NCBI RefSeq assembly: GCF_008974325.1
Contig: NZ_BKCG01000001.1
Coordinates: 248,001-312,000 of the forward strand
Source: Patiriisocius marinus
GTDB lineage: Bacteria > Bacteroidota > Bacteroidia > Flavobacteriales > Flavobacteriaceae
Reading direction: 5' to 3'
DNA length: 64,000 bases
Positions 1 through 64,000 of this stretch are shown piece by piece (position 1 is the stretch's first letter; the number at the start of each line of letters is the position of its first letter). Below the pieces are notes generated by a model. The model saw nothing but the letters and a program-made list of their open reading frames with translations, was not told where the DNA came from and did no database searches. Position numbers and translations under genes: made by a program.

Positions 1-264
1 AGAAAAATGATAAAGCGCTAAAAATAAAATAAACGTACCTAGGCTTGTTATTAATAGCCAAGGAGTAAATAATTGAGTAAGACTAGCTATTGAGAAACCA
101 AGGATTGCAACAATAGGGAATGTCCTTATTCCTGCAAATCCCTTTTCCTCTTTAAGTTTGTCGTATTCCCTTTCTAGGCCAATGATAAGGCCTATTCCTA
201 AGCTTATCAAAACCCCTAACATATAGGGCCCAACTAGTACATTTATATCTTGGTATGTCTGCAT
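1..264 (-). CDS. MgtC/SapB-like membrane protein, N-terminal part (cut by window edge)
   Basis: Reading the minus strand from the ATG at 264 gives 88 uninterrupted residues to the window edge. They contain hydrophobic helices and the stretch GLIIGLEREYDKLKEEKG followed by AGIRTFPIVAILG. This pattern (small-residue helix, GLERE, AGIRT) is typical of the N-terminus of the MgtC/SapB and DUF4010 membrane protein families. The function of those proteins is unclear; MgtC is linked to magnesium stress and virulence in other bacteria. The C-terminal part lies outside the window, so the exact subfamily cannot be settled. The next gene upstream on the same strand ends 6 bases before this ATG, so the two may be co-transcribed. 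Confidence 0.7.
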   Translation of the reverse strand, partial: MQTYQDINVLVGPYMLGVLISLGIGLIIGLEREYDKLKEEKGFAGIRTFPIVAILGFSIASLTQLFTPWLLITSLGTFILFLALYHFS

Positions 265-270
265 CTAGTA

Positions 271-657
271 TTACATATACTTCTCAAGAAACCTGAAAAA
301 CTCTTTTTTAAGCTCAGAGTATATATGTCTTTGTGTTTCTATTTTATTTCTAAACGCCACATGCTCTTTTGTTAAATGTATATCAAGCGCATCTTCACCT
401 GTTTTGCTTTGTCCAGCAATACGAGTTTCGTGTTTATCTATAGTTTCCTGTAAATCTTGAATTACTCCTCCGTGAAGTATAAACTCGTTTTGATAGTGCT
501 CTAATTGCGCAAGAACATCCTTATTTGTCCATCGTGAAACAAGTTCACTTAACTTGCTATTGAAAAACTTTAACTCATCTTTCCAAAATGCAAGTTCCCC
601 TTTCCACTGCTCGTGTTCAAAGTGCATACTCGCATTTTCTAAAACATCTTTTTTCAT
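271..657 (-). CDS. Hypothetical coiled-coil protein, 128 aa
   Basis: I do not recognise a family. The protein is highly charged, has no signal peptide or membrane segment, and is almost entirely predicted helix, with regular spacing of Leu/Phe/Ile around residues 20-70 and 95-125 suggesting a coiled coil or helical bundle. It contains His, Trp and Glu early (MHFEHEQWKGEL), but no metal-binding pattern I can name. It ends 6 bases before the MgtC-like gene and starts 116 bases after the end of the acid phosphatase gene; an 18-bp perfect palindrome lies in that gap. It is probably a cytoplasmic protein; function unknown. Confidence 0.7.
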   Translation of the reverse strand: MKKDVLENASMHFEHEQWKGELAFWKDELKFFNSKLSELVSRWTNKDVLAQLEHYQNEFILHGGVIQDLQETIDKHETRIAGQSKTGEDALDIHLTKEHVAFRNKIETQRHIYSELKKEFFRFLEKYM

Positions 658-733
658 ATTAATTGTATTTAAAATTAAACTTTAGAATCACTTTAAAAAG
701 CAACGTAAAGGTTTGTAATAAAAACAATATATA

Positions 734-751
734 AACTGATTTAAATCAGTT
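734..751. repeat. 18-bp perfect palindrome
   Basis: The sequence AACTGATTTAAATCAGTT reads the same on both strands. It lies between the acid phosphatase gene and the downstream helical-protein gene, 77 bases upstream of the latter's ATG on the minus strand. It has no T-run that would make it a terminator. It could be an operator for the 128-residue gene; this is inference only. Confidence 0.4.
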
Positions 752-773
752 CGCTAAAGTTGTTTCAGCGGTA

Positions 774-1604
774 TTAGTATGACGTAATTTTCTTTCTTCG
801 AATTGAATCTTTCTGAAATGTGCTCCATTTATAGTTTCCTTCATAAACTCCATTAGTCTCCCAATCACCATATAAAGGATTTGGCAGCACAATGAATTTT
901 TTTCCGAAGTCTAATCTTAAACTATCAGCATTTTTATTTCTGATCTCTGTGGTACTTTTTTCAAACACAATTGAAAAATCGGATAAATTATCCCCTAGAA
1001 ACATCACGATATTATGTGATTTCATAACCTCAAGACGCCTGTCTAATTTTCCACTAGTGGCATCTTTTAAAAATACATGTGATTGATCTGCAAAAGGAAA
1101 ACCTACTTTTATTAGATTAGCAATTGTTTCCTTTTTCTGAAGTGTTTTTCTGTTTGAAATGTAAAAAACCTCAACTCCTTTACTCTTTGCATACTGGAAA
1201 AAATCAACCGCACCCGGAATTGCTTTTGCATTTTTAAGTGTTACCCATTCTTTCCATCGTGATGAGGTGTACTCTTCATCTAGCTCAACTTGTTTACCAC
1301 TATATGGACTATTATCTAAAATAGTTTCATCAATATCTGTTACGATAGCAATTGGTTTATCAAACTCGTTTTTAGCATTTAAAATATTGTCTAACTGTAA
1401 TCTCGCTAAGTTAAAAGCTTGATATGTTAAAGCTCTATACTCAGCTGATTGTTGTTGCCAAAGTATTGCTTGAATGGAGTGCTCACGAACAGGAATATTC
1501 GTGTTTATAGTTGTTATTTTGCTACTTTCGGTTTGTGTTACTTGAGTTTTGCAACCTATAAGTAATCCAAAACTAAAAAGGGTAATGAGCAATTTCTGTT
1601 TCAT
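774..1604 (-). CDS. 5'-nucleotidase, lipoprotein e(P4) family (HAD acid phosphatase)
   Basis: This is a lipoprotein-type acid phosphatase of the HAD superfamily (class B/C, e(P4)-like), which removes phosphate from nucleotides or other phosphomonoesters at the outer membrane or in the periplasm. The N-terminus is a lipoprotein signal peptide with lipobox LLIGC (Cys18). HAD motif I is DIDET at residues 90-94, with Asp90 as nucleophile and Asp92 as general acid/base. The C-terminal half has GDNLSDF, the acidic motif IV that binds magnesium. The length of 276 aa fits the family. It stands alone between the ackA operon and the 128-residue gene, with gaps of about 95 and 116 bases. In Haemophilus the e(P4) enzyme serves NAD and haem use; the substrate here is unknown. 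Confidence 0.88.
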   Translation of the reverse strand: MKQKLLITLFSFGLLIGCKTQVTQTESSKITTINTNIPVREHSIQAILWQQQSAEYRALTYQAFNLARLQLDNILNAKNEFDKPIAIVTDIDETILDNSPYSGKQVELDEEYTSSRWKEWVTLKNAKAIPGAVDFFQYAKSKGVEVFYISNRKTLQKKETIANLIKVGFPFADQSHVFLKDATSGKLDRRLEVMKSHNIVMFLGDNLSDFSIVFEKSTTEIRNKNADSLRLDFGKKFIVLPNPLYGDWETNGVYEGNYKWSTFQKDSIRRKKITSY

Positions 1605-1698
1605 AGTATTTTTAATTCAAAATTATAAAAACTGACATCCTTTTGAAAAACTCAATATCTATAATTCACATAAATAACTGAGCTGTAATTTAAAAAAG

Positions 1699-2883
1699 TT
1701 AGTGTATTAATTTATAAGCTTGTTTCGCTATTTCTAATTCTTCATTAGTAGGGACCACTATAATTTTAACTTTAGATGCCGTGGTATTGATTTCGTTTAT
1801 CCCACTAGATCTTTGTTCGTTTTTAGATTCATCTAGCGCAATTCCGAAGTATTCCATTTCATCACAAACTAGTGTACGAATCACACTTGAGTTTTCTCCT
1901 ATACCGGCTGTGAATACAATTGCATCTAATCCATTCATTGACGCCGCGTAAGCCCCAATGTATTTTTTAATTCGGTAAGCATTCATTTGCAAAGCTAAAA
2001 TGCAGTATGGATCTCCATTCTCTGCTTCTCTTTGTATATCTCGCAAGTCGCTATACCCTGTAAGTCCAAGCATTCCACTTTTTTTAGTGAGTAAAGTATC
2101 TACTTCCTCAAGTGTATAACCAAGCGTATTAACCATATATGAAATAATGGAGTGATCAATATCTCCACTTCGAGTACCCATAATAAGGCCATTTGCAGGA
2201 GCAAAACCTAAACTGTGATCTATACTTTTTCCATCTAAAATTGCCGTCATACTGCATCCATTACCTAAGTGGATAGAAATAATTTTAGAGTTTTTAATCC
2301 CTAAATATTCAATAGCTTTTTTAGAAACATACTTATGGCTTGTTCCATGAAAGCCATAAAGCTGTATATGCTCATCCTCATAAAAGGTATTAGGGATTGC
2401 AAACTTTTTAGCTTTTTCAGGAATAGTTTGGTGAAAAGCTGTGTCAAAAACAGCTACCTGTTTTGCGTTAGGAAAAAGTTGTTCTGCAATAAGTATTCCT
2501 TCTAGATTATTTGGGTTATGCAAAGGTGCAAGTACATCGTATTCTTTAATTTTATTTTTCACTTCGGAAGTAATCAAAGTTGTATCTGAAAAAAAATTAC
2601 CACCATGCACTACACGATGCCCAATGACTTGAATTTCGTCAGTATCTTTAATCACTCCATTTTCCTGATGAAGTAATAAATCTACAACTCTTTTTAGCCC
2701 TTCCTTATGATTATCTATTCTGTCTATTTCTTCTATATCAAAGCGATCAGTTTTGTACTTTAAAATAGCTTTGTGATCACCTACACGTTCTATAAGACCA
2801 CTACAAATTAAGTTTCCTGAAGGCTCTTGTATTAACTGAAACTTTATAGAAGAACTTCCAGAGTTAATTACCAATATATTCAT
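1699..2883 (-). CDS. ackA: Acetate kinase
   Basis: Acetate kinase makes ATP and acetate from acetyl phosphate and ADP in the cytoplasm, the second step of the Pta-AckA overflow pathway. The 394-residue length is standard. The N-terminus MNILVINSGSSSIKF holds the conserved NSGSSS loop (residues 7-12) of the ASKHA fold. Further signatures are FDTAFHQTIP, GTSHKYVS, HLGNGCS and the nucleotide-binding FTAGIGEN near the C-terminus. It lies 15 bases downstream of pta on the same strand, so the two enzymes that pass acetyl phosphate between them are co-transcribed. Confidence 0.97.
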   Translation of the reverse strand: MNILVINSGSSSIKFQLIQEPSGNLICSGLIERVGDHKAILKYKTDRFDIEEIDRIDNHKEGLKRVVDLLLHQENGVIKDTDEIQVIGHRVVHGGNFFSDTTLITSEVKNKIKEYDVLAPLHNPNNLEGILIAEQLFPNAKQVAVFDTAFHQTIPEKAKKFAIPNTFYEDEHIQLYGFHGTSHKYVSKKAIEYLGIKNSKIISIHLGNGCSMTAILDGKSIDHSLGFAPANGLIMGTRSGDIDHSIISYMVNTLGYTLEEVDTLLTKKSGMLGLTGYSDLRDIQREAENGDPYCILALQMNAYRIKKYIGAYAASMNGLDAIVFTAGIGENSSVIRTLVCDEMEYFGIALDESKNEQRSSGINEINTTASKVKIIVVPTNEELEIAKQAYKLIH

Positions 2884-2898
2884 ATTTCAACGGTTTTA

Positions 2899-5007
2899 TT
2901 AAATTCCTTGTGCTTGTATAGCAGTCACTATTACAGTGTTAAAAATATCATCAATAGTACAACCTCTACTTAAATCGTTTACTGGTTTATTTAACCCTTG
3001 AATTATAGGTCCAATCGCAAGTGCCTTCGTTTCTCTTTGCACTGCTTTATAGGTATTATTCCCTGTATTAAGATCTGGAAAAATAAACACGTTTGCTTGA
3101 CCAGCAACTTCAGAATCTGGCATTTTAGTTTTACCAACATTCATATCTACCGCGGCATCATATTGTATAGGCCCTTCCACTTTTAAATCTGGTCTTCTTT
3201 GTTTTACAATTTCAGTTGCTTTTCTCACTCTTTCAACATCTTCTCCAGTTCCAGAAGTTCCCGATGAGTATGAAAGCATCGCAATTTTTGGTTCAATACC
3301 AAATGACAAACTGGTCATTGCTGATGAAATAGCTATTTCGGCTAACTGTTCAGCAGTAGGATTTGGGTTAATCGCACAATCGCCATAAACAGATACACGA
3401 TCTTCTAAACACATAAAAAAGATGGATGAAACTAATGATGTTTCTGGTTTAGTTTTAATGAATTGTAGCGCAGGACGAATGGTGTGTTGCGTGGTGTGTA
3501 TTGCTCCCGAAACCATTCCGTCAGCTTTACCCATATAAACCATCATTGTCCCAAAGTAAGAGACGTCTTCCATTAAATCTTCAGCCATTGCTAAATTCAC
3601 GTTTTTGTGTTTTCTTAGCTCAAAGAGGGTTTTAGCAAAGGAGTCAAAATAGACTGATTCTCTAGGATTTATTACTGAAATTTTATTTAAATCTAACGCA
3701 ATATCTAGCGTTGCAATTTTTTCCTCTATTTGTTTTCTATCACCTAGAATAGATATTTCAACTACATCTAAATCGACCAATTGCTTTGTCGCCCTTAGCA
3801 CACGCTCATCTATTCCTTCAGGCAACACAATATGTTTTTTATTAGATTTTGCTGTTTTCAATAAGTTATACTGAAACATTCTAGGTGTTATCCCTTTGGT
3901 CTCAAACGTTATTAATCGCTCTACTAAAGCCGCTACTTTTACGTGCTTTTCAAAGTCCTTTATTAACGTGATAATTTTTTGAGTGTTCTGCGCATATATT
4001 TGTGATTTAATAGCGCCAATTCTATTAGTAACAGAGAATGTTCCTTCTTTCACTGAAATGATAGGCACTACATCAGAAAGACCTTCAATTAATTTAATAA
4101 TTGAGTCTTCTGGCACTAAACCTCCAGTAAGTACAATACCGGATATTGAAGGATAATTAGCAGAAATATTGGCTTGCAATGCGCCTAAAATAATATCAGC
4201 ACGATCTCCCGGAGTTATTACTAAGCCATTTTCTTTTAAATGCGTCAGGTAGTTTCTAAGCTGCATAGCTCCTACACTAAAATAACCAGCTTGATTGTTG
4301 ATATGTGATTCGCCAAAAAGAATGGTAGCATCTAGTTCTTCTACAATTTCCCTTACTGATGCATTTGCTAAAAGTGGGTTTAAAGGTATTGCATTAACTA
4401 TTACTTCAGAGGGTAGATTTTTCTCCAATTCATTAACAACATCACGTTGATTTTCTAACTGAACTTTATTTGCAATAACAGATAGCACTTCAACTCCTTT
4501 ATCTCTAAATGAGTCATAGGCCATTTGCATACTCCCAACAAGTTCCCTCATAGTTTTCCCAAAACCGCTAGCAAGTATTATCGCTGGAACTCCTAAGTTT
4601 TTTGCGATAAGAATATTAATGTCAAATTCAATAATTGATCCTTCACCTATAAAACTAGTTCCTTCAATTAATATAAAATCGAATCGTTCTTCAATAGTTT
4701 TGTACTTTTCAATGATTTTACTAATAATCAAATCATCTTGATTATTATTTTTCATTGTAATCACATCACTTCGAGTAAATGCATATGCATCTTCGAAATC
4801 TAAATTTAGATTGAAATAGGTATTTACAGTATTAATATGGTTGTCAATTTCACCATTCTTTAAGTCATCTATTATAGGTCTAAAATATCCTACTTTAGCT
4901 GCCTTACCCAGCAACAGCTGCATTAAACCTAAGGATACAATTGATTTTCCGCTATTGGGTTCGATTGTAGTAATATATACAGCTTTGTTCATTGATTTAT
5001 TGGTCAT
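2899..5007 (-). CDS. pta: Phosphate acetyltransferase (long form)
   Basis: Pta converts acetyl-CoA and phosphate into acetyl phosphate and CoA, feeding the acetate kinase encoded next to it. At 702 aa this is the long, three-domain form: an N-terminal dethiobiotin-synthetase-like P-loop domain (EPNSGKS, residues 16-22), a central DRTGG regulatory domain (about 200-340), and the C-terminal catalytic PTA/PTB domain (about 375-700; SYSSGTSGTGED and VEGPIQYDAAVD are recognisable). An in-frame Met at residue 6 (MNKAVYITT) is an alternative start that begins exactly at the conserved strand. Two small genes lie just upstream and ackA just downstream, forming one leftward operon. Confidence 0.96.
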   Translation of the reverse strand: MTNKSMNKAVYITTIEPNSGKSIVSLGLMQLLLGKAAKVGYFRPIIDDLKNGEIDNHINTVNTYFNLNLDFEDAYAFTRSDVITMKNNNQDDLIISKIIEKYKTIEERFDFILIEGTSFIGEGSIIEFDINILIAKNLGVPAIILASGFGKTMRELVGSMQMAYDSFRDKGVEVLSVIANKVQLENQRDVVNELEKNLPSEVIVNAIPLNPLLANASVREIVEELDATILFGESHINNQAGYFSVGAMQLRNYLTHLKENGLVITPGDRADIILGALQANISANYPSISGIVLTGGLVPEDSIIKLIEGLSDVVPIISVKEGTFSVTNRIGAIKSQIYAQNTQKIITLIKDFEKHVKVAALVERLITFETKGITPRMFQYNLLKTAKSNKKHIVLPEGIDERVLRATKQLVDLDVVEISILGDRKQIEEKIATLDIALDLNKISVINPRESVYFDSFAKTLFELRKHKNVNLAMAEDLMEDVSYFGTMMVYMGKADGMVSGAIHTTQHTIRPALQFIKTKPETSLVSSIFFMCLEDRVSVYGDCAINPNPTAEQLAEIAISSAMTSLSFGIEPKIAMLSYSSGTSGTGEDVERVRKATEIVKQRRPDLKVEGPIQYDAAVDMNVGKTKMPDSEVAGQANVFIFPDLNTGNNTYKAVQRETKALAIGPIIQGLNKPVNDLSRGCTIDDIFNTVIVTAIQAQGI

Positions 5008-5018
5008 ACACTAATACT

Positions 5019-5384
5019 CTAAATTTTAATTATATCGGTTGGAGTTTCTACTAAAATTGTTTTATCACCTCTTAAAGCAATAGGTTGCTTCATTATTTCT
5101 GGGTTATGTTGTATCATCTTAACCCAATCATCTGTAGAAAAGTTATGTGACTCAAATTTGGAATTATACGAAGGATGTTCTTGGTTTACTAAATCGACCA
5201 CATCTATTTGTAATCTATGAGCTAGCTCTACTAATTGTGTTCCAGTAAGTTTTTGTTTTAAAATATCTATTTCTTGTATAGCCAGTCCTTCAGCTTTCGC
5301 ATATGCTAAAGTTTGTTTTGCTCTTACAGATTTAGAGCTGTAATACAAGGTAATTTGTCTATCTGAAGTTGCAATATCTCCCAT
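5019..5384 (-). CDS. ArsC/Spx-like thioredoxin-fold protein without catalytic cysteine
   Basis: The 121-residue protein follows the ArsC/Spx layout: a beta-strand (ITLYYSSKSVRAKQTLAYAK), a helix, then EIDILKQKLTGTQLVEL, and a late IALRGDKTILVETP strand-turn-helix like the R-G-x-x region of the family. Arsenate reductases and Spx have a Cys in the first loop; here the corresponding loop is YYSSKSVRAK with Ser, and the protein has no Cys at all. It therefore cannot act as a thiol reductase. It lies 11 bases upstream of pta and 4 bases downstream of a 71-residue gene, suggesting an accessory or regulatory role in acetate metabolism; that role is inference. Confidence 0.65.
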   Translation of the reverse strand: MGDIATSDRQITLYYSSKSVRAKQTLAYAKAEGLAIQEIDILKQKLTGTQLVELAHRLQIDVVDLVNQEHPSYNSKFESHNFSTDDWVKMIQHNPEIMKQPIALRGDKTILVETPTDIIKI

Positions 5385-5388
5385 AATA

Positions 5389-5604
5389 TTATTTTTTACT
5401 TTTATGTGTTTCTAGATGGTGATGTAATAACTGCTTTAAACTTTCGAGATACTCCTGCATTACTTTTTTATCCATATGTGGATGTTCACTAACAGGTAAT
5501 GTCATTGGATTTTCATCTAAAAACTGATATAATTCAGGATAATTAGTCTCAATATTGGTAGTAAGCTGAGTAATGTCTTGCATTATTTTTTGTAAATCTT
5601 TCAT
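5389..5604 (-). CDS. Hypothetical protein, 71 aa, first gene of the pta-ackA operon
   Basis: I do not recognise a family. The short protein is helical and ends in a His-rich segment (LLHHHLETHKSKK) that could bind metal or simply be basic. A central PEHPHMDK-like stretch (VSEHPHMDKK) adds two more His. No signal peptide or membrane segment is visible. The gene begins the leftward run 71-aa gene, ArsC-like gene, pta, ackA, with 4- to 15-base gaps, so it is very likely expressed with the acetate pathway. Confidence 0.65.
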   Translation of the reverse strand: MKDLQKIMQDITQLTTNIETNYPELYQFLDENPMTLPVSEHPHMDKKVMQEYLESLKQLLHHHLETHKSKK

Positions 5605-5939
5605 AGCAATATAGTTTGTTAGTATTGTTTAACTAATAAGATACTACTTTTTAAAGTGGTACTAAATGTATCGATCATTAAATATTTCAGAAATGAAAAT
5701 ATCAAATACTGTTTCAATCAAAAATACTATTAGTAAGTTAGAGTTGGCAGCAGTTTAAAGGTGTAAAATTAACGATGCTTATGTGTAAAAGAAATGACAT
5801 TTATCAGCAGTAAAATAGTAGCTAAAAAAATAATCTATGAAGCAATTAGAAACATAAAAAAATGCTTCACAGAATTGAGAAATATTTTTTTTTAAAATAA
5901 CTTAATTGATTAATCCTAATTAGATTGAGGTTTTATTTG
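5605..5939. other. 335-bp intergenic region upstream of the pta-ackA operon
   Basis: No convincing open reading frame or hairpin terminator is visible. A perfect Bacteroidota -7 box on the minus strand (TATTTTTG, complement of 5719-5726) lies about 115 bases upstream of the 71-residue gene and could start the operon transcript. No clear TTG -33 box sits at the expected distance, so this promoter call is weak. The rest is AT-rich with A and T runs near 5881-5895. Confidence 0.35.
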
Positions 5940-6320
5940 TTATTGCTTAATCTTAGATTTTAGATAAAATATTTTTAAAATAATTAAGCTACTAAATAGT
6001 ATTAAGGAATAGTAACACATTGGTGTTCCTGAACCAGTTTTAGGGCATTCAGCATTTCCTATATATTGCATAATAGAAGCGATCAATGCTATACTACCTG
6101 CTAATCCTGTAAATAGAAAATAGAGAACACTCCATTTCTTTAAGAGATGCGCTATTAGCGGAATAAAAAAACAGATGAGAATAACAAGACACATAGGTAT
6201 GTGCATTATTTTTGGACAGCCATCCCCCGTTTTAAATTCATCAACTACTAACCCACCAGCTCCATATACTCCTATCAAAAGGATTAGCAAGATCAAGTAA
6301 TACGCAAACCTCCTATACAT
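5940..6320 (-). CDS. Small integral membrane protein, 126 aa
   Basis: I do not recognise a family. Four hydrophobic segments are visible (about residues 6-26, 43-60, 67-87 and 103-119), with short loops. Cys residues occur in loops (GDGCPK, NAECPK, GTPMCYY), which could form disulfides or bind something on the outer side. The start overlaps the end of the upstream zinc-ribbon-like gene by 8 bases, so translation is probably coupled. Confidence 0.6.
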   Translation of the reverse strand: MYRRFAYYLILLILLIGVYGAGGLVVDEFKTGDGCPKIMHIPMCLVILICFFIPLIAHLLKKWSVLYFLFTGLAGSIALIASIMQYIGNAECPKTGSGTPMCYYSLILFSSLIILKIFYLKSKIKQ

Positions 6321-6588
6321 TATTTGTTATTACTGTTCTACAAGTAGAACACTCGGTTCCCTTAACACTGCTTTTAAGTTTTATACCATCCATATGTGTT
6401 ACTATAAAGTCTTGTACAAATGCGTAATTCGATTTATGATTATTAACACTAATTTGAGTATCCTTATATTTTTCTCTTATTAGATTATCATACTCTTGGT
6501 CTCCCCAACAGTTAGGACAATAATTTTTAGACAGTTCAGAGATTTCTTTTTCACTTTTAGTTCCTAAGAGGTGTTTAATAAATTTCAT
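6313..6588 (-). CDS. Small protein with zinc-ribbon-like cysteine pairs, 91 aa
   Basis: Function unknown. Two Cys pairs, CPNC (residues 24-27) and CSTC (residues 80-83), are spaced like the two knuckles of a zinc ribbon. Between them lies a mixed charged region. No signal peptide or membrane helix is visible, so it is probably cytosolic. It overlaps the downstream membrane-protein gene and starts 12 bases after the FG-GAP gene ends, within a leftward operon that begins at 8914. Confidence 0.55.
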   Translation of the reverse strand: MKFIKHLLGTKSEKEISELSKNYCPNCWGDQEYDNLIREKYKDTQISVNNHKSNYAFVQDFIVTHMDGIKLKSSVKGTECSTCRTVITNNV

Positions 6589-6600
6589 TATAAGTTCACT

Positions 6601-8256
6601 TTATTTTTCAGTTTCAACGTTAATTCCTGAGACATCATCTTCCACAACAAGTAGCGGTTTTAAATCAACAACACTGTTAATTTTTGGATTATCAACACTA
6701 ATCACTTTATCGTTTGAAAGGCGAACTTTAAGGTTTAGAATAGTAGTTTCTTTACCTAACCCAAACTGAACTAATGCAGTTTGATCACTAGCTAAGCCTT
6801 CACCAGTCACTAACCACTCGGTTAATTTCTTTGTTGGTGTCGTAATAGTTATTTTAGCACCTTGAACACTAACAGACTCACCTAAATCTACTTGTAGGTA
6901 ATTATTAGTTCCTCCTGTATTTAAATACGCTAAAGCTGGGGAATCAATATTTACCCAAATCATATCTAAATAACCATCTTGATTAAAATCACTTACTAAT
7001 GAAGTAATAGCATAGTGAGGATTTACAAGTCCACTTTCTTTTTCGGTTGGTGCAAATGTTCCATCTTCTTTTTGAATAAGAACTCTACTAGGCAATTTGA
7101 AAAGCTTATTAGGCGCTAAGTCAACATAATTTTCTGCAACCATCAAATCCTGAAGACCATCATTATTAAGATCTGCAAAAGTGCAACCCCAAGAAAACTC
7201 ATAATCTGCTATTTTAGTCTCCTCAGCTGTATCTGTAAACTTGAAGTCACCATCATTTCTAAAAAGAATCCACTTCTCATTAAACAAAGAAGCATCTTTA
7301 ATATCTCCTTTAGCTAATGCTCTTGGTAATGTGCTTCCTGTATTAGAAAACATAAAATCTACTAAGCCGTCATTATTATAATCACCAACAGCTAATCCCA
7401 TTGGGTAAGCAAATTTTTTAGTGAGCGGATTTGGTTTCATCGTAAAAGTCAAATCTCCGTTATTTCTATACGTTCTAGCTTCTCCTGTATCGTGAACTAC
7501 CACTAAGTCTAACCAAGTATCATCATCAATATCAACTAATACCCCTTGAAACGTATTATGAACATAATCTAAACCGGCTTGCTTAGTAATGCTAACATAA
7601 TTTTCGTTTCCTGTGTTTAAAAGCAATTCACTTGTAGAGCCATAAGTGTAATCTTCAAAAATGGTTTGACCTTCCATTAATTCTTTTTTAAGATACGTCG
7701 CTAGAAAAATATCTAAATCACCATCTTTATCAATATCTCCTACGGTAATCCCTGCAGGATTAGATTTCTCATTCATAGAAGTATCAATTATCTTTTCGGT
7801 AAACTTCCCGTCTGTATTATAATAAATACGAAGTCCATCTTCTCTACCCAAAATTATATCAGCAAAACCATTGTTATCAAAATCTGCAGACACTACTCCT
7901 ACAGTTGTAGTTGTACTTCCTTTTTTAGGTAAATTAACTTCCGATGAAATATTAACAAATTCATTATTCCTGTAAGCAAAAATGGCATCTTCTTGATTCA
8001 TTCCTCCTCCAAAAAACACTTCATCTATATTATCATTATCAATATCAATTAACGCTGAAGGTGCAATAGGCAATGATTTACTACCATTGTATTGATGATT
8101 AAAATCTATTGAAACCGGCGTAAATGTTGGGATTTTTTCTTCTGAAATTGTAATATCATACTTGTCTGACACAGAGTCTCTCCAAAAAAATCCTAAAATC
8201 AAAATGATTAGAAAGAGAAGAATGACGCCTATTATTTTAAGTGTTTTTTTAAGCAT
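6601..8256 (-). CDS. FG-GAP/VCBS repeat protein with ASPIC/UnbV-like C-terminus
   Basis: This 551-residue protein has an N-terminal membrane anchor (about residues 5-25) followed by at least seven FG-GAP/VCBS blades with calcium-loop motifs: DIDNDNIDE, DFDNNGFAD, DIDKDGDLD, DIDDDTWLD, DYNNDGLVD, DLNNDGLQD and DFNQDGYLD. Such repeats fold into an extracellular beta-propeller. The C-terminal about 100 residues resemble the ASPIC/UnbV domain (VDLG, GLASDQTALVQFGLGKET). Proteins of this layout (CRTAC1-like) are common in Flavobacteriia and are thought to act in cell-surface binding. It overlaps the upstream membrane gene by 8 bases. Confidence 0.85.
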   Translation of the reverse strand: MLKKTLKIIGVILLFLIILILGFFWRDSVSDKYDITISEEKIPTFTPVSIDFNHQYNGSKSLPIAPSALIDIDNDNIDEVFFGGGMNQEDAIFAYRNNEFVNISSEVNLPKKGSTTTTVGVVSADFDNNGFADIILGREDGLRIYYNTDGKFTEKIIDTSMNEKSNPAGITVGDIDKDGDLDIFLATYLKKELMEGQTIFEDYTYGSTSELLLNTGNENYVSITKQAGLDYVHNTFQGVLVDIDDDTWLDLVVVHDTGEARTYRNNGDLTFTMKPNPLTKKFAYPMGLAVGDYNNDGLVDFMFSNTGSTLPRALAKGDIKDASLFNEKWILFRNDGDFKFTDTAEETKIADYEFSWGCTFADLNNDGLQDLMVAENYVDLAPNKLFKLPSRVLIQKEDGTFAPTEKESGLVNPHYAITSLVSDFNQDGYLDMIWVNIDSPALAYLNTGGTNNYLQVDLGESVSVQGAKITITTPTKKLTEWLVTGEGLASDQTALVQFGLGKETTILNLKVRLSNDKVISVDNPKINSVVDLKPLLVVEDDVSGINVETEK

Positions 8257-8914
8257 TTGAATGTTGTTTTGTATAGTTTTTTAATTGAATAAGTGAAAGT
8301 GTAAATAATATGAAGTGTGTTACATTCATAAGTATAGGAAGCATATGTTTCCCTAGTGTTGGAATTAGTTTACCAATAATCACTAACAATATGAGTATCG
8401 CAATTGGACTGAAAATAGCCATCCATTTTTTATAAAAAGTTCCTCCTTTTAATATAGCAGCTACAAAAGCAATTGAGAGTGTAGCGATAACTATACGAAG
8501 TATCTTAACCAATACTTCCATATGATCTGTATAGTGAGTTAGTAAGTTTTTATATGTAGAAGGGTCTATCGCATCCTTTAAGTGGACGATATTTCCTATT
8601 GATGCTCGAGAGCCTATCCATATTCCACCAACAGCAAAAGCAATAAAACCTACAGCTAAAACAACTCTAGCTAATAATTCATTTCCAGATTTAAGCATTT
8701 TATAAATGTGGATATATCCAGCAAAATAGAACGGCAAGCCAATAACAGATAGAAAATGACCTATTGTAAGATGATTTAAAGATACAAATTCGAAAAACTC
8801 ATAGTCTTTTGAGTGTTCTAAAATATCAGGAGAATAATGTAAAAAATACTCGCCTAACCCAACAAGAATAGACGCCATAAGGCCTAGATAGCCTAATTTT
8901 TTGGTTAGTTTCAT
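8249..8914 (-). CDS. Polytopic membrane protein, 221 aa
   Basis: About six transmembrane helices are visible, starting at residues 9, 50, 82, 138, 167 and 191. Charged residues such as GEYFLHYSP and the HFLS and HYTDH segments lie near membrane borders. I cannot name the family with certainty. It is the first gene of a leftward operon with the FG-GAP protein, the Cys-pair protein and the small membrane protein, overlapping the FG-GAP gene by 8 bases, which suggests a joint envelope function. Confidence 0.65.
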   Translation of the reverse strand: MKLTKKLGYLGLMASILVGLGEYFLHYSPDILEHSKDYEFFEFVSLNHLTIGHFLSVIGLPFYFAGYIHIYKMLKSGNELLARVVLAVGFIAFAVGGIWIGSRASIGNIVHLKDAIDPSTYKNLLTHYTDHMEVLVKILRIVIATLSIAFVAAILKGGTFYKKWMAIFSPIAILILLVIIGKLIPTLGKHMLPILMNVTHFILFTLSLIQLKNYTKQHSNA

Positions 8915-9232
8915 TTATTTGTTAATAGGTTGGTTTCAGTTTTTGTCGTAAAATGTTAAAAATCCTTTCAAAAAAAATAAAAGTCTCTCATCTAGATATT
9001 TAATTAGTATTTAACTTTAAAAGCATCTAGTCATTTAAAACTTCACATTTTGTAATTTTTAAGTATTGTAATCCAGTTAAAAAAATAAAAGAGGCTATAA
9101 ATTGATTTAGATCTGGGGTCTATAAATAGGCTTTATCAAAATATAGTTGTTTTACATATTCATTTATTAAAATAAACAAGAGGTTTAATGGAATAAAAAT
9201 GAATCAAATTTTGAATCGAAAATAGTAGAAAC
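8915..9232. other. Intergenic region without visible gene
   Basis: This AT-rich stretch separates the membrane-protein operon from the tRNA terminator. I see no open reading frame of useful length on either strand, no tRNA and no strong hairpin. The promoter of the leftward 8914 operon should lie in its first 100 bases. Confidence 0.4.
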
Positions 9233-9264
9233 AAAAAAAGGCTTCACATTTCTGTGAAGCCTTT
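9233..9264 (-). terminator. Terminator originally serving the tRNA-fMet gene
   Basis: A 12-bp perfect stem (AAAGGCTTCACA, loop TTTC, TGTGAAGCCTTT) is followed on the minus strand by a T-run. It lies 9 bases past the 3' end of the tRNA remnant at 9274. It would have ended the tRNA transcript before the element was inserted. Confidence 0.75.
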
Positions 9265-9272
9265 CAAACTTT

Positions 9273-9346
<74 letters not shown>

Positions 9347-9433
9347 AAATATCAACACTTTATCACTCTATATTTATCATAGACCTTCATAAATATTAAT
9401 AGCCATTTATAAAGTGATGCCGAAAAGTGTGCC

Positions 9434-9793
9434 TTATTTACTCTGCAATACTATTTGGCAATGGTATTTATCTTTGATTAGAACTTCAATAGTTACTTCT
9501 TTAAATGCACACTGATTAACTTTAGATTTTAGATAACTGTAATGAGTTAGCTCAAATTCGCAAATTACACTATGGAGTATATCTCCATTATATTGTAAAA
9601 TTACATTACTTGAAAATGGTATTCCAAAAAGTGTTTTAAAATCTCCTTTTATATACTCATAGTTTTCTAATTCTAATCCATTACTAAAAGTTGATTCTAA
9701 AGTCTTAAGATTAAATTCATTTAACTCATACTGTTCTCCAATCTTAAATGGCAATTCTTTTAATAAAGATTTTTGAATGCTATCTGAGTTCAT
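9434..9793 (-). CDS. Hypothetical protein, 119 aa
   Basis: I do not recognise a family. The protein has alternating hydrophobic and charged residues typical of beta-strands (for example residues 55-80 and 100-118), no signal peptide, no membrane helix and two Cys. It is the last gene of a leftward run that begins near 13275, 6 bases after a lipoprotein gene. Its position just inside the left attachment site marks it as element cargo. Confidence 0.6.
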   Translation of the reverse strand: MNSDSIQKSLLKELPFKIGEQYELNEFNLKTLESTFSNGLELENYEYIKGDFKTLFGIPFSSNVILQYNGDILHSVICEFELTHYSYLKSKVNQCAFKEVTIEVLIKDKYHCQIVLQSK

Positions 9794-9799
9794 AATAAG

Positions 9800-10204
9800 C
9801 TATTCATTAGGGTACATATTTTCAAAAGTATAATCTGTACCATTATCATTTATAGTTAATGTAGTTCCATTAATTGTACCTGTAACATTACAACTAGAAA
9901 AGACAAAACCACTATTGCTACATTGTCCATAAAAGTTTAAGGTAACATTAGGTTTATCATAGGTAAAGTCTCCAAAAATATCTTCGTTGTGAAATTCTTC
10001 TGAACCTACATCATAAAATGGATGACTAATTCTCATATCATTACCTACAGAGAAATAAATATAGTATCCTCTATTACTTTCTTCATGCTTCCATTCTGTT
10101 TGATTAATTGAATCTGGTGTTGGAATATTATTACTGCTATCATCATCACTAGAACAAGCTGTAAATGCTAAAATGGCTATTAATGCTAAAAAAATATTCT
10201 TCAT
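9800..10204 (-). CDS. Small lipoprotein, 134 aa
   Basis: The N-terminus is a lipoprotein signal peptide ending in AFTAC (Cys17), followed by the Ser/Asp-rich linker SSDDDSSNN that is usual for Bacteroidota surface lipoproteins. The mature part looks like a small beta-sandwich resembling the lipocalin-like lipoproteins of this phylum (GTINGTTLTINDNGTDYTFE near the end). Function unknown. It sits 6 bases upstream of the terminal gene of the run. Confidence 0.65.
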   Translation of the reverse strand: MKNIFLALIAILAFTACSSDDDSSNNIPTPDSINQTEWKHEESNRGYYIYFSVGNDMRISHPFYDVGSEEFHNEDIFGDFTYDKPNVTLNFYGQCSNSGFVFSSCNVTGTINGTTLTINDNGTDYTFENMYPNE

Positions 10205-10236
10205 AATTTATTATTTATTGGTTAATTGATTTTTTA

Positions 10237-10596
10237 TTAAAATGGCAAGTCATTATCTGCTTCATCTAAAAAGCTAACAGGTTCTTGCTGTGTTTGTATT
10301 TGAGGTGTAGGCTGTTCACTATTTACAAGCTCTATTCTCCAACCTTGAATAGCATTAAAGTATTTAGCAACTCCCTCAGGGTTAATCCACTCTCTACCTC
10401 TTAAATTAAGAGCTATTTTCACTTCTTGACCTACATCAAAGTTATCTAGCAAATCACATTTATCTTGAATGAATTCTACTAGTATATGCTGAGGATATTG
10501 GTCTTCTGTGGTTATAACTATTTCTCGTTTCCTGAAACCATTAGCACCTATATTTTGTGTGTCATTTATGACTTTAATTTTTCCTGTTATTTCCAT
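10237..10596 (-). CDS. DUF3127-type OB-fold protein with SSB-like acidic tail, 119 aa
   Basis: The first about 95 residues match the DUF3127 pattern known in Bacteroidota: MEITGKIKVINDTQ, GANGFRKREIVITT, YPQHILVEFIQDKCDLLD, GREWINPEG and IQGWRIELV. The fold is expected to be an OB-like beta-barrel. The C-terminus is a Gln/Pro-rich linker ending in EADNDLPF, which closely resembles the acidic tip DDDLPF/DDDIPF by which single-stranded DNA-binding protein recruits repair enzymes. A single-stranded DNA role for the element is a fair inference. It follows a larger gene carrying a related domain by 10 bases. Confidence 0.8.
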   Translation of the reverse strand: MEITGKIKVINDTQNIGANGFRKREIVITTEDQYPQHILVEFIQDKCDLLDNFDVGQEVKIALNLRGREWINPEGVAKYFNAIQGWRIELVNSEQPTPQIQTQQEPVSFLDEADNDLPF

Positions 10597-10606
10597 ATTT
10601 TTTGTT

Positions 10607-11836
10607 TTAAAATGGTGGTGGTAAGATGTATTTATAATACAAATCCATCTCTTTTGTGTTTTTCTTTACTTTTGGTTTAGCATCTAATTTTTCTATACGC
10701 CAACCATATAAATTATACTTAAAATCTTTAATGCCCTCAGTATTTTCATATTCACCTCCAGTAAGTCTTGCAAATACTTTTACAAACTGACCTACAGATA
10801 AATTATCTAGGTGTTTTACTCTTTCTTTAGAAAAAGTTATTTGATACTCACTACAACAGAAATCATTAATTGAAAGCACTATTTTTTGTATTGGATAACT
10901 TTCTGCATATTTCCTTTCAATAAATTCTATTTCGCTAATTGAGACTATAGTTCCTTTAAATTCTATAGCCTGAGCATCTTCAATAATACTCATATATTTA
11001 AGCGTGTACTTAAAATCATTTGGGTCTAAAATCAAATCATTTAATTTTAAACTAAAGTGAGTGAGTTCTCTATTATCATAAAAGACTGATGAAAATAATT
11101 GATACTCATTTTTATTTTCTTCTTGAAAATAAAACCATTTTTCTAGTTTAGAAATACTATCTTTTATTGAACTATACTCTTTTAACTGTTCCTTGAAATA
11201 AGTTTCTTTATGATAGATTTTACTTAAAATAGACATGCTACCATATAGTTTCTCAAATTCCCTTTTTACTAATAATTCTACTGAATTTAGTTTGAGTCTA
11301 TTGTTTTTATTTTCCAATAGTTCAGCAGTTATTTTATAATTGTTTTTATGTTTTTTTAGCCATAACTCTATAGTTTCCATACTACAAAATTCTTTAGTAC
11401 AAAACACTTTGTATTCTTGTATTGGGTTAGAAATTTGAGTATGTTTTTTATATGCTGAAGTTTCTTCTGGCTTTATAGAAAAGTAATAGAATTTGTTTAA
11501 TGTTGGATTACTTTCATACAATATTTCACTGCAAGAAGTTTGAAAATTGTAGTACTTATTTTCATCTTCTAGGTAAGTCAAAGTAAAGTAGTCTTTAGTT
11601 ACATTCCCAACAAAGCAAAACACTTTTTTATCTTTATTACAAGTACATACACCAATACCTTTATGAATTTCTAAATGAGTATTACCACTTGCTTTTATCT
11701 TTATAAATATTTCGTTTAGTTTTTCTAGAAATGAGTTGTTAGAATATTTTTTGAAAGCATTTTTTACTAAAATTTCTTTTAGCGACTTAGTATTCATTTC
11801 ACTAATGTGCTGAATGAACTGTAGTTTGCTTGTCAT
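10607..11836 (-). CDS. Two-part protein with DUF3127-like C-terminal domain, 409 aa
   Basis: The N-terminal about 280 residues are unrecognised; they include a Cys-containing hairpin (GVCTCNKDKKVFCFVG, about residues 62-77) and a helical middle. Residues about 290-380 repeat the DUF3127 plan: IEFKGTIVSISEIEF, YPIQKIVLSINDFC, LDNLSVGQFVKVFARL, GGEYENTEGIKDF and LYGWRIEKL. The protein ends in ILPPPF, again with a terminal Pro-Phe like an SSB tip. It is adjacent to a second DUF3127 gene, so the pair may arise from domain duplication. Its start overlaps the upstream lipoprotein gene by 4 bases. Confidence 0.6.
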   Translation of the reverse strand: MTSKLQFIQHISEMNTKSLKEILVKNAFKKYSNNSFLEKLNEIFIKIKASGNTHLEIHKGIGVCTCNKDKKVFCFVGNVTKDYFTLTYLEDENKYYNFQTSCSEILYESNPTLNKFYYFSIKPEETSAYKKHTQISNPIQEYKVFCTKEFCSMETIELWLKKHKNNYKITAELLENKNNRLKLNSVELLVKREFEKLYGSMSILSKIYHKETYFKEQLKEYSSIKDSISKLEKWFYFQEENKNEYQLFSSVFYDNRELTHFSLKLNDLILDPNDFKYTLKYMSIIEDAQAIEFKGTIVSISEIEFIERKYAESYPIQKIVLSINDFCCSEYQITFSKERVKHLDNLSVGQFVKVFARLTGGEYENTEGIKDFKYNLYGWRIEKLDAKPKVKKNTKEMDLYYKYILPPPF

Positions 11837-12342
11837 ATTTTTATTAATTCCAATACTTTACCTTTACCAATAAATCTGTCACCTCCTATAACCTCCATAT
11901 AAGTATCTTCACCATTTTCTGTAATATCTATTACAAATGGCATCTTTCTAATATTTTTAAGTTCGAGAACCAATATTTTATTTTCTACCCTATGATACTC
12001 ATCTTCATTATTTTTTAATTCATTTAGAATTTTTTCATTTTCAACTAACAAATCAAAATAGAATTTATATGTCTCTATTGCCACATAATTCTTGTTGTTT
12101 TTTGTGTAAATATCATGAATAGTGTAATATTTCATTAATTGTTTACCAGATTGTATTACTGGGTTAAATTGATAAGAATAATCAAATCTATTCAAATCTG
12201 TCATTGAATATTTAATTCCATATTGTGACTTTATTTCTTCAATTTTGGAAGTTCTTTTTTCTTGTATTTCTACTTTTTGCTTTTCTTCTTGATTACAACT
12301 AAAAAGTAGTATTAAAACAAATGGAATTATTATCTTTTTCAT
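11833..12342 (-). CDS. Lipoprotein of unknown function, 169 aa
   Basis: Signal peptide MKKIIIPFVLILLFSC with lipobox LFSC (Cys16), then a Lys/Glu-rich helical segment (about 17-45) and a mixed alpha/beta remainder. No known domain is recognised. It overlaps the following 409-residue gene by 4 bases (ATGA), so the two are translationally coupled even though one is exported and the other apparently cytosolic. Confidence 0.6.
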   Translation of the reverse strand: MKKIIIPFVLILLFSCNQEEKQKVEIQEKRTSKIEEIKSQYGIKYSMTDLNRFDYSYQFNPVIQSGKQLMKYYTIHDIYTKNNKNYVAIETYKFYFDLLVENEKILNELKNNEDEYHRVENKILVLELKNIRKMPFVIDITENGEDTYMEVIGGDRFIGKGKVLELIKI

Positions 12343-12409
12343 CTTTGAGTTGTTTTTGAATGTTCTGGAATTAGTTAGGGTTTTGAGCTAGATATTTTAC
12401 TAAAGAGTT

Positions 12410-12913
12410 CTAAAGTTCTTTATCTTCAAGTATTAAGTTTGGATATAGTTTTTTAAAATCTTCGGTTATAATATCTACATCAATATTATAATTTCTACCT
12501 AAATTTTCAAATGGAATTAAGTATGTGCCATTTCTTGTTTCGTCAATAAAGTTGTCATGAGTAACGTAGATTCCTTTACCTCTTTCAATTTTTATTGATT
12601 TGATTTTATCCACACCTACAATTGCAGTATAGCCATTAATATTTTTAAATCTAATATTTCTTTCATCCCATTGAATATATTTCTTTTTTCTATACAACAA
12701 TAAAAATGACACTAAATATGTAATTGCTGAAACTATTATGAACATTGATTGTTTACCTTGAAAAAATTGAATGTATTTAATCAAAATGTATTTATATATT
12801 AAGACTAATACAAAAGTCGGAAGTAAAGCACTTTGAAGAGAACCAAAAATTGGATTTCCATAATAATATATTCTTTTAATTCCTGTTTGAGCTAATCTAA
12901 ATTCGTAATTCAT
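12410..12913 (-). CDS. Membrane protein with C-terminal soluble domain, 167 aa
   Basis: I place the start at the ATG at 12911-12913 (MNYEFRLAQ), which lies 8 bases after the stop of the upstream gene; a longer frame reaching 12982 would overlap that gene. Two transmembrane helices are visible in the first half (around LQSALLPTFVLVLIYKYI and SMFIIVSAITYLVSFLLL), and the rest resembles a PH-like domain (YIQWDERNIRFKN, TAIVGVDKIKSIKIE). Function unknown. Confidence 0.55.
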   Translation of the reverse strand: MNYEFRLAQTGIKRIYYYGNPIFGSLQSALLPTFVLVLIYKYILIKYIQFFQGKQSMFIIVSAITYLVSFLLLYRKKKYIQWDERNIRFKNINGYTAIVGVDKIKSIKIERGKGIYVTHDNFIDETRNGTYLIPFENLGRNYNIDVDIITEDFKKLYPNLILEDKEL

Positions 12914-12921
12914 AATTTTTT

Positions 12922-13275
12922 TTATAATAAGTGTATTGTTAGTAAAACTATCATTAAAATTGATAACACTAAATAAACCCAAATAGTTTTTATATACGGG
13001 TTAATCATATATTTAAGAATGTTACTTGGAATAATGAAATTCAATATTTTTATAATTATAGCTGGGAATAAAAACCAACCAAAAACAAACAATAATAGGC
13101 TATAAATCCAATAGAATTCATTGAAGATGTTAATTGCCAAAACAATATATCCTATAATAATAGTTGCTCGAAATGAAATTATTAGAGGGTCATTTTCTTT
13201 AATTCTTGATAAAATTGCATTATAAATACCAAATATTATAAATGATACTGCAAATAATATGTAATAGTAGTTCAT
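12922..13275 (-). CDS. Small membrane protein, 117 aa
   Basis: Four hydrophobic segments cover most of the protein (about residues 3-18, 32-50, 55-78 and 94-116). No motif is recognised. It is the first gene of the leftward run 13275-9434, and its start lies about 95 bases from the 46-bp dyad, which sits between it and the divergent XRE gene. Confidence 0.6.
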   Translation of the reverse strand: MNYYYILFAVSFIIFGIYNAILSRIKENDPLIISFRATIIIGYIVLAINIFNEFYWIYSLLLFVFGWFLFPAIIIKILNFIIPSNILKYMINPYIKTIWVYLVLSILMIVLLTIHLL

Positions 13276-13370
13276 CTTGGATTTTTTTTTTAAAATTTAA
13301 AACAAAAATACTTTTTTATCATTTATGATAACCAATACAACTCACTTAATTATCATTTTTGACAACTTAT

Positions 13371-13416
13371 TACCAACTGTGTCAAAGTACTCATATTGGG
13401 TTTGACACCACTGGCA
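13371..13416. promoter_or_regulatory. 46-bp dyad, copy A
   Basis: Two 16-bp arms, TACCAACTGTGTCAAA and TTTGACACCACTGGCA, are separated by 14 bases. The site lies between the leftward membrane-protein gene and the rightward XRE gene, and its right arm ends 18 bases before the XRE ATG. It is the least symmetric of three copies: left-arm positions 6-8 do not pair with the right arm. The position suggests an operator at a divergent promoter, with autoregulation by the XRE protein as the simplest idea. Confidence 0.7.
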
Positions 13417-13434
13417 GAGAATATACAAGTCAAG

Positions 13435-13656
13435 ATGATAGATAAAAAGCAACTTCAATTATTGGTTGGTAAACGAATTAAATTGTTAAGGGAGCAAAAG
13501 AATATACCTCAACAAGACTTGGCTGCTAAATGCAATATTGAAAAATCTAACTTTAGTCGTTTAGAGGCTGGAGGTACTAACCCTACAATTTACACGCTTT
13601 ATAAAATTGCAGAAAACTTAGATGTTTCTGTGTCTGAATTGACAAAAATAGATTAA
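13435..13656 (+). CDS. XRE-family helix-turn-helix regulator, 73 aa
   Basis: A single HTH_3 domain fills the protein: VGKRIKLLREQKNIPQQDLA, then the recognition region IEKSNFSRLEAGGTNPTIYT and LYKIAENLDVSVSEL. I choose the ATG at 13435, because an upstream in-frame TTG at 13396 would place the start inside the 46-bp dyad. Small XRE proteins of this kind act as repressors or controllers in mobile elements. The dyad 18 bases upstream is a likely binding site. It is convergent with the following gene, overlapping it by 4 bases at the stops. Confidence 0.85.
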   Translation: MIDKKQLQLLVGKRIKLLREQKNIPQQDLAAKCNIEKSNFSRLEAGGTNPTIYTLYKIAENLDVSVSELTKID

Positions 13657-13862
13657 TCATGTTGCCAACAATATGAATCTCCATCATTGGAAACACAATG
13701 TTTACATTGATTTCCTGTGCTTTTTGCTGTGGCTTGACATTGGCTATACTTACACTCTACAAAACTGTAATTAGAGTATTGACTATCATTATTTTGTGAA
13801 TTATCAATACTTGTAAATGATAGTAATGACGCAATTCCTAATATAAATACTATATGTTTCAT
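13653..13862 (-). CDS. Small exported Cys/His-rich protein, 69 aa
   Basis: I start at the ATG at 13860-13862 (MKHIVFILGIASLLSF), which gives a clean signal peptide; the frame extends further upstream but without one. The mature part ends with the pattern CQATAKSTGNQCKHCVS followed by DSYCWQHD. The arrangement C...GxxC...YCxxH is a small zinc-binding motif seen in short Bacteroidota proteins. Function unknown. The stop overlaps the stop of the XRE gene. Confidence 0.6.
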   Translation of the reverse strand: MKHIVFILGIASLLSFTSIDNSQNNDSQYSNYSFVECKYSQCQATAKSTGNQCKHCVSNDGDSYCWQHD

Positions 13863-13941
13863 ATTTCTGCTTTTAAATCTAAAGCAAAAATAACCCACAA
13901 ATAAGTACACTTAGAGGTTTTGCAACCTTGCAACTAATAAT

Positions 13942-15060
13942 TTATTCATCAGCATCCATATTTAATACAGCATCCATTCCTGAAAATCCTATTTTTCTTT
14001 CTGATATTTCTGAAGTGTTTCCAATTGAGTTTTTCCAAATAATCAAATCGCTTCTTAAATCTATTTTTTTAGGTTTATTTTTACCTCCATCAATAAAATA
14101 ATACTGTGCAATACTATGATGCATCACTTTTGTAAAGGCAGATTTAATTCGTGACAAATGCACATAAATTGCATTAGAACTTGTGTTAATTATATCATCA
14201 ATACTTTCATTTATCTTATCAAAATCTAATCTATTAGAAATTGATTTATAGTATTCCAATAGTTCTTTTTTATGAGAATTTAATTCTGTTAATAAAATAC
14301 CTTCAGGATGATTTAAGAATAATAGATAAATACTTTTTGTTAGATGGCTTAACTTAATTTCTAAATTATAATCTCTTAAGAATATTGTAAAATTTTTATC
14401 AATTTTGAGTGTACTTAATTTGTCTAAATGGGCTGTGTGTTGTGTTTTTAAATAACCTTCTACTATAGGTAATATTTGCAATAAATTACCTTTATTTTTT
14501 AGTGTTTCAAATTGCTCTAAGATAGCATCTACAGTTTTCTTGGTTTCATCGTCTAATTTAATGTTATCATCTGAATCAGATTCACCAAAATAAAATGGCA
14601 GTTCATCACAATCTTCTATACTTAGTCTCTTTTGTTTGTAGTCATTTAGGTAGCCATCAATCAACTTTCTAAAACTAGCAATAGAAGTAGATTCAAACTG
14701 TATAAATTCACAATTGGCATCTATTGATAGTAAACCTGTTGTAATATTACCTTTATAACCTAGATAATTTTTAAGCGTTTTAAAATCTAAATTTCTCCAT
14801 ACATCATCTAAAGTCAATCTAGGATAGTGGTACCTTAATGGTTTTAGTATGCTGGATATGTTTGTTATTTCTGATAAGAGTAAAAACCGTTTTCCTTCAG
14901 TTTTAAAAGTTTCTTGAATAGCATTATAGTTGGATTTTATATAACTAACAACATCTTCCTGATTGCCATTATCTATAAATATAACATAGTCACTTAAATC
15001 TACTCGTTGAAAAAAATCAGTAGTAAATCTATCTATTTTTAATGGGTTGAAGGTATCCAT
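13942..15060 (-). CDS. Unknown protein, 372 aa, with possible C-terminal winged helix
   Basis: I do not recognise a family. Residues 1-130 look alpha/beta (YVIFIDNG, KRFLLLSEIT, LLSIDAN), somewhat like a receiver-type fold but without a clear phosphoacceptor arrangement. The middle is acidic (FGESDSDDN). Residues about 240-340 are helical with LSHLTKSIYLLFLNHPEGIL and NAIYVHLSRIKSAFTKVM, a pattern that resembles DNA-binding winged-helix domains of transcriptional activators. A regulatory role is possible. It precedes, by 4 bases on the opposite strand sense of reading, no other cytosolic partner; upstream is a KTSC lipoprotein gene. Confidence 0.5.
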   Translation of the reverse strand: MDTFNPLKIDRFTTDFFQRVDLSDYVIFIDNGNQEDVVSYIKSNYNAIQETFKTEGKRFLLLSEITNISSILKPLRYHYPRLTLDDVWRNLDFKTLKNYLGYKGNITTGLLSIDANCEFIQFESTSIASFRKLIDGYLNDYKQKRLSIEDCDELPFYFGESDSDDNIKLDDETKKTVDAILEQFETLKNKGNLLQILPIVEGYLKTQHTAHLDKLSTLKIDKNFTIFLRDYNLEIKLSHLTKSIYLLFLNHPEGILLTELNSHKKELLEYYKSISNRLDFDKINESIDDIINTSSNAIYVHLSRIKSAFTKVMHHSIAQYYFIDGGKNKPKKIDLRSDLIIWKNSIGNTSEISERKIGFSGMDAVLNMDADE

Positions 15061-15063
15061 AGA

Positions 15064-15414
15064 TTAGAGAACTAACTGGTATTTACCTCTTATATAATTG
15101 TTGTAGAACTTTCCAAATGAACTAGCAGCTTTAAAATTATGCCATACTTGTTTTGGTACATTTTTAAATAAATAATTTTTCTTTGTCGTTTTTAAAACTA
15201 AATAACCTTGTGTACCATCACAACTATAAAAATCAGCATTTGTAATCCAAGAACTTGTTGAAGTGTTTACTGAATCTGTAAAATTAAAAGTTGCATTTGT
15301 AATTTTAGATACTGCCTGAGAATAACTTGTGTAAGTTGCTGGTAAGGTTTCACAATTTTGTGAATTACAAGATACAAATCCTACCAATACCAAAACGAAT
15401 AACATTTTTTTCAT
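15064..15414 (-). CDS. KTSC-domain lipoprotein, 116 aa
   Basis: The signal peptide ends in lipobox GFVSC (Cys16). Residues about 55-113 fit the KTSC domain pattern: SSWITNADFYSCDGTQGYLV, then NYLFKNVPKQVWHNF and AASSFGKFYNNYIRGKY. KTSC domains are short beta-hairpin/helix modules of unknown function found in phages and bacteria. Having one as a lipoprotein suggests a surface or periplasmic role. The gene ends 4 bases before the 372-residue gene starts. Confidence 0.7.
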   Translation of the reverse strand: MKKMLFVLVLVGFVSCNSQNCETLPATYTSYSQAVSKITNATFNFTDSVNTSTSSWITNADFYSCDGTQGYLVLKTTKKNYLFKNVPKQVWHNFKAASSFGKFYNNYIRGKYQLVL

Positions 15415-15547
15415 CTTGTAAAATTAATACTTTAAGATTAAAATTTGGCTATTAATATTAATCTGTACTATTTTTAAGTTTAATTATATACTCATAAATA
15501 CTGTCAATTAACTTCATGTACACATCTAAATCATCGAAAAAGAACTT

Positions 15548-15982
15548 TTACAGAATACCATTATCAGCAAAACTATAAAAGTTTTCTTTGGTTACTATAA
15601 TGTGGTCTAATATTGTAATATCTAGGTATTCACCAGCCTTTTTTAGCCTTTTTGTCAACTTTCTATCTGATTCACTAGGTTTTAAATTTCCAGAAGGATG
15701 ATTATGTGAAATTATAATACTTGAAGCATTACATTTTAAGGCTACAGCAAATACTAATTTTGGGTCAACTACAGTTGAGGCTACTCCGCCTTTTGATAAT
15801 GAATACACACCCAATACAGTATTACTTCTGTTTAATAGTAAAATTTTAAATTCCTCTTGTAATTCTATGATATTCTTATCCCAAGATTCTAATAAAATAG
15901 CATAACTATCTTGACTGTTTTTTACCTTTAGTTTCTTTTGATTACTGTTTGTATATGAAATACTTATCTCTGAAATTTTCAT
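15548..15982 (-). CDS. RadC-like JAB-domain protein, 144 aa
   Basis: The protein contains the JAMM/MPN+ metal site of the RadC/YkfG family: ISHNHPSGNLKPSESD (His93, His95, Asp106) with an upstream Glu (EEF, about residue 43) to complete it. The N-terminal HhH domain of full RadC is absent, as is typical of copies on mobile elements and phages. The family was once linked to DNA repair, but the biochemical activity is not established. Upstream lies 665 bases of non-coding DNA with dyad copy B. Confidence 0.9.
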   Translation of the reverse strand: MKISEISISYTNSNQKKLKVKNSQDSYAILLESWDKNIIELQEEFKILLLNRSNTVLGVYSLSKGGVASTVVDPKLVFAVALKCNASSIIISHNHPSGNLKPSESDRKLTKRLKKAGEYLDITILDHIIVTKENFYSFADNGIL

Positions 15983-16393
15983 TTGTTTTTAATTTTATAT
16001 TCCTAGGAAAATAATTGTTAAAATGCTTGCATATTAATTTTAGAACATATAACTTTGCACAAGAAGGTTTCTTTCTGAAACGTATCAGAGAAATTCTTCC
16101 CAAACTTTTATTACATAGGAGGAGGGAAAGAGAAGTAAGGTTTCTTTCTTTTTGGTTCTTTTTCTTTCTTAAGCAGAATTAAAACTGAAGAACTCTATTA
16201 TTAATCCTACACATTCTTACCTTCAAGACAATTAATATCTCTACTAATAATAACATATTTTAAATCCTAGAGGTAAGTGCAAAGAAGTACACTTTATTGC
16301 ATATAGATACTAATACCTTCATGATAAATAATATACCATCACACAATATTAATATGTATAGTAATAGGATTAGAATTTAACTATCCTACTATT

Positions 16394-16409
16394 TTTTATT
16401 TATGTAGGT
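16394..16409 (+). repeat. 16-bp direct repeat, copy 1
   Basis: TTTTATTTATGTAGGT, identical to 16542-16557. It sits 21 bases left of dyad copy B. In both copies a CTAC lies shortly before the T-run, so each can form a short CTAC/GTAG stem. Confidence 0.6.
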
Positions 16410-16430
16410 ATGAGCAAGTAAGGTCTATTT

Positions 16431-16476
16431 TACCACTTCTGTCAAACACTAGTATAGTAATTTGACACAAGTGGCA
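16431..16476. promoter_or_regulatory. 46-bp dyad, copy B
   Basis: Arms TACCACTTCTGTCAAA and TTTGACACAAGTGGCA with a 14-base spacer. Compared with copy C, position 6 of the left arm and its partner in the right arm have both changed (G-C to C-G), keeping the symmetry. It lies in the middle of the 665-bp non-coding region, not directly in front of a gene. Confidence 0.7.
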
Positions 16477-16541
16477 TTTATAGTATACTTTTTTTTGGCT
16501 ATTCTTTTTAAATAAAACCTAACTCATACAAAAACAACTAC

Positions 16542-16557
16542 TTTTATTTATGTAGGT
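16542..16557 (+). repeat. 16-bp direct repeat, copy 2
   Basis: TTTTATTTATGTAGGT, identical to 16394-16409, lying 65 bases right of dyad copy B. Confidence 0.6.
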
Positions 16558-16647
16558 CTGTAACAAATAAGAATAAATTAGTTAAGGTATTCTACACATT
16601 AAATAAAAACAGTCCAACCTATAAAATTATAGACTGGACTGAAATTT

Positions 16648-17043
16648 TTATTCTACTGGCTCTAAAATACCATTAGACGAGAATACTTCTGAATTTGCAA
16701 TAACATTCTGCTCATACTTAATAGCCTGTTTCTTTGGCTGTACTACCTCATCAGTTGTGTATACCCATCTGTGATTTAGAGTAATTTCTTCTCCTGTATC
16801 TTGGATTAGATACGTAAAAGGCTCACATTCTTCTTTAAAGATTCTGCCTTCCATTTCAGCACCTATTAAGGCTGAACAAGTATCTTCATCAAATGTTGAA
16901 GGTATAAATGCTCTTTTTGCAGTTGCGTAGAAATTGCCTGTCTCTTGAGACTTAACCATTTCAATGCCTCCTTGTAGTTCCAAAACAAAGAATGAAGTTC
17001 CATCTTCTTTGTCTCTTTGTTTGTAATTAATAATTCTTACCAT
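16648..17043 (-). CDS. Hypothetical protein, 131 aa
   Basis: No family recognised. The protein is mostly predicted beta-strand in the first 95 residues (VRIINYKQRDKEDGTSFFVL, KRAFIPSTFDED, GRIFKEECEPFTYLI), which could be an OB-like or other small barrel, followed by a polar tail. It contains no signal peptide. It is preceded by an unusually GC-rich leader (17044-17322) and is transcribed away from the defence operon. Confidence 0.6.
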   Translation of the reverse strand: MVRIINYKQRDKEDGTSFFVLELQGGIEMVKSQETGNFYATAKRAFIPSTFDEDTCSALIGAEMEGRIFKEECEPFTYLIQDTGEEITLNHRWVYTTDEVVQPKKQAIKYEQNVIANSEVFSSNGILEPVE

Positions 17044-17322
17044 AGTTTTATGAATTTTTGAGTTGATAAATAACCACGAAGAAAATTATAACAGTACAAC
17101 ATATACACCTCAACTATCACCTTGAGTTTGTTATCCTGCCTGTAAAATTTTCTTTCTATTAATGTGGTAGGGAGGTATTTCCTTTCCCAGAAATTCGTGG
17201 GGGTTTTGCACAAGGTATGGCAGGCACTCACAAAGCATCAAAAAAAATAATTTTTAAAATTTTTTCTTGAATAATTTATCTTATATTTGACATATTCTGA
17301 CAAGAATTAAAAAGACAAGACA
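17044..17322. other. Divergent intergenic region with GC-rich, structured leader on the minus strand
   Basis: Between 17130 and 17230 the base composition is much richer in G and C than the rest of the element. CCTGCC (17135-17140) can pair with GGCAGG (17219-17224), enclosing a second hairpin GGGAGG/CCTTTCCC (17170-17188). This could be the 5' leader RNA of the 131-residue gene. A 64-codon frame overlaps it on the minus strand but looks random. Near the right end, TTGACATATTCTGACA (17288-17303) precedes the XRE start and may be its promoter or operator. Confidence 0.4.
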
Positions 17323-17619
17323 ATGCAACTATCTGAGTTATTAAAACAGAAAAGAGAAAAAAAGCAACTATTAATGAGAGAAGTAGCCTCATTGGTAGAT
17401 GTTGATACTGCTATTATTAGTAAAATTGAAAAAGGAGATAGAAGACCTACAAAAGAACAATTACTAAAATATGCCACTGCTTTAGATATTGATTACAACA
17501 AATTGTTAACCCTTTGGTATAGTGATAAAATATACCATGAAATTAAAGAGGAATCTTTAGCATTAAAGATTTTGAAGGTAGCCGAAAAAAGAATTAAACA
17601 AGAATTAAAAAATACATAA
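17323..17619 (+). CDS. XRE-family controller protein of the defence operon, 98 aa
   Basis: An HTH_3 domain occupies residues about 6-62: LLKQKREKKQLLMREVASLV, VDTAIISKIEKGDRRPTKEQ and YATALDIDYNKLLTL. The C-terminal 35 residues form a charged helix. The gene lies 10 bases upstream of the type IIG enzyme and on the same strand, the standard place of a C (controller) protein that delays restriction until DNA is methylated. TGACA half-sites just upstream may be its binding site. The specific role is inferred from position. Confidence 0.85.
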   Translation: MQLSELLKQKREKKQLLMREVASLVDVDTAIISKIEKGDRRPTKEQLLKYATALDIDYNKLLTLWYSDKIYHEIKEESLALKILKVAEKRIKQELKNT

Positions 17620-17629
17620 GCCAACTTAT

Positions 17630-20600
17630 ATGTCATTATTTCAAACTTCTGTACTAAAACAGCAACTTAATTTACAAGATAAAGACAAGGTAAATAAAGC
17701 TTATAAAAAGTACGTTAAGTATTTTTTAAACCCTACTATACAAGACAATATACGTAGTTCTAAAGAAGAAGAATACCAAGGTATATTTCTAACAGAACTC
17801 TTTGTAAATGTATTAGATTATACTTTAAAGCCAAAAGCAGATTTTAACCTAGTAGCAGAGTATAAAAATCAAACTAATTCACGTAAAGCAGATGGTGCTA
17901 TCTTACACAATAATATTGCTGTTGGTGTAATAGAACTAAAAGGAACAAATACCAAAGATTTAGAAAGTATTCGTAAACAAGCATTTGATTATAAAGCAAA
18001 TCAAAAAGGTAGTATTTATGTTATTACCTCAAATTTTGAAAAATTACGTTTTTATATCAATGATGCTACAGAGTTTGAAGAGTTTAACCTTTTTGAGTTA
18101 ACTAGAGAGCAGTTTCCCTTATTCTATTTATGCTTACAAAAAGATAATTTACTAAACAATATACCACTACAAACAAAGGAAGCTTCTGTTGTAGAAGAAG
18201 AACAAATTACAAAGCAATTTTATAAAGATTATTCTTTATTTAAACGTGAGTTATATAGAGATTTAGTAAAACGAAATTCTAAAAGACTTAAAAACACACA
18301 AAACCAAACTGAAAATTCAGATAGTTTAACCCAAGAACAACAAGCAGAACTATTACGTTTAGAAAAAAATGTAAAACTCACACTTTTTAAAAAATCTCAA
18401 AAATTAATAGACAGATTCCTGTTTATCTTCTTTGCAGAAGATAGAGGTTTGTTACCAGCAAATAGTACTGAGCAGATATTAGACAAATGGAAAGCAGATA
18501 TAGACTTTGGAGATGAAAGACCTTTATACAACCTATTTAAACAATACTTTAGGTTTTTAGACCAAGGTAGGCAAGGCACAAGTAGTAGAGCAGAAATTTA
18601 CGCTTACAATGGAGGTTTATTTAAAGAAGACACCATTTTAGATAGTTTAGAATTAGACAATGATTTACTCTACACATACACTAAAAAACTAGCAGGATAT
18701 GATTTTGAAAGCCAAGTAGATGTTAATATACTAGGACATATTTTTGAAAACTCTTTAAATGAAATTGAAAGTGTAAATGCAGAAATTGAAGGTGGTGATT
18801 TTGATAAACAAAAATCTAAACGTAAAAAAGATGGTGTGTTTTACACACCAAAATACATTACCAAATACATTGTAGAAAACACTATTGGAAAGCTTTGTAC
18901 AGAAAAGAAAACAGCACTAAACCTTAAAGAAGAAGAATACTTTAAAGGCAGAAAAAACAGAAATAAAAGTACCATTACAAATTTAGTAGCCACACTAGAT
19001 AATTACAGAGATTGGCTACTACAACTCACTATATGCGACCCAGCTTGTGGCTCTGGAGCATTTTTAAACCAAGCTTTAGATTTTTTAATAAAAGAGCATA
19101 GTTATATAGACGAGTTAAAAACAAAAGTATTAGGTGGTGGTTTACAATTTAGCGATATAGAAAACACCATATTAGAAAACAATATTTATGGTGTAGATTT
19201 AAACGAAGAATCTGTAGAAATTGCAAAACTATCTCTTTGGTTAAGAACAGCACAACCACGTAGAAAATTAAATGATTTAAGTAGCAATATAAAATGTGGT
19301 AATTCTTTAATAGACAGCAAAGCAGTAGCAGGAGATAAAGCTTTTAATTGGGAAGAACAGTTTCCACAAGTATTTAAAAAAGGTGGTTTTGATGTAATTG
19401 TAGGGAATCCTCCTTATGTAAGGAATGAATTAATTTCACAATCTGATAAAAAGTTTCTAAATAAGAATTATAAAACCTTTACAGGGAAATCTGATTTGTA
19501 TGTATTCTTCTTTGAAAAGGCATATCACTTAATCAACAAAAAAGGTGAAGTAGGTTTTATTGTTTCAAGTAAATATACTAAAACAAAATATGGAAAGATT
19601 TTAATTGATTTTTTATTGAACAACACACATATCAGCACATTTATTGATTTTAAAGATTTAGATGTTTTTGAAGGTATAGTCGCTTACCCCTCTATAATAT
19701 TATTTAATAAAGAGTATAAAACAAATATTTCAAGCAATCTATTAGTAGTCACCAATGATAATTATTCAGAGATAGAAAATCAATTTATTAATTCAACAAA
19801 AGTAAATCAAAAAGACATATTTAATAAGCTTGGAAGTTGGTCTTCTAAAGGCTCAAATGATGAACTCTTTGAACTCTTAAAAAAAATAAACACCAATAAC
19901 TTAAAGTTGGAAGATTTTGGAATAAAGCCACAAGTTGGAATAAAAACAGGTTTAAATTCTGTATATATTTTTAATGCTAAAGAAATTCCAGAAATACTTG
20001 TTGAAAACGAGTTATTATCTAGTTATGTTGTTGGTAGAGAAGTTAAACGATATAACAACATAAATGAGCAAAACAAAATTTTATTCCCTTATGAAACTGT
20101 TGATAAAAAAATTAAACTAATACAAAATTTTGACAATAATGTCTGGGAGTATTTATCTTCTTTTAGAGATAAACTTTCTAGTAGAGCAATAATCGATAAA
20201 GGTATTGAAAAAGGCAATAAATCTTGGTATGAGTATCAACAGATAAAAACAGATTTTGATTATCAAAATGAATATATAATTTATCCTGACATATCTTCTG
20301 ATGTTAATTTCACTTTAGTTAAAGATTCATTAATGGATATGACTTGTTTTGGCATCCCTTCAAACTCAAAGTCTTTACTAGGTATATTAAATTCTAAACT
20401 AATAAAAACAATTTTAGAAATTGTTTGTGTGAAAGCAAGAGGTGGCTATTTAAGATTAAAGAATCAATATATATTAAATCTTCCAATACCTGAAAATTTT
20501 GAAAACTCAAATATTTCTAGAACAGTTGAAACTATTTTGAATCAAAACATAACCTTACAAGAGGTATCTAGTAAATTCCAAAGAACGCTACAAAGAAAGT

Positions 20601-20863
20601 TTGAACAACTAGAAAAACTACCTAAAAAATTAGAAAATTGGTATGAGTTATCTTTTGCAGGTTTTACAAAAGAATTAAAGAAGAAAAAAATAAAATTAAG
20701 TCTAGGAGAAGAAGCAGAATGGGAAGATTATTTTTTAGCAGAACAACAAAAAGCACAAGCTTTACAAACCCAAATAAACCAAACAGATAAAGAAATAGAT
20801 GCTATGGTGTATGAGCTGTATGGCTTAACAGAGGAAGAAATAGCAATTGTAGAAAATAGTTAA
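17630..20863 (+). CDS. Type IIG restriction-modification enzyme (Eco57I-like), 1077 aa
   Basis: This is a single-chain restriction endonuclease and adenine-N6 methyltransferase. The N-terminal nuclease shows a PD-(D/E)xK site, Asp88 (KADGAI) and Glu102-Leu-Lys104 (VIELKG). The central N6-adenine methyltransferase has the AdoMet motif DPACGSGAF (470-478) and catalytic NPPY (593-596). The C-terminal about 400 residues should be the DNA target recognition domain, ending in a coiled coil and a short helical tail. Length is usual for class IIG. The ATG follows the XRE controller by 10 bases and the next gene starts 2 bases after its stop. All motifs look intact, so it is probably active; the recognition site cannot be read from the sequence. 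Confidence 0.93.
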   Translation: MSLFQTSVLKQQLNLQDKDKVNKAYKKYVKYFLNPTIQDNIRSSKEEEYQGIFLTELFVNVLDYTLKPKADFNLVAEYKNQTNSRKADGAILHNNIAVGVIELKGTNTKDLESIRKQAFDYKANQKGSIYVITSNFEKLRFYINDATEFEEFNLFELTREQFPLFYLCLQKDNLLNNIPLQTKEASVVEEEQITKQFYKDYSLFKRELYRDLVKRNSKRLKNTQNQTENSDSLTQEQQAELLRLEKNVKLTLFKKSQKLIDRFLFIFFAEDRGLLPANSTEQILDKWKADIDFGDERPLYNLFKQYFRFLDQGRQGTSSRAEIYAYNGGLFKEDTILDSLELDNDLLYTYTKKLAGYDFESQVDVNILGHIFENSLNEIESVNAEIEGGDFDKQKSKRKKDGVFYTPKYITKYIVENTIGKLCTEKKTALNLKEEEYFKGRKNRNKSTITNLVATLDNYRDWLLQLTICDPACGSGAFLNQALDFLIKEHSYIDELKTKVLGGGLQFSDIENTILENNIYGVDLNEESVEIAKLSLWLRTAQPRRKLNDLSSNIKCGNSLIDSKAVAGDKAFNWEEQFPQVFKKGGFDVIVGNPPYVRNELISQSDKKFLNKNYKTFTGKSDLYVFFFEKAYHLINKKGEVGFIVSSKYTKTKYGKILIDFLLNNTHISTFIDFKDLDVFEGIVAYPSIILFNKEYKTNISSNLLVVTNDNYSEIENQFINSTKVNQKDIFNKLGSWSSKGSNDELFELLKKINTNNLKLEDFGIKPQVGIKTGLNSVYIFNAKEIPEILVENELLSSYVVGREVKRYNNINEQNKILFPYETVDKKIKLIQNFDNNVWEYLSSFRDKLSSRAIIDKGIEKGNKSWYEYQQIKTDFDYQNEYIIYPDISSDVNFTLVKDSLMDMTCFGIPSNSKSLLGILNSKLIKTILEIVCVKARGGYLRLKNQYILNLPIPENFENSNISRTVETILNQNITLQEVSSKFQRTLQRKFEQLEKLPKKLENWYELSFAGFTKELKKKKIKLSLGEEAEWEDYFLAEQQKAQALQTQINQTDKEIDAMVYELYGLTEEEIAIVENS

Positions 20864-20865
20864 AT

Positions 20866-21246
20866 ATGAAAAACCACACCAAAATATTTGAAATGGGAGC
20901 TGAAGGAGGTTCTATTGCATTATACCAATGTATAGATGCCAAAAACCAAGAGTGGTATTACCATAGCACCCAAGAAATAGGATATGAAGATTTAGGCATA
21001 GCAGGAGTTGATAAAACTTCTAAATACAGTAGGTCTATTGGAGAAGCTTATATAAAAATGCAAGGAGAATACAATAATGTAATGAGTTTATATCCTGTAA
21101 TGGTGCATGAAGATTATAAGTACATTATAAAAAGTTTATTAATACTCTATGTAACACATGAAAACAAAGATATAGATACCTATAATTGGGCAAATGCCTT
21201 AGGTATGGATATATCAGAGTTAGAAGAAGAATTGAAAAAAATATGA
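20866..21246 (+). CDS. Small unknown protein inside the defence operon, 126 aa
   Basis: I do not recognise a named family. The first half looks beta-rich with a Gly-rich turn (KIFEMGAEGGSIALYQC) and an aromatic strand (NQEWYYHSTQE); the second half is helical and ends in NWANALGMDISELEEELKKI. There is no signal peptide or membrane segment. It starts 2 bases after the type IIG stop and ends 8 bases before the McrB-like gene, so its presence is probably linked to one of these enzymes, for example as an inhibitor, specificity partner or immunity protein. That is inference from position. Confidence 0.7.
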   Translation: MKNHTKIFEMGAEGGSIALYQCIDAKNQEWYYHSTQEIGYEDLGIAGVDKTSKYSRSIGEAYIKMQGEYNNVMSLYPVMVHEDYKYIIKSLLILYVTHENKDIDTYNWANALGMDISELEEELKKI

Positions 21247-21254
21247 GTTAACAA

Positions 21255-24023
21255 ATGGCAGAAAAACAATTACAAAAAATTACAGCATCAGCCTTTTTTA
21301 AGTTGATTACTAAAGAGGATATTCAAGAAGCATATAGCCATATTACAAATAATACTATTAGCTTAAAACAGTCAACCAAATATTCTGTTTTAGTAAATAA
21401 CATGCCTTTTCCTCCTAAAGATTTTATTAGGGTTATAGCTAACTTAAAAAACTATTCTATTGATGAAGGTACTCTTTTTGGTGGACAAACTAATAAGCCA
21501 TTTGAAGCATTGGGGTATAAAGTAGTAAACAATCAAGATTACCCATTTTTTAATGCCTCTATCTTACAACCACAAATTAGAAAGTATCAAAATGCCATAG
21601 ATACAACAGATTGGTTAAAAATTCATGAAAGCTATAAATTCAATTTTATAAAATGGCTTGAAGATAATATAGATTTTGAAAATGACACCAATGAAGCTAT
21701 TAAATCAAAGATTGAAGAATCTCAGCAACAAGCTTTTAGTCCAAACTCTAACACAAAAGGAGTCAATTTTATTCAGACCATTACCAGATACCAAGATGAT
21801 TATATTACCATAGAGGACATAGAAAAATTAAGACATATAATTGCCAATGAAGTACATGAAAGCAAGGAGAATCTAACTCTATCTTTTGGCAGTTTCCCTA
21901 AAACAAGTGCTTATTTATGCTTGTTTGCACCCAATAGATTTATGGCTTATGATGGAGAATCTATACCAGCTTATGAATATTTATCTAAAGGCAGTACAAA
22001 TACCAATACAGCACCAAAAAGAAATTATAAAGCCTTTCAATTTTATCAAACATTTTATAAAAACATAAAAGAGCATCTAAAAGAAAGTCACCTAAACACA
22101 ACTGCTTTTACAGACCTATTACAGGTTGAAACACTCACAGAATTACATTGGAATTTTATTACACAAGATTTTTTACTCTATATAACAAGACAAATTATGA
22201 ATGCTAAAGTACCTGCTTATTATTGTGTAGGATTTCACTTTTATGGTGAGAACCCCACAAATCAATTACCAACATTTATAGAGAACAATATTTGGATTAA
22301 TGGCTATGATGACAAATTTGTTAATGTTGTAAATGAAGTTCCAATAGGCTCACTAATTGCAGCTAAAACATCATATACTATGAATGAAGATGACAAAACT
22401 ATTTCTGTTTTAGAGGTTCATTGCATAGGTGAAGTTTCTGGAAACAGCAAGGATGGGAAACACTTAAATGTAGATTGGCAAAAAAACTTTAAATCATTTA
22501 TATTAAAAAGAAAAGGAGGCTATAGAAGCACTATAAGCAAAGTACATAACCAAACTAATATTGATGCAATTTTTTACAAAAATGATACTGATGAAGAATT
22601 AATTGAAGATGAAAACAAAGAAACTCAACAATATACTTTAAACCAAATTCTTTATGGTCCACCTGGCACAGGAAAGACCTATAAAACTAAAAAGTTAGCA
22701 GTAGAAATTATTGAAAATCAAGAGTATTCAGATGCACCAGAAGACAGAGAAATCATTTTAGAAAAATATTCTAAATATGTAGAAAGTGAGAACATCCACT
22801 TTACCACTTTCCACCAAAGCATGAGTTATGAAGATTTTATTGAGGGCATTAAACCTACATTGAATGAAGATGAAGAAAAAGAATTAAGTTATGAAATACA
22901 AGATGGAATTTTTAAGTCAATTTGTAATCAAGCAAAAAAAAATAAAAACAGTATAAAAAAAGATACTGGTACAATACTGCAAATTGAACCTTTTGATACA
23001 GCATGGAATTATTTAGTAGAATATATTACAGAAAAGTTATCCAATACTGAAGTTCCAACATTTAATACATTAACCCATAAGCAGGTTAATGCTGTTGGTA
23101 TTACAGACAAAGGTAATTTACTCTTTAAACCATCAGCAGGTAGTGATTTAGAATATATCATATCCTATAATAGAACAAAAAAGTTATTTAATGCATTTCC
23201 AGATTTAAGCCTTATAAATAATATAGATAAGGAATTTAGGCAGGTTATTGGTGGTTCAAATTCCACTGCTTATTGGAGTGTTCTAAATTACTTACATCAT
23301 TGGATTGAAGAAAACCAAGATAAAATAGTCATAGAAGAAATAACTGATATTCCTACTAAAAATCAAAACTATGTTCTTATTATAGATGAGATAAATAGAG
23401 GAAATGTGTCTGCAATTTTTGGAGAATTAATTACTCTTATTGAAACAGATAAAAGAACAGGTGAAAATGAAGCTATTAGTATTACATTACCTTATTCTAA
23501 AACTAAGTTTTCTGTTCCTAATAATGTGTTTATTATTGGCACAATGAATACAGCAGACAGAAGTGTAGAAGCTTTAGATACAGCATTAAGAAGAAGGTTT
23601 TCTTTTGAAGAAATAGCACCTAACCCACAACTGCTAATAGGCTTAAACTACAAAGAAGTTGATTTAGAAAAACTACTTTATGCTATAAACCAAAGAATAG
23701 AAATTCTAGTAGATAAAGACCACCAAATAGGACATTCTTACTTTTTTAGCATTAATAATTTTGATGATTTAAAGTTGGTTTTTAAAGATAAAATTATTCC
23801 TCTTTTAGAAGAATATTTTTATGGTGATTTTGGTAAAATTGGTTTGGTACTGGGTGAAAATTTTATTGAACAACAAAATGTTAAGAACAAATCTATTTTA
23901 GCCCCATTTAAAAATTATGATGATTTAGATTTTGTTGCTGATAAAAAGATTTTCAAGCTAAAACCTATTGATAATATGGAAGTTTTAGATTTTATTTCAA
24001 TTTACCAAAAAGCAGAGTCATAA
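21255..24023 (+). CDS. McrB-like AAA+ GTPase with novel N-terminal sensor region, 922 aa
   Basis: The C-terminal half is the McrB-type motor of modification-dependent restriction: Walker A GPPGTGKT (468-475), Walker B IIDEINRG (Asp711, Glu712), and the McrB signature GTMNTADRS (762-770) followed by ALRRRF. The N-terminal 460 residues lack the E. coli McrB DNA-binding domain. Residues about 40-95 (YSVLVNNMPFPPKDFI, GTLFGGQTNKPFEALGY) resemble the head domain of ScoMcrA-like proteins. Residues about 330-430 (WINGYDDKFVNVVNEVPIGS, VLEVHCIGEV, LNVDWQ) resemble an EVE/PUA-like module, a fold used to read modified bases; both calls are tentative. The McrC gene starts at the next base after its stop. 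Confidence 0.88.
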   Translation: MAEKQLQKITASAFFKLITKEDIQEAYSHITNNTISLKQSTKYSVLVNNMPFPPKDFIRVIANLKNYSIDEGTLFGGQTNKPFEALGYKVVNNQDYPFFNASILQPQIRKYQNAIDTTDWLKIHESYKFNFIKWLEDNIDFENDTNEAIKSKIEESQQQAFSPNSNTKGVNFIQTITRYQDDYITIEDIEKLRHIIANEVHESKENLTLSFGSFPKTSAYLCLFAPNRFMAYDGESIPAYEYLSKGSTNTNTAPKRNYKAFQFYQTFYKNIKEHLKESHLNTTAFTDLLQVETLTELHWNFITQDFLLYITRQIMNAKVPAYYCVGFHFYGENPTNQLPTFIENNIWINGYDDKFVNVVNEVPIGSLIAAKTSYTMNEDDKTISVLEVHCIGEVSGNSKDGKHLNVDWQKNFKSFILKRKGGYRSTISKVHNQTNIDAIFYKNDTDEELIEDENKETQQYTLNQILYGPPGTGKTYKTKKLAVEIIENQEYSDAPEDREIILEKYSKYVESENIHFTTFHQSMSYEDFIEGIKPTLNEDEEKELSYEIQDGIFKSICNQAKKNKNSIKKDTGTILQIEPFDTAWNYLVEYITEKLSNTEVPTFNTLTHKQVNAVGITDKGNLLFKPSAGSDLEYIISYNRTKKLFNAFPDLSLINNIDKEFRQVIGGSNSTAYWSVLNYLHHWIEENQDKIVIEEITDIPTKNQNYVLIIDEINRGNVSAIFGELITLIETDKRTGENEAISITLPYSKTKFSVPNNVFIIGTMNTADRSVEALDTALRRRFSFEEIAPNPQLLIGLNYKEVDLEKLLYAINQRIEILVDKDHQIGHSYFFSINNFDDLKLVFKDKIIPLLEEYFYGDFGKIGLVLGENFIEQQNVKNKSILAPFKNYDDLDFVADKKIFKLKPIDNMEVLDFISIYQKAES

Positions 24024-25259
24024 ATGCCAAACAAAAACCTTATACAAGTTTTTGAATATCAAAAATTAAGATTTACTGATACAAATGATTTTAAAGAACA
24101 TCATTTTAAAGCATTGGTAAAATTTAATGAAGAAAATGACAATAAGTATTTTAAACCTATTTACAATGGTATTCAGTTTGGAAGTTATGTAGGAGTTCTT
24201 CAAATAGGAGGATTAACTATTGAGATATTACCAAAGGCAGACAAAATTGATAATAGTAACCAACAAGAAAAAGATACTTGGCAAAGTGTTTTATTACATA
24301 TGCTTAGAGTATGTAATAAAATTCAAGTAGAAACAGTTTCAGAAACACAACTTAAAAAAAGATACCATTCTATTTTAGAAGCCTATTTTGCTATGTATTT
24401 AGAAGAAATAGAACATCTTGTTAAAAGAGGCTTAGTTAAAAATTACAGAAGAGTTAAAAGCAATCAATTAGCCATAAAGGGCAAACTTGTATTTGCACAA
24501 AACATACAAAAAAACACAGTTCACAAAGAAAGATTTTATTGTGAGCATCAAGTGTATGACAAAGACCATTTAATTCATCAAATTTTATTAAGAGGGTTAC
24601 AGGTTTTAGAATCTTTAAACACCTCTCATTTATCAGATAAAATTAATAGGCTATTATTTCAGTTTGATGAGGTAAAACACATAACTGTTAATGCTAATCA
24701 TTTTAAAAAAATAAAGCTAAACAGAAAATCTCAACCTTATGATAGAGCTTTGAGTATTGCAAAAATGTTAATTCTTAATTATTCCCCAAATATAAGTTTT
24801 GGTCAAGATAACATGCTTACACTTTTGTTTGATATGAATATGCTTTGGGAAGAGTATATTTTTAGAACCTTAAATAAACATAAACCTTTTGGTTATGAAG
24901 TTTCTTTTCAAAATTCTGACACCTTTTGGGAGCATAAAACCATTAGACCAGATATAGTAATAACAAATACTAAAAGTGAAAATTTTGTAATTGATACCAA
25001 GTGGAAAATTGTAGAATCTAATAACCCTTCTGATAATGATTTAAAACAAATGTTTGTATATAATCTTCATTGGAAATCTAAAAAAAGCATATTGCTTTAC
25101 CCTCAGGTTAATCAGAGAGATAGTGAGTTTGGGAATTACTTTTATAAGCATCTTGAAAACAGTCAAAATCAATGCAAATTAGGATTTGTTAGTGTTTTAG
25201 AAAATGGTAGCATAAAAAAAGGGAATATATTAAGTGATGAAATTTTTGATAAATTATAA
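24024..25259 (+). CDS. McrC-like nuclease subunit, 411 aa
   Basis: McrC joins the McrB ring, stimulates its GTPase and carries the nuclease. The C-terminal PD-(D/E)xK site is visible as RPDIVI (Asp310) and VIDTKWK (Asp324, Lys326). The typical McrC stretch DMNMLWEEYIFRTL precedes it. The N-terminal about 200 residues match the McrC stalk/finger region (QFGSYVGVLQIGGLTIEILP). The gene directly follows mcrB with no spacer, and the next gene starts 3 bases after its stop. Motifs look complete, so the pair should be functional. Confidence 0.92.
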   Translation: MPNKNLIQVFEYQKLRFTDTNDFKEHHFKALVKFNEENDNKYFKPIYNGIQFGSYVGVLQIGGLTIEILPKADKIDNSNQQEKDTWQSVLLHMLRVCNKIQVETVSETQLKKRYHSILEAYFAMYLEEIEHLVKRGLVKNYRRVKSNQLAIKGKLVFAQNIQKNTVHKERFYCEHQVYDKDHLIHQILLRGLQVLESLNTSHLSDKINRLLFQFDEVKHITVNANHFKKIKLNRKSQPYDRALSIAKMLILNYSPNISFGQDNMLTLLFDMNMLWEEYIFRTLNKHKPFGYEVSFQNSDTFWEHKTIRPDIVITNTKSENFVIDTKWKIVESNNPSDNDLKQMFVYNLHWKSKKSILLYPQVNQRDSEFGNYFYKHLENSQNQCKLGFVSVLENGSIKKGNILSDEIFDKL

Positions 25260-25262
25260 AAC

Positions 25263-26726
25263 ATGCAAATCACCAAAACAGATTTTATACACTACCTAAA
25301 CTGCCCAGAATCTTTGTGGTTGCTTAAAAACAAACCAGAAGCTTACAGCCAATACAAAGGAAAGTTTTCTTTGTTTCTTGAAAAGCTTATAAAAGAGGGT
25401 TATGAAGTTGAGGAGTATGCTAAGTTATTATTTTCTAATGGTATAAATCTACCTGAAAATTCCACACCAGAATTTACTAAAAAGCAATTAGCATCTATTA
25501 ATACTGTGTTTTTTCAACCCTCATTTTCTACACCAAAAGGTGTGTTTGCAAGAATTGATGTATTAGAAAAGTTGGCTAATGGTAGTTATCATATTTATGA
25601 AATAAAATCTGCTGTAAGTGTAAAGAAAGAAAAATTAGAAGATGCTTGTTTTCAAAAATATGTGTTGCAAGAATGTGGTTATACAGTTTCAAAAGTGTCT
25701 ATCATTCATTTAAACAAGGAATATGTTAGGCAAGGCACTATTAACCCTGAATACTTATTAGAAATTACAGAAGTTACAGAGCAAATAGAAGGTATCTATT
25801 CTTCTGTAGTAAATGAGATTAATGCAGCTTCAAATTTAATTAACAAAGAAGTTATTAATGAAGCTGAATGTAGTAGCAGATATAAAACAAGGTCTAATCA
25901 TTGTGATACTTTTAAATACTTTAATAAAGATGTTCCAGAATATAGCATTTATGAAATAGGTAGAATTTCAGCCAAAAAAATAGGGCAATTAGTAGATAAT
26001 AGTCATTTAAGTATTTTAGATATTCCTTTAGATTTTGAGTTAAGTACAAAACAACAATTACAAGTAGAATCTGTTAGGCAAGAATTGGTAATAATCAATA
26101 AACCTGCAATAGATAAAACCTTAGACAATCTTAAATTTCCTCTACATTTTGTAGATTATGAAACTTTTCCTACTGCTATTCCTAAGTTAGATAATATGAG
26201 TCCTCATAACCATTTAACATTTCAGGTATCTATCCATACCATGCAAGAAAATGGAGAATTAACTCATTTTGAATGGTTAGGTAAAAAAATAGAACAGCCT
26301 GCTGAAATGCTACAACAAATGCAAGATTTCACAGATGCAACAGGTACTTTTATTTCTTGGTATGCCCCTTTTGAAAGAGGTAGAAATGAAGATATGGCAA
26401 ATTGGATTTCTGGTTTTGAAGATTACCTAAACTATATGAATGCTAATATGTTTGATTTAATGGATGTTTTTAAAACAGACTATGTAGATTATAGGTTTCA
26501 TGGTTCTACTTCTATTAAAAAAGTATTGCCTGTTTTATGCCCACAATTTTCGTATTCAGATTTAGCAGTGCAAGATGGCACAATGGCATTAGACACTTGG
26601 GGAAGAATGGTAACAGACCCTAATTTTAATGAAGATGTTGAGCAGACCAGAAAAAATTTATTAGCCTATTGTAAATTAGACACTTTGGCTATGGTAGAGA
26701 TTTATAAGGTTTTAAAACAGTTATAA
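25263..26726 (+). CDS. DUF2779-like fusion: RecB/Cas4-type nuclease plus DEDD exonuclease domain, 487 aa
   Basis: The N-terminal half follows the Cas4/RecB nuclease plan: MQITKTDFIHYLNCPESLWL (an early Cys14), then RIDVLE (Asp99) and YEIKSA (Glu113, Lys115). A Cys-containing stretch later (EAECSSRYKTRSNHC) may hold the metal or Fe-S ligands known in Cas4-like enzymes. The C-terminal half shows RNase H-like exonuclease motifs: HFVDYETFPT (Asp298, Glu300), YAPFERGRNEDM, and AYCKLDTLAMVEIYK as the last acidic motif. This is the DUF2779 layout, which is known from scattered bacteria. Its tight position after McrC makes it a likely third nuclease of the same defence locus. Confidence 0.82.
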   Translation: MQITKTDFIHYLNCPESLWLLKNKPEAYSQYKGKFSLFLEKLIKEGYEVEEYAKLLFSNGINLPENSTPEFTKKQLASINTVFFQPSFSTPKGVFARIDVLEKLANGSYHIYEIKSAVSVKKEKLEDACFQKYVLQECGYTVSKVSIIHLNKEYVRQGTINPEYLLEITEVTEQIEGIYSSVVNEINAASNLINKEVINEAECSSRYKTRSNHCDTFKYFNKDVPEYSIYEIGRISAKKIGQLVDNSHLSILDIPLDFELSTKQQLQVESVRQELVIINKPAIDKTLDNLKFPLHFVDYETFPTAIPKLDNMSPHNHLTFQVSIHTMQENGELTHFEWLGKKIEQPAEMLQQMQDFTDATGTFISWYAPFERGRNEDMANWISGFEDYLNYMNANMFDLMDVFKTDYVDYRFHGSTSIKKVLPVLCPQFSYSDLAVQDGTMALDTWGRMVTDPNFNEDVEQTRKNLLAYCKLDTLAMVEIYKVLKQL

Positions 26727-26744
26727 TTACTTAAAACTAAAAAA

Positions 26745-27019
26745 ATGACAATAGAAGAATTAAAAGCAATTTGGGACTATACAAGTATTTTAGTAGATAA
26801 AAAAACATTTTTCTGTATGGAACTATATAAAAACATTGCTAGTTATACGATAAAAAAAAATTTTTAATTATTACTTTGTTTGATAGTTCCTTTTACTCAA
26901 AAGATGAGTCAGTTGATAAATATATAGAAGAGTCAGTAAGGAAAAATATAATTGCAGTAGCTTTAGACTATGAAAATGATGTTGAAAATTTTGAAATTAC
27001 CTTTGATGGTAGATTTTAA
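26745..27019 (+). pseudogene. Small gene interrupted by a -1 frameshift at an A9T5 run
   Basis: From the ATG at 26745 the frame runs 40 residues (MTIEELKAIWDYTSILVDKK...) and stops at 26865. Moving to the -1 frame at the run of nine A and five T (26852-26865) continues for about 50 more residues (FLIITLFDSSFYSKDESVDK..., ending ITFDGRF) to a stop at 27017-27019. The two parts make a coherent acidic protein of about 90 residues, predicted alpha/beta. Either the gene is broken, the homopolymer was miscounted, or ribosomes slip at the A-run. It is the last gene of the defence operon, just before a terminator. Confidence 0.65.
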
Positions 27020-27020
27020 A

Positions 27021-27046
27021 TAAGGCTGCCATTTAAGACAGCCTTA
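27021..27046. terminator. Bidirectional terminator between the defence operon and DUF3871 gene
   Basis: Stem TAAGGCTG / CAGCCTTA with a 10-base loop lies between two convergent genes: the frameshifted gene ending at 27019 and the leftward gene ending at 27051. T-runs are short, so strength is uncertain. Confidence 0.6.
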
Positions 27047-27050
27047 TCAC

Positions 27051-28085
27051 TCACTTCAAAAACCAATGGTAGTTAGAATCACCATTGATAGCATTAGCCA
27101 ATCCTTTTGAAAAATCAAAGGCATTGACATTTCTTGATAGAAATGAGTCTATATAAGAACTCTTATTAGCTCCTGTAAAGAGATTATACACATTCCATAA
27201 GTTAATATCTCCATTGTCATTTCTACAAAAGCTATCATCTAAATAATAGTCTTTTGCTACTGTAGAAATCTGCCCATCATTGAGTAATAATTCTGGGATT
27301 TGAGATTTTTCCTGTTTTGGTAAATAATGGTATAATCTAGCTCTGCCTATAAGTTGTGCAAACTGTTGTTCAGTTAAATTTTGCTGAGATAACAGCTTCA
27401 TTTCTTGTAAATGATTCTGAGCATTATAACCTTGAATTAAATCTAATATTTTAGATTGTAATTCTGTATAATTACCCACTCGCATTTCATCTTGATAACC
27501 GTCTGTAGATATGCATAAATTACAGCATACCATATTTTGAAAACCAATGAAGAACTTGAATTTCTCATAAGTTTTCCTGTTATACAGGTTCTCTAAATTG
27601 TAACTTCTTACACCACCAACAGTTAAAGCAACATCATTACCATTGATGTTTTCAGTAATTGAAGGAATTCTAATGATGAATGCCATTCTTTCAAAATACT
27701 GCGTTTTCTCATGTTCTAAAAGTTCTTTTACTGGCTTGTATATTGCATCAGCAGTTCTACCTTTAATTTGATGTGAAACTCTCACTTCTGGCACTTCAAT
27801 AGTATGATGAGAAAACACCTTGCTAACACAATTTTGAGCTATTTCTATAAACTCTTGATGTGCTAATGTCTTTTCGTTATCTTTTGAGAATACAGGTATA
27901 ATACAATCATGTTTTAAGGTAGAAAGGCTAACCTCTTTTGTGTTAGCCTCTATAAATGGGTTATGTGGATATACTTTATTTTCTGAAGGTTTTTCTAAAT
28001 GAGGTACAATTTGTAACTGACCTTCAGGCAAATTAAATACTTCATTATGCTGTTCATTAATTTCTGTTATTGATACTAGTTCCAT
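27051..28085 (-). CDS. DUF3871 family protein, 344 aa
   Basis: The sequence matches what I know of DUF3871, a Bacteroidota family found on plasmids and integrated elements: NPFIEANTKEV, KVFSHHTIEVPEVRVSHQIK, TVGGVRSYNLENLYN, KFFIGFQNMVCCNLC and LTEQQFAQLIGRARLYHYLP. The function is unknown; its regular occurrence beside phage-type recombination genes suggests a role in DNA handling, comparable with DUF932 proteins of plasmids. It overlaps the upstream Sak4-like gene by 29 bases, so they are coupled. Confidence 0.75.
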   Translation of the reverse strand: MELVSITEINEQHNEVFNLPEGQLQIVPHLEKPSENKVYPHNPFIEANTKEVSLSTLKHDCIIPVFSKDNEKTLAHQEFIEIAQNCVSKVFSHHTIEVPEVRVSHQIKGRTADAIYKPVKELLEHEKTQYFERMAFIIRIPSITENINGNDVALTVGGVRSYNLENLYNRKTYEKFKFFIGFQNMVCCNLCISTDGYQDEMRVGNYTELQSKILDLIQGYNAQNHLQEMKLLSQQNLTEQQFAQLIGRARLYHYLPKQEKSQIPELLLNDGQISTVAKDYYLDDSFCRNDNGDINLWNVYNLFTGANKSSYIDSFLSRNVNAFDFSKGLANAINGDSNYHWFLK

Positions 28086-28935
28086 TTTGACTAAAATTTT
28101 GAGGATTAATTAATTTTTCTAATTGCTCTTTTTTACTTCTAAACTGAGGTTCTAAAGACTGTTGAAAAAATGGATTTTCATTATATAGTTTAGTTAATTC
28201 AGAAACAGATAATGAATTATTAATTCTACCAACCATTTCTTTAACTGTCATAGGTTCAGAATTACACCATTTTAATAATCTTTCTCCTGTTTTAGAAGTG
28301 ATAATAAATTCAGGTCTATTCATAAAAAGTCCTGTTCTATCTTTTGATGCTTTTGCTAAATGATTATCATTAACGAGTTCAAAATTTACAGTTAATTCAT
28401 ACTCAAATCCTTCTCTTGTAATTTCTTTAGTTCCATGTTTAATAACTTGTGTTCTACCATTACTTCCAACATCTAAAGAGTAATCTACTTTTCTTCTTGT
28501 TGTAGTAATAATATGACAAGTAGATTGTAAAATCTTATCAATGAATCCCTGATGCATAGGTGTAACCCTTGCCCAATCTTGAAATCTACCTCCTAATTTT
28601 GAGTGAATATCTAAACATCCTCCTGTTCCATTCCATTCATGGGTAACACTATCAATGATTATCACTTCAATATTAGCTTTTTCGCATACCTCTATTGCCT
28701 CAATATATCTTTCTGGACTATATGGAGCAGATAAGTCTAAAACATTGAACTCACCTAAATCTGAATACAGACTTGCACTACTGTTTTCAGTGTCTATCAC
28801 AGCAATTTTCTTCCAATTACCTGTCATTCCATAGGCTAGTAATAAAGCACTATGTGTCTTGCCAAATCCTGATGCTCCAGATATTCCTAATCTGAGTTTT
28901 ACATTCTTTCTTTTACTCTGTTTTAATTCCATCAT
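28057..28935 (-). CDS. Sak4/RecA-like phage-type ATPase, 292 aa
   Basis: A RecA-fold ATPase: Walker A GASGFGKT (20-27), the strand AVIDTENSSASLYSD and Walker B VIIIDSVTHEW (Asp95). The order matches the Sak4 family of phage single-strand annealing ATPases, which work with a single-stranded DNA-binding protein. The C-terminal about 90 residues are variable and helical. Two in-frame Met codons start the protein (MMELK). The DUF3127 proteins with SSB-like tails elsewhere in the element are natural partners. Probably involved in replication or recombination of the element. Confidence 0.8.
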   Translation of the reverse strand: MMELKQSKRKNVKLRLGISGASGFGKTHSALLLAYGMTGNWKKIAVIDTENSSASLYSDLGEFNVLDLSAPYSPERYIEAIEVCEKANIEVIIIDSVTHEWNGTGGCLDIHSKLGGRFQDWARVTPMHQGFIDKILQSTCHIITTTRRKVDYSLDVGSNGRTQVIKHGTKEITREGFEYELTVNFELVNDNHLAKASKDRTGLFMNRPEFIITSKTGERLLKWCNSEPMTVKEMVGRINNSLSVSELTKLYNENPFFQQSLEPQFRSKKEQLEKLINPQNFSQNGTSINNRN

Positions 28936-29005
28936 TTTTTATTTTTGAAGGTTAATATTAATTTGAATTGTTTCAGTTGTATCTTAATGGATACATTCTA
29001 TAATG

Positions 29006-29037
29006 AAAAAGCACCTATCTTTAAGATGGTGCTTTTT
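29006..29037. terminator. Terminator-like hairpin between helicase and Sak4 genes
   Basis: AAAAAGCACC pairs with GGTGCTTTTT, with further ATCT/AGAT pairs inside. T-runs on both strands make it bidirectional in principle. On the minus strand it would end transcripts from the helicase gene before the Sak4 gene, which then needs its own promoter in 28936-29005. Confidence 0.65.
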
Positions 29038-29054
29038 TAATATTTACTACTTTA

Positions 29055-29100
29055 TGCCAGTTCTGTCAAAACCTATATGTGTACTTTGACACAACTGGCA
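29055..29100. promoter_or_regulatory. 46-bp dyad, copy C
   Basis: Arms TGCCAGTTCTGTCAAA and TTTGACACAACTGGCA with a 14-base spacer. Fifteen of 16 arm positions pair; the single C-C mismatch is at position 9. It lies downstream of the helicase stop and upstream of the terminator hairpin, so it is not placed like a simple operator. Half-site centres are 30 bp apart, about three helical turns. Confidence 0.75.
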
Positions 29101-29154
29101 TAATTTATTTTTCTTACTTATAAATTAGGATTGATATTTTTTTTAAGTATTGCT

Positions 29155-31602
29155 TTATCTCTTATCAAGTTCATTAGGATTAAAGCCTAATTCTTCTATT
29201 TCACTATCATAGTTAAAATCATCTATATTATCTTTTAATATCTCAGAAGGTATATCTACAGGAACTTCAAACATCTCATTAAAAATAGCCGTTTCTATAA
29301 AATCCCTTGGGTCTCTTGTTTCATTAAATTGTAAATTCATTGGATATTCTGAATTAAATACACCTAAATACTTACTGTACCTTTTATTATTAATTCTTTT
29401 TTGTGAATCAACATTAGCATCAACACATAAAAACAAATCACATAACTTACTAAAAACTTGTTTTTCAGATGGGTTATTTTTACCTCTTAATAAACCAAAA
29501 ACTCTTTTTTTTACAAAAACATCTTCTTTGTTTAAATTTAGAATAAGCGTTTTTGCTAAAGTGTAAATAGGCTTAGGTAAAACGGATTTATTATTTAATG
29601 TGGTTGCTATATAAAAATCACCATCTATCTCTTTTTTACGATTTTCTGTAAATTCAACAAACAAGTTTTTCAATCTTCCAAATTCTCTATATAAGTTAAT
29701 TAAAGTACCTTGAACTTTACTTTCTTCTGAAAACTGAATACAATCATTAAAATAGTTTCTATCTAGGTAGGTTATATTTCCCATTAACTTACATGCTATT
29801 ATGCTTAATAAAACCCTAGTTAATTTAATGTTTTTAGAAGATATTTTCTTGCCATTTAATTTTAAAACATAAGAAGACAATACATTTTGAAATTCTAATA
29901 AAATCTCATTTTCTGTATTGTGGAGAACTAATCCACTCAAGGTATTACCAAAAGGTGATGCTGCATTATATTCCGCTGAAAGTGTTTGATAAATTACATC
30001 AATTATGTTATCATCATTAAACTCTAGGTCTTTGCATTCCTCAACAATAACTTCAGTTAATTTTGCATTTTGAAATTGGTCATTAAACAGTGCCCAAAAC
30101 AGATAGGGTAGAATTTTTTTACCATATGAATAGTGCTTTGTGTAGAGTAATTTATCCCCATGTTTCAATAAAAACTCTTCATAAGTTGGATAATTCAATT
30201 CAATACCTAAATGATGTAAATATTCGTAATTTCTAATCTTTTCAGAACTATCTTTTATAGAGTTTATAAATTCTATAGGCTTTTTATGTTCCTCTTTAAG
30301 TTTGTTATAATAATCTTTTATAAAATAGGCTTGTTGACTTAAATTATAATTCTTGATGGTTGTATATTCAGAAGAAAATGGTTTGATATTCTCTAGATAA
30401 TCACCTTCAATTAATTTAGTAGGAATAGAAGAACAAATATAAATCACTCCTTTTATCCTCATTCTAGCAATAGATTGAATTAAGGCAATGTAACCTCCTG
30501 TAAAAACACCATAACTACCAAGACCTTCAATCATATTATGAGGTGGTAATAATATGATAAATATTCCTCCATTAATATTTACACCTGTAGAAAAATTGGT
30601 TCCTACATGAGCTTGATGTTCTTCATTAAACTCATAATTAGTTTCTGAAGTACAAAGTTTTAGTTCTACATTAAAATCATTATAAAATTCCTTATAATCT
30701 TTCCATATTTTATTAGCTAGATTCTTAGAGTAAGATAGAATATTTACTTTTTCTCCTTGTTCTAACCCGTTCTTAATTATGGGGATTAATTTATCTAGAC
30801 TACTAATATTATTTGCGAAATAGGAAATATTACTTAACAGTAATTTTACCTCAGCTCTTCTTTGTTTACTCTTAAATCTTTCCCCTCTGAGGATTAAAAT
30901 ATTCTTTTGTGTTAGTAGAGAAATATATTTTGAAACCTGAATACTTGTTTCAGTAAAAGTCGCACTTGCAATAAAGGATTTGTGTATAACATCTGACCAC
31001 TTAAGAAGATGAAATATTTTATCGCGTTGAAAATTGTGTATACTAGCGTGTATTTCATCTATAAATAAAACAACTTTTTTATTCTCTTCTTTACATCTTT
31101 TATATAGGCTATTTAAAAACTCTTGCTTTAAGTAACTTTGTGCTACATAATTATCTCCAGGATTTCGCAGAAATGCATTCACTGAAAGAATATGTAGGTC
31201 TTTCATAACAGATAGTTTTATATCAGCACTACTAAAGTCTTCTTCTTCAAACATTCTGTAGTTAAATCTATTATCTCCAAGATTGTCAAACTCGTTATAG
31301 TATTTATCTATTAAAGACTTAAAAGGCACCAGAATTATAGCCAGATAGTTTTCTGATAAATAACTGTTAACTAGGCTGTTTAAAGTAGTTGATTTGCCTT
31401 GACCAACTCCAAAATTTAATAAAACTGTTTCTGATTTATTAAAATTATCTTTGTTATCTATAAAATGATTTGAAACTTGTTTGCTGACAAAACCATTTTC
31501 ATCTGGTAATATCTCTTTAGATTTAACATTAAAACCTATATCAAAATCATTAGCAGGGATTTTTTTATAGATAATATCAGATTCTATTATTTTTGGTGTC
31601 AT
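29155..31602 (-). CDS. SF2-type DEAD/DEIH helicase of the element, 815 aa
   Basis: Helicase motifs are visible in order: Walker A GVGQGKST (65-72), the strand ILVPFKSL (motif Ia), DEIH (182-185), SAT (213-215) and the arginine-finger motif QSIARMR (376-382). The arrangement recalls origin-binding-protein-like helicases of large DNA viruses and phages, but I cannot assign it firmly. The C-terminal 420 residues are without recognised domains and are helical. It lies next to dyad copy C and between the integrase and Sak4 genes, so a role in replication of the excised element is a reasonable inference. Confidence 0.75.
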   Translation of the reverse strand: MTPKIIESDIIYKKIPANDFDIGFNVKSKEILPDENGFVSKQVSNHFIDNKDNFNKSETVLLNFGVGQGKSTTLNSLVNSYLSENYLAIILVPFKSLIDKYYNEFDNLGDNRFNYRMFEEEDFSSADIKLSVMKDLHILSVNAFLRNPGDNYVAQSYLKQEFLNSLYKRCKEENKKVVLFIDEIHASIHNFQRDKIFHLLKWSDVIHKSFIASATFTETSIQVSKYISLLTQKNILILRGERFKSKQRRAEVKLLLSNISYFANNISSLDKLIPIIKNGLEQGEKVNILSYSKNLANKIWKDYKEFYNDFNVELKLCTSETNYEFNEEHQAHVGTNFSTGVNINGGIFIILLPPHNMIEGLGSYGVFTGGYIALIQSIARMRIKGVIYICSSIPTKLIEGDYLENIKPFSSEYTTIKNYNLSQQAYFIKDYYNKLKEEHKKPIEFINSIKDSSEKIRNYEYLHHLGIELNYPTYEEFLLKHGDKLLYTKHYSYGKKILPYLFWALFNDQFQNAKLTEVIVEECKDLEFNDDNIIDVIYQTLSAEYNAASPFGNTLSGLVLHNTENEILLEFQNVLSSYVLKLNGKKISSKNIKLTRVLLSIIACKLMGNITYLDRNYFNDCIQFSEESKVQGTLINLYREFGRLKNLFVEFTENRKKEIDGDFYIATTLNNKSVLPKPIYTLAKTLILNLNKEDVFVKKRVFGLLRGKNNPSEKQVFSKLCDLFLCVDANVDSQKRINNKRYSKYLGVFNSEYPMNLQFNETRDPRDFIETAIFNEMFEVPVDIPSEILKDNIDDFNYDSEIEELGFNPNELDKR

Positions 31603-31658
31603 TTGGTTTACATCTAAAATTTAACTGTGCCATAAATGTATTACAACACAGTTATTAA

Positions 31659-32870
31659 TCACTTCTTTTTCTTTAGTTTTTTACTCAACTTACTCATCTG
31701 ACTGCTTACCTTATGCTGAACCACCTTAGCATAATGCCTTTGAGTTATTGAAATACTTGAATGACCTAACAGTTCTGAAACTATCTCAATTGGAATATCA
31801 TTATACAACAATACTGTAGTAGCAAATGTCTTTCTTGCTATATGATGAGTTAACCTTTTGTCTATTTCTACTAATTCTGCAATCTCCTTTAAATAAGAAT
31901 TGAATTTTTGATTACTTATTATAGGCAACAACTTACTTTCATCTTTGTATTTGTCTATTATACTTGATGCTGTAGGTAATAAAGGAATAGATATTTTTGA
32001 TTTAGTTTTTTGCCTCATCATTTGAATCCAAACACCACCATCAAAACCTTTGATTAAATGCTCTTCTCTAAGGCTAGACATTTCTTGATATGCCAATCCT
32101 GTATAACAACAGAAAATGAACATATCTTTTACTTGATTCAATCTAGTCTGTCTGAAAGTGTGATTTTCGAGTTTATCTAATTCTTTTTGATTTAGGTAAA
32201 CTACTTTACTTTCATATTTTTTAGGTTTGTAAAGTATGAATGGGTCTTTCTTCAAATAGCCTTTTGCTAGAGCTAATTTGATAATCTTTCTAACACGTTG
32301 AATACTCTTATTAATAGTAATCTGCTTTTGTTTCTTTTCAGATTTTAAATAGAAATCAAAATCGTCTAAAAAGTTTTGATTGATAGACTCCAGTAGTATA
32401 TCTCCTTTCTTGTATTGGAATCTTATAAAGTTTGAAACATGGTTTCTAGCCTCTGTAAACTTGTTATAAGTAGACTTTGAATACTCAACACCTATTAGCT
32501 TCTTCATTCTATTGTTATGCAATTCAAACACCTCTAAAAGCGTTTTATTTGCCTTTACATTCTTTCCTACATACTGTAAGTAGATGTCCTCTACATCAAA
32601 ACTCTCATTGTTAACTTGTAGCAACAAAAAAGCCTGATTAACTTTTTGCTTAATCAGGCTCAAATGAGTATTAATGTTTTCATTTTCTTTATTGAGAGGT
32701 ATTGCTTTTTGTTTTTTACTGTTCCAACAATCTACAACAGTAAATAAGCCTGTAGAGAATACCTTTCTTTTCTTTAAATATGTAATTCTACACCTTAATG
32801 GTGCTGTACCTTTTGAGTTTGCATTTATTTTATCTAACACAAACAATATGCTTAATTTACTGTTATTCAT
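31659..32870 (-). CDS. int: Tyrosine integrase of the element, 403 aa
   Basis: Site-specific recombinase of the tyrosine family in the Bacteroidota subgroup. The N-terminus has an Arm-binding region (LSILFVLDKINANSKGTAPL) and the middle a SAM-like core-binding domain (about 110-210). Catalytic residues in the C-terminus are HIAR (His343, Arg346), LGH (His370) and the nucleophile in RHYAK (Tyr380). Box I reads TGLAYQEMSSL with Ala where most relatives have Arg; CTnDOT integrase also lacks this Arg. The gene lies 176 bases from the right attachment repeat and points away from it, the usual arrangement for tRNA-targeting elements. Confidence 0.93.
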   Translation of the reverse strand: MNNSKLSILFVLDKINANSKGTAPLRCRITYLKKRKVFSTGLFTVVDCWNSKKQKAIPLNKENENINTHLSLIKQKVNQAFLLLQVNNESFDVEDIYLQYVGKNVKANKTLLEVFELHNNRMKKLIGVEYSKSTYNKFTEARNHVSNFIRFQYKKGDILLESINQNFLDDFDFYLKSEKKQKQITINKSIQRVRKIIKLALAKGYLKKDPFILYKPKKYESKVVYLNQKELDKLENHTFRQTRLNQVKDMFIFCCYTGLAYQEMSSLREEHLIKGFDGGVWIQMMRQKTKSKISIPLLPTASSIIDKYKDESKLLPIISNQKFNSYLKEIAELVEIDKRLTHHIARKTFATTVLLYNDIPIEIVSELLGHSSISITQRHYAKVVQHKVSSQMSKLSKKLKKKK

Positions 32871-32887
32871 AATGATGTATTTTTATA

Positions 32888-32937
32888 AGGGTATGCCTTT
32901 TTTAAATTAGGGTATGCCTTTTTCTGTGCCTTTTTTT
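32888..32937 (+). repeat. Direct repeats upstream of the integrase
   Basis: AGGGTATGCCTTTTT occurs at 32888-32902 and 32909-32923, 21 bases apart, with a third partial copy TGTGCCTTTTTTT at 32925-32937. They lie between the integrase start and the right attachment site. Two-turn spacing fits arm-type sites for the integrase or sites for an excision factor. Confidence 0.5.
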
Positions 32938-33009
32938 AGTTAAATGAAGGTAATCTGTACTTTAGTAAGAATCTAAAATAATTGCCAAACAGCTGATTTT
33001 ACTGCATAA

Positions 33010-33038
33010 AAAAAGGAACTAACACAATGTTAATTCCT
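33010..33038 (-). terminator. tRNA terminator supplied by the element
   Basis: AGGAACTAACA / TGTTAATTCCT forms an 11-bp stem with one mismatch and a CAA loop, followed on the minus strand by a T-run. It lies 8 bases past the tRNA 3' end and replaces the native terminator now stranded at 9233-9264. Confidence 0.65.
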
Positions 33039-33044
33039 CTTCTA

Positions 33045-33118
<74 letters not shown>

Positions 33119-33187
33119 ATGTAATACCCAATCGTCTCTCTTAGCTTTTAACTTGCGATTCATAATGTCGCCGAAATTATTGGACTG

Positions 33188-33217
33188 CAAAGATACAAAC
33201 CTTTTTTATCCTTACAA
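33188..33217 (-). promoter_or_regulatory. Bacteroidota-type promoter of tRNA-fMet
   Basis: On the minus strand TTG (complement of 33215-33217) is followed after 19 bases by TATCTTTG (complement of 33188-33195), matching the -33 TTG and -7 TAnnTTTG consensus exactly. Transcription would start about 60 bases before the tRNA. Confidence 0.7.
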
Positions 33218-33307
33218 GCACTAAATGAATAAAATTTCAGAAAATATTTTAACAGAAAATCTTAAATGTTTTTTCACCTAAATCAGGTTGCTTACTTTTA
33301 AGCTGTT

Positions 33308-34873
33308 ATGAAAAAAACTATCAAAATATTATTAATTATAAGCCTTACAACACTAAGCCTTTTTATAGGGTTAACAATCTTAGTGAACATGAAAATACAA
33401 CAAAAAGTTGAAAATTTTCTTCAAACTAGACTTCCACAAAACATTTCGCAGTCACACAATACTATGAATGTAGATACCTTTGAAGGCACAATTACTATTA
33501 GTGATTTGCTAGTACACTTAAAAAACAAGAGCGATACCATTACTCATACAACAATTGGAATGGATAAATTGATTATTGAAGATGTAAGCTATTGGAAATA
33601 TCTTTTTAATGACGAAATTCATATTGAGGATATTAAATTTAAATCGCCAATAATTACATACCACAAAGATAAAGTAATCATTAATAAAGACTCTGAACGA
33701 ATAGCGCCTATTAAGCTGTTTAAACCTATTATTATTGAGGAGCTAAGTATCGACAATACTACACTTACAATTTTTGAAAAAGGCAAGGACAGTGTTCTTA
33801 TTCATACTACTAATACCACAATTGAAATTGACGATATACTAATAAGTAAGGAAACATTACTTCAAAAAATACCAGCAACATTCAGTGAATACGAAGTTAA
33901 TACGGATTCCATATTTGTAAAAATTAGTCCTTACGAGAACGTAACTGCTCAAAATCTTACCATTAAAAATCAGCAAGTTTCTCTCGAAAACATTGCCTTA
34001 AAAACAAAATATTCGCGTACAGAACTATCTAAAATTATCACTAAAGAACGTGATCACATTGATTTAGATATTAAGAACATAACTTTAGCTGACATAGACT
34101 TTGGTTTCATTGATAATAAAAAACTATTTGTAAAAAGTTCAAATATTTCTATTGAAAAACCAGTCGCATCTATTTATAGAGACAAATTAGTGAGTGACGA
34201 CACAACAATAAAAAAACTTTATAGCAAAATGCTTAGAGAAACCTCTATAGACTTGACCATAGATAAAATAGCTTTGAATAATGGTTCAGTAATTTACACA
34301 GAGCGCGTAAAACAAGATAACACAGGTGGTACAATAGATTTTAAAAACCTATCTGCAACTATTTTGAATGCAAGTAACACTTACACCTCTAATGAAAAAA
34401 CAACTATAGATATTGAAGCTATATTTATGAAAAACACTCCGCTTAAAGCCAACTGGGAGTTTGACGCCACGAAACCAAATGACCAATTTATTTTTAAAGC
34501 CGAAATAGGAAGTCTAAAAGCCAGTGATTTAAACACCTTTATGAAACCTAATTTAAAAATACAATTAGAAGGTGTTACTAATAAAACGTACTTCACAATT
34601 AGCGGAACAAACAATACCTCTAATATTAGTATGCGAATGAGCTACGACAACTTTAAAGTCAATATTTTAAATAAAAAAGGAAATAAGAAAAACAAATTCC
34701 TATCTGCCATAGCAAACATTTTTATAATTGAAGATAGTAAAAATAATAATCAAGTATTTAGCGATGGCTCAGCTACTGCAACTCGAGATAAAACAAAGTC
34801 CTTTTTCAACTACCTATGGCTTAATATAAAGAGCGGTCTACTAAATACCTTAACTGGTAAAGACGAAAACTAA
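33308..34873 (+). CDS. AsmA/DUF748-like envelope protein, 521 aa
   Basis: One N-terminal membrane helix (about residues 6-27) anchors a long beta-rich periplasmic part with repeated segments such as DTFEGTITISDLLVHLKNK, IHIEDIKFKSPIITYHKD and IALNNGSVIYTERV. This is the AsmA/DUF748 style of repeating beta-groove units, a family linked to lipid movement between membranes. The C-terminus ends in a helical segment (FFNYLWLNIKSGLLNTLTG) also seen in the family. It is a single gene; no operon partner. Confidence 0.6.
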   Translation: MKKTIKILLIISLTTLSLFIGLTILVNMKIQQKVENFLQTRLPQNISQSHNTMNVDTFEGTITISDLLVHLKNKSDTITHTTIGMDKLIIEDVSYWKYLFNDEIHIEDIKFKSPIITYHKDKVIINKDSERIAPIKLFKPIIIEELSIDNTTLTIFEKGKDSVLIHTTNTTIEIDDILISKETLLQKIPATFSEYEVNTDSIFVKISPYENVTAQNLTIKNQQVSLENIALKTKYSRTELSKIITKERDHIDLDIKNITLADIDFGFIDNKKLFVKSSNISIEKPVASIYRDKLVSDDTTIKKLYSKMLRETSIDLTIDKIALNNGSVIYTERVKQDNTGGTIDFKNLSATILNASNTYTSNEKTTIDIEAIFMKNTPLKANWEFDATKPNDQFIFKAEIGSLKASDLNTFMKPNLKIQLEGVTNKTYFTISGTNNTSNISMRMSYDNFKVNILNKKGNKKNKFLSAIANIFIIEDSKNNNQVFSDGSATATRDKTKSFFNYLWLNIKSGLLNTLTGKDEN

Positions 34874-34913
34874 AAATGTTTTGAAACAGACTTATTTCAA
34901 ATTTAAATAAAAT

Positions 34914-35093
34914 TTACTGCTCGATACTCTCTACTCTACATTCAATTAAATCTGTACCTTCAAACTTGGCTGTAATTTGGATAGGATTACAACAAACCTC
35001 GCAGTCTTCCACATAACTAGAATTTACTGAAGGATCAAGAAGCATCGACACCTCTTCCCAACAATGTGGGCATTGAAAAAAATGTTCGTGCAT
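34914..35093 (-). CDS. CPXCG motif-containing cysteine-rich protein, 59 aa
   Basis: A short gene on the minus strand starting at the ATG at 35093. The protein begins MHEHFFQCPHCWEEV and has a second Cys cluster CEVCC at residues 31-35, giving two knuckles (CPHC and CxxC) of a zinc ribbon. Length and layout match the CPXCG family of about 60 residues, common in Proteobacteria and Bacteroidota and of unknown function. It lies between the AsmA-like gene and the efflux operon. Confidence 0.82.
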   Translation of the reverse strand: MHEHFFQCPHCWEEVSMLLDPSVNSSYVEDCEVCCNPIQITAKFEGTDLIECRVESIEQ

Positions 35094-35140
35094 GAAAATA
35101 GTATTTAATTTAAGCCGAAATTTTAACCATTTAAACGCAG

Positions 35141-36460
35141 CTACAAATCAACATTTAGCAATTGACCAGTAAGCTGAAGCACTTGAAGCTCGGCTAATTT
35201 TGCTTGATATTTAGCTAAATTTTTATTCGTTTTTGCATTCAATAAATTTACTTGCGCCTGGCGTAACTCTACTGAACTTATTTGGCCTAATTTATATTGC
35301 TCATTACTACGCTCAAAATTATTAGTTGCAGTAAGTACATTTTGGGTTTGTAGCTCATAGATTTTTAACCTATTAATATAATCACCTTGAGCATTTAAAA
35401 TATCGCGATCAACTTCTTTTACAATTTGCTCAATTAATGTCTCTTGACTCTCTATTTGAATTTTAGCATTTTTAACCGAAGTTATACCACTTCCACCATC
35501 AAATAAACTCCAACTCAAATTTAGTCCAGCAGAAAAACCTGTCGACACACTTGCTTGAGAAAAACTAGTTGAAGGAAAATTACCCTCATTCCATCCATAA
35601 CTACCCGTAAGCCCTACCGTAGGAAGATAAATCGATTTACTCGACTTATAATTGTTCTCTGAAATAGTTTTGTTTTTTTTAGCCTGTAACACACGTACAT
35701 TCATTGTATCTGCCTCTTGAATATAATTTTCAAGAACCAATTGAGGAATAAAAACAACCGTAGTATCTACAGTAAAATCACGCTCTAAATCTAAATTTGA
35801 AATTACATTTAAATCACGTTTTGTATTAGCTAAAAGCTGTCTTGCATTCAACAAATTGATACTATCAGTTACTAAATCAACTTCAGCATTTAACACATCT
35901 AATTTGTTATTTTGACCATATTCAAAAGCATAACCTGCACGTTTTAATCTACGCTCTGTATTAAAAAAAACATCTTCGAGCACAGTAATGTTTTCAGTGA
36001 TTCTTGCTACTTCAAAATAAACAGAAAACATTTGTATAATAGTAGTTTCCATTGTCTCCCTTACTTGAAGCTTAGAAACGTTGTACTGCTCTTGAAATGT
36101 TTTATAATCCCAATACCTTCCTAAACCATCAAACAATGTATAACTAAGATTTAATGAAGCGTTGTAACGAGTTGTCTCAGCACCATCAACAATATTAGCC
36201 TCTCCACTTTGAAAAGTAACTTCTTGATCTTGGATATCATAAGATGCACCCGCAGTTCCTGTAAGTGATGGTAAATAACCTGAATTCAAAATCCCTTGGT
36301 TATTATCTGCAATTTCAAGATTTTTAGCAGCAATCGTAATACCAAAATTATTCTGTAAAGTTTCGGCGATAGCGTCTTGTTTTGTTAGCAGCCCATTAGA
36401 TTGCCCAAGCATATTTCCGAAGCAAAGTAATGCAACTAGTAAAAATTTAATGTGCTTCAT
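35141..36460 (-). CDS. TolC-family outer membrane efflux protein, 439 aa
   Basis: Signal peptide (MKHIKFLLVALLCFGNMLGQ) followed by two homologous helical repeats typical of TolC: ETLQNNFGITIAAKNLEIADNNQG-like and the second repeat containing QYKLGQISSVELRQAQVNLL. Trimers form an outer membrane channel with a long periplasmic tunnel. Its start overlaps the end of the RND transporter gene by 14 bases, so it is the third part of the same export complex. Confidence 0.9.
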   Translation of the reverse strand: MKHIKFLLVALLCFGNMLGQSNGLLTKQDAIAETLQNNFGITIAAKNLEIADNNQGILNSGYLPSLTGTAGASYDIQDQEVTFQSGEANIVDGAETTRYNASLNLSYTLFDGLGRYWDYKTFQEQYNVSKLQVRETMETTIIQMFSVYFEVARITENITVLEDVFFNTERRLKRAGYAFEYGQNNKLDVLNAEVDLVTDSINLLNARQLLANTKRDLNVISNLDLERDFTVDTTVVFIPQLVLENYIQEADTMNVRVLQAKKNKTISENNYKSSKSIYLPTVGLTGSYGWNEGNFPSTSFSQASVSTGFSAGLNLSWSLFDGGSGITSVKNAKIQIESQETLIEQIVKEVDRDILNAQGDYINRLKIYELQTQNVLTATNNFERSNEQYKLGQISSVELRQAQVNLLNAKTNKNLAKYQAKLAELQVLQLTGQLLNVDL

Positions 36461-39400
36461 TTTGTTCTTTTATTGCGCGTTCAACTTCTTCATTGGTTAC
36501 ATCTTTACCAGTGATCAACCATTTAGTCCATTTCTTAGTACGGTTACCAAATGACAAAAATACTGGTAGTAATACTAACGTTAATATGGTTGCAAAACCA
36601 ATTCCGTATGCAATTGAAATTGCCATTGGTATCAAAAATTTTGCCTGTCTACTTTCTTCAAATATTAATGGCGCTAAACCTGCTATTGTTGTTATTGATG
36701 TCAAAAATATAGCTCTAAATCTAGATTTCCCTGCTTCTAAAACTGCATCATCGAATAGCATTCCCTCCTTTAAATTCTGATTAAATTTACCTATAAAAAC
36801 AAGTCCATCATTAACCATAATTCCCACTAAAGCAATAATCCCTAACATCGAAAGAATATTAATTGGAAAGTCGTGAATCCAGTGACCCCAAGCAACTGCT
36901 GGCAAACTAAAAGGCACGAGCAATAATAGCAGTAACGGCTGACTATAACTTCTAAAAGTAAATGCAATAGTCATATAAATTAATGCTAAAACCGTCCAGC
37001 CCACAGGCCCTAATGATTTTGTTAACTTCCCTGCTTCTCTATTTTGACCTTCGTAAGAAGGAGAAACCGTAGGGTATTTAGATAATATTTCTGGCATTAT
37101 TTCATTACGCAGTTCTTCTAAAACATCTGTAGCACTTACTTCATCAGGATTTTCTATATCTGCGGAAATTTGAATTTCACGTCTACCATCTAAGTGATTT
37201 ATAGCTACTTCTCCTCGTTCAATACTATAAGTCGCAACCTCACTTAGCGGAATTTGAGCACCACTTGGAGCCGTAATTCTCATTGCATCTAAATCTGAAA
37301 TTGAAGATCTATTTTCCTTATCGTATCGAACCCAAACTCTAATCTCATCTTGTCCACGCTGAAAACGTTGTGCTTGAACTCCGAAAAACCCAGAACGTAC
37401 TTGTGCCATCACTGTTCTTAAATTTAGACCAAGCAAATATGCATTTTCGTTTAACTCTAGTTTAATTTCCTTGATTCCAAGTGGATCATTATCGGTAACA
37501 TCCTTCAAAAGCGGATTAGCCTCTAAGTTGTCCTTAAGTTCTTTTTTAGCAGCTTTAAGTTCGGTTATATTATTTCCGAGTAAAGAAACGGACACTGGAC
37601 TTCCTCCAAAGTTACCACCACCACCATAAACAAGACTTTCTTTTCCTAAAACAGGGCCAACCTTCTTTTGAATACTTCGCGTAACAATATCTGATGTTAC
37701 AGCGTTTGGACGCTCTTCTCCTGGCAATAGATTAATCGTTAATGAAGCTGATGACGAACCAGGACCAATATTTTTAATAATATTTTCAAACATTTTTTTA
37801 TCCTCATACTCTTCATTGTCACCTAAATACTCCGCAGTCAATTCATTATTAGTTTCTATTGCTTTCGATTCAATATAACTTATAATACTATCTGTGATTG
37901 TCTGGTTAGTACCTTGCGGCATTTCTAAATCAATTTGAACTCGATCACTAGCGATACGCGGAAAAAAAGCAGTACGAATGATTCCTCCGCCAACACTAGC
38001 AATAGAAAGCATCATTACACATACAAAAATTAGAAATACAAAAATTTTATTCTGAAGGGTAAAACGTAAAACAGGGGCATATAACTTATCACGTAACCAA
38101 ACCATAACACGATCTCCGTACATATTTATATATCGAAGCTTTGCAAACACTTTTGAAATACCTGTTTTTGGTCTATTATCTTGTTTTCTTAATGCCTTAG
38201 AATGTGCTAAATGGGCTGGCAAAATAATAAGTGCTTCAACAAGTGAAACTACTAATGTAAGAATTACAATTACGGAGACTTCACCAAAAATTTCACCTAT
38301 CCTTCCATCTAGAAACAAAAAGATTCCAAAGGCTAAAATAGTTGTAGTAATAGCAGACAATATAGGAGGAATCACCTCCATCACCCCATCAACTGAAGCT
38401 TGAATAGGATCCTTTCCTTTTTCATAATGTTGGTATATATTTTCTGCAATTACAATTCCATCATCTACTAGAATACCAATTACGATAATCATCCCAAAAA
38501 GCGATAATACATTAATTGTAACATCGAAAAAGCCTGCAACTGCAAACATTCCTAAAAATGCAACGGGTAACCCAAAAGCCACCCAAAAGGCTAAACGGGT
38601 ATTTAAAAATATTGACAAAAACAGTAACACAAGCAGCATCCCTATTATTGCATTTTCGGCTAATAATGCGGTACGTTGTACAAGTGTTGTTGACAAATCA
38701 CTAACGACACTTAATTGAACGCTCGTGTATTTTTCATTATAGTCTTTTATATATTCCTTTACATTTTCAGCTGAAGAAATTAAATCTTCACTATTTGTAC
38801 TCGTTATTGTAATATTCACTGCTAATTTCCCGTCGAAATAACGAGCATTAGGTGTTTCAGAAAAACGATCTCTTATTTTCGCAACATCTTTCAACCTTAC
38901 AGATTGCCCATTAGAATTAGCTCTAACAATTAGATTATTTAATTCGTCGCCATAATAAGACCTATTGTTTGCTCTAATTAAATACTCTTCTGCATCGGTT
39001 TTAATAGTACCTCCAGTGACTAGTATATTAGCACTACTTACGGCTTGTGCTACCTCGTCAAAGGTTAACCCATAAGCCAACAATACATTCTCATCTACTG
39101 CAATTTCAATCTCTTCGTCTGGATAACCACTTATACTAATTTGAGAAATACCTTCAATTCCTTTTAAATCATTTTCTACATCTCTACCTATTTGCTTTAA
39201 CGTAACTAAAGGGATATCTTCTCCACTAATGGCAAATGTGATAGTTTGCCTAATCGCTTCTTGCTTAGCCACTACTAATGGCTCCATCCCAACAGGAAAT
39301 GAAGGAACTCTATCTACAGCGTTCTTAACCTCAAGCAACATGAAATCGATATTTTTACCTTTTTCGATTTCAACATTTATGCTTCCACTATTTTCTCTAG

Positions 39401-39653
39401 AAGTCGAAGTTACTCGCTCTACTCCATTTAATCCTTTTAAATTATCTTCAATTTTCAAAACTATCCCTTCTTCCACCTCCTGAGGAGAAGCACCTGGATA
39501 AGCAACAGAAATAGTAATGTTTTTAGAATCTACTAATGGAAAAAAAGATGACTTTAATCCTAAATATCCAAAAACACCAAACCCTACAAAAGCCAAAACA
39601 ATTACGTTAACAGCTACATGGTATCGTATAAAAAATTCAACGAGTTTGCGCAT
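36447..39653 (-). CDS. RND efflux transporter (AcrB/HAE1-like), 1068 aa
   Basis: The inner-membrane pump of a tripartite efflux system driven by proton flow. The layout is standard: one N-terminal helix (VIVLAFVGFGVFGYLGL), a large periplasmic loop, six helices, a second loop and six more helices. In the fourth helix, GILVDDGIVIAENI carries the proton-relay Asp pair. SYPG-like PGASPQEVEEGI is the usual porter-domain start. Substrate unknown; no metal-binding Met/His cluster marks it as a heavy-metal pump. Encoded between its membrane-fusion and TolC partners. Confidence 0.93.
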   Translation of the reverse strand: MRKLVEFFIRYHVAVNVIVLAFVGFGVFGYLGLKSSFFPLVDSKNITISVAYPGASPQEVEEGIVLKIEDNLKGLNGVERVTSTSRENSGSINVEIEKGKNIDFMLLEVKNAVDRVPSFPVGMEPLVVAKQEAIRQTITFAISGEDIPLVTLKQIGRDVENDLKGIEGISQISISGYPDEEIEIAVDENVLLAYGLTFDEVAQAVSSANILVTGGTIKTDAEEYLIRANNRSYYGDELNNLIVRANSNGQSVRLKDVAKIRDRFSETPNARYFDGKLAVNITITSTNSEDLISSAENVKEYIKDYNEKYTSVQLSVVSDLSTTLVQRTALLAENAIIGMLLVLLFLSIFLNTRLAFWVAFGLPVAFLGMFAVAGFFDVTINVLSLFGMIIVIGILVDDGIVIAENIYQHYEKGKDPIQASVDGVMEVIPPILSAITTTILAFGIFLFLDGRIGEIFGEVSVIVILTLVVSLVEALIILPAHLAHSKALRKQDNRPKTGISKVFAKLRYINMYGDRVMVWLRDKLYAPVLRFTLQNKIFVFLIFVCVMMLSIASVGGGIIRTAFFPRIASDRVQIDLEMPQGTNQTITDSIISYIESKAIETNNELTAEYLGDNEEYEDKKMFENIIKNIGPGSSSASLTINLLPGEERPNAVTSDIVTRSIQKKVGPVLGKESLVYGGGGNFGGSPVSVSLLGNNITELKAAKKELKDNLEANPLLKDVTDNDPLGIKEIKLELNENAYLLGLNLRTVMAQVRSGFFGVQAQRFQRGQDEIRVWVRYDKENRSSISDLDAMRITAPSGAQIPLSEVATYSIERGEVAINHLDGRREIQISADIENPDEVSATDVLEELRNEIMPEILSKYPTVSPSYEGQNREAGKLTKSLGPVGWTVLALIYMTIAFTFRSYSQPLLLLLLVPFSLPAVAWGHWIHDFPINILSMLGIIALVGIMVNDGLVFIGKFNQNLKEGMLFDDAVLEAGKSRFRAIFLTSITTIAGLAPLIFEESRQAKFLIPMAISIAYGIGFATILTLVLLPVFLSFGNRTKKWTKWLITGKDVTNEEVERAIKEQNEAH

Positions 39654-39659
39654 GCTATT

Positions 39660-40802
39660 TTAGTTTTTGGAAGTTGTTTTAGCCTGTTTAGCAGACTCAT
39701 CTATTGTTTTAACCAACATCCCAGCATATGCGCCAGAAATAGGTTGTGCTAATATAGTAGTGCCATCTGGTATGTTTTTTAATACCACTTGTTTTGCAGA
39801 AAAGTAAACAGGTTGCACATCTATCAATTCTAAAACAGAATCTTTCACAATAAATAATTGTGACTCATCTATTAATAGTTTTCTATTTACACTTATAGCA
39901 CTTTCTTCACTACGAGCATCAAGTTGAGCCTCAAGGAACATACCTTCCTTTAAATCGTCTCCTTTAACTTCTACAAACACTTTTACCGTTTGTGAAGTCT
40001 GTTCAATTTTACCATTAACTCTAGAAACTTTCCCTACGTAAATTTTATCTGAAGCAGAAGCAGAAAGATCAACCGACTCCCCTACTTTTAACAAATCGCT
40101 ATATTCTTTTTCAATAGCTAATTCTACTTCATAAACCGATGGGTCGATAAACTCTCCTAACTTTTGTCCTGGACGAACTAAAGTCCCCTTATTAACTAAA
40201 GCTTCGGTAAGTACCCCTGTAAACGGAGCGTATATATTGTACTTACCTAAACGTTGTTCTAGGTTTTTAATATTATAATATGATGCTTGGATTCCACGAC
40301 CTGTAATAAAGTAGCTAGCCTTCTCATCAGCAATGTTTGGCAACTCTGGCACTCTTTTATTTACATCAAAGTTTTTTAAATAAGAATCCCAAACTGGAAA
40401 TACTTCAGGATAATCAAGTCTTAAATCTGGCATTATAGAAGTAACCAAATTATAAAACTCACTCTTAGCAGCTAAAACCGAAGCATTGAATTCTCCAGCA
40501 TCGAGGCTTATTAAGGTTTGGCCTTTCTTGTATTCTTGCCCTGCTTTAAAGTCGTGAGAACTACCTCTAAAAATTCCTTGGTATTCCGCATAAAGCTCAA
40601 GCTTATTTTTTGCAGTTATAGTACCATTAGAAGGAATTAATATAGGAACCGTACCATTAGTGACAGCTTTAACATAAACTGTTTTTACAACTTTTTCAAC
40701 CTTAGGTTTAGGCTTGTTTTTACTATCAATAATTTTAGTTGCTATAAAATAAGTACCTATTACAAGTAGGACACCTAAAATAATAAATACATATCTTCTC
40801 AC
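39660..40802 (-). CDS. Membrane-fusion (HlyD/MFP) subunit of RND efflux pump, 380 aa
   Basis: The N-terminal membrane anchor (residues 4-26) is followed by a split lipoyl domain (NGTITAKNKLELYAEYQG and NIYAPFTGVLTEALVNKGTL), a helical hairpin between them, and a beta-barrel (VYEVELAIEKEYSDLLKVGE). These link the pump to TolC in the periplasm. It is the first gene of the leftward three-gene operon and ends 6 bases before the pump gene. Confidence 0.9.
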   Translation of the reverse strand: MRRYVFIILGVLLVIGTYFIATKIIDSKNKPKPKVEKVVKTVYVKAVTNGTVPILIPSNGTITAKNKLELYAEYQGIFRGSSHDFKAGQEYKKGQTLISLDAGEFNASVLAAKSEFYNLVTSIMPDLRLDYPEVFPVWDSYLKNFDVNKRVPELPNIADEKASYFITGRGIQASYYNIKNLEQRLGKYNIYAPFTGVLTEALVNKGTLVRPGQKLGEFIDPSVYEVELAIEKEYSDLLKVGESVDLSASASDKIYVGKVSRVNGKIEQTSQTVKVFVEVKGDDLKEGMFLEAQLDARSEESAISVNRKLLIDESQLFIVKDSVLELIDVQPVYFSAKQVVLKNIPDGTTILAQPISGAYAGMLVKTIDESAKQAKTTSKN

Positions 40803-40876
40803 AAGTCTGTTTTATTGGTTAGACGACAAAAATAGTTTTGCTATTCCCCATGTACCGTTAAAACTATCTTAATAAA

Positions 40877-40914
40877 AAACGCCGAAATACTAAAGTTTTA
40901 GTATTTCGGCGTTT
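40877..40914. terminator. Hairpin between ABC-F gene and efflux operon
   Basis: GCCGAAATACTAAA pairs perfectly with TTTAGTATTTCGGC around a 2-base loop, flanked by A- and T-runs. It lies downstream of the leftward ABC-F gene and should end its transcript ahead of the efflux operon. Confidence 0.8.
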
Positions 40915-40925
40915 ATAATTGTACA

Positions 40926-42842
40926 TTAAGATAATTGCTCTAATTGGTTAGTGACTTTTTCCCAGTCCTCCATTAACTTAACAATTTCATCTTTTTTTCC
41001 TTGATATTTCTCAAAAAAATCATCTTTAGCTATCGTCGCTTCATAATTAACAGCGAGCTCTACATCAATTTCCTTCACTTCGCGCTCTAACTTATTAATT
41101 TTCGATTCAATTTTACTTAAACGATTTGTAAGTGATTTAAGCTTCTTTTGATCTTCGTAAGACTGTTTACCTCCAGCATTTTCAGCTTTCGCTTCGGTTG
41201 CGACCACTGTACGTTTCTCTGCTTCTCTTAAATTCTGAATATTTCGTTGTTCTAAGAAATAATCAATATCCCCTAAATATTCTTTTATTTGATGATCCTT
41301 AAATTCGTAAACTTTATCAGTTAAACCTTGTAAAAAATCCCTATCGTGACTTACCAATAGTAATGTCCCTTCAAAGTTTTTACAGGCGTCTTTTAATACA
41401 TTTTTAGATTTAATATCAAGGTGGTTTGTAGGTTCATCCATTACAAGCACATTAAAAGGCTGTAATAACAACTTGGCCAACGCCAAACGGTTGCGTTCCC
41501 CCCCACTCAATACTCGTACAAACTTATCCACTTCATCCCCTCTAAAAAGAAATGAACCTAATATATTACGTACTAATGGTCGTGTACGCTCATCTGCAGC
41601 ATCGAGCATTGTATCCTCAACTGTTTTAGTCCCATCGAGATAATCTGCTTGGTTTTGTGCAAAATATCCTATCTGAACATTATGCCCTAAATTCATTACA
41701 CCTCCGTGAGGAATTTCATCAACAATAATTTTAGCTAATGTTGATTTTCCTTGACCATTCTGACCTACAAATGCTACTTTAGAGTCACGTTCAATCATTA
41801 AATCTACACCTTGCAAAACTTTTTTATCTCCGTAACTTTTAGATATATTTTTAGCTTCAATCACTACTTTTCCAGGTATTACACTAATAGGAAAACGTAA
41901 TGACATTACTGAATTATCATCCTCATCAACTTCAATTCGATCAATTTTATCTAGCTTTTTCATTAAAGACTGTGCCATAGTAGCCTTACTTGCTTTTGCT
42001 TTAAACTTAGATATCAATTTTTCCGTATGTTCAATTTGCTTTTGCTGGTTTTTCTGAGAAGCTAATTGTTGTGTACGCAATTCTTGGCGTTGAACTAAAT
42101 ACTGTGTGTAAGGTTTATTATAGTCATAGATTTTCCCTAACGAAATTTCAATAGTTCTATTAGTAATGTTATCTAAAAACATTTTATCGTGACTTACCAC
42201 TACAACAGCACCTGCATAAGCAGATAAAAATTCCTCTAACCAAAGTATCGATTCAATATCAAGGTGGTTAGTAGGCTCATCAAGAAGCAATATATCATTG
42301 TTTTGAAGCAATAACTTAGCTAGCTCAATACGCATACGCCATCCTCCCGAGAATGTTTCGGTAATTTTATTAAAATCTTCTCTTTGAAATCCTAAACCTT
42401 GTAAAATACGCTCAGTTTCACCTTGGTAATTATAACCACCGTGAATTTCATACTGTTCTTGCACATCGTTTAAATCTATCATTAACTGATTATAACTTGC
42501 GCTTTCATAATCGGTTCTGGTAGCTAATTGCGTGTTTATTTCGTCAAGCTGCTTTTCGTATTTTTTAATTTCCGTAAAAGCTTGGTATGACTCTTCTAAA
42601 ACTGTACGGCCTTTCACAAAATCGATATCCTGTTTCAAAAACCCAATAGACACTTCTTTGTCCATTGCAATAGCACCCTCGTCATATTCTTGCTCACCAG
42701 AAATAATTTTTAACAAAGTAGACTTTCCTGCTCCGTTTTTTCCAACGAGTCCCACACGCGTTCCAGCACCAAGCTGAAATGTGATTTTTTCGAATAAATA
42801 TTCTCCCTGAAAGGAAACAGATAGGTTATGTATATTGAGCAT
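40926..42842 (-). CDS. ABC-F family ATPase, 638 aa
   Basis: Two ABC domains on one chain without membrane segments: Walker A GKNGAGKST and GQNGQGKST, signature FSGGWRMR and LSGGERNR, and two DEPTNHLDI Walker B sites. A linker of charged helices lies between them and a coiled-coil C-terminal domain (about 560-638) follows, as in Uup-like members. ABC-F proteins act on the ribosome, rescuing stalls or giving resistance to antibiotics; the Uup-type tail can also bind DNA. Exact subfamily not settled. Confidence 0.92.
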   Translation of the reverse strand: MLNIHNLSVSFQGEYLFEKITFQLGAGTRVGLVGKNGAGKSTLLKIISGEQEYDEGAIAMDKEVSIGFLKQDIDFVKGRTVLEESYQAFTEIKKYEKQLDEINTQLATRTDYESASYNQLMIDLNDVQEQYEIHGGYNYQGETERILQGLGFQREDFNKITETFSGGWRMRIELAKLLLQNNDILLLDEPTNHLDIESILWLEEFLSAYAGAVVVVSHDKMFLDNITNRTIEISLGKIYDYNKPYTQYLVQRQELRTQQLASQKNQQKQIEHTEKLISKFKAKASKATMAQSLMKKLDKIDRIEVDEDDNSVMSLRFPISVIPGKVVIEAKNISKSYGDKKVLQGVDLMIERDSKVAFVGQNGQGKSTLAKIIVDEIPHGGVMNLGHNVQIGYFAQNQADYLDGTKTVEDTMLDAADERTRPLVRNILGSFLFRGDEVDKFVRVLSGGERNRLALAKLLLQPFNVLVMDEPTNHLDIKSKNVLKDACKNFEGTLLLVSHDRDFLQGLTDKVYEFKDHQIKEYLGDIDYFLEQRNIQNLREAEKRTVVATEAKAENAGGKQSYEDQKKLKSLTNRLSKIESKINKLEREVKEIDVELAVNYEATIAKDDFFEKYQGKKDEIVKLMEDWEKVTNQLEQLS

Positions 42843-43001
42843 AAATTAATTTGATTGACTTGAACGCTTTTGCAGTCTAATTTTTTTGCAAAGATGCTTA
42901 ATTTTGGAGTGGAAAAAAAATGGACTAGCACCCAATTTTTAAGCGATACCAAGATATTTGGTTACTCCATTTTTACTTCTGAAATTTTAAGCATTTAAAA
43001 A

Positions 43002-43373
43002 ATGAAGGGAACAAAACTTTATAGCATATTAAATAGCAAATGTCCTGTTTGCCACAAGGGCGATTTATATAAAAATAAAAATCCCTATAAAATTTCAGAA
43101 ACATTAATAATGCCTGAAAGATGTTCTAATTGCAACACTAAATACAAAATTGAACCTTCATTTTTTTACGGTGCTATGTATGTGAGTTACGCTGTTGGTA
43201 TTGCTTTTGCTACAGCAGCTTTTGTAATTTCGTATTGGATGATTGGTCTTTCACGTTTAAATTCATTTTTTATCATCATCCTTACGCTTGTACTATTTTT
43301 ACCAATTATTACGAGGATTTCAAGAAACATTTGGATTAATGGATTCTTTACATATGATAAAACAAAAGTTTAA
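43002..43373 (+). CDS. DUF983 family membrane protein, 123 aa
   Basis: Two Cys pairs, CPVC (15-18) and CSNC (42-45), form the zinc-like N-terminal part, followed by FFYGAMYVSYAVG and two transmembrane helices. This is the DUF983 layout. Function unknown. Its stop overlaps by 4 bases the stop of the convergent oxidoreductase gene. Confidence 0.9.
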   Translation: MKGTKLYSILNSKCPVCHKGDLYKNKNPYKISETLIMPERCSNCNTKYKIEPSFFYGAMYVSYAVGIAFATAAFVISYWMIGLSRLNSFFIIILTLVLFLPIITRISRNIWINGFFTYDKTKV

Positions 43374-44434
43374 AGAAAACGCGCTAAATTTAATTCCGAT
43401 GGTATTTCGGTATCATTCTCTATAAAGTCGAAAAGTTGTTTTGCTAATAAAGGTGCCATAGTAAGTCCTCGAGTACCTAATCCATTTAGAAAGGCTACGT
43501 TGTGTGAAGCTGGCAAAACACCTATCAGAGGTTTTCTGTCTTTTACAGTTGGTCTAATCCCTGCAACTTGATCTACAACTTCAAAATCACAAGTAATCAT
43601 TGTCTTCAATTTATCTGAAAGATCAAAACGCGCATCTTCTGTTATATCCATTGACAACTCATCGCGTCCATAGCTTGCACCTACCTTGTACAAATCATTC
43701 CCTAAAGGAATAACCATTACAGGACCTTTTAAAACTGATGTACATTTTAAGAGCGGAGCATTAACAATAATATACTCCCCTTTATTTGGAACAAACACTT
43801 TAGGTAACTCCGGACTAATAGCTAGTGGAAATAATGGGTTATTTACTACACCCGCACCTTCAGAAAATACTATATGATTTGCACTTATATCTTTATATAC
43901 AACATTATCATTTTGGATTTCCAATAAAGAATAATCAAAATAGTCAGCGATAATGCAATTATTTGAGGCCAAAAAAATTCTATAGTCCTGTACTAATGTT
44001 GCAGGACGAATTTGGTATGCTTTATTAACAGATCCAAGTTTATATGGTGCTGAGATACTTTTATTATCGTTACTAACTAAATCACTTTTTAAATAGTGTT
44101 TTAACTGGTCTTTATCACAAGCTACAATCCAATTATTTTGTTCCTCAACACTTTTAAGAATTCGATGTATAGCTATAGGCTCAATTACCTTATCAGACAA
44201 AACAGCTTCAAGTCTTTGATAAAAGGGGATAGCATAGGTGAGAAATTGCTCTACATTCCAAGCTGCTGTAAATCGCTTAAGTACCGTTGGGTTCAATACT
44301 CCTCCAGATGCAGTTGTAGCCCCTTTATTAGCATCTTCAAATAAAACGAATGATTTGTTATTAGAACGTAATGTTTCGGCGAAAGCCAAACCAGCGATTC
44401 CTAATCCAACAATTATATAATCTACATTTTTCAC
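43370..44434 (-). CDS. FAD-dependent oxidoreductase (DadA/ThiO-like), 354 aa
   Basis: The N-terminus after the chosen GTG start at 44434 is VKNVDYIIVGLGIAGLAFAE, the dinucleotide-binding GxGxxG fold of FAD enzymes of the D-amino-acid oxidase type. The C-terminal part has GIRPTVKDRKPLIGVLP and FLNGLGTRGLTMAPLLA, the usual FAD-contact end of the family. The frame continues upstream to 44506, but that would start inside the gldN terminator hairpin, so I reject the longer form. Substrate unknown. Confidence 0.85.
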   Translation of the reverse strand: MKNVDYIIVGLGIAGLAFAETLRSNNKSFVLFEDANKGATTASGGVLNPTVLKRFTAAWNVEQFLTYAIPFYQRLEAVLSDKVIEPIAIHRILKSVEEQNNWIVACDKDQLKHYLKSDLVSNDNKSISAPYKLGSVNKAYQIRPATLVQDYRIFLASNNCIIADYFDYSLLEIQNDNVVYKDISANHIVFSEGAGVVNNPLFPLAISPELPKVFVPNKGEYIIVNAPLLKCTSVLKGPVMVIPLGNDLYKVGASYGRDELSMDITEDARFDLSDKLKTMITCDFEVVDQVAGIRPTVKDRKPLIGVLPASHNVAFLNGLGTRGLTMAPLLAKQLFDFIENDTEIPSELNLARFL

Positions 44435-44499
44435 GAGGTAAATATACCTTTTAAAAAGATTGAAAATAAATATATGTACGAGAGAAAAAAGCAAAAAAA

Positions 44500-44520
44500 A
44501 GCCCACTTGAAAAGTGGGCT
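44500..44520 (-). terminator. Terminator after gldN
   Basis: Perfect 9-bp stem AGCCCACTT / AAGTGGGCT with a 3-base loop and, on the minus strand, eight T after it. It ends the gldKLMN transcript 20 bases past the gldN stop. Confidence 0.85.
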
Positions 44521-44540
44521 CTTATTAAATATGTTAATCC

Positions 44541-45443
44541 TTAGTAATTCCAAAGATCAATTTCAATGTTACGAATTTGGTCTTTAATACGATCAGATTC
44601 TAACAATTGCATAAGTGCATTATCATTGATATAATCTTTTACTCCTCTATCTCCTTGAACATTATCTTCTTTGTAGATAACTCCACTAAAACGACGAGAG
44701 TTTAGTAAATGATCATACGTAATGGGTTGTGATGTGTTCTTACGATTGAATGCTTTTGCATTGTGTAATGCCTCTCTAGCTGCAGGGAAATACACCCAGA
44801 ACAACTCAACACGGCTATCAAATCCATCATCTTCAAAAGCCTTTGAACGTGCTTCACCAGCAACAGGACAAATACCTAATAAACGATACTTTAACTCACC
44901 TTGTCTTTTATCAATAAACCAAAGTCCACGTATTCTCCACTCTTCAATATCAGCAGCATCTAATGTAAACTCACGAATATATTCGTCATCTACACGACCT
45001 TCTGCGTTAAATTGTTCAATACCATAATCTGTTGTATCACGGTAAACAAGTGAAGCATCTAAATCTTCTAGAGTACGTTTTTCAGTAAAATATGAATCAG
45101 CATAAACTTCATCAATTGAACCATCTCGCATATTTTTAACGAGTACGTCATATAATGATCTTCTTTCGCTACCTATATTGTTTGTATCAATTGGGTAGTA
45201 TAATGGAAAGTTTACACGCTCATCGAGATCGATAATTTCCCAAGTGGCTTTTGACCACAATACGTCGCGTTCGTCAATGTATCCATAAGGTAAAGGCTCA
45301 TCATTATCATAAGCAATTTGCGCTAATGTTTTTTGACCTATTTCCTCTGGAGTCGTTGCATTCAAGATGTTTAACTGTGCACTTGACGTACCCAACCCAA
45401 CAACAAGAAGAGAGGCTCCTAAAATTACGTTTCTCAAATTCAT
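44541..45443 (-). CDS. gldN: Gliding motility / type IX secretion protein GldN
   Basis: GldN (PorN) is a periplasmic part of the type IX secretion machine, forming the ring with lipoprotein GldK and contacting GldM. The 300-residue protein has a signal peptide (MNLRNVILGASLLVVGLGTSSAQ) and family features EIGQKTLAQI, PYGYIDERDVLWSKATWEII and VELFWVYFPAAREAL. It is the last gene of gldK-gldL-gldM-gldN; the order and strand match Flavobacterium. A strong terminator follows. Confidence 0.95.
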   Translation of the reverse strand: MNLRNVILGASLLVVGLGTSSAQLNILNATTPEEIGQKTLAQIAYDNDEPLPYGYIDERDVLWSKATWEIIDLDERVNFPLYYPIDTNNIGSERRSLYDVLVKNMRDGSIDEVYADSYFTEKRTLEDLDASLVYRDTTDYGIEQFNAEGRVDDEYIREFTLDAADIEEWRIRGLWFIDKRQGELKYRLLGICPVAGEARSKAFEDDGFDSRVELFWVYFPAAREALHNAKAFNRKNTSQPITYDHLLNSRRFSGVIYKEDNVQGDRGVKDYINDNALMQLLESDRIKDQIRNIEIDLWNY

Positions 45444-45462
45444 CTATCTTATTTTAAAACTA

Positions 45463-47040
45463 CTAGTTTGTTAATTCAATACAGATTGGAGAAATTTTCT
45501 TCAATTTGTATCCACTGTTTCCAGCGATATTTGCGCTAATGTCAAATATTTGTACAGTCTCTCCACGTTTTGCTCTACGCAATGCTCCTGAAGCTTGACT
45601 ATTTAATTTTCTTCCACTTACTTTAATTGTAGGTTGACCAGATACTTTAAAGCTAAATCCAGTAACGTTCAATTTAAGGTCGAAATCAAAATCTTGTAAT
45701 GCTGCACCAATTGAAGACTTTTCAAGTCCTGCACGTTGCATTCTTACACATCCACCGTCACCATCTTCACCACGAATAGTTCCAGTTGGTCTTGGGATAT
45801 CTTTAATACGGAATGTTTTAGAATCACTAACTGATCCACCACCGTTTGGTAATGTTGCACTAACGTTAATTTTAACTTCTCTACCTGATCCAGGTGTCAT
45901 TGTATATGACGTACCAGATTTTTTAGATAAACCTGACGCAGAAGCATTCACCTTACTTGGGTTAATACCTGCAAAATCAATTGTCATTGGGTTAGCAACA
46001 CCACGATAAACTACATTCATTTTATCTGCAGCGATTGTTGCAGAGTTAGGCTTACCAATAGTTGTATAGCTCTTTTCAACTTTAACAGGAACTTCTTCAC
46101 CGTCTTGTAAGAAAATTAAGTTACCTGTAATTTTGTGTTCACCAACACCACCAGCACCAACTTTAAGAGCTACTCTACCACCTTGAAATTCATACTGATC
46201 TTCACGGATAGGTCTTCCATCAATTTTTAATTCAACTCTTTCAGGCTTTGTAGTTTCATCAACACGTCCTAATGAAATAATTCCATCAAAACTATCGCTC
46301 GAATAATAAGCACCTTTAGTTGTAGTCATTACAGTTTCGTAGTTAGCTTCTGATACTTCAGATAAAGATTTTAAATCTCCAGCTAATAACTTAGATAAGT
46401 ATTCATTCTCAACAGATTTGATATCATTTTGAGTTTGAGTCATCTTAGTTAAAGAAGAAACTGATGGAAACCCTACAAAATTGTGGCTAATATAATCCTT
46501 AGTCACAGTAGTACTTCCGTCTTTAATTTTAATAGGTTCAGTACTAAAATCAGATTTCAATTGAGCAGATAGAACTGGGTTATTAGCTTCAGTTAATGCA
46601 AGCATACCATTACGGTATGTATCCATTTTAGCTAAATATTCTTTACCAGCATCAGTAAGCTTTCCTCCTTTATAGTATAATTCATCTAAAAAATTAGACT
46701 TATCCATTGCTTCATAATCCGTAGGATCTTCTACTTCAGATAAAAGTAAAGCCTTCTGAGAATCTATATATGCATAATATTCGTTTGAAAGCGTGTGAGC
46801 TTGTTCAGCTTTCGCTGCAGTTGCTTTTGCTTTTTCATTTGTTGATGCACTAGTTTTTAAACCAAGTAGCGCTACATCATTCTTTGCAGAAAAGTTAGTA
46901 TTAGCACGGTCTAACTTTTCGTTAATTGAACCAAATGCAGAAAGCACTTCTTTTGACATATTTAATGCCAACATCGCGATGAAAACCAAGTACATTAGGT
47001 TAATCATCTTTTGTCTTGCGGATTGTTTTCCTCCAGCCAT
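45463..47040 (-). CDS. gldM: Gliding motility / type IX secretion protein GldM
   Basis: GldM spans the inner membrane once near the N-terminus (MINLMYLVFIAMLALNM, about residues 12-28) and reaches through the periplasm to the GldK/GldN ring. With GldL it forms the proton-driven motor of type IX secretion and gliding. The N-terminus MAGGKQSARQKMINLMYLVF is strongly conserved, and the rest consists of the helical D1 and beta-rich D2-D4 domains. 525 residues is the usual length. The gene follows gldL by 41 bases. Confidence 0.96.
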   Translation of the reverse strand: MAGGKQSARQKMINLMYLVFIAMLALNMSKEVLSAFGSINEKLDRANTNFSAKNDVALLGLKTSASTNEKAKATAAKAEQAHTLSNEYYAYIDSQKALLLSEVEDPTDYEAMDKSNFLDELYYKGGKLTDAGKEYLAKMDTYRNGMLALTEANNPVLSAQLKSDFSTEPIKIKDGSTTVTKDYISHNFVGFPSVSSLTKMTQTQNDIKSVENEYLSKLLAGDLKSLSEVSEANYETVMTTTKGAYYSSDSFDGIISLGRVDETTKPERVELKIDGRPIREDQYEFQGGRVALKVGAGGVGEHKITGNLIFLQDGEEVPVKVEKSYTTIGKPNSATIAADKMNVVYRGVANPMTIDFAGINPSKVNASASGLSKKSGTSYTMTPGSGREVKINVSATLPNGGGSVSDSKTFRIKDIPRPTGTIRGEDGDGGCVRMQRAGLEKSSIGAALQDFDFDLKLNVTGFSFKVSGQPTIKVSGRKLNSQASGALRRAKRGETVQIFDISANIAGNSGYKLKKISPICIELTN

Positions 47041-47081
47041 TATATTTTAATTTTTAAAATTAATATTAGTTGAAAAACGAC

Positions 47082-47714
47082 CTAGTTTCTATTCATTGCT
47101 GACAACATACCACCGTAAACTCCATTTAAAGAAGAAAGGTTTGTTGTTAGATTTTCCATTTGTGCTTTTAATTGCTCAGCATTTTCTGCTACACGCTCGT
47201 TAGCTTCTGCTTGACGACTTGTAGATTCAACCTGTACTTTATAAAGACTGTTTAATGATTCCATTTGAGCAGCTGCCATTGCCATCTCTTCACTGTACTT
47301 TTTAGTAGAACTCATTGCTTCAGCTGTTGGAGCAATACCTTTAGCTGCACCTTCAAATGACCTAATACTAGTAGAAAGACTACTCATTAACTCACTATCG
47401 ATACGTGCATCTTTTAACATTGCATCTAATTTTTGAGACAACATACCTTGAGCATCTTCAGGTTGTTTTTTACTCTTTGAGTTACTAGCACCACCTGCTA
47501 ATTCAGGATATACTAAAGACCAATCTAATTCATTGTCTACTGGTTCAAATGCTGAGATAGCAAATACGATTGCTTCTGTTACAAGACCAACTATTAACAT
47601 TTCATTTCCAAAAGGCCAGTGCATAATTTTAAATAATGCTCCGATGATTACAATTGCGGCACCAAGACCGTATACCATATTCATTAATTTCTTTCCAGTT
47701 TTTGACTGTGCCAT
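47082..47714 (-). CDS. gldL: Gliding motility / type IX secretion protein GldL
   Basis: GldL has two transmembrane helices near the N-terminus (MVYGLGAAIVIIGALFKIMH and MLIVGLVTEAIVFAISAFE), with the conserved Glu in the second helix that is implicated in proton use, and a cytoplasmic coiled-coil tail. A pentamer of GldL surrounds the GldM dimer in the motor. 210 residues matches the family. It lies between gldK and gldM. Confidence 0.96.
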   Translation of the reverse strand: MAQSKTGKKLMNMVYGLGAAIVIIGALFKIMHWPFGNEMLIVGLVTEAIVFAISAFEPVDNELDWSLVYPELAGGASNSKSKKQPEDAQGMLSQKLDAMLKDARIDSELMSSLSTSIRSFEGAAKGIAPTAEAMSSTKKYSEEMAMAAAQMESLNSLYKVQVESTSRQAEANERVAENAEQLKAQMENLTTNLSSLNGVYGGMLSAMNRN

Positions 47715-47785
47715 AATAAGTAATTTTTTAAGTTTAGTTTAAGTTAAGTTAAGTGTAATAATTTTATGTAGAAATGGTGTCGTTA

Positions 47786-49165
47786 TTAACGAGCGTCACC
47801 AAAATTAGCATTCAATGTAACATCTGTACCCATATAATCTTGTACAGTTCTGAAACCGATGTAACTTCTTGAAGAATCAGCATATTCGTAGTTACGAGTA
47901 GATACTTGTAAGAAATAAGCAACATCTTTCCAAGAACCTCCACGAACAACTTTACGCATATTAGTTTCGTCGTTTACATTAGGATTCATTGTTGAAGTAT
48001 ATTCATATGAAGCAGCATCGTATGAGCTATCAACCCATTCTGCTACATTACCAGCCATATTATATAAATTATAATCGTTAGGCTCATAAGCATCAGCCTC
48101 TACAGTATACAATGCTTGATCCGCAGCATAATCACCACGTAATGGTTTGAAGTTTGCCAAGAAACAACCTCTATCATTTTTAGTGTAAGGTCCACCCCAA
48201 GGGTAATCTCCACCTTGAAGACCTCCTCTTGCTGCATATTCCCATTCAGCTTCACCAGGAAGACGGAATGAATTTACGTGATTTCTTTTCTTTTGTTTTT
48301 GGTATGAATTTTTATACAAAGTTCTCCAAGCACAAAAGGCTTTCGCTTGAGCCCAACTAACACCTACTACAGGATAATCACCGTAAGCTTGATGCCAGAA
48401 ATAATCATTATGCATTGGCTCATTATAAGAATAATTAAAATCTCTAATCCAAACTGTAGTATCAGGATAGATATTTAAATCAACCTTTTTGATAAAGTCT
48501 TTTCTACTTTTAGTTTTATCTCTAGCTGCTTTTTGAATATCCATATAAGTATATTGGAAATTCAATTTAGACACATCAATAGTACTTTGTCCATTATAAG
48601 CTTCTTCAGCAGGAATATACATACTATCCATAACCTCAACGTAGTATTCATCAGGATACTCTTGCTTATCCCAAATAATATCGATGTCATTGTTAATCTT
48701 TCTACCAGCATAGAAATCATCTCCCATACCATAGTAGTTATCTTCCATGTACTGGTCATATGGCGACTTTTCCTCTTCTGTATTATCTACAAAAGCAAAA
48801 TCTCCTATACTACCTTCACCGTCTCCAGGAGTAGCGCCAACCTCATCAGCAAGTATTGCTAATTTTAAACGAATAGTTGAATCACGTACCCATTCAACAA
48901 ACTGACGGTACTCAGCATTAGTGATTTCAGTTTCATCCATGTAGAATGAACGAACAGTTACCGTTTTAGTAGGAGCATCATTTACTGCTACAAAGTCGTC
49001 GCTCGATTTACCCATAATAAAAGATCCACCAGGAATTAAAGTCATTCCATATGGTTTTTCAGGGTACCACTTTTTACCTTTTGCTCCTACAACTTCACCT
49101 CTGTCTCCAGAGTTACAACTGTATAAAAAGGCTACCATCGCAGTTAATGCAATTAATTTTTTCAT
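47786..49165 (-). CDS. gldK: Gliding motility / type IX secretion lipoprotein GldK
   Basis: GldK (PorK) is an outer membrane lipoprotein forming the periplasmic ring with GldN. Lipobox LYSC (Cys17). The rest has the formylglycine-generating-enzyme-like sulfatase-modifying fold: TLIPGGSFIMG, DETEITNAEYRQFV, VVGVSWAQAKAFCAWR, LPGEAEWEYAARGG, NMAGNVAEWVDSSYD and VVRGGSWKD. It begins the leftward gldKLMN operon; a plausible promoter lies 30-60 bases upstream. Confidence 0.95.
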   Translation of the reverse strand: MKKLIALTAMVAFLYSCNSGDRGEVVGAKGKKWYPEKPYGMTLIPGGSFIMGKSSDDFVAVNDAPTKTVTVRSFYMDETEITNAEYRQFVEWVRDSTIRLKLAILADEVGATPGDGEGSIGDFAFVDNTEEEKSPYDQYMEDNYYGMGDDFYAGRKINNDIDIIWDKQEYPDEYYVEVMDSMYIPAEEAYNGQSTIDVSKLNFQYTYMDIQKAARDKTKSRKDFIKKVDLNIYPDTTVWIRDFNYSYNEPMHNDYFWHQAYGDYPVVGVSWAQAKAFCAWRTLYKNSYQKQKKRNHVNSFRLPGEAEWEYAARGGLQGGDYPWGGPYTKNDRGCFLANFKPLRGDYAADQALYTVEADAYEPNDYNLYNMAGNVAEWVDSSYDAASYEYTSTMNPNVNDETNMRKVVRGGSWKDVAYFLQVSTRNYEYADSSRSYIGFRTVQDYMGTDVTLNANFGDAR

Positions 49166-49197
49166 AGGTATTAGGTTAAATTCAAGATTTAAGGGCG

Positions 49198-49228
49198 TAA
49201 ACCTATCTATAATATTTCAGAAATACAA
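49198..49228 (-). promoter_or_regulatory. Possible promoter of gldKLMN
   Basis: Minus strand TTG (complement of 49226-49228) and, 20 bases later, TAGGTTTA (complement of 49198-49205), which matches TAnnTTTG at seven of eight positions. It would start transcription about 26 bases before the gldK ATG. Confidence 0.35.
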
Positions 49229-49275
49229 CTTATTTCTTAAAAATCCCTTAAAGCTTATTATACTATTTTAATTGG

Positions 49276-50439
49276 TCAAACTTCATTCTTTCGGCGGGCT
49301 TTTAACCACCTTTCAGGAACTTCCTGATTTGTTGCTCCCACATATTCGCCATAGGTGCAAGGTAATAACGTACGTCTTTTTATTTTATTATCAAGATTTG
49401 AAATAAAAGGTAATTCTACCCACCAACGCCCTGTTTTACTACTTTTCTTAAATGTCAATACTTCATCCTCTACGGGTACTTTATACGTTATAAAGCACTT
49501 TTCATCGTTAAAATCATCGTCTTTAATTCTAAAATTAACTCCTTCGATAAAATACCAAAGTATCTGCGCAATCAGTGTTGCTCCTACTTTTGACCCATCT
49601 AATTCGTTTAATTCAAACATTGAAAAGGATAGCACTTTGTTACTTATTCCTGCATATCGAGAAATAGCACATATTTCTCTTCCATCAAATCCATTAGGAC
49701 TATCACTGTTTTTAAAACTAAGTTCCGACCCTTTTATTGCCGAAGCGTCAAATGTCACCAAGTCTGCATTACGCATTATTGGTTCTACTTCCGTTATATC
49801 TTTAATAACATATCCTAATCGATATGCATCAAAGTATAATGTTTCCATTAAAGCAATTTCCTGCGGCGGATTAAAATAACTTTGATAACCCAAAACGCTA
49901 TAATTAAAAAGGTTATAAGGTTCGTCTACAATTATTCTTCCTAAATAGGATTTATTATTAATAGGCTTTTCAGTATCTCCAAGATCAAATCTACTATCAA
50001 CATTTACTAAATTAAGCATATTGCTTGAAGCATCGTAAGCTCTATATTGAGCATAAACAGCATCTTGACTTCCACCTAAAATTAGTGGAATAATATCTTT
50101 CTTAAGCAAAGCTTCGACAACTGTTTTTACTGCAAAATAAGTGTCATCTACACTATTCCCTTTTTCAATATCACCTAAATCAACAATATCGTGCTTCCAA
50201 TTTCCTGGATACAAAGAGTAAAAAGCTTTTCTGAAAGGCTCTAAATTTAAAATATCACCCGTATAATTAATATCACGTCTATTTTCCTTGCAACCTAAAA
50301 TTGCAAATTTGATATTCTTCAAATCAGGTAAAATGCCTATTTCTGAATGCATTGAAATTTGTTTTCCTAATGTACCATCAGGAAGTAATTCGCAATGCGA
50401 GACAATTGATTTGGAAACGGGAGAAAGAAATTCTATCAA
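49276..50439 (-). CDS. Arginase/formimidoylglutamase-fold protein with lost metal ligands, 387 aa
   Basis: The fold of the ureohydrolase (arginase, agmatinase, formimidoylglutamase) family is recognisable from ordered segments: NIKFAILGCKENRRD, IPLILGGSQDAVYAQYRA, NLVNVDSRFDLGD, and ADLVTFDASAIKGSE. In active enzymes these carry GGxH, DAHxD and SFDxDxxDP, which bind two manganese ions. Here they read GGSQ, VDSRFD and TFDASAIKG, so most ligands are gone and hydrolase activity is unlikely. It is encoded between topA and gldK, on the same strand, 110 bases before gldK. In annotated genomes it may appear as formimidoylglutamase, but the sequence argues for a pseudoenzyme. Confidence 0.75.
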   Translation of the reverse strand: MIEFLSPVSKSIVSHCELLPDGTLGKQISMHSEIGILPDLKNIKFAILGCKENRRDINYTGDILNLEPFRKAFYSLYPGNWKHDIVDLGDIEKGNSVDDTYFAVKTVVEALLKKDIIPLILGGSQDAVYAQYRAYDASSNMLNLVNVDSRFDLGDTEKPINNKSYLGRIIVDEPYNLFNYSVLGYQSYFNPPQEIALMETLYFDAYRLGYVIKDITEVEPIMRNADLVTFDASAIKGSELSFKNSDSPNGFDGREICAISRYAGISNKVLSFSMFELNELDGSKVGATLIAQILWYFIEGVNFRIKDDDFNDEKCFITYKVPVEDEVLTFKKSSKTGRWWVELPFISNLDNKIKRRTLLPCTYGEYVGATNQEVPERWLKARRKNEV

Positions 50440-50509
50440 GTATTAATAATTGAAATTATACTATAGTTATTTTTTATTTTCTAAATACAAAAGCTTTATA
50501 TGCTAATGA

Positions 50510-53044
50510 TTATTTCTTTTTTGCTGCTGGTTTCTTTTTAGCAGCAGGTTTTTTCTTAGCTGCCGGCTTCTTTTTAGCTGCTGCTTTTTTCTTAGGCGCT
50601 TTCTTTTCTAAAATTCCTTGCGCTTCTTCTAAAGTCATTTTCTCTGCTTCAGTAGTTTTCGGCAATTCTATCTTAGTCTTCCCTTTTAACAAGTTGAAAC
50701 GGCCCCATCTGGCTTTCTCCAATCTTATTCCTTCTTCTTCCCAGTTATGTATAACCTTATCTATCTCTTTTTGCTTTTTAACCTCAATCAATTCAATAAT
50801 ATCCGCATCAGATAAATTATCAAAGTCATATTTCTTATTAACATTGATAAACATGCTATTCCATTTTATGTAAGGACCAAAACGACCAGTTCCTTTTTGA
50901 ACTGGAAGATCTTCATACATATAAATAGGAGCATCTGCTTTTTTCTTTTCTTCAATAAGCTCTTTTGCCATTGCCATATCCACTTCTAGCGGATCCTGAC
51001 CTTTAGGCAACGATATAAAGGTTTTTCCTAAACGCACATATGGACCAAAACGACCATTGTTCACTTCTACTTCTTCATTATCATAAACACCTAATGTTTT
51101 AGGCAGCTTAAACAAATCCATCACCTCATCAAAGGTTACTAAATGCAATTGTTGATCTGGACGTAAACTCGCAAACTTTTTATCTTCATCATCTGGAGCA
51201 CCTATTTGAGCCATAGGACCATACTTCCCTAAACGAACTAAAACTGTTCGTCCCGAAACAGGATCTTCTCCTAAAATACGCTCCCCACTTTCACGGTCTG
51301 CATTTTCTTTAACATCTTCAACTGTTGGATGAAATTTTCCGTAAAATTCCTTCAACATCGACTTCCACTCTTCTTTACCTTCGGCAATATCATCGAAATC
51401 TTGCTCTACTTTAGCCGTAAAATTGAAATCCAAAATATTTGAAAAATGCTCTACAAGGAAATCGTTTACAATCATCCCAATATCAGTAGGTACTAATTTT
51501 CCTTTATCACTACCTACGGTTTCAGTTAATTGATTATCCTTAACTTGTCCATTAGCAAGAGTTAATTGAATATAGCTTCTTTCAACTCCTTCAATAGCTC
51601 CTTTCTCCACATAGTTTCTACTAATAATTGTAGAAATAGTTGGTGCATACGTTGACGGACGACCAATACCTAACTCCTCAAGCTGCTTCACTAAAGATGC
51701 TTCAGTAAATCGATAAGGTGGTCTTGTAAAACGTTCAGTTGCTGTTATGTATTCGTTTCCTAAAACATCACCCGTATTTAAGTTAGGTAACATTCCATCT
51801 TGTACATCATCTTCATTATCTGTCCCTTCAAGATATACTTTCAAAAAACCATCAAATTTAATCATCTCCCCGTTCGCAGTAAATTGCTGCTTAACAGGAA
51901 TAGCACCGTTAATTCCGATTTTAACATTGGTACGTTCTAGTTGCGCATCACTCATCTGCGAAGCCAATGTACGTTTCCAAATTAAATCGTATAATCTTGT
52001 TTGATCGTGCTCTCCTTCAATTGAATGACGAGACATTTCGGTAGGTCTAATTGCTTCGTGAGCCTCTTGCGCTCCTTTAGACTTTCCTTTATAAGTTCTT
52101 GGCTTGCTGTATTGCTCACCATAAGATTTTGTTATTTCAGCTGCTGCTGCATTTCGCGCTTCGTTAGATAGATTTACGCTATCCGTTCTCATATACGTGA
52201 TCAAACCGGCTTCATACAATCGCTGTGCAATTGTCATTGTTTTACCTACTGAAAAGTATAATTTTCTAGCCGCTTCTTGTTGTAGTGTTGAAGTTGTAAA
52301 TGGTGCTGCAGGAGATTTCTTTGCTGGCTTTTTAACCAAGTCAGCTACATCATAAGTTGCATTTACATTCTTTTCTAGAAATGCTTTCGCTTCCTTTATA
52401 GTAGTGAAATTTTTAGCAAGTTTTGCTTTAAACTTACTACCATCAGCTGTTGTAAACTCAGCATCTACTCTATAACTAGCTACAGCAGTAAACGCTTCAA
52501 CCTCACGTTCTCTCTCTACAATTAATCGTACCGCAACACTTTGCACACGACCTGCCGAGAGTCCACCTTTTACTTTACGCCACAAAACCGGCGAAAGCTC
52601 ATACCCTACTAATCGATCTAATATTCTTCTAGCTTGCTGAGCATTTACTAAGTTGTAGTCAATTTTTCTAGGATTTTCTATTGCCTTTAAAATTGCAGTT
52701 TTTGTGATCTCATGAAAAACAATACGTTTTGTATTTTCATCTTTTAAATCTAACTCTTCCGCTAAGTGCCAAGCAATAGCCTCACCCTCTCGATCCTCAT
52801 CACTTGCTAGCCAAACCATATCAGCTTTCTTCGCTTCTTTCTTCAATTCGCGAACTAAGGCTTTCTTATCTGGAGAGACTTGATAATTAGGAGAAAAATC
52901 ACCTTCAACATCAACACCTAATTCCTTAGATGGTAAATCTGCAATATGCCCAAAACTACTTTGCACCTTGAAATCTTTTCCTAGAAATTTTTCAATGGTT
53001 TTCGCTTTCGCAGGGGACTCAACTATCACTAAATTTTTCGCCAT
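50510..53044 (-). CDS. topA: DNA topoisomerase I
   Basis: Type IA topoisomerase relaxing negative supercoils. TOPRIM domain at the N-terminus (LVIVESPAKAKTIEKFLG; SDEDREGEAIAWHL), catalytic Tyr284 in GLITYMRTDS. The C-terminal region lacks the Cys4 zinc fingers of the E. coli enzyme and instead has four topoisomerase C-terminal repeats (LGKYGPMAQIG, NGRFGPYVRLG, GTGRFGPYIKW, ARWGRFNLL). The last about 27 residues are a low-complexity Lys/Ala/Pro tail, histone H1-like. 844 aa fits Bacteroidota TopA. Confidence 0.96.
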   Translation of the reverse strand: MAKNLVIVESPAKAKTIEKFLGKDFKVQSSFGHIADLPSKELGVDVEGDFSPNYQVSPDKKALVRELKKEAKKADMVWLASDEDREGEAIAWHLAEELDLKDENTKRIVFHEITKTAILKAIENPRKIDYNLVNAQQARRILDRLVGYELSPVLWRKVKGGLSAGRVQSVAVRLIVEREREVEAFTAVASYRVDAEFTTADGSKFKAKLAKNFTTIKEAKAFLEKNVNATYDVADLVKKPAKKSPAAPFTTSTLQQEAARKLYFSVGKTMTIAQRLYEAGLITYMRTDSVNLSNEARNAAAAEITKSYGEQYSKPRTYKGKSKGAQEAHEAIRPTEMSRHSIEGEHDQTRLYDLIWKRTLASQMSDAQLERTNVKIGINGAIPVKQQFTANGEMIKFDGFLKVYLEGTDNEDDVQDGMLPNLNTGDVLGNEYITATERFTRPPYRFTEASLVKQLEELGIGRPSTYAPTISTIISRNYVEKGAIEGVERSYIQLTLANGQVKDNQLTETVGSDKGKLVPTDIGMIVNDFLVEHFSNILDFNFTAKVEQDFDDIAEGKEEWKSMLKEFYGKFHPTVEDVKENADRESGERILGEDPVSGRTVLVRLGKYGPMAQIGAPDDEDKKFASLRPDQQLHLVTFDEVMDLFKLPKTLGVYDNEEVEVNNGRFGPYVRLGKTFISLPKGQDPLEVDMAMAKELIEEKKKADAPIYMYEDLPVQKGTGRFGPYIKWNSMFINVNKKYDFDNLSDADIIELIEVKKQKEIDKVIHNWEEEGIRLEKARWGRFNLLKGKTKIELPKTTEAEKMTLEEAQGILEKKAPKKKAAAKKKPAAKKKPAAKKKPAAKKK

Positions 53045-53099
53045 CTTTCTGTTTTTGATTAAAAAATTCCCATAGAGGCGGGAATCTAGATTTGGGCTA

Positions 53100-53107
53100 C
53101 AAAAGTA
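53100..53107 (-). promoter_or_regulatory. -7 promoter box upstream of topA
   Basis: The minus strand reads TACTTTTG, a perfect TAnnTTTG match, about 55 bases before the topA ATG. A TTTAG lies at roughly -33, an imperfect match. Confidence 0.4.
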
Positions 53108-53355
53108 TGTGAATTTTTTTTATACTAAATTTCGACACTACTATTTTAACAACATATAAACGAAAACACAAGATAAAACTCACGCCTAATCCCTTTATTT
53201 TTAAGGCAAAGCCGAAATTTTAAATAAACTAAAATTGTGCCCAAATAAAACTTTTAACTTAACAGATAAGCTAATTTTCCTCAATTCAACACCAAAAAAA
53301 TAGAAATCATACCTATATATTATGCAAACAAAACACTCCGTATGCTATTAATTTT

Positions 53356-53394
53356 AAAAACCGTTAAGAAAAATTAATTTCCTTAACGGTTTTT
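53356..53394. terminator. Terminator after the 257-aa membrane-protein gene
   Basis: AAAAACCGTTAAG pairs perfectly with CTTAACGGTTTTT across a 13-base loop, giving A/T runs on both sides. It lies 33 bases past the stop of the leftward gene and could work in both directions. Confidence 0.8.
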
Positions 53395-53426
53395 ACGTTT
53401 GAGAATTTCCGAATAACCTACTACTG

Positions 53427-54200
53427 CTATGCTATTTCTGTTAAATCAGCTGCATCTAAACCTACGGTATCTTTATAAATATAGTACAAAGGAATACGCG
53501 CAAACATAGCTGTAAAAAAGAATCCTATACCACAAGCAAGCACTCCAAGGTATGCTATAAAACCAGCCACAATTAGCATTAAAAATGTCATTAACCAATA
53601 TTTATTACCTAATTTAAATGATGCTGAAATTAATTCTTTCACAGTCAAATCTGGGTTAAACGCATAGATAACCATTACTAAAGTTAAAGGAACCATTACA
53701 TAAAATAACGGAATATAACATAACATCATCGCTACTACTGCGATTCCCATTAAAGCAAACGAGAGGATCAATAACTTTTTAAAGTTTCCATTTTTTAAAT
53801 ATGTAAAATACCCTCCTTGAGGAAGAGGAGTACCCATATCTTTACTTTTACAAACTTGATAAAAGTGAGCCATAATAGCAATATTGAATGTTTGCATTAT
53901 TGCTGAAACGAGTAACAATAACAACCCAAAACCTATCATACTAGGGATCATCGCTGGATCAAAATCCTGACTCATATATTCAGGATTGCCACCTCCTGCA
54001 ATTAAGTAATTTGCACCAAACATTGCAAACATCGCGATATAGGTTACAATAATTATTGGCATTGTAATTACCATCATTAGCAGTAAATGTACAAAGCCCT
54101 CTACCCATACTTTTTTAAATAATTCTACACTACGACTAAGAACATCTCCAAAATCAAAAGACTTGGATTGCTCAATTTTAGATACTAATTGTTGATACAT
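53427..54200 (-). CDS. Polytopic membrane protein, 257 aa
   Basis: A cytoplasmic N-terminal segment (about 1-30; SFDFGDVLSRSVELFKKVW) precedes five to six membrane helices. The pattern FDFGDVLSRSVELFKK, then a late LTVKELISASFKLGNKYW between helices, is like DUF4013/DUF975-type membrane proteins common in Bacteroidota. Function unknown. It is divergent from miaB, with the two starts 136 bases apart. Confidence 0.65.
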   Translation of the reverse strand: MYQQLVSKIEQSKSFDFGDVLSRSVELFKKVWVEGFVHLLLMMVITMPIIIVTYIAMFAMFGANYLIAGGGNPEYMSQDFDPAMIPSMIGFGLLLLLVSAIMQTFNIAIMAHFYQVCKSKDMGTPLPQGGYFTYLKNGNFKKLLILSFALMGIAVVAMMLCYIPLFYVMVPLTLVMVIYAFNPDLTVKELISASFKLGNKYWLMTFLMLIVAGFIAYLGVLACGIGFFFTAMFARIPLYYIYKDTVGLDAADLTEIA

Positions 54201-54281
54201 AATATTGGTTTGTTGGTTAAATAATTTTCACTAAAATAACAAAAAAACATCTGCCACAATGTCAGAACGCATTTAAATATT

Positions 54282-54289
54282 TATCTTTG
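54282..54289 (+). promoter_or_regulatory. -7 promoter box of miaB
   Basis: TATCTTTG is a perfect TAnnTTTG match 48 bases before the miaB ATG. The transcript would begin near 54297, at a short inverted repeat TTGCCA / TGGCAA (54298-54323) that forms a hairpin in the leader. Confidence 0.5.
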
Positions 54290-54336
54290 TACGATAATTG
54301 CCATCACTGTTTTAGCGTGGCAATCCACAAGCTTCT

Positions 54337-55770
54337 ATGGAAAAGACAATTGACGAGACAAAACAAGGAGATACAATAGTTGTATCTCACAAAAATGAAA
54401 ACAAACGCAAACTCTATATTGAGAGTTACGGCTGCGCTATGAATTTTAGCGACAGCGAAATTGTAGCCTCCATACTCAGCGAGCAAGGGTTCAACACTAC
54501 TAATATTCTTGAAGAAGCAGACTTAGTACTAGTCAATACTTGCTCTATTAGAGACAAAGCAGAACAAACAGTACGCAAGCGCCTTGAAAAATATAATGCG
54601 GTCAAAAGAGACATCAACCCAAAAATGAAAGTGGGAGTTCTGGGTTGTATGGCCGAAAGACTAAAAGAGAAATTTCTTGATGAAGAGAAAATTGTTGATA
54701 TGGTAGTAGGCCCAGACGCCTATAAAGATTTACCAAACTTATTAGCCGAAGTTGAAGCTGGCAATGACGCTGTAAATGTTGTGTTATCTAAAGATGAAAC
54801 ATATGGCGACATTGCTCCTGTTAGACTAAACACTAATGGAATTAACGCCTTAGTAAGTATTACAAGAGGCTGCGATAATATGTGTACGTTTTGTGTAGTT
54901 CCATTTACACGTGGACGTGAACGTAGTAGAGACCCTCAAAGCATACTTGCAGAAATTAATGATTTAGCTAAAAATGGCTATAAAGAAGTTACTCTTTTAG
55001 GTCAAAATGTTGATAGTTATGTTTGGTATGGTGGTGGACTTAAAAAAGATTATAAAAATGCTACCGAAATGGAAAAAGCAACAGCTACTTCTTTTTCTCA
55101 GCTACTAGAAATGGTTGCAGTATCTCAGCCTAATATGCGTATTAGATTTTCAACGTCTAACCCTCAAGACATGACGGAAGAAGTATTTCATACTATGGCA
55201 AAATACAAAAACATATGTAACCACGTTCATCTTCCAGTGCAAAGTGGAAGTAATAGAATATTAAAAGAAATGAACCGCCAGCACACAGTGGAGGAATACA
55301 TTAGTTTAGTAAATAGAATGTGGGAAATTTTACCAGACTGTAGCATTTCGCAAGATATGATTACAGGATTTCCATCTGAAACTGAAGAGGATCATCAAGA
55401 TACACTTAAGTTAATGGAAACTATTAAATATAATTTTGGGTATATGTATAAATACTCAGAGAGACCAGGCACAATGGCTGCTCGAAAGTTTGAGGATGAT
55501 ATTCCCGAAGAAACTAAAAAACGTCGCTTAACTGAAATTGTAGAAGCACAAAGAGCACACGGAGCATACAGAACTCAACAATTTATTGGCAAAACTGTTG
55601 AAGTCCTTGTTGAGCGTGAATCTAAAAAAAATCCAGACCAATGGAGTGGTAGAAACCAACAAAGCATTGTAGTGGTTTTCCCAAAAGCAGGCTACAAACC
55701 TGGTGACTTTGTTCAAGTTAAAATTAAAGATTGCACAAGCGCAACCCTAATTGGTGAGGCTATAAAATAA
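54337..55770 (+). CDS. miaB: tRNA-2-methylthio-N6-dimethylallyladenosine synthase MiaB
   Basis: MiaB adds a methylthio group to i6A37 of tRNAs reading UNN codons, using radical SAM chemistry. Cluster ligands: Cys33 (ESYGCAMN), Cys69 (NTCS) and Cys104 (LGCMAER) for the auxiliary [4Fe-4S], and CDNMCTFC (Cys179, 183, 186) for the radical SAM cluster. A C-terminal TRAM domain (VEVLVERES to end) binds tRNA. 477 aa is slightly long because of about 20 extra N-terminal residues. The ATG chosen follows the promoter box by 48 bases. Confidence 0.97.
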   Translation: MEKTIDETKQGDTIVVSHKNENKRKLYIESYGCAMNFSDSEIVASILSEQGFNTTNILEEADLVLVNTCSIRDKAEQTVRKRLEKYNAVKRDINPKMKVGVLGCMAERLKEKFLDEEKIVDMVVGPDAYKDLPNLLAEVEAGNDAVNVVLSKDETYGDIAPVRLNTNGINALVSITRGCDNMCTFCVVPFTRGRERSRDPQSILAEINDLAKNGYKEVTLLGQNVDSYVWYGGGLKKDYKNATEMEKATATSFSQLLEMVAVSQPNMRIRFSTSNPQDMTEEVFHTMAKYKNICNHVHLPVQSGSNRILKEMNRQHTVEEYISLVNRMWEILPDCSISQDMITGFPSETEEDHQDTLKLMETIKYNFGYMYKYSERPGTMAARKFEDDIPEETKKRRLTEIVEAQRAHGAYRTQQFIGKTVEVLVERESKKNPDQWSGRNQQSIVVVFPKAGYKPGDFVQVKIKDCTSATLIGEAIK

Positions 55771-55872
55771 AGCGTAACAAATAGCTTTTTAATACGTTTA
55801 TAAAATAACATTTTCGAATTCATCTTCGGCTTCAGTTTCGATGTCGATTTCGAGTTCAAAATTCATTTAAAT

Positions 55873-57150
55873 ATGGAATCAGTTCAGGCAACAAAGCAGC
55901 GATTTGGAATTATAGGAAATGATCCTAAGCTCAATCGTGCAATAGAAAAAGCAATCCAAGTAGCACCTACAGATATATCAGTACTTGTAACTGGTGAAAG
56001 TGGTGTGGGAAAAGAAAATATTCCAAAAATAATTCACGCACTTTCCCACAGAAAGCACGGAAAATATATTGCTGTAAACTGTGGTGCAATTCCTGAAGGA
56101 ACAATAGACAGTGAACTTTTTGGACATGAAAAAGGATCATTCACAGGAGCCACAACTACTAGAAGCGGTTATTTTGAAGTCGCAGATGGAGGAACTATAT
56201 TTCTTGATGAAGTAGGTGAATTACCCCTGCCAACTCAAGTACGACTTTTAAGAGTTCTTGAAAACGGTGAGTTTATGAAAGTAGGCTCATCTAAAATACA
56301 AAAGACTGACGTACGAATTGTCGCAGCTACAAATGTAAAAATGGTTGAAGCAATTGAAAAAGGAAGGTTTAGAGAAGACCTTTTTTATAGATTGAGCACA
56401 GTTGACATAAACCTCCCTCCTCTTAGAGAACGTGCTGAAGACATCCATTTATTATTTAGAAAATTTGCTGCAGATTTTGCTCAGAAATATAAAATGCCAA
56501 CGGTTCGTTTAGATGAAACTGCCGTACAATTACTACTAAACTATCGCTGGAGCGGAAATATTCGCCAATTAAGAAATGTAGCCGAGCAAATATCCGTTTT
56601 AGAACAACAACGTGAAATTAACGGCCAAAAGCTGCGCCAATACTTACCCAATATGAGCAGTAACTTACCCGCCGTTATTGGTAACAAAAAAGCCGAAAGC
56701 GACTTTAGCAACGAACGTGAAATACTCTACAAAGTATTGTTTGATATGCAACGTGATGTTAACGATTTGAAAAAACTCACGATGGAACTTATGAAAAACG
56801 GAACAGGAAGCAAAGTGAGAGAAGAAAATTCTGGGCTTATCGAAAAAATTTACAACGACGAGCAAAACCACGAAGCTGAACTAGCTGCTATTGTAGAAGA
56901 TGAAAATCAAAACCATTCGCACGATATCGAAGTAATGGACATGCATCAACCCGAAGTCGAAAAAAGAACAAGAAATTACGATTTTGCTGAAGAAATTGAA
57001 GAAGAAGAAAGTTTATCACTTCAAGACAAAGAACTTGAATTAATTAAAAAGTCTTTAGAAAAATACGACGGTAAACGAAAAGATGCCGCAGACGAATTAG
57101 GAATTTCAGAAAGAACCTTGTACCGCAAAATCAAGCAGTACAACCTTTAA
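55873..57150 (+). CDS. Sigma-54-dependent transcriptional activator, 425 aa
   Basis: AAA+ activator of sigma-54 RNA polymerase. The AAA+ domain starts almost at the N-terminus: Walker A GESGVGKE (41-48), the sigma-54 loop GSFTGA (88-93, canonical GAFTGA with Ala to Ser), Walker B IFLDEVGEL (Asp112, Glu113), and the arginine finger region REDLFYRLS. No N-terminal receiver or GAF domain is present, so control must come from elsewhere. A Fis-type HTH lies at the C-terminus (about 397-425; KDAADELGISERTLYRKIKQ). A long acidic linker separates them. Downstream lptE starts 29 bases later. Confidence 0.92.
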   Translation: MESVQATKQRFGIIGNDPKLNRAIEKAIQVAPTDISVLVTGESGVGKENIPKIIHALSHRKHGKYIAVNCGAIPEGTIDSELFGHEKGSFTGATTTRSGYFEVADGGTIFLDEVGELPLPTQVRLLRVLENGEFMKVGSSKIQKTDVRIVAATNVKMVEAIEKGRFREDLFYRLSTVDINLPPLRERAEDIHLLFRKFAADFAQKYKMPTVRLDETAVQLLLNYRWSGNIRQLRNVAEQISVLEQQREINGQKLRQYLPNMSSNLPAVIGNKKAESDFSNEREILYKVLFDMQRDVNDLKKLTMELMKNGTGSKVREENSGLIEKIYNDEQNHEAELAAIVEDENQNHSHDIEVMDMHQPEVEKRTRNYDFAEEIEEEESLSLQDKELELIKKSLEKYDGKRKDAADELGISERTLYRKIKQYNL

Positions 57151-57179
57151 ATATTAAGTACATTTGTTGAACTGGTTTT

Positions 57180-57719
57180 TTGAAACTCTATAAAAATACA
57201 CCCTTGAAACGTAACCTAATTTTCATATCCATCTTTACACTTATTTCAATAAGCCTATCAGGATGTGGCGTATACTCTTTTACAGGAGCAGATATAGACT
57301 ACAGCAAGACAAAAACATTTCAAGTTAATTACTTTCAAAATGTAGCGCAAATAGTCGAACCAGGAATCTCAAGAACATTCACTCTAGATTTACAAGAAAT
57401 ACTTTTAAACCAAACAAGTTTAGACCTTGTAAATAATAATGGCGATTTATTATACGAAGGAGAAATAACTGAATATTACGTAGCACCTATAACCGCAACA
57501 TCTCAAACTACTGCAGCACAGAATAGATTGACCATTTCAGTAAATGTTAGATTTTTCAATAGAAATAATGAAGAAAAAGGGTTTGAACAACGTTTCTCAT
57601 TTTATAAAGATTTAGACGGTCAATCGATACCAACAGGATCAACACTTGATGATATTTTATCTGAAATATTCGAGCGTATTACACAGGATATTTTCAATAA
57701 ATCACTAGCTAACTGGTAA
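57180..57719 (+). CDS. lptE: LptE-like lipoprotein, 179 aa
   Basis: Signal peptide with lipobox LSGC (Cys29), then GVYSFTGADIDYSKTKTFQV, the start typical of Bacteroidota LptE/LPS-assembly lipoproteins, and a beta/alpha remainder ending in ITQDIFNKSLANW. LptE plugs and supports the LptD outer membrane channel for lipopolysaccharide. No ATG is present: the gene uses TTG, either at 57180 or a few codons later. It lies 29 bases after the sigma-54 activator gene and 3 before the next gene, forming one unit. Confidence 0.8.
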   Translation: MKLYKNTPLKRNLIFISIFTLISISLSGCGVYSFTGADIDYSKTKTFQVNYFQNVAQIVEPGISRTFTLDLQEILLNQTSLDLVNNNGDLLYEGEITEYYVAPITATSQTTAAQNRLTISVNVRFFNRNNEEKGFEQRFSFYKDLDGQSIPTGSTLDDILSEIFERITQDIFNKSLANW

Positions 57720-57722
57720 CCA

Positions 57723-58700
57723 TTGAACACTCAAAAATACATATCGCTCCTAACTAATCCTCAGTCTGTTAAAACCGAAGACTTATCTGCTTTAACAAGC
57801 ATAATTGATACTTACCCCTATTTTCAAAGCGCCCGTGCTTTATGGCTAAAAGGACTTAAAAACGAAAATAGCTTTAGATACAACGATGCCTTAAAAGTGA
57901 CTGCAGCGCATACAACAAACCGCGATATTCTTTTTGAATATATTACTTCAAAAAGTTTTTCACAAAATGAAATTGCTAGGAAAATAATTCAACATGATGA
58001 AGCAACTAATGAATTAGAAGTTACAATTGCAGAAGATGTTTCTAATACAATTAGCCTAGAGCTCGATATGCAAATGAAAGCCGAACTCAAAAAGGCTGAA
58101 GCAATATTAGATCCTACCCTGTTTGAAAAGAAAAAGCAAGAAGTAACTCAAATCATTGATGCTTCGGAAACGCTAAAAACTGAAAAAAAAACTAGCGAAC
58201 TTGAAATTCAGAAAATTTCGGCTTTGCCTAACGCTGAAATTGAGGAATCAAAAGAAGAAGAAGAAGAAGAAGAAGAAGCTTTAAAAGAAGTTTTAGAAAT
58301 TGACAAACCACTTGATTTTAAAAAGGAAGACACACACTCCTTTAGTGAGTGGCTAAAGCTCACTTCAGCACAACCTATTATTCGAGAATCAAACGTAACA
58401 GAAAATGACGAAACGATTAATGCAGAGCGAGAACGTAAGTTTGATTTGATTGAAAAATTTATTACTGAAAAGCCTAAACTTTCTCCTAAGGTACAACTTA
58501 GCCCACAAAAAAATCTAGCTGAACCTTTCACAAAATCATCAGACTCCTTGATGACAGAGACTTTAGCGAAGGTTTATGTTCAACAAAAAAACTATAAAAA
58601 AGCAATCACAGCATATAAAATATTAATTTTGAAATATCCCGAAAAAAGTGGTTTCTTTGCAGACCAAATTCGAGCAATCGAAAAATTGAGTGATAAATAA
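57723..58700 (+). CDS. TPR-like protein with acidic low-complexity stretch, 325 aa
   Basis: Starts at TTG (57723), 3 bases after lptE. The N-terminal 70 residues look like a helical repeat (PYFQSARALWLKGLKNENSF), the middle is acidic with EESKEEEEEEEEALKE, and the C-terminus has a single clear TPR (TLAKVYVQQKNYKKAITAYK). Function unknown. Its place between lptE and secG is seen in many Flavobacteriia, suggesting a role in envelope biogenesis. Confidence 0.75.
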   Translation: MNTQKYISLLTNPQSVKTEDLSALTSIIDTYPYFQSARALWLKGLKNENSFRYNDALKVTAAHTTNRDILFEYITSKSFSQNEIARKIIQHDEATNELEVTIAEDVSNTISLELDMQMKAELKKAEAILDPTLFEKKKQEVTQIIDASETLKTEKKTSELEIQKISALPNAEIEESKEEEEEEEEALKEVLEIDKPLDFKKEDTHSFSEWLKLTSAQPIIRESNVTENDETINAERERKFDLIEKFITEKPKLSPKVQLSPQKNLAEPFTKSSDSLMTETLAKVYVQQKNYKKAITAYKILILKYPEKSGFFADQIRAIEKLSDK

Positions 58701-58739
58701 GAGGCACAGCCTAAGGGAAACAGCCAAAAAATTAAAAAC

Positions 58740-59075
58740 ATGAGCGTATTTACAATATTTTTAGTCCTTATCATTTTCGTAGCATTTTTGCTAGTGGTAG
58801 TTATTATGGTTCAAAACCCTAAGGGTGGTGGATTATCATCATCATTTGGTGGTGGTGGAACACAACAAATGGGTGGTGTACAAAAAACTACTGATTTTTT
58901 AGACAAATCTACTTGGACTTTAGGTGGTTTACTTTTAGTATTAATTTTACTTTCAAGTATTCCATTAATGAGCAGTGTTACAACAGTACAATCATCTACT
59001 GTTGAAGATGCAATTCAAATTGAAGCACCAGCAGCTACTCCAGATGCAACAGGTACTACTACGGATAACGAGTAA
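58740..59075 (+). CDS. secG: Protein translocase subunit SecG
   Basis: SecG is a small inner-membrane component of the SecYEG translocase. Two transmembrane helices (FTIFLVLIIFVAFLLVVVIM and TLGGLLLVLILLSSIPLMSS) flank the family signature VQNPKGGGLSSSFGGGGTQQ. A Thr/Ala/Asp-rich tail follows (about 80-111), as in other Bacteroidota SecG. ATG at 58740; 39 bases after the TPR-like gene. A terminator follows. Confidence 0.93.
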   Translation: MSVFTIFLVLIIFVAFLLVVVIMVQNPKGGGLSSSFGGGGTQQMGGVQKTTDFLDKSTWTLGGLLLVLILLSSIPLMSSVTTVQSSTVEDAIQIEAPAATPDATGTTTDNE

Positions 59076-59099
59076 GACTTACTACACAACATATTAAAA

Positions 59100-59133
59100 T
59101 ACCGATTCAGAAATGAATCGGTATTTTTTTTTT
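59100..59133 (+). terminator. Terminator after secG
   Basis: Perfect 10-bp stem TACCGATTCA / TGAATCGGTA with a 4-base loop and ten T. Confidence 0.9.
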
Positions 59134-59185
59134 GTAATATATTATTTTTGATAGCGTTACAACAACCAACCCTACATTATTGAAT

Positions 59186-59539
59186 ATGAACAAACTAAAA
59201 GATATTACTTCGCTAGTATTAGTATTTGCTCTATTCACAAATTGCTCTAGTTATAAAAAAATTAAAAACGAACCATATAAAATGGTAGCAAACAAAAAAT
59301 ATCATCTTGATTTATATAATGGTAGACAAATGATTGTTTTGGTAGATTCCCTGTTTGCAAACACACTCTATCATAACAAGAATAAAGAAATCGCTATTGA
59401 TACTATTAAGACCATTGAAGAGGCTACTTATTCAAAGGGAAAAACAACGTGGTTAGGCGGAGTTATTGCATTAGGAGCTGCCATAACCGTAGGAATAATT
59501 ATAGCAATCGCAAGTTGGTCTCCAAGTTTTGGAGGATAA
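59186..59539 (+). CDS. Small lipoprotein with C-terminal membrane helix, 117 aa
   Basis: I start at the ATG at 59186; a TTG two codons earlier is in frame. Signal peptide ending in FTNC (Cys20), a short soluble part, and a second hydrophobic helix near the end (GVIALGAAITVGIIIAIAS). No family recognised. It is flanked by the secG terminator and its own terminator, so it is a monocistronic gene. Confidence 0.65.
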   Translation: MNKLKDITSLVLVFALFTNCSSYKKIKNEPYKMVANKKYHLDLYNGRQMIVLVDSLFANTLYHNKNKEIAIDTIKTIEEATYSKGKTTWLGGVIALGAAITVGIIIAIASWSPSFGG

Positions 59540-59577
59540 AAAAATATTATTAAAACTTACAGAACTACATTTAAAAT

Positions 59578-59608
59578 GCCAGCTTGTCACTAAGCTGGCG
59601 TTTTTTTT
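59578..59608 (+). terminator. Terminator after small lipoprotein gene
   Basis: Stem GCCAGCTT / AAGCTGGC with a 6-base loop followed by G and nine T. Confidence 0.88.
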
Positions 59609-59643
59609 TGTCCGCAACTTTCAAAATGTCAGTTTAATGGTGG

Positions 59644-59659
59644 TGGCATACTTTGTGCC
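59644..59659 (+). promoter_or_regulatory. Possible sigma-54-like promoter of groESL
   Basis: TGGCATACTTTGTGCC has the GG-N10-GC spacing of sigma-54 promoters (TGGCAC N5 TTGC) with three mismatches to the longer consensus, about 75 bases before groES. No CIRCE inverted repeat is present. The same segment also contains TACTTTG, close to but not matching the housekeeping TAnnTTTG box, so the sigma factor is open. Confidence 0.3.
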
Positions 59660-59733
59660 TATTGGGGAGTAACGAATCTATAAAATTTCTGAAGTACTTA
59701 TTTCAGAATAATCAATAATAAAATAACAGTATT

Positions 59734-60009
59734 ATGGCATTAAAAATTCAACCTCTTTCAGACAGAGTAGTTATCGAGCCTCAAGCGGCTGAAACTAAAA
59801 CTGCATCTGGATTATACATTCCAGATAGCGCTAAAGAAAAACCTCAACAAGGAAAAGTTGCTGCTGTTGGTAAAGGAACTAAAGATCACGATATGACTGT
59901 TAAAGTTGGTGACACTGTTCTTTACGGAAAATACGCAGGTACTGAACTTAAATTAGACGGTAACGATTACCTTATTATGCGTGAGGACGATATCCTTGCA
60001 ATAGTTTAA
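59734..60009 (+). CDS. groES: Co-chaperonin GroES
   Basis: GroES caps the GroEL cage. Family hallmarks: [37 protein letters not shown] (mobile loop), [14 protein letters not shown] and [12 protein letters not shown]. 91 aa is the usual length. groEL follows 101 bases later on the same strand. Confidence 0.98.
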
Positions 60010-60062
60010 ATCATTGAAGATTGCCTTAGATTGAAACCTAGGCATACTATTACAATTAATAA

Positions 60063-61739
<1,677 letters not shown>

Positions 61740-61763
61740 TAAGACGTAAGTCAAAATTTTAAC

Positions 61764-61805
61764 AGCCTCACTTGTTTCGTATGAAATAAGTGAGGCTTTT
61801 TTTTA
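61764..61805 (+). terminator. Terminator after groEL
   Basis: AGCCTCACTT / AAGTGAGGCT stem, extended inside by GTTTC/GAAAT pairs, followed by a run of eight or more T. Confidence 0.9.
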
Positions 61806-61863
61806 TCTATTTATTTCTAAAACTATTTTTTAGCAATTTATACAGATCCATATTTAAAAAAAC

Positions 61864-61889
61864 GAAACCACCCTTTTAGAGGTGGTTTC
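61864..61889. terminator. Terminator after the microprotein genes
   Basis: GAAACCACC / GGTGGTTTC stem with an 8-base loop; on the minus strand it is followed by a T-run. It lies about 75 bases past the stop of the first microprotein gene and should end their transcript. Confidence 0.7.
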
Positions 61890-61965
61890 TTAATTTTTGT
61901 TTTATGCTACTAACCACCTTGTGATTAATAGTTACTGTCTCAAATTATCAAGACTCAACTTCAAG

Positions 61966-62061
61966 TTACTTCTTTTTAGAAGCAGTCTGAGACGTCTTGT
62001 TAGCAGGAGCTTTTTTAGGAGCTGGCTTTGCTTGAGACTTTCCGTTTGACTTTGTTGCCAT
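61966..62061 (-). CDS. Lys/Ala/Pro-rich microprotein, copy 1, 31 aa
   Basis: A 31-codon frame from the ATG at 62061 encodes a very basic protein beginning MATKSNGKSQAKPAPKKAP and ending SKKK. A near-identical frame lies 86 bases upstream on the same strand. Differences (residues 6, 13, 24, 26) keep its composition, which argues that protein is made. The composition is like the tails of histone H1 and of the TopA encoded in this window, suggesting nucleic-acid binding; this is inference. Confidence 0.65.
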   Translation of the reverse strand: MATKSNGKSQAKPAPKKAPANKTSQTASKKK

Positions 62062-62146
62062 AGTAATACAAATTAAATAGTTATTTGCAAATCTTTTGGA
62101 TTGGCTACCAAAAGTGAAGAAGTTCAGTAGAACTTCAGTAAACAGG

Positions 62147-62242
62147 TTACTTCTTTTTTGAAGCAGCCTGAGGTGTCTTGTTAGCAGGAGCTTTTTTAGG
62201 AGCTGATTTTGCTTGAGACTTTCCGCTTGACTTTGTTGCCAT
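62147..62242 (-). CDS. Lys/Ala/Pro-rich microprotein, copy 2, 31 aa
   Basis: From the ATG at 62242, 31 codons encode MATKSSGKSQAKSAPKKAP and a tail ending SKKK, 27 of 31 residues identical to copy 1. Both genes and their flanks form a tandem duplication of about 181 bases. The preceding region has no further copy. Confidence 0.65.
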   Translation of the reverse strand: MATKSSGKSQAKSAPKKAPANKTPQAASKKK

Positions 62243-62329
62243 ATTTATATGTTTTAATAACGATATAAAAGTAAATTAAGAAACCGTATGTTGTATTTTT
62301 CTTAGCTAAAATTTAACTAAAAAAAGCAT

Positions 62330-62539
62330 TTATTTTTTAGGTCCAAAAAGTCTGAACAAGGACACACCAACTAACGTTAAAACAACAGGCCAAATTACAA
62401 ACAAATCTACACGCAAAACATCTTCACCACCATCTGGCTGATAGCTTAGCCACTCTTGCATATAATATTCCCAAACTACCGCAGCAATAAGCACCGCAAC
62501 AGTTATTATGTATAATAATATTTTAGGTTTTAGTATCAT
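62330..62539 (-). CDS. Small membrane protein, 69 aa
   Basis: Two transmembrane helices (about residues 6-25 and 46-64) with the acidic loop QPDGGEDVLRVD between them. Family not recognised. Ends KK. It lies 63 bases downstream of the HMA protein gene on the same strand. Confidence 0.6.
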   Translation of the reverse strand: MILKPKILLYIITVAVLIAAVVWEYYMQEWLSYQPDGGEDVLRVDLFVIWPVVLTLVGVSLFRLFGPKK

Positions 62540-62602
62540 TTTTTAAAGATATAAAAAAGCCATTCACAAATATGAATGGCTTAATGTTATAATTGAGAAG
62601 CA

Positions 62603-62965
62603 TTAATTTTTATGGTCTTCTTGTACTTTTTCATCTCTATACAGACAACAAGGATGTACACTATTATAAGCTTCATCTGTTGCTTTAACTTCCTTAGTAT
62701 CGTGACCTACATTTGCAACACTTTGACTTATTGTAGCTAAGTCTGTTTTACGCTCATCATAGATTACACTCAATTGTTTAGACTCTATATCCCAAACAGC
62801 AGATTTTACACCTTTAGTTTTTATAGCTCCTTTTTCGATGCGCACTTTACACATTCCGCAAACACCATCAACGTCCATTACAGCACGAGCATTTTTATTT
62901 TGTGCTGTTGCTGTCAACCCTATTAGCGCTATGGCGCAAACTATTAAAAAATTTTTCATATTCAT
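62603..62965 (-). CDS. Exported heavy-metal-associated (HMA) domain protein, 120 aa
   Basis: After a signal peptide (MNMKNFLIVCAIALIGLTATA) comes an HMA ferredoxin-like domain with the metal site in GVCGMCKVRIE (Cys36, Cys39), a variant of the CxxC copper site of CopZ/Atx1-type proteins. A second potential site, HPCCLYRDE, lies near the C-terminus. It should bind copper or a similar soft metal in the periplasm. It follows the TonB-dependent receptor gene by 32 bases, so the two probably act together in metal uptake or handling. Confidence 0.88.
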   Translation of the reverse strand: MNMKNFLIVCAIALIGLTATAQNKNARAVMDVDGVCGMCKVRIEKGAIKTKGVKSAVWDIESKQLSVIYDERKTDLATISQSVANVGHDTKEVKATDEAYNSVHPCCLYRDEKVQEDHKN

Positions 62966-62997
62966 TGTTTTATATAAAATTACAGTTTTTTCATCAA

Positions 62998-64000
62998 TTA
63001 GTTTAAAGTGTACCTTAGTCCCATATAATAATTACTTCCAAAAATAGGACCGTATACAAATGTAGTATCAAAGTTCGAACCAAAAGGATTCTCAACATCA
63101 ATAATTGGGTTATCCTGTCGTTCATCTGTAATATTCTCCGCACCTAAATAAATTTCAAATGCTGGACCAAATACTCTAGTTACCTGAGCATTGAGCGTAC
63201 CAATTGAGGGAGAAAACTCATCACGTCTATATGGTTCAGGATTAGACAAAGTAGCTGGGTAGCGTTGTTTCCCTAACCAATTGTAGGTTGTATCAAACTT
63301 CCAGAAAGCTCCATTTTTATTTGACGTCTCAACACTAACATTTGCAAATATGCGATGACTAGGTGTTAATGGCTTTTGCATAAAACCGTTTTCGAAATTA
63401 GTTTTAACATCGTAATATTTATAGGCTGTTCTTAAATCTACATTGTCTATAATATTATAATTAAATTCTAATTGATAGCTATTTGCAAAACTCTTACCGT
63501 TCAAGTTTGAAAAAATAATTTCATTAGGATTTCCCCAATCAACGACTATTTGATTTGTGAAATCAGTACGATAAAAATCGAAAGTTACATCCCCTTTTCT
63601 TCCAAAAAGATTAAAGCCTTGTAAAAATGATACTCCATAATTCCAAGCAATTTCTGGATCTAAACCATAAATAGAACCACCTTCATCATCAATCACTATT
63701 TGTCTTGAACTTGCAAAAAATGATTGATTTTCAGTAAAAATATTAGCAGATCGTTTACCTCTACCTGCAGAAACTCTTAAAGCAGCTTTATCCCAAGGAG
63801 TATAACGTGCGTGAATTCTAGGCGTAATAAAGGTACCAAGTAAATTATGATTATCAACTCTTACACCGGCTGTCATCGTGAAATTAGACAAATCATCATA
63901 CGAGTATTCAAAAAATGCTCCAACAGAGTTTTCTATCCTCCCGTAATCAGTAGATTCAACTAACTCTTCATACTTATCATAAGTAGCACCAAAACCTGTT
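62998..64000 (-). CDS. TonB-dependent outer membrane receptor, C-terminal part (cut by window edge)
   Basis: The open frame continues without a stop to the window edge, so the start lies outside. The visible 333 residues are the C-terminal beta-barrel: alternating strands such as FTMTAGVRVDNHNLLGTFIT, DLRTAYKYYDVKTN and NAQVTRVFGPAFEIYLGAEN (ITDERQDNP), ending in the TonB-receptor-type final strand YYMGLRYTLN. Such receptors import metal complexes or other large substrates using TonB energy. The HMA protein downstream points to metal as substrate, but this is inference. Confidence 0.9.
   Translation of the reverse strand, partial: TGFGATYDKYEELVESTDYGRIENSVGAFFEYSYDDLSNFTMTAGVRVDNHNLLGTFITPRIHARYTPWDKAALRVSAGRGKRSANIFTENQSFFASSRQIVIDDEGGSIYGLDPEIAWNYGVSFLQGFNLFGRKGDVTFDFYRTDFTNQIVVDWGNPNEIIFSNLNGKSFANSYQLEFNYNIIDNVDLRTAYKYYDVKTNFENGFMQKPLTPSHRIFANVSVETSNKNGAFWKFDTTYNWLGKQRYPATLSNPEPYRRDEFSPSIGTLNAQVTRVFGPAFEIYLGAENITDERQDNPIIDVENPFGSNFDTTFVYGPIFGSNYYMGLRYTLN

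What the first reader, a model, noticed from the sequence alone, without database searches (positions are those of the whole stretch)
17323..27019. Compact multi-nuclease defence operon: XRE, type IIG, unknown, McrB, McrC, Cas4/DEDD fusion, small frameshifted gene
Seven genes lie with 0-18 base gaps and one strand, joining a methylating restriction enzyme with a modification-dependent McrBC-like complex and a third nuclease. This union would hit unmodified DNA and DNA with foreign modification together. McrBC and type IIG are known separately; this fixed set with the DUF2779-like nuclease and the 126-residue protein may be a distinct composite system.
Basis: partly seen in the sequence, partly recalled or inferred. 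Interest (0 to 1): 0.75.

Follow-up and report, generated by a model that had tools for sequence, protein, structure and literature searches.

The report
Swappable restriction-gene cargo in mobile element
A bacterium carries, inside a piece of mobile DNA lodged in a tRNA gene, a tight row of genes for three different DNA-cutting enzymes; the row is real, but its members are interchangeable modules that related bacteria mix in other combinations, and one of them, a two-part nuclease, often sits beside restriction systems of quite different kinds.

Summary
The operon is real: six intact + strand genes (XRE regulator, type IIG enzyme, 126-aa protein, McrB, McrC, Cas4-like/DnaQ-like DUF2779 nuclease) and one broken small gene, gaps 0-19 bases. 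It lies in a 23.8-kb integrative element between perfect 71-base tRNA-Met repeats. The claim of a fixed composite system fails: none of 298 other family genomes has all four of IIG, 126-aa protein, McrB and DUF2779, and of 28 other IIG loci 2 carry McrBC in the operon, none DUF2779. The operon fills a cargo slot between two conserved element genes; other copies of the slot hold type I, type III or MmeI-type enzymes, a Dcm-type methylase and other defence genes. Two modules stand out. DUF2779 shares an operon with a restriction-modification protein in 17 of 25 related loci, with copies about 93% identical beside unrelated systems; this was not seen in three distant plasmid relatives. The XRE gene carries an operator (GACA-N6-GACAAG, 32-34 nt before the ATG) in 9 of 10 homologues heading different systems. 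Likely function, untested: stacked restriction of unmodified and foreign-modified DNA, with the nuclease digesting cut ends.

The parts
9273..9343 (-). 71-base perfect direct repeat, left end of the element (tRNA-Met copy 9273-9346)
33045..33115 (-). 71-base perfect direct repeat, right end of the element (tRNA-Met copy 33045-33118)
31659..32870 (-). integrase of the element (403 aa, tyrosine-recombinase-like, read by eye), next to the right repeat
   Evidence: label not from a family search
16648..17043 (-). 131-aa conserved element gene, left anchor of the cargo slot; no Pfam match
17289..17304 (+). operator GACATATTCTGACAAG, its first base 34 bases before the XRE start codon
17323..17619 (+). 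XRE-type regulator (98 aa), probable R-M controller protein
17630..20863 (+). type IIG restriction-methyltransferase (1077 aa): D88-E102-K104 nuclease motif, DPACGSG at 470, NPPY at 593, TaqI-like specificity domain
20866..21246 (+). 126-aa protein of unknown fold
21255..24023 (+). McrB-like NTPase (922 aa): Walker A at 468, LIIDEIN at 708, NTAD at 765; unassigned N-terminal 440 residues
24024..25259 (+). McrC-like nuclease (411 aa), RPD...DTK motif at 308-326
25263..26726 (+). DUF2779 nuclease (487 aa): Cas4/EXO5-like N-terminal half, DnaQ-like 3'-5' exonuclease C-terminal half
26746..27019 (+). broken remnant of a small gene; an intact 97-aa homologue lies at the same slot position in L195
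27051..28085 (-). DUF3871 gene, right anchor of the cargo slot

Best explanation
A defence-cargo slot of a tRNA-Met integrative element is loaded with a stack of independent restriction modules under one XRE controller. Inferred action: the type IIG enzyme methylates its site in the host and cuts DNA lacking that mark; McrBC, using nucleotide-driven assembly and translocation, cuts DNA carrying a foreign modification that the IIG mark does not mimic; the DUF2779 protein, with one Cas4/EXO5-like and one DnaQ-like active site, digests the ends that these cuts expose; the XRE protein binds two GACA half-sites before its own gene and so times expression when the element enters a new cell. Shown: gene content, intact motifs, slot, element ends, operator conservation, changing partners. 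Inferred: every activity, the order of action, the modification that McrB reads, and the role of the 126-aa protein.
For: Element ends: 71-base repeat, spacing 23,772. Slot: of 20 DUF3871 stretches fetched, 14 have the 131-aa anchor on the far side of a cargo block; 77 of the 80 cargo ORFs of 90 aa or more include N6_Mtase 6, N6_N4_Mtase 4, Eco57I 3, HSDR_N 4, Methylase_S 4, GmrSD_N 4, Dcm-type methylase 1, HamA 1 (25 of 52 families shown; one protein can match several). tRNA-Met in 3 of 12 stretches scanned. DUF2779 in an operon with an R-M protein in 17 of 25 loci at 50% identity or more, partner switching at about 93% identity, both catalytic sets invariant in 31 sequences. Operator in 9 of 10 XRE homologues. 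IIG motif D88, E102, K104 invariant in 22.
Against: No activity tested. 6 of 25 DUF2779 loci have no R-M neighbour seen and 2 have only one on the other strand. Of six relatives at 29-32% identity only two (L143 McrBC; L144 GmrSD and a methylase-like protein) sit in a defence operon, and of three plasmid relatives at 30-34% none has an annotated R-M gene in its operon. One close XRE homologue (L205, 75%) lacks the operator. The R-M association yardstick rests on one genome and the loci are not independent. The slot is element-borne, so shared company may reflect a common landing site rather than joint action.
Confidence: 0.7

Rival explanations
1. One obligate composite system: all genes needed together.
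For: Gaps of 0-10 bases and one strand; an IIG-McrBC operon recurs in G080 and G129 and R-M with McrBC and DUF2779 in L138.
Against: No other of 298 genomes has all four; no McrBC in the operon in 26 of 28 other IIG loci, some of them cut by contig ends or with broken genes; in G080 a Shedu-domain protein and an AAA ATPase lie between IIG and McrBC (Pfam), in G129 a gene with the same beginning as that Shedu protein and others, and the G129 McrB is divergent.
Confidence: 0.08
2. LlaJI-like arrangement: McrBC is the restriction arm for the IIG enzyme's own site and cuts when that site is unmodified, not when foreign marks are present.
For: LlaJI, an McrBC-related system with companion methyltransferases that acts on unmodified sites, is described in PMC12707154 (passages); here a methyltransferase shares the operon with McrBC.
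Against: The IIG protein has its own intact nuclease motif and is without McrBC in 26 of 28 loci; LlaJI has two methyltransferases, this operon one.
Confidence: 0.1
3. Co-location only: the slot collects defence genes that never interact, and DUF2779 is a separate solo defence gene.
For: Slot cargo varies widely; 6 of 25 DUF2779 loci have no R-M neighbour and three plasmid relatives none in the operon.
Against: DUF2779 keeps R-M company on many contigs, with different R-M types, at either end or inside of the operon.
Confidence: 0.2

Closest known systems
E. coli immigration control region and tRNA-anchored hotspot 37 (PMC12707154, passages)
   Same: Type I, McrBC, Mrr and GmrSD modules swapped between conserved boundary genes; hotspot 37 anchored by a tRNA and an integrase.
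   Different: Here the slot lies inside one integrative-element family, and type IIG, type III, DUF2779 and a shared controller-operator occur.
UvrD-Cas4-like fusion proteins beside type III Mod/Res (PMC5704561, passages)
   Same: Cas4-like nuclease with a proposed ancillary role near different R-M or methylase genes.
   Different: DUF2779 fuses the Cas4-like half to a DnaQ-like exonuclease instead of a helicase and joins types I, III, IIG and ISP.
DUF2779 as family F.17 of the RNase H-like superfamily (PMC3985635, passages)
   Same: Predicted 3'-5' exonuclease fold with a DUF83 (Cas4-like) part.
   Different: The two passages seen give no link to R-M systems.
CoCoNuT type IV superoperons (PMC11090510, passages)
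   Same: McrBC-type genes in predicted superoperons with type I R-M and other restriction systems.
   Different: No HEPN, SF1 helicase or TerY-like partner among the six proteins here.
R-M controller proteins, e.g. HsdC binding (GTGTTAN5)2 (PMC5282649, abstract and outline)
   Same: Controller protein of an R-M operon with direct-repeat half-sites upstream.
   Different: Half-site GACA with N6 spacing; one kind of controller-operator pair heads IIG, MmeI-type and type III operons.
Conflict between a mobile R-M system and a methylation-dependent enzyme (PMC8989522, abstract and outline)
   Same: R-M and modification-dependent nuclease in one cell must not target each other.
   Different: There two separate loci; here one operon.

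Membership tests
Type IIG restriction enzyme | Nuclease, methyltransferase and specificity domains in one chain | tested here: met
   (nuclease by motif only)
Type IIG restriction enzyme | Cleaves at a distance from, and methylates, its own site | not testable with these tools
   needs methylome or enzyme assay
McrBC type IV system | McrB-type AAA+ NTPase motifs with an adjacent McrC PD-(D/E)XK nuclease | tested here: met
McrBC type IV system | N-terminal reader of modified bases in McrB | tested here: inconclusive
   no convincing family or PDB sequence match before residue 440; few relatives align there
McrBC type IV system | Modification-dependent cleavage | not testable with these tools
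   needs plasmid or phage restriction assay
LlaJI-like McrBC system | Two methyltransferases with the McrBC pair | tested here: not met
   one methyltransferase in the operon
CoCoNuT | Companion HEPN/SF1-helicase/TerY genes | tested here: not met
   no such family among the six proteins
CoCoNuT | Long coiled coils in McrB | not tested
   no coiled-coil prediction run
DUF2779 (PF11074) | PF11074 match, DnaQ-like exonuclease residues and PD-(D/E)XK residues | tested here: met
   D99, E113, K115, Q131 and D298, E300, D398, Y469, D473 invariant in 31; C-terminal fold, N-terminal half Foldseek
Fe-S-bearing subset of Cas4/EXO5-like nucleases (cluster recalled, not from a call) | Four cysteines in the cluster positions | tested here: not met
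   window has C14, C203, C214 but S205, where nearly all close relatives have C; so not filed there
R-M controller protein | Small HTH protein with repeated half-sites upstream of its own gene | tested here: met
R-M controller protein | Binds the site and times expression | not testable with these tools
   needs binding and reporter assay
Defence island with swapped cargo | Conserved anchors, variable defence content | tested here: met
   14 of 20 stretches plus the window

The most novel reading that the evidence does not exclude
The DUF2779 protein is, at least in this branch of the family, a general partner of restriction: a two-active-site exonuclease (Cas4/EXO5-like plus DnaQ-like) that any R-M type can recruit to destroy DNA after the first cut, passed between systems as a cassette; together with the portable controller-operator this makes the slot a plug-in board for restriction modules.
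Probability: 0.45. Interest if true: 0.68.

Novelty: new variant of a known kind. Interest (0 to 1): 0.5.

Why it matters
It turns a supposed single composite system into testable modules. A nuclease that keeps company with R-M types I, III, IIG and ISP, and that matches only weak Cas4 and Cas1 models in PADLOC 2.0.0, bears on an open question: what finishes off phage DNA after restriction. The shared controller-operator would help explain how very different R-M systems can be swapped behind one kind of promoter without killing a new host.

Tried and rejected
Fixed composite system: rejected on co-occurrence. The 126-aa protein as a dedicated IIG or McrBC subunit: relatives lie 2 bases after an IIG (L115, residues 1-30 only), in a type III operon (L148, 62%), downstream of an HsdR gene (L149, broken frame), alone on the other strand 2.6 kb from a DUF2779 gene (L011), and a related domain is fused to P-loop kinase-like proteins (L215, L217; read by eye). 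Counts: 5 of 299 family genomes at E 0.001, 13 of 375 class genomes at E 0.01 with a three-row profile, most of these weak, own genome included in both. Its model (pLDDT 82, six sequences) gave no Foldseek match at E 0.001 or below and VIA Z 3.1 at best: fold left open. No match in plasmids or phages and none confirmed in viral contigs. Genome co-occurrence of the 126-aa protein with IIG (2 seen, 0.5 expected, p 0.077) and with DUF2779 (2 seen, 0.3 expected, p 0.024) rests on two genomes each, without correction for six tests. Sigma-70 and terminator scans: 53 promoter-like sites against 59 in shuffles, 1 terminator-like against 3.4, uninformative. Rfam: only the two tRNAs. DUF2779 outside this branch: 29 plasmid records, all under 60% identity; of three opened, Planktothrix L017 has a PAPS-reductase-family gene, a helicase and a phospholipase D-family gene near by, L018 and L019 have no annotated R-M gene in the operon; six phage records match only 16% of the query. 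The N-terminal half: the four Foldseek matches at E 0.001 or below are all EXO5, with low TM-scores (0.20-0.22 of the query) and rmsd near 10; the VIA rows cover the C-terminal half only. Operator background: in the own genome 4 matches against 2 for the reversed pattern, one of them at the XRE gene; in 11 genus genomes, own included, 21 matches against 37 for the reversed pattern, so the pattern alone is not specific; its fixed distance to the XRE start is. In 1.96 Mb of fetched, partly overlapping loci, 9 of 11 distinct matches lie at that distance.

Of 20 slot stretches, 3 lacked the second anchor (L197, L211, L212) and 3 had it within 1 kb without a cargo block (L206, L207, L214; arrangement not studied). 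Three of 80 cargo ORFs were left out of the Pfam scan. The 28 IIG loci are 27 loci from 26 of the 37 other genomes, plus L201. The 12 McrBC loci come from 10 of the 36 genomes, the own genome's second copy included; L118, L138, L143 and L153 had come in through IIG or DUF2779 as well. Two XRE hits at locus edges (L229, 41%; L230, the window itself) were set aside. N6_N4_Mtase proteins are called type III: a ResIII or EcoP15I-type domain was shown in L005, L007 and L138, in the others the label rests on the arrangement. Operons are same-strand runs with gaps up to 150 bases from my own longest-ORF caller.
Full report
What is there. Six uninterrupted genes and one broken one run on the + strand from 17323 to 27019 with gaps of 0 to 19 bases. 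Catalytic motifs are intact: D88-E102-K104 (invariant in 22 aligned IIG proteins), DPACGSG and NPPY in the IIG; Walker A, LIIDEIN and NTAD in McrB; RPD...DTK in McrC.

Where it lies. Two tRNA-Met copies, 23,772 bases apart, share a perfect 71-base repeat and an integrase gene lies next to the right one, so the operon rides on an integrative element of about 23.8 kb. The operon sits between a 131-aa gene and a DUF3871 gene, both on the other strand. DUF3871 relatives occur in 41 of 397 family genomes, own included. I fetched 20 stretches around them; in 14 the 131-aa gene lies at the far side of a cargo block. A Pfam scan of 77 of the 80 cargo ORFs of 90 aa or more found methylase, specificity and restriction subunits of type I, N6_N4 methylases with ResIII helicases, Eco57I and MmeI-type methylases, GmrSD, a Dcm-type methylase and one HamA. 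In L195, L148 and L005 a tRNA-Met gene lies in the stretch (3 of 12 scanned). The broken seventh gene has an intact homologue at the same place of the L195 slot, behind an MmeI-type cargo, so it belongs to the slot rather than to McrBC.

Is the set fixed? No. Among 299 family genomes, own included, matches were found for McrB in 36, IIG in 38, DUF2779 in 21 and the 126-aa protein in 5; only the own genome has all four, and among the other 298 no pairing except DUF2779 with the 126-aa protein (two genomes) passes p 0.05. Of 28 other IIG loci, 2 carry McrBC in the operon, both with further genes between (in G080 a SduA/Shedu domain and an AAA ATPase by Pfam), 3 carry a close XRE directly in front, none carries DUF2779, and one has a relative of the 126-aa protein reduced to 30 residues. 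Of 12 other McrBC loci, 6 have R-M genes in the operon: IIG in L118 and L153, type III in L138, type I in L151, L152 and L158; L158 is the second McrBC locus of the own genome. Four of the 12 had been fetched because of IIG or DUF2779 hits, which biases this share.

The DUF2779 nuclease. I compared 25 other loci at 50% identity or more (14, 11 after removing three duplicates). In 17 the gene shares an operon with an R-M protein: N6_N4 methylase or ResIII (type III or like it) in L003, L005, L007, L008, L010, L011, L014, L136, L138; type I in L016, L134, L139; MmeI-type in L009; IIG in L130; large single-chain ISP/IIG types in L004, L137, L141. L012 and L015 have a type I set near by on the other strand; in L006, L013, L129, L132, L135 and L140 I saw none. 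Copies 92.7-93.7% identical stand beside an EcoP15I-like type III (L007), other N6_N4 methylases (L008, L011) and an MmeI-type enzyme (L009). As a rough yardstick, the own genome has 6 N6_Mtase matches and no N6_N4_Mtase match in 3.56 Mb; if even 2% of genes lay in such operons, 17 of 25 would have p 1e-23, but the loci are related and the 2% is my assumption. Against generality: of six relatives at 29-32% only L143 (McrBC) and L144 (GmrSD, methylase-like protein) are in defence operons, and of three plasmid relatives at 30-34% none has an annotated R-M gene in the operon. The protein keeps D99, E113, K115, Q131 and D298, E300, D398, Y469, D473 invariant in 31 sequences. The AlphaFold model (pLDDT 92.9) matches human EXO5 in Foldseek (best E 1.3e-4, low TM-score), then the Cas4 protein SSO0001 (E 4e-3) and an Argonaute-associated Cas4 protein (E 6e-3); its residues 292-487 match family B polymerase exonuclease domains (Z 15.4, rmsd 3.2, 170 residues).

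The controller. I compared the XRE homologues found by tblastn in the fetched loci. The sequence GACA-N6-GACAAG stands 32-34 bases before the start codon in 9 of 10 distinct homologues: the window, L014, L195, L200, L209 and L213 (elements with at least one slot anchor) and three other IIG loci whose XRE is only 45-49% identical. L205 (75%) lacks it, and one hit at a locus edge (L229) could not be judged. In the window one match is seen against 0.06 expected, while at genome scale the pattern alone is at background.

How it probably works. Type IIG restriction of unmarked DNA, McrBC restriction of DNA with foreign marks, end digestion by DUF2779, and timing by the XRE protein. All activities are inferred from families. 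A constraint follows: McrB must not read the IIG mark; an R-M system in conflict with a modification-dependent enzyme is described in PMC8989522 (abstract and outline seen).

Literature. DUF2779 is held in 6 papers of the library, and no paper holds both DUF2779 and McrBC. PMC3985635 (passages) places DUF2779 among presumed 3'-5' exonucleases with a DUF83 part. PMC5704561 (passages) reports UvrD-Cas4 fusions beside type III R-M genes in an ancillary role. PMC12707154 (passages) describes swapped restriction cargo between anchors in enterobacteria, and LlaJI. PMC11090510 (passages) describes McrBC-type genes in predicted superoperons with R-M systems. PMC5282649 (abstract and outline) gives a controller with direct-repeat sites. 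I found no description of DUF2779 as an R-M partner in the searches, which cover open-licence papers only and of which I opened a few.

Verdict. The sequence shows a known kind of thing, a mobile defence island with stacked R-M and type IV modules, with two less known features that deserve work: a two-domain nuclease that changes partners and a portable controller-operator.

Noticed in passing
G000 contig C4, locus L158:512-10929: The same genome has a second McrBC pair, behind HsdS, HsdR and a Schlafen/AlbA-type protein with an N6 methylase just upstream: another R-M plus McrBC operon of a different type.
   Followed up: partly
L118 (G080) and L153 (G129): Operons in the order IIG, SduA-like (Shedu; Pfam in L118, by its beginning in L153), further genes, McrB, McrC; the G129 McrB has an EVE domain.
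   Followed up: partly
cargo set A5, probably L199: A HamA (Hachiman) protein is among the 77 slot cargo proteins scanned; by gene sizes probably in L199, not checked singly.
   Followed up: no
L215:1009-1842 and L217:997-1836: A relative of the 126-aa protein is fused behind a P-loop kinase-like domain (read by eye).
   Followed up: no
window 32880-32921: Two 21-base direct repeats, 86% alike, just beside the integrase end of the element, possibly integrase arm sites.
   Followed up: no
L164:5649-7910: Four similar 182-186-aa genes in tandem downstream of a type IIG gene.
   Followed up: no
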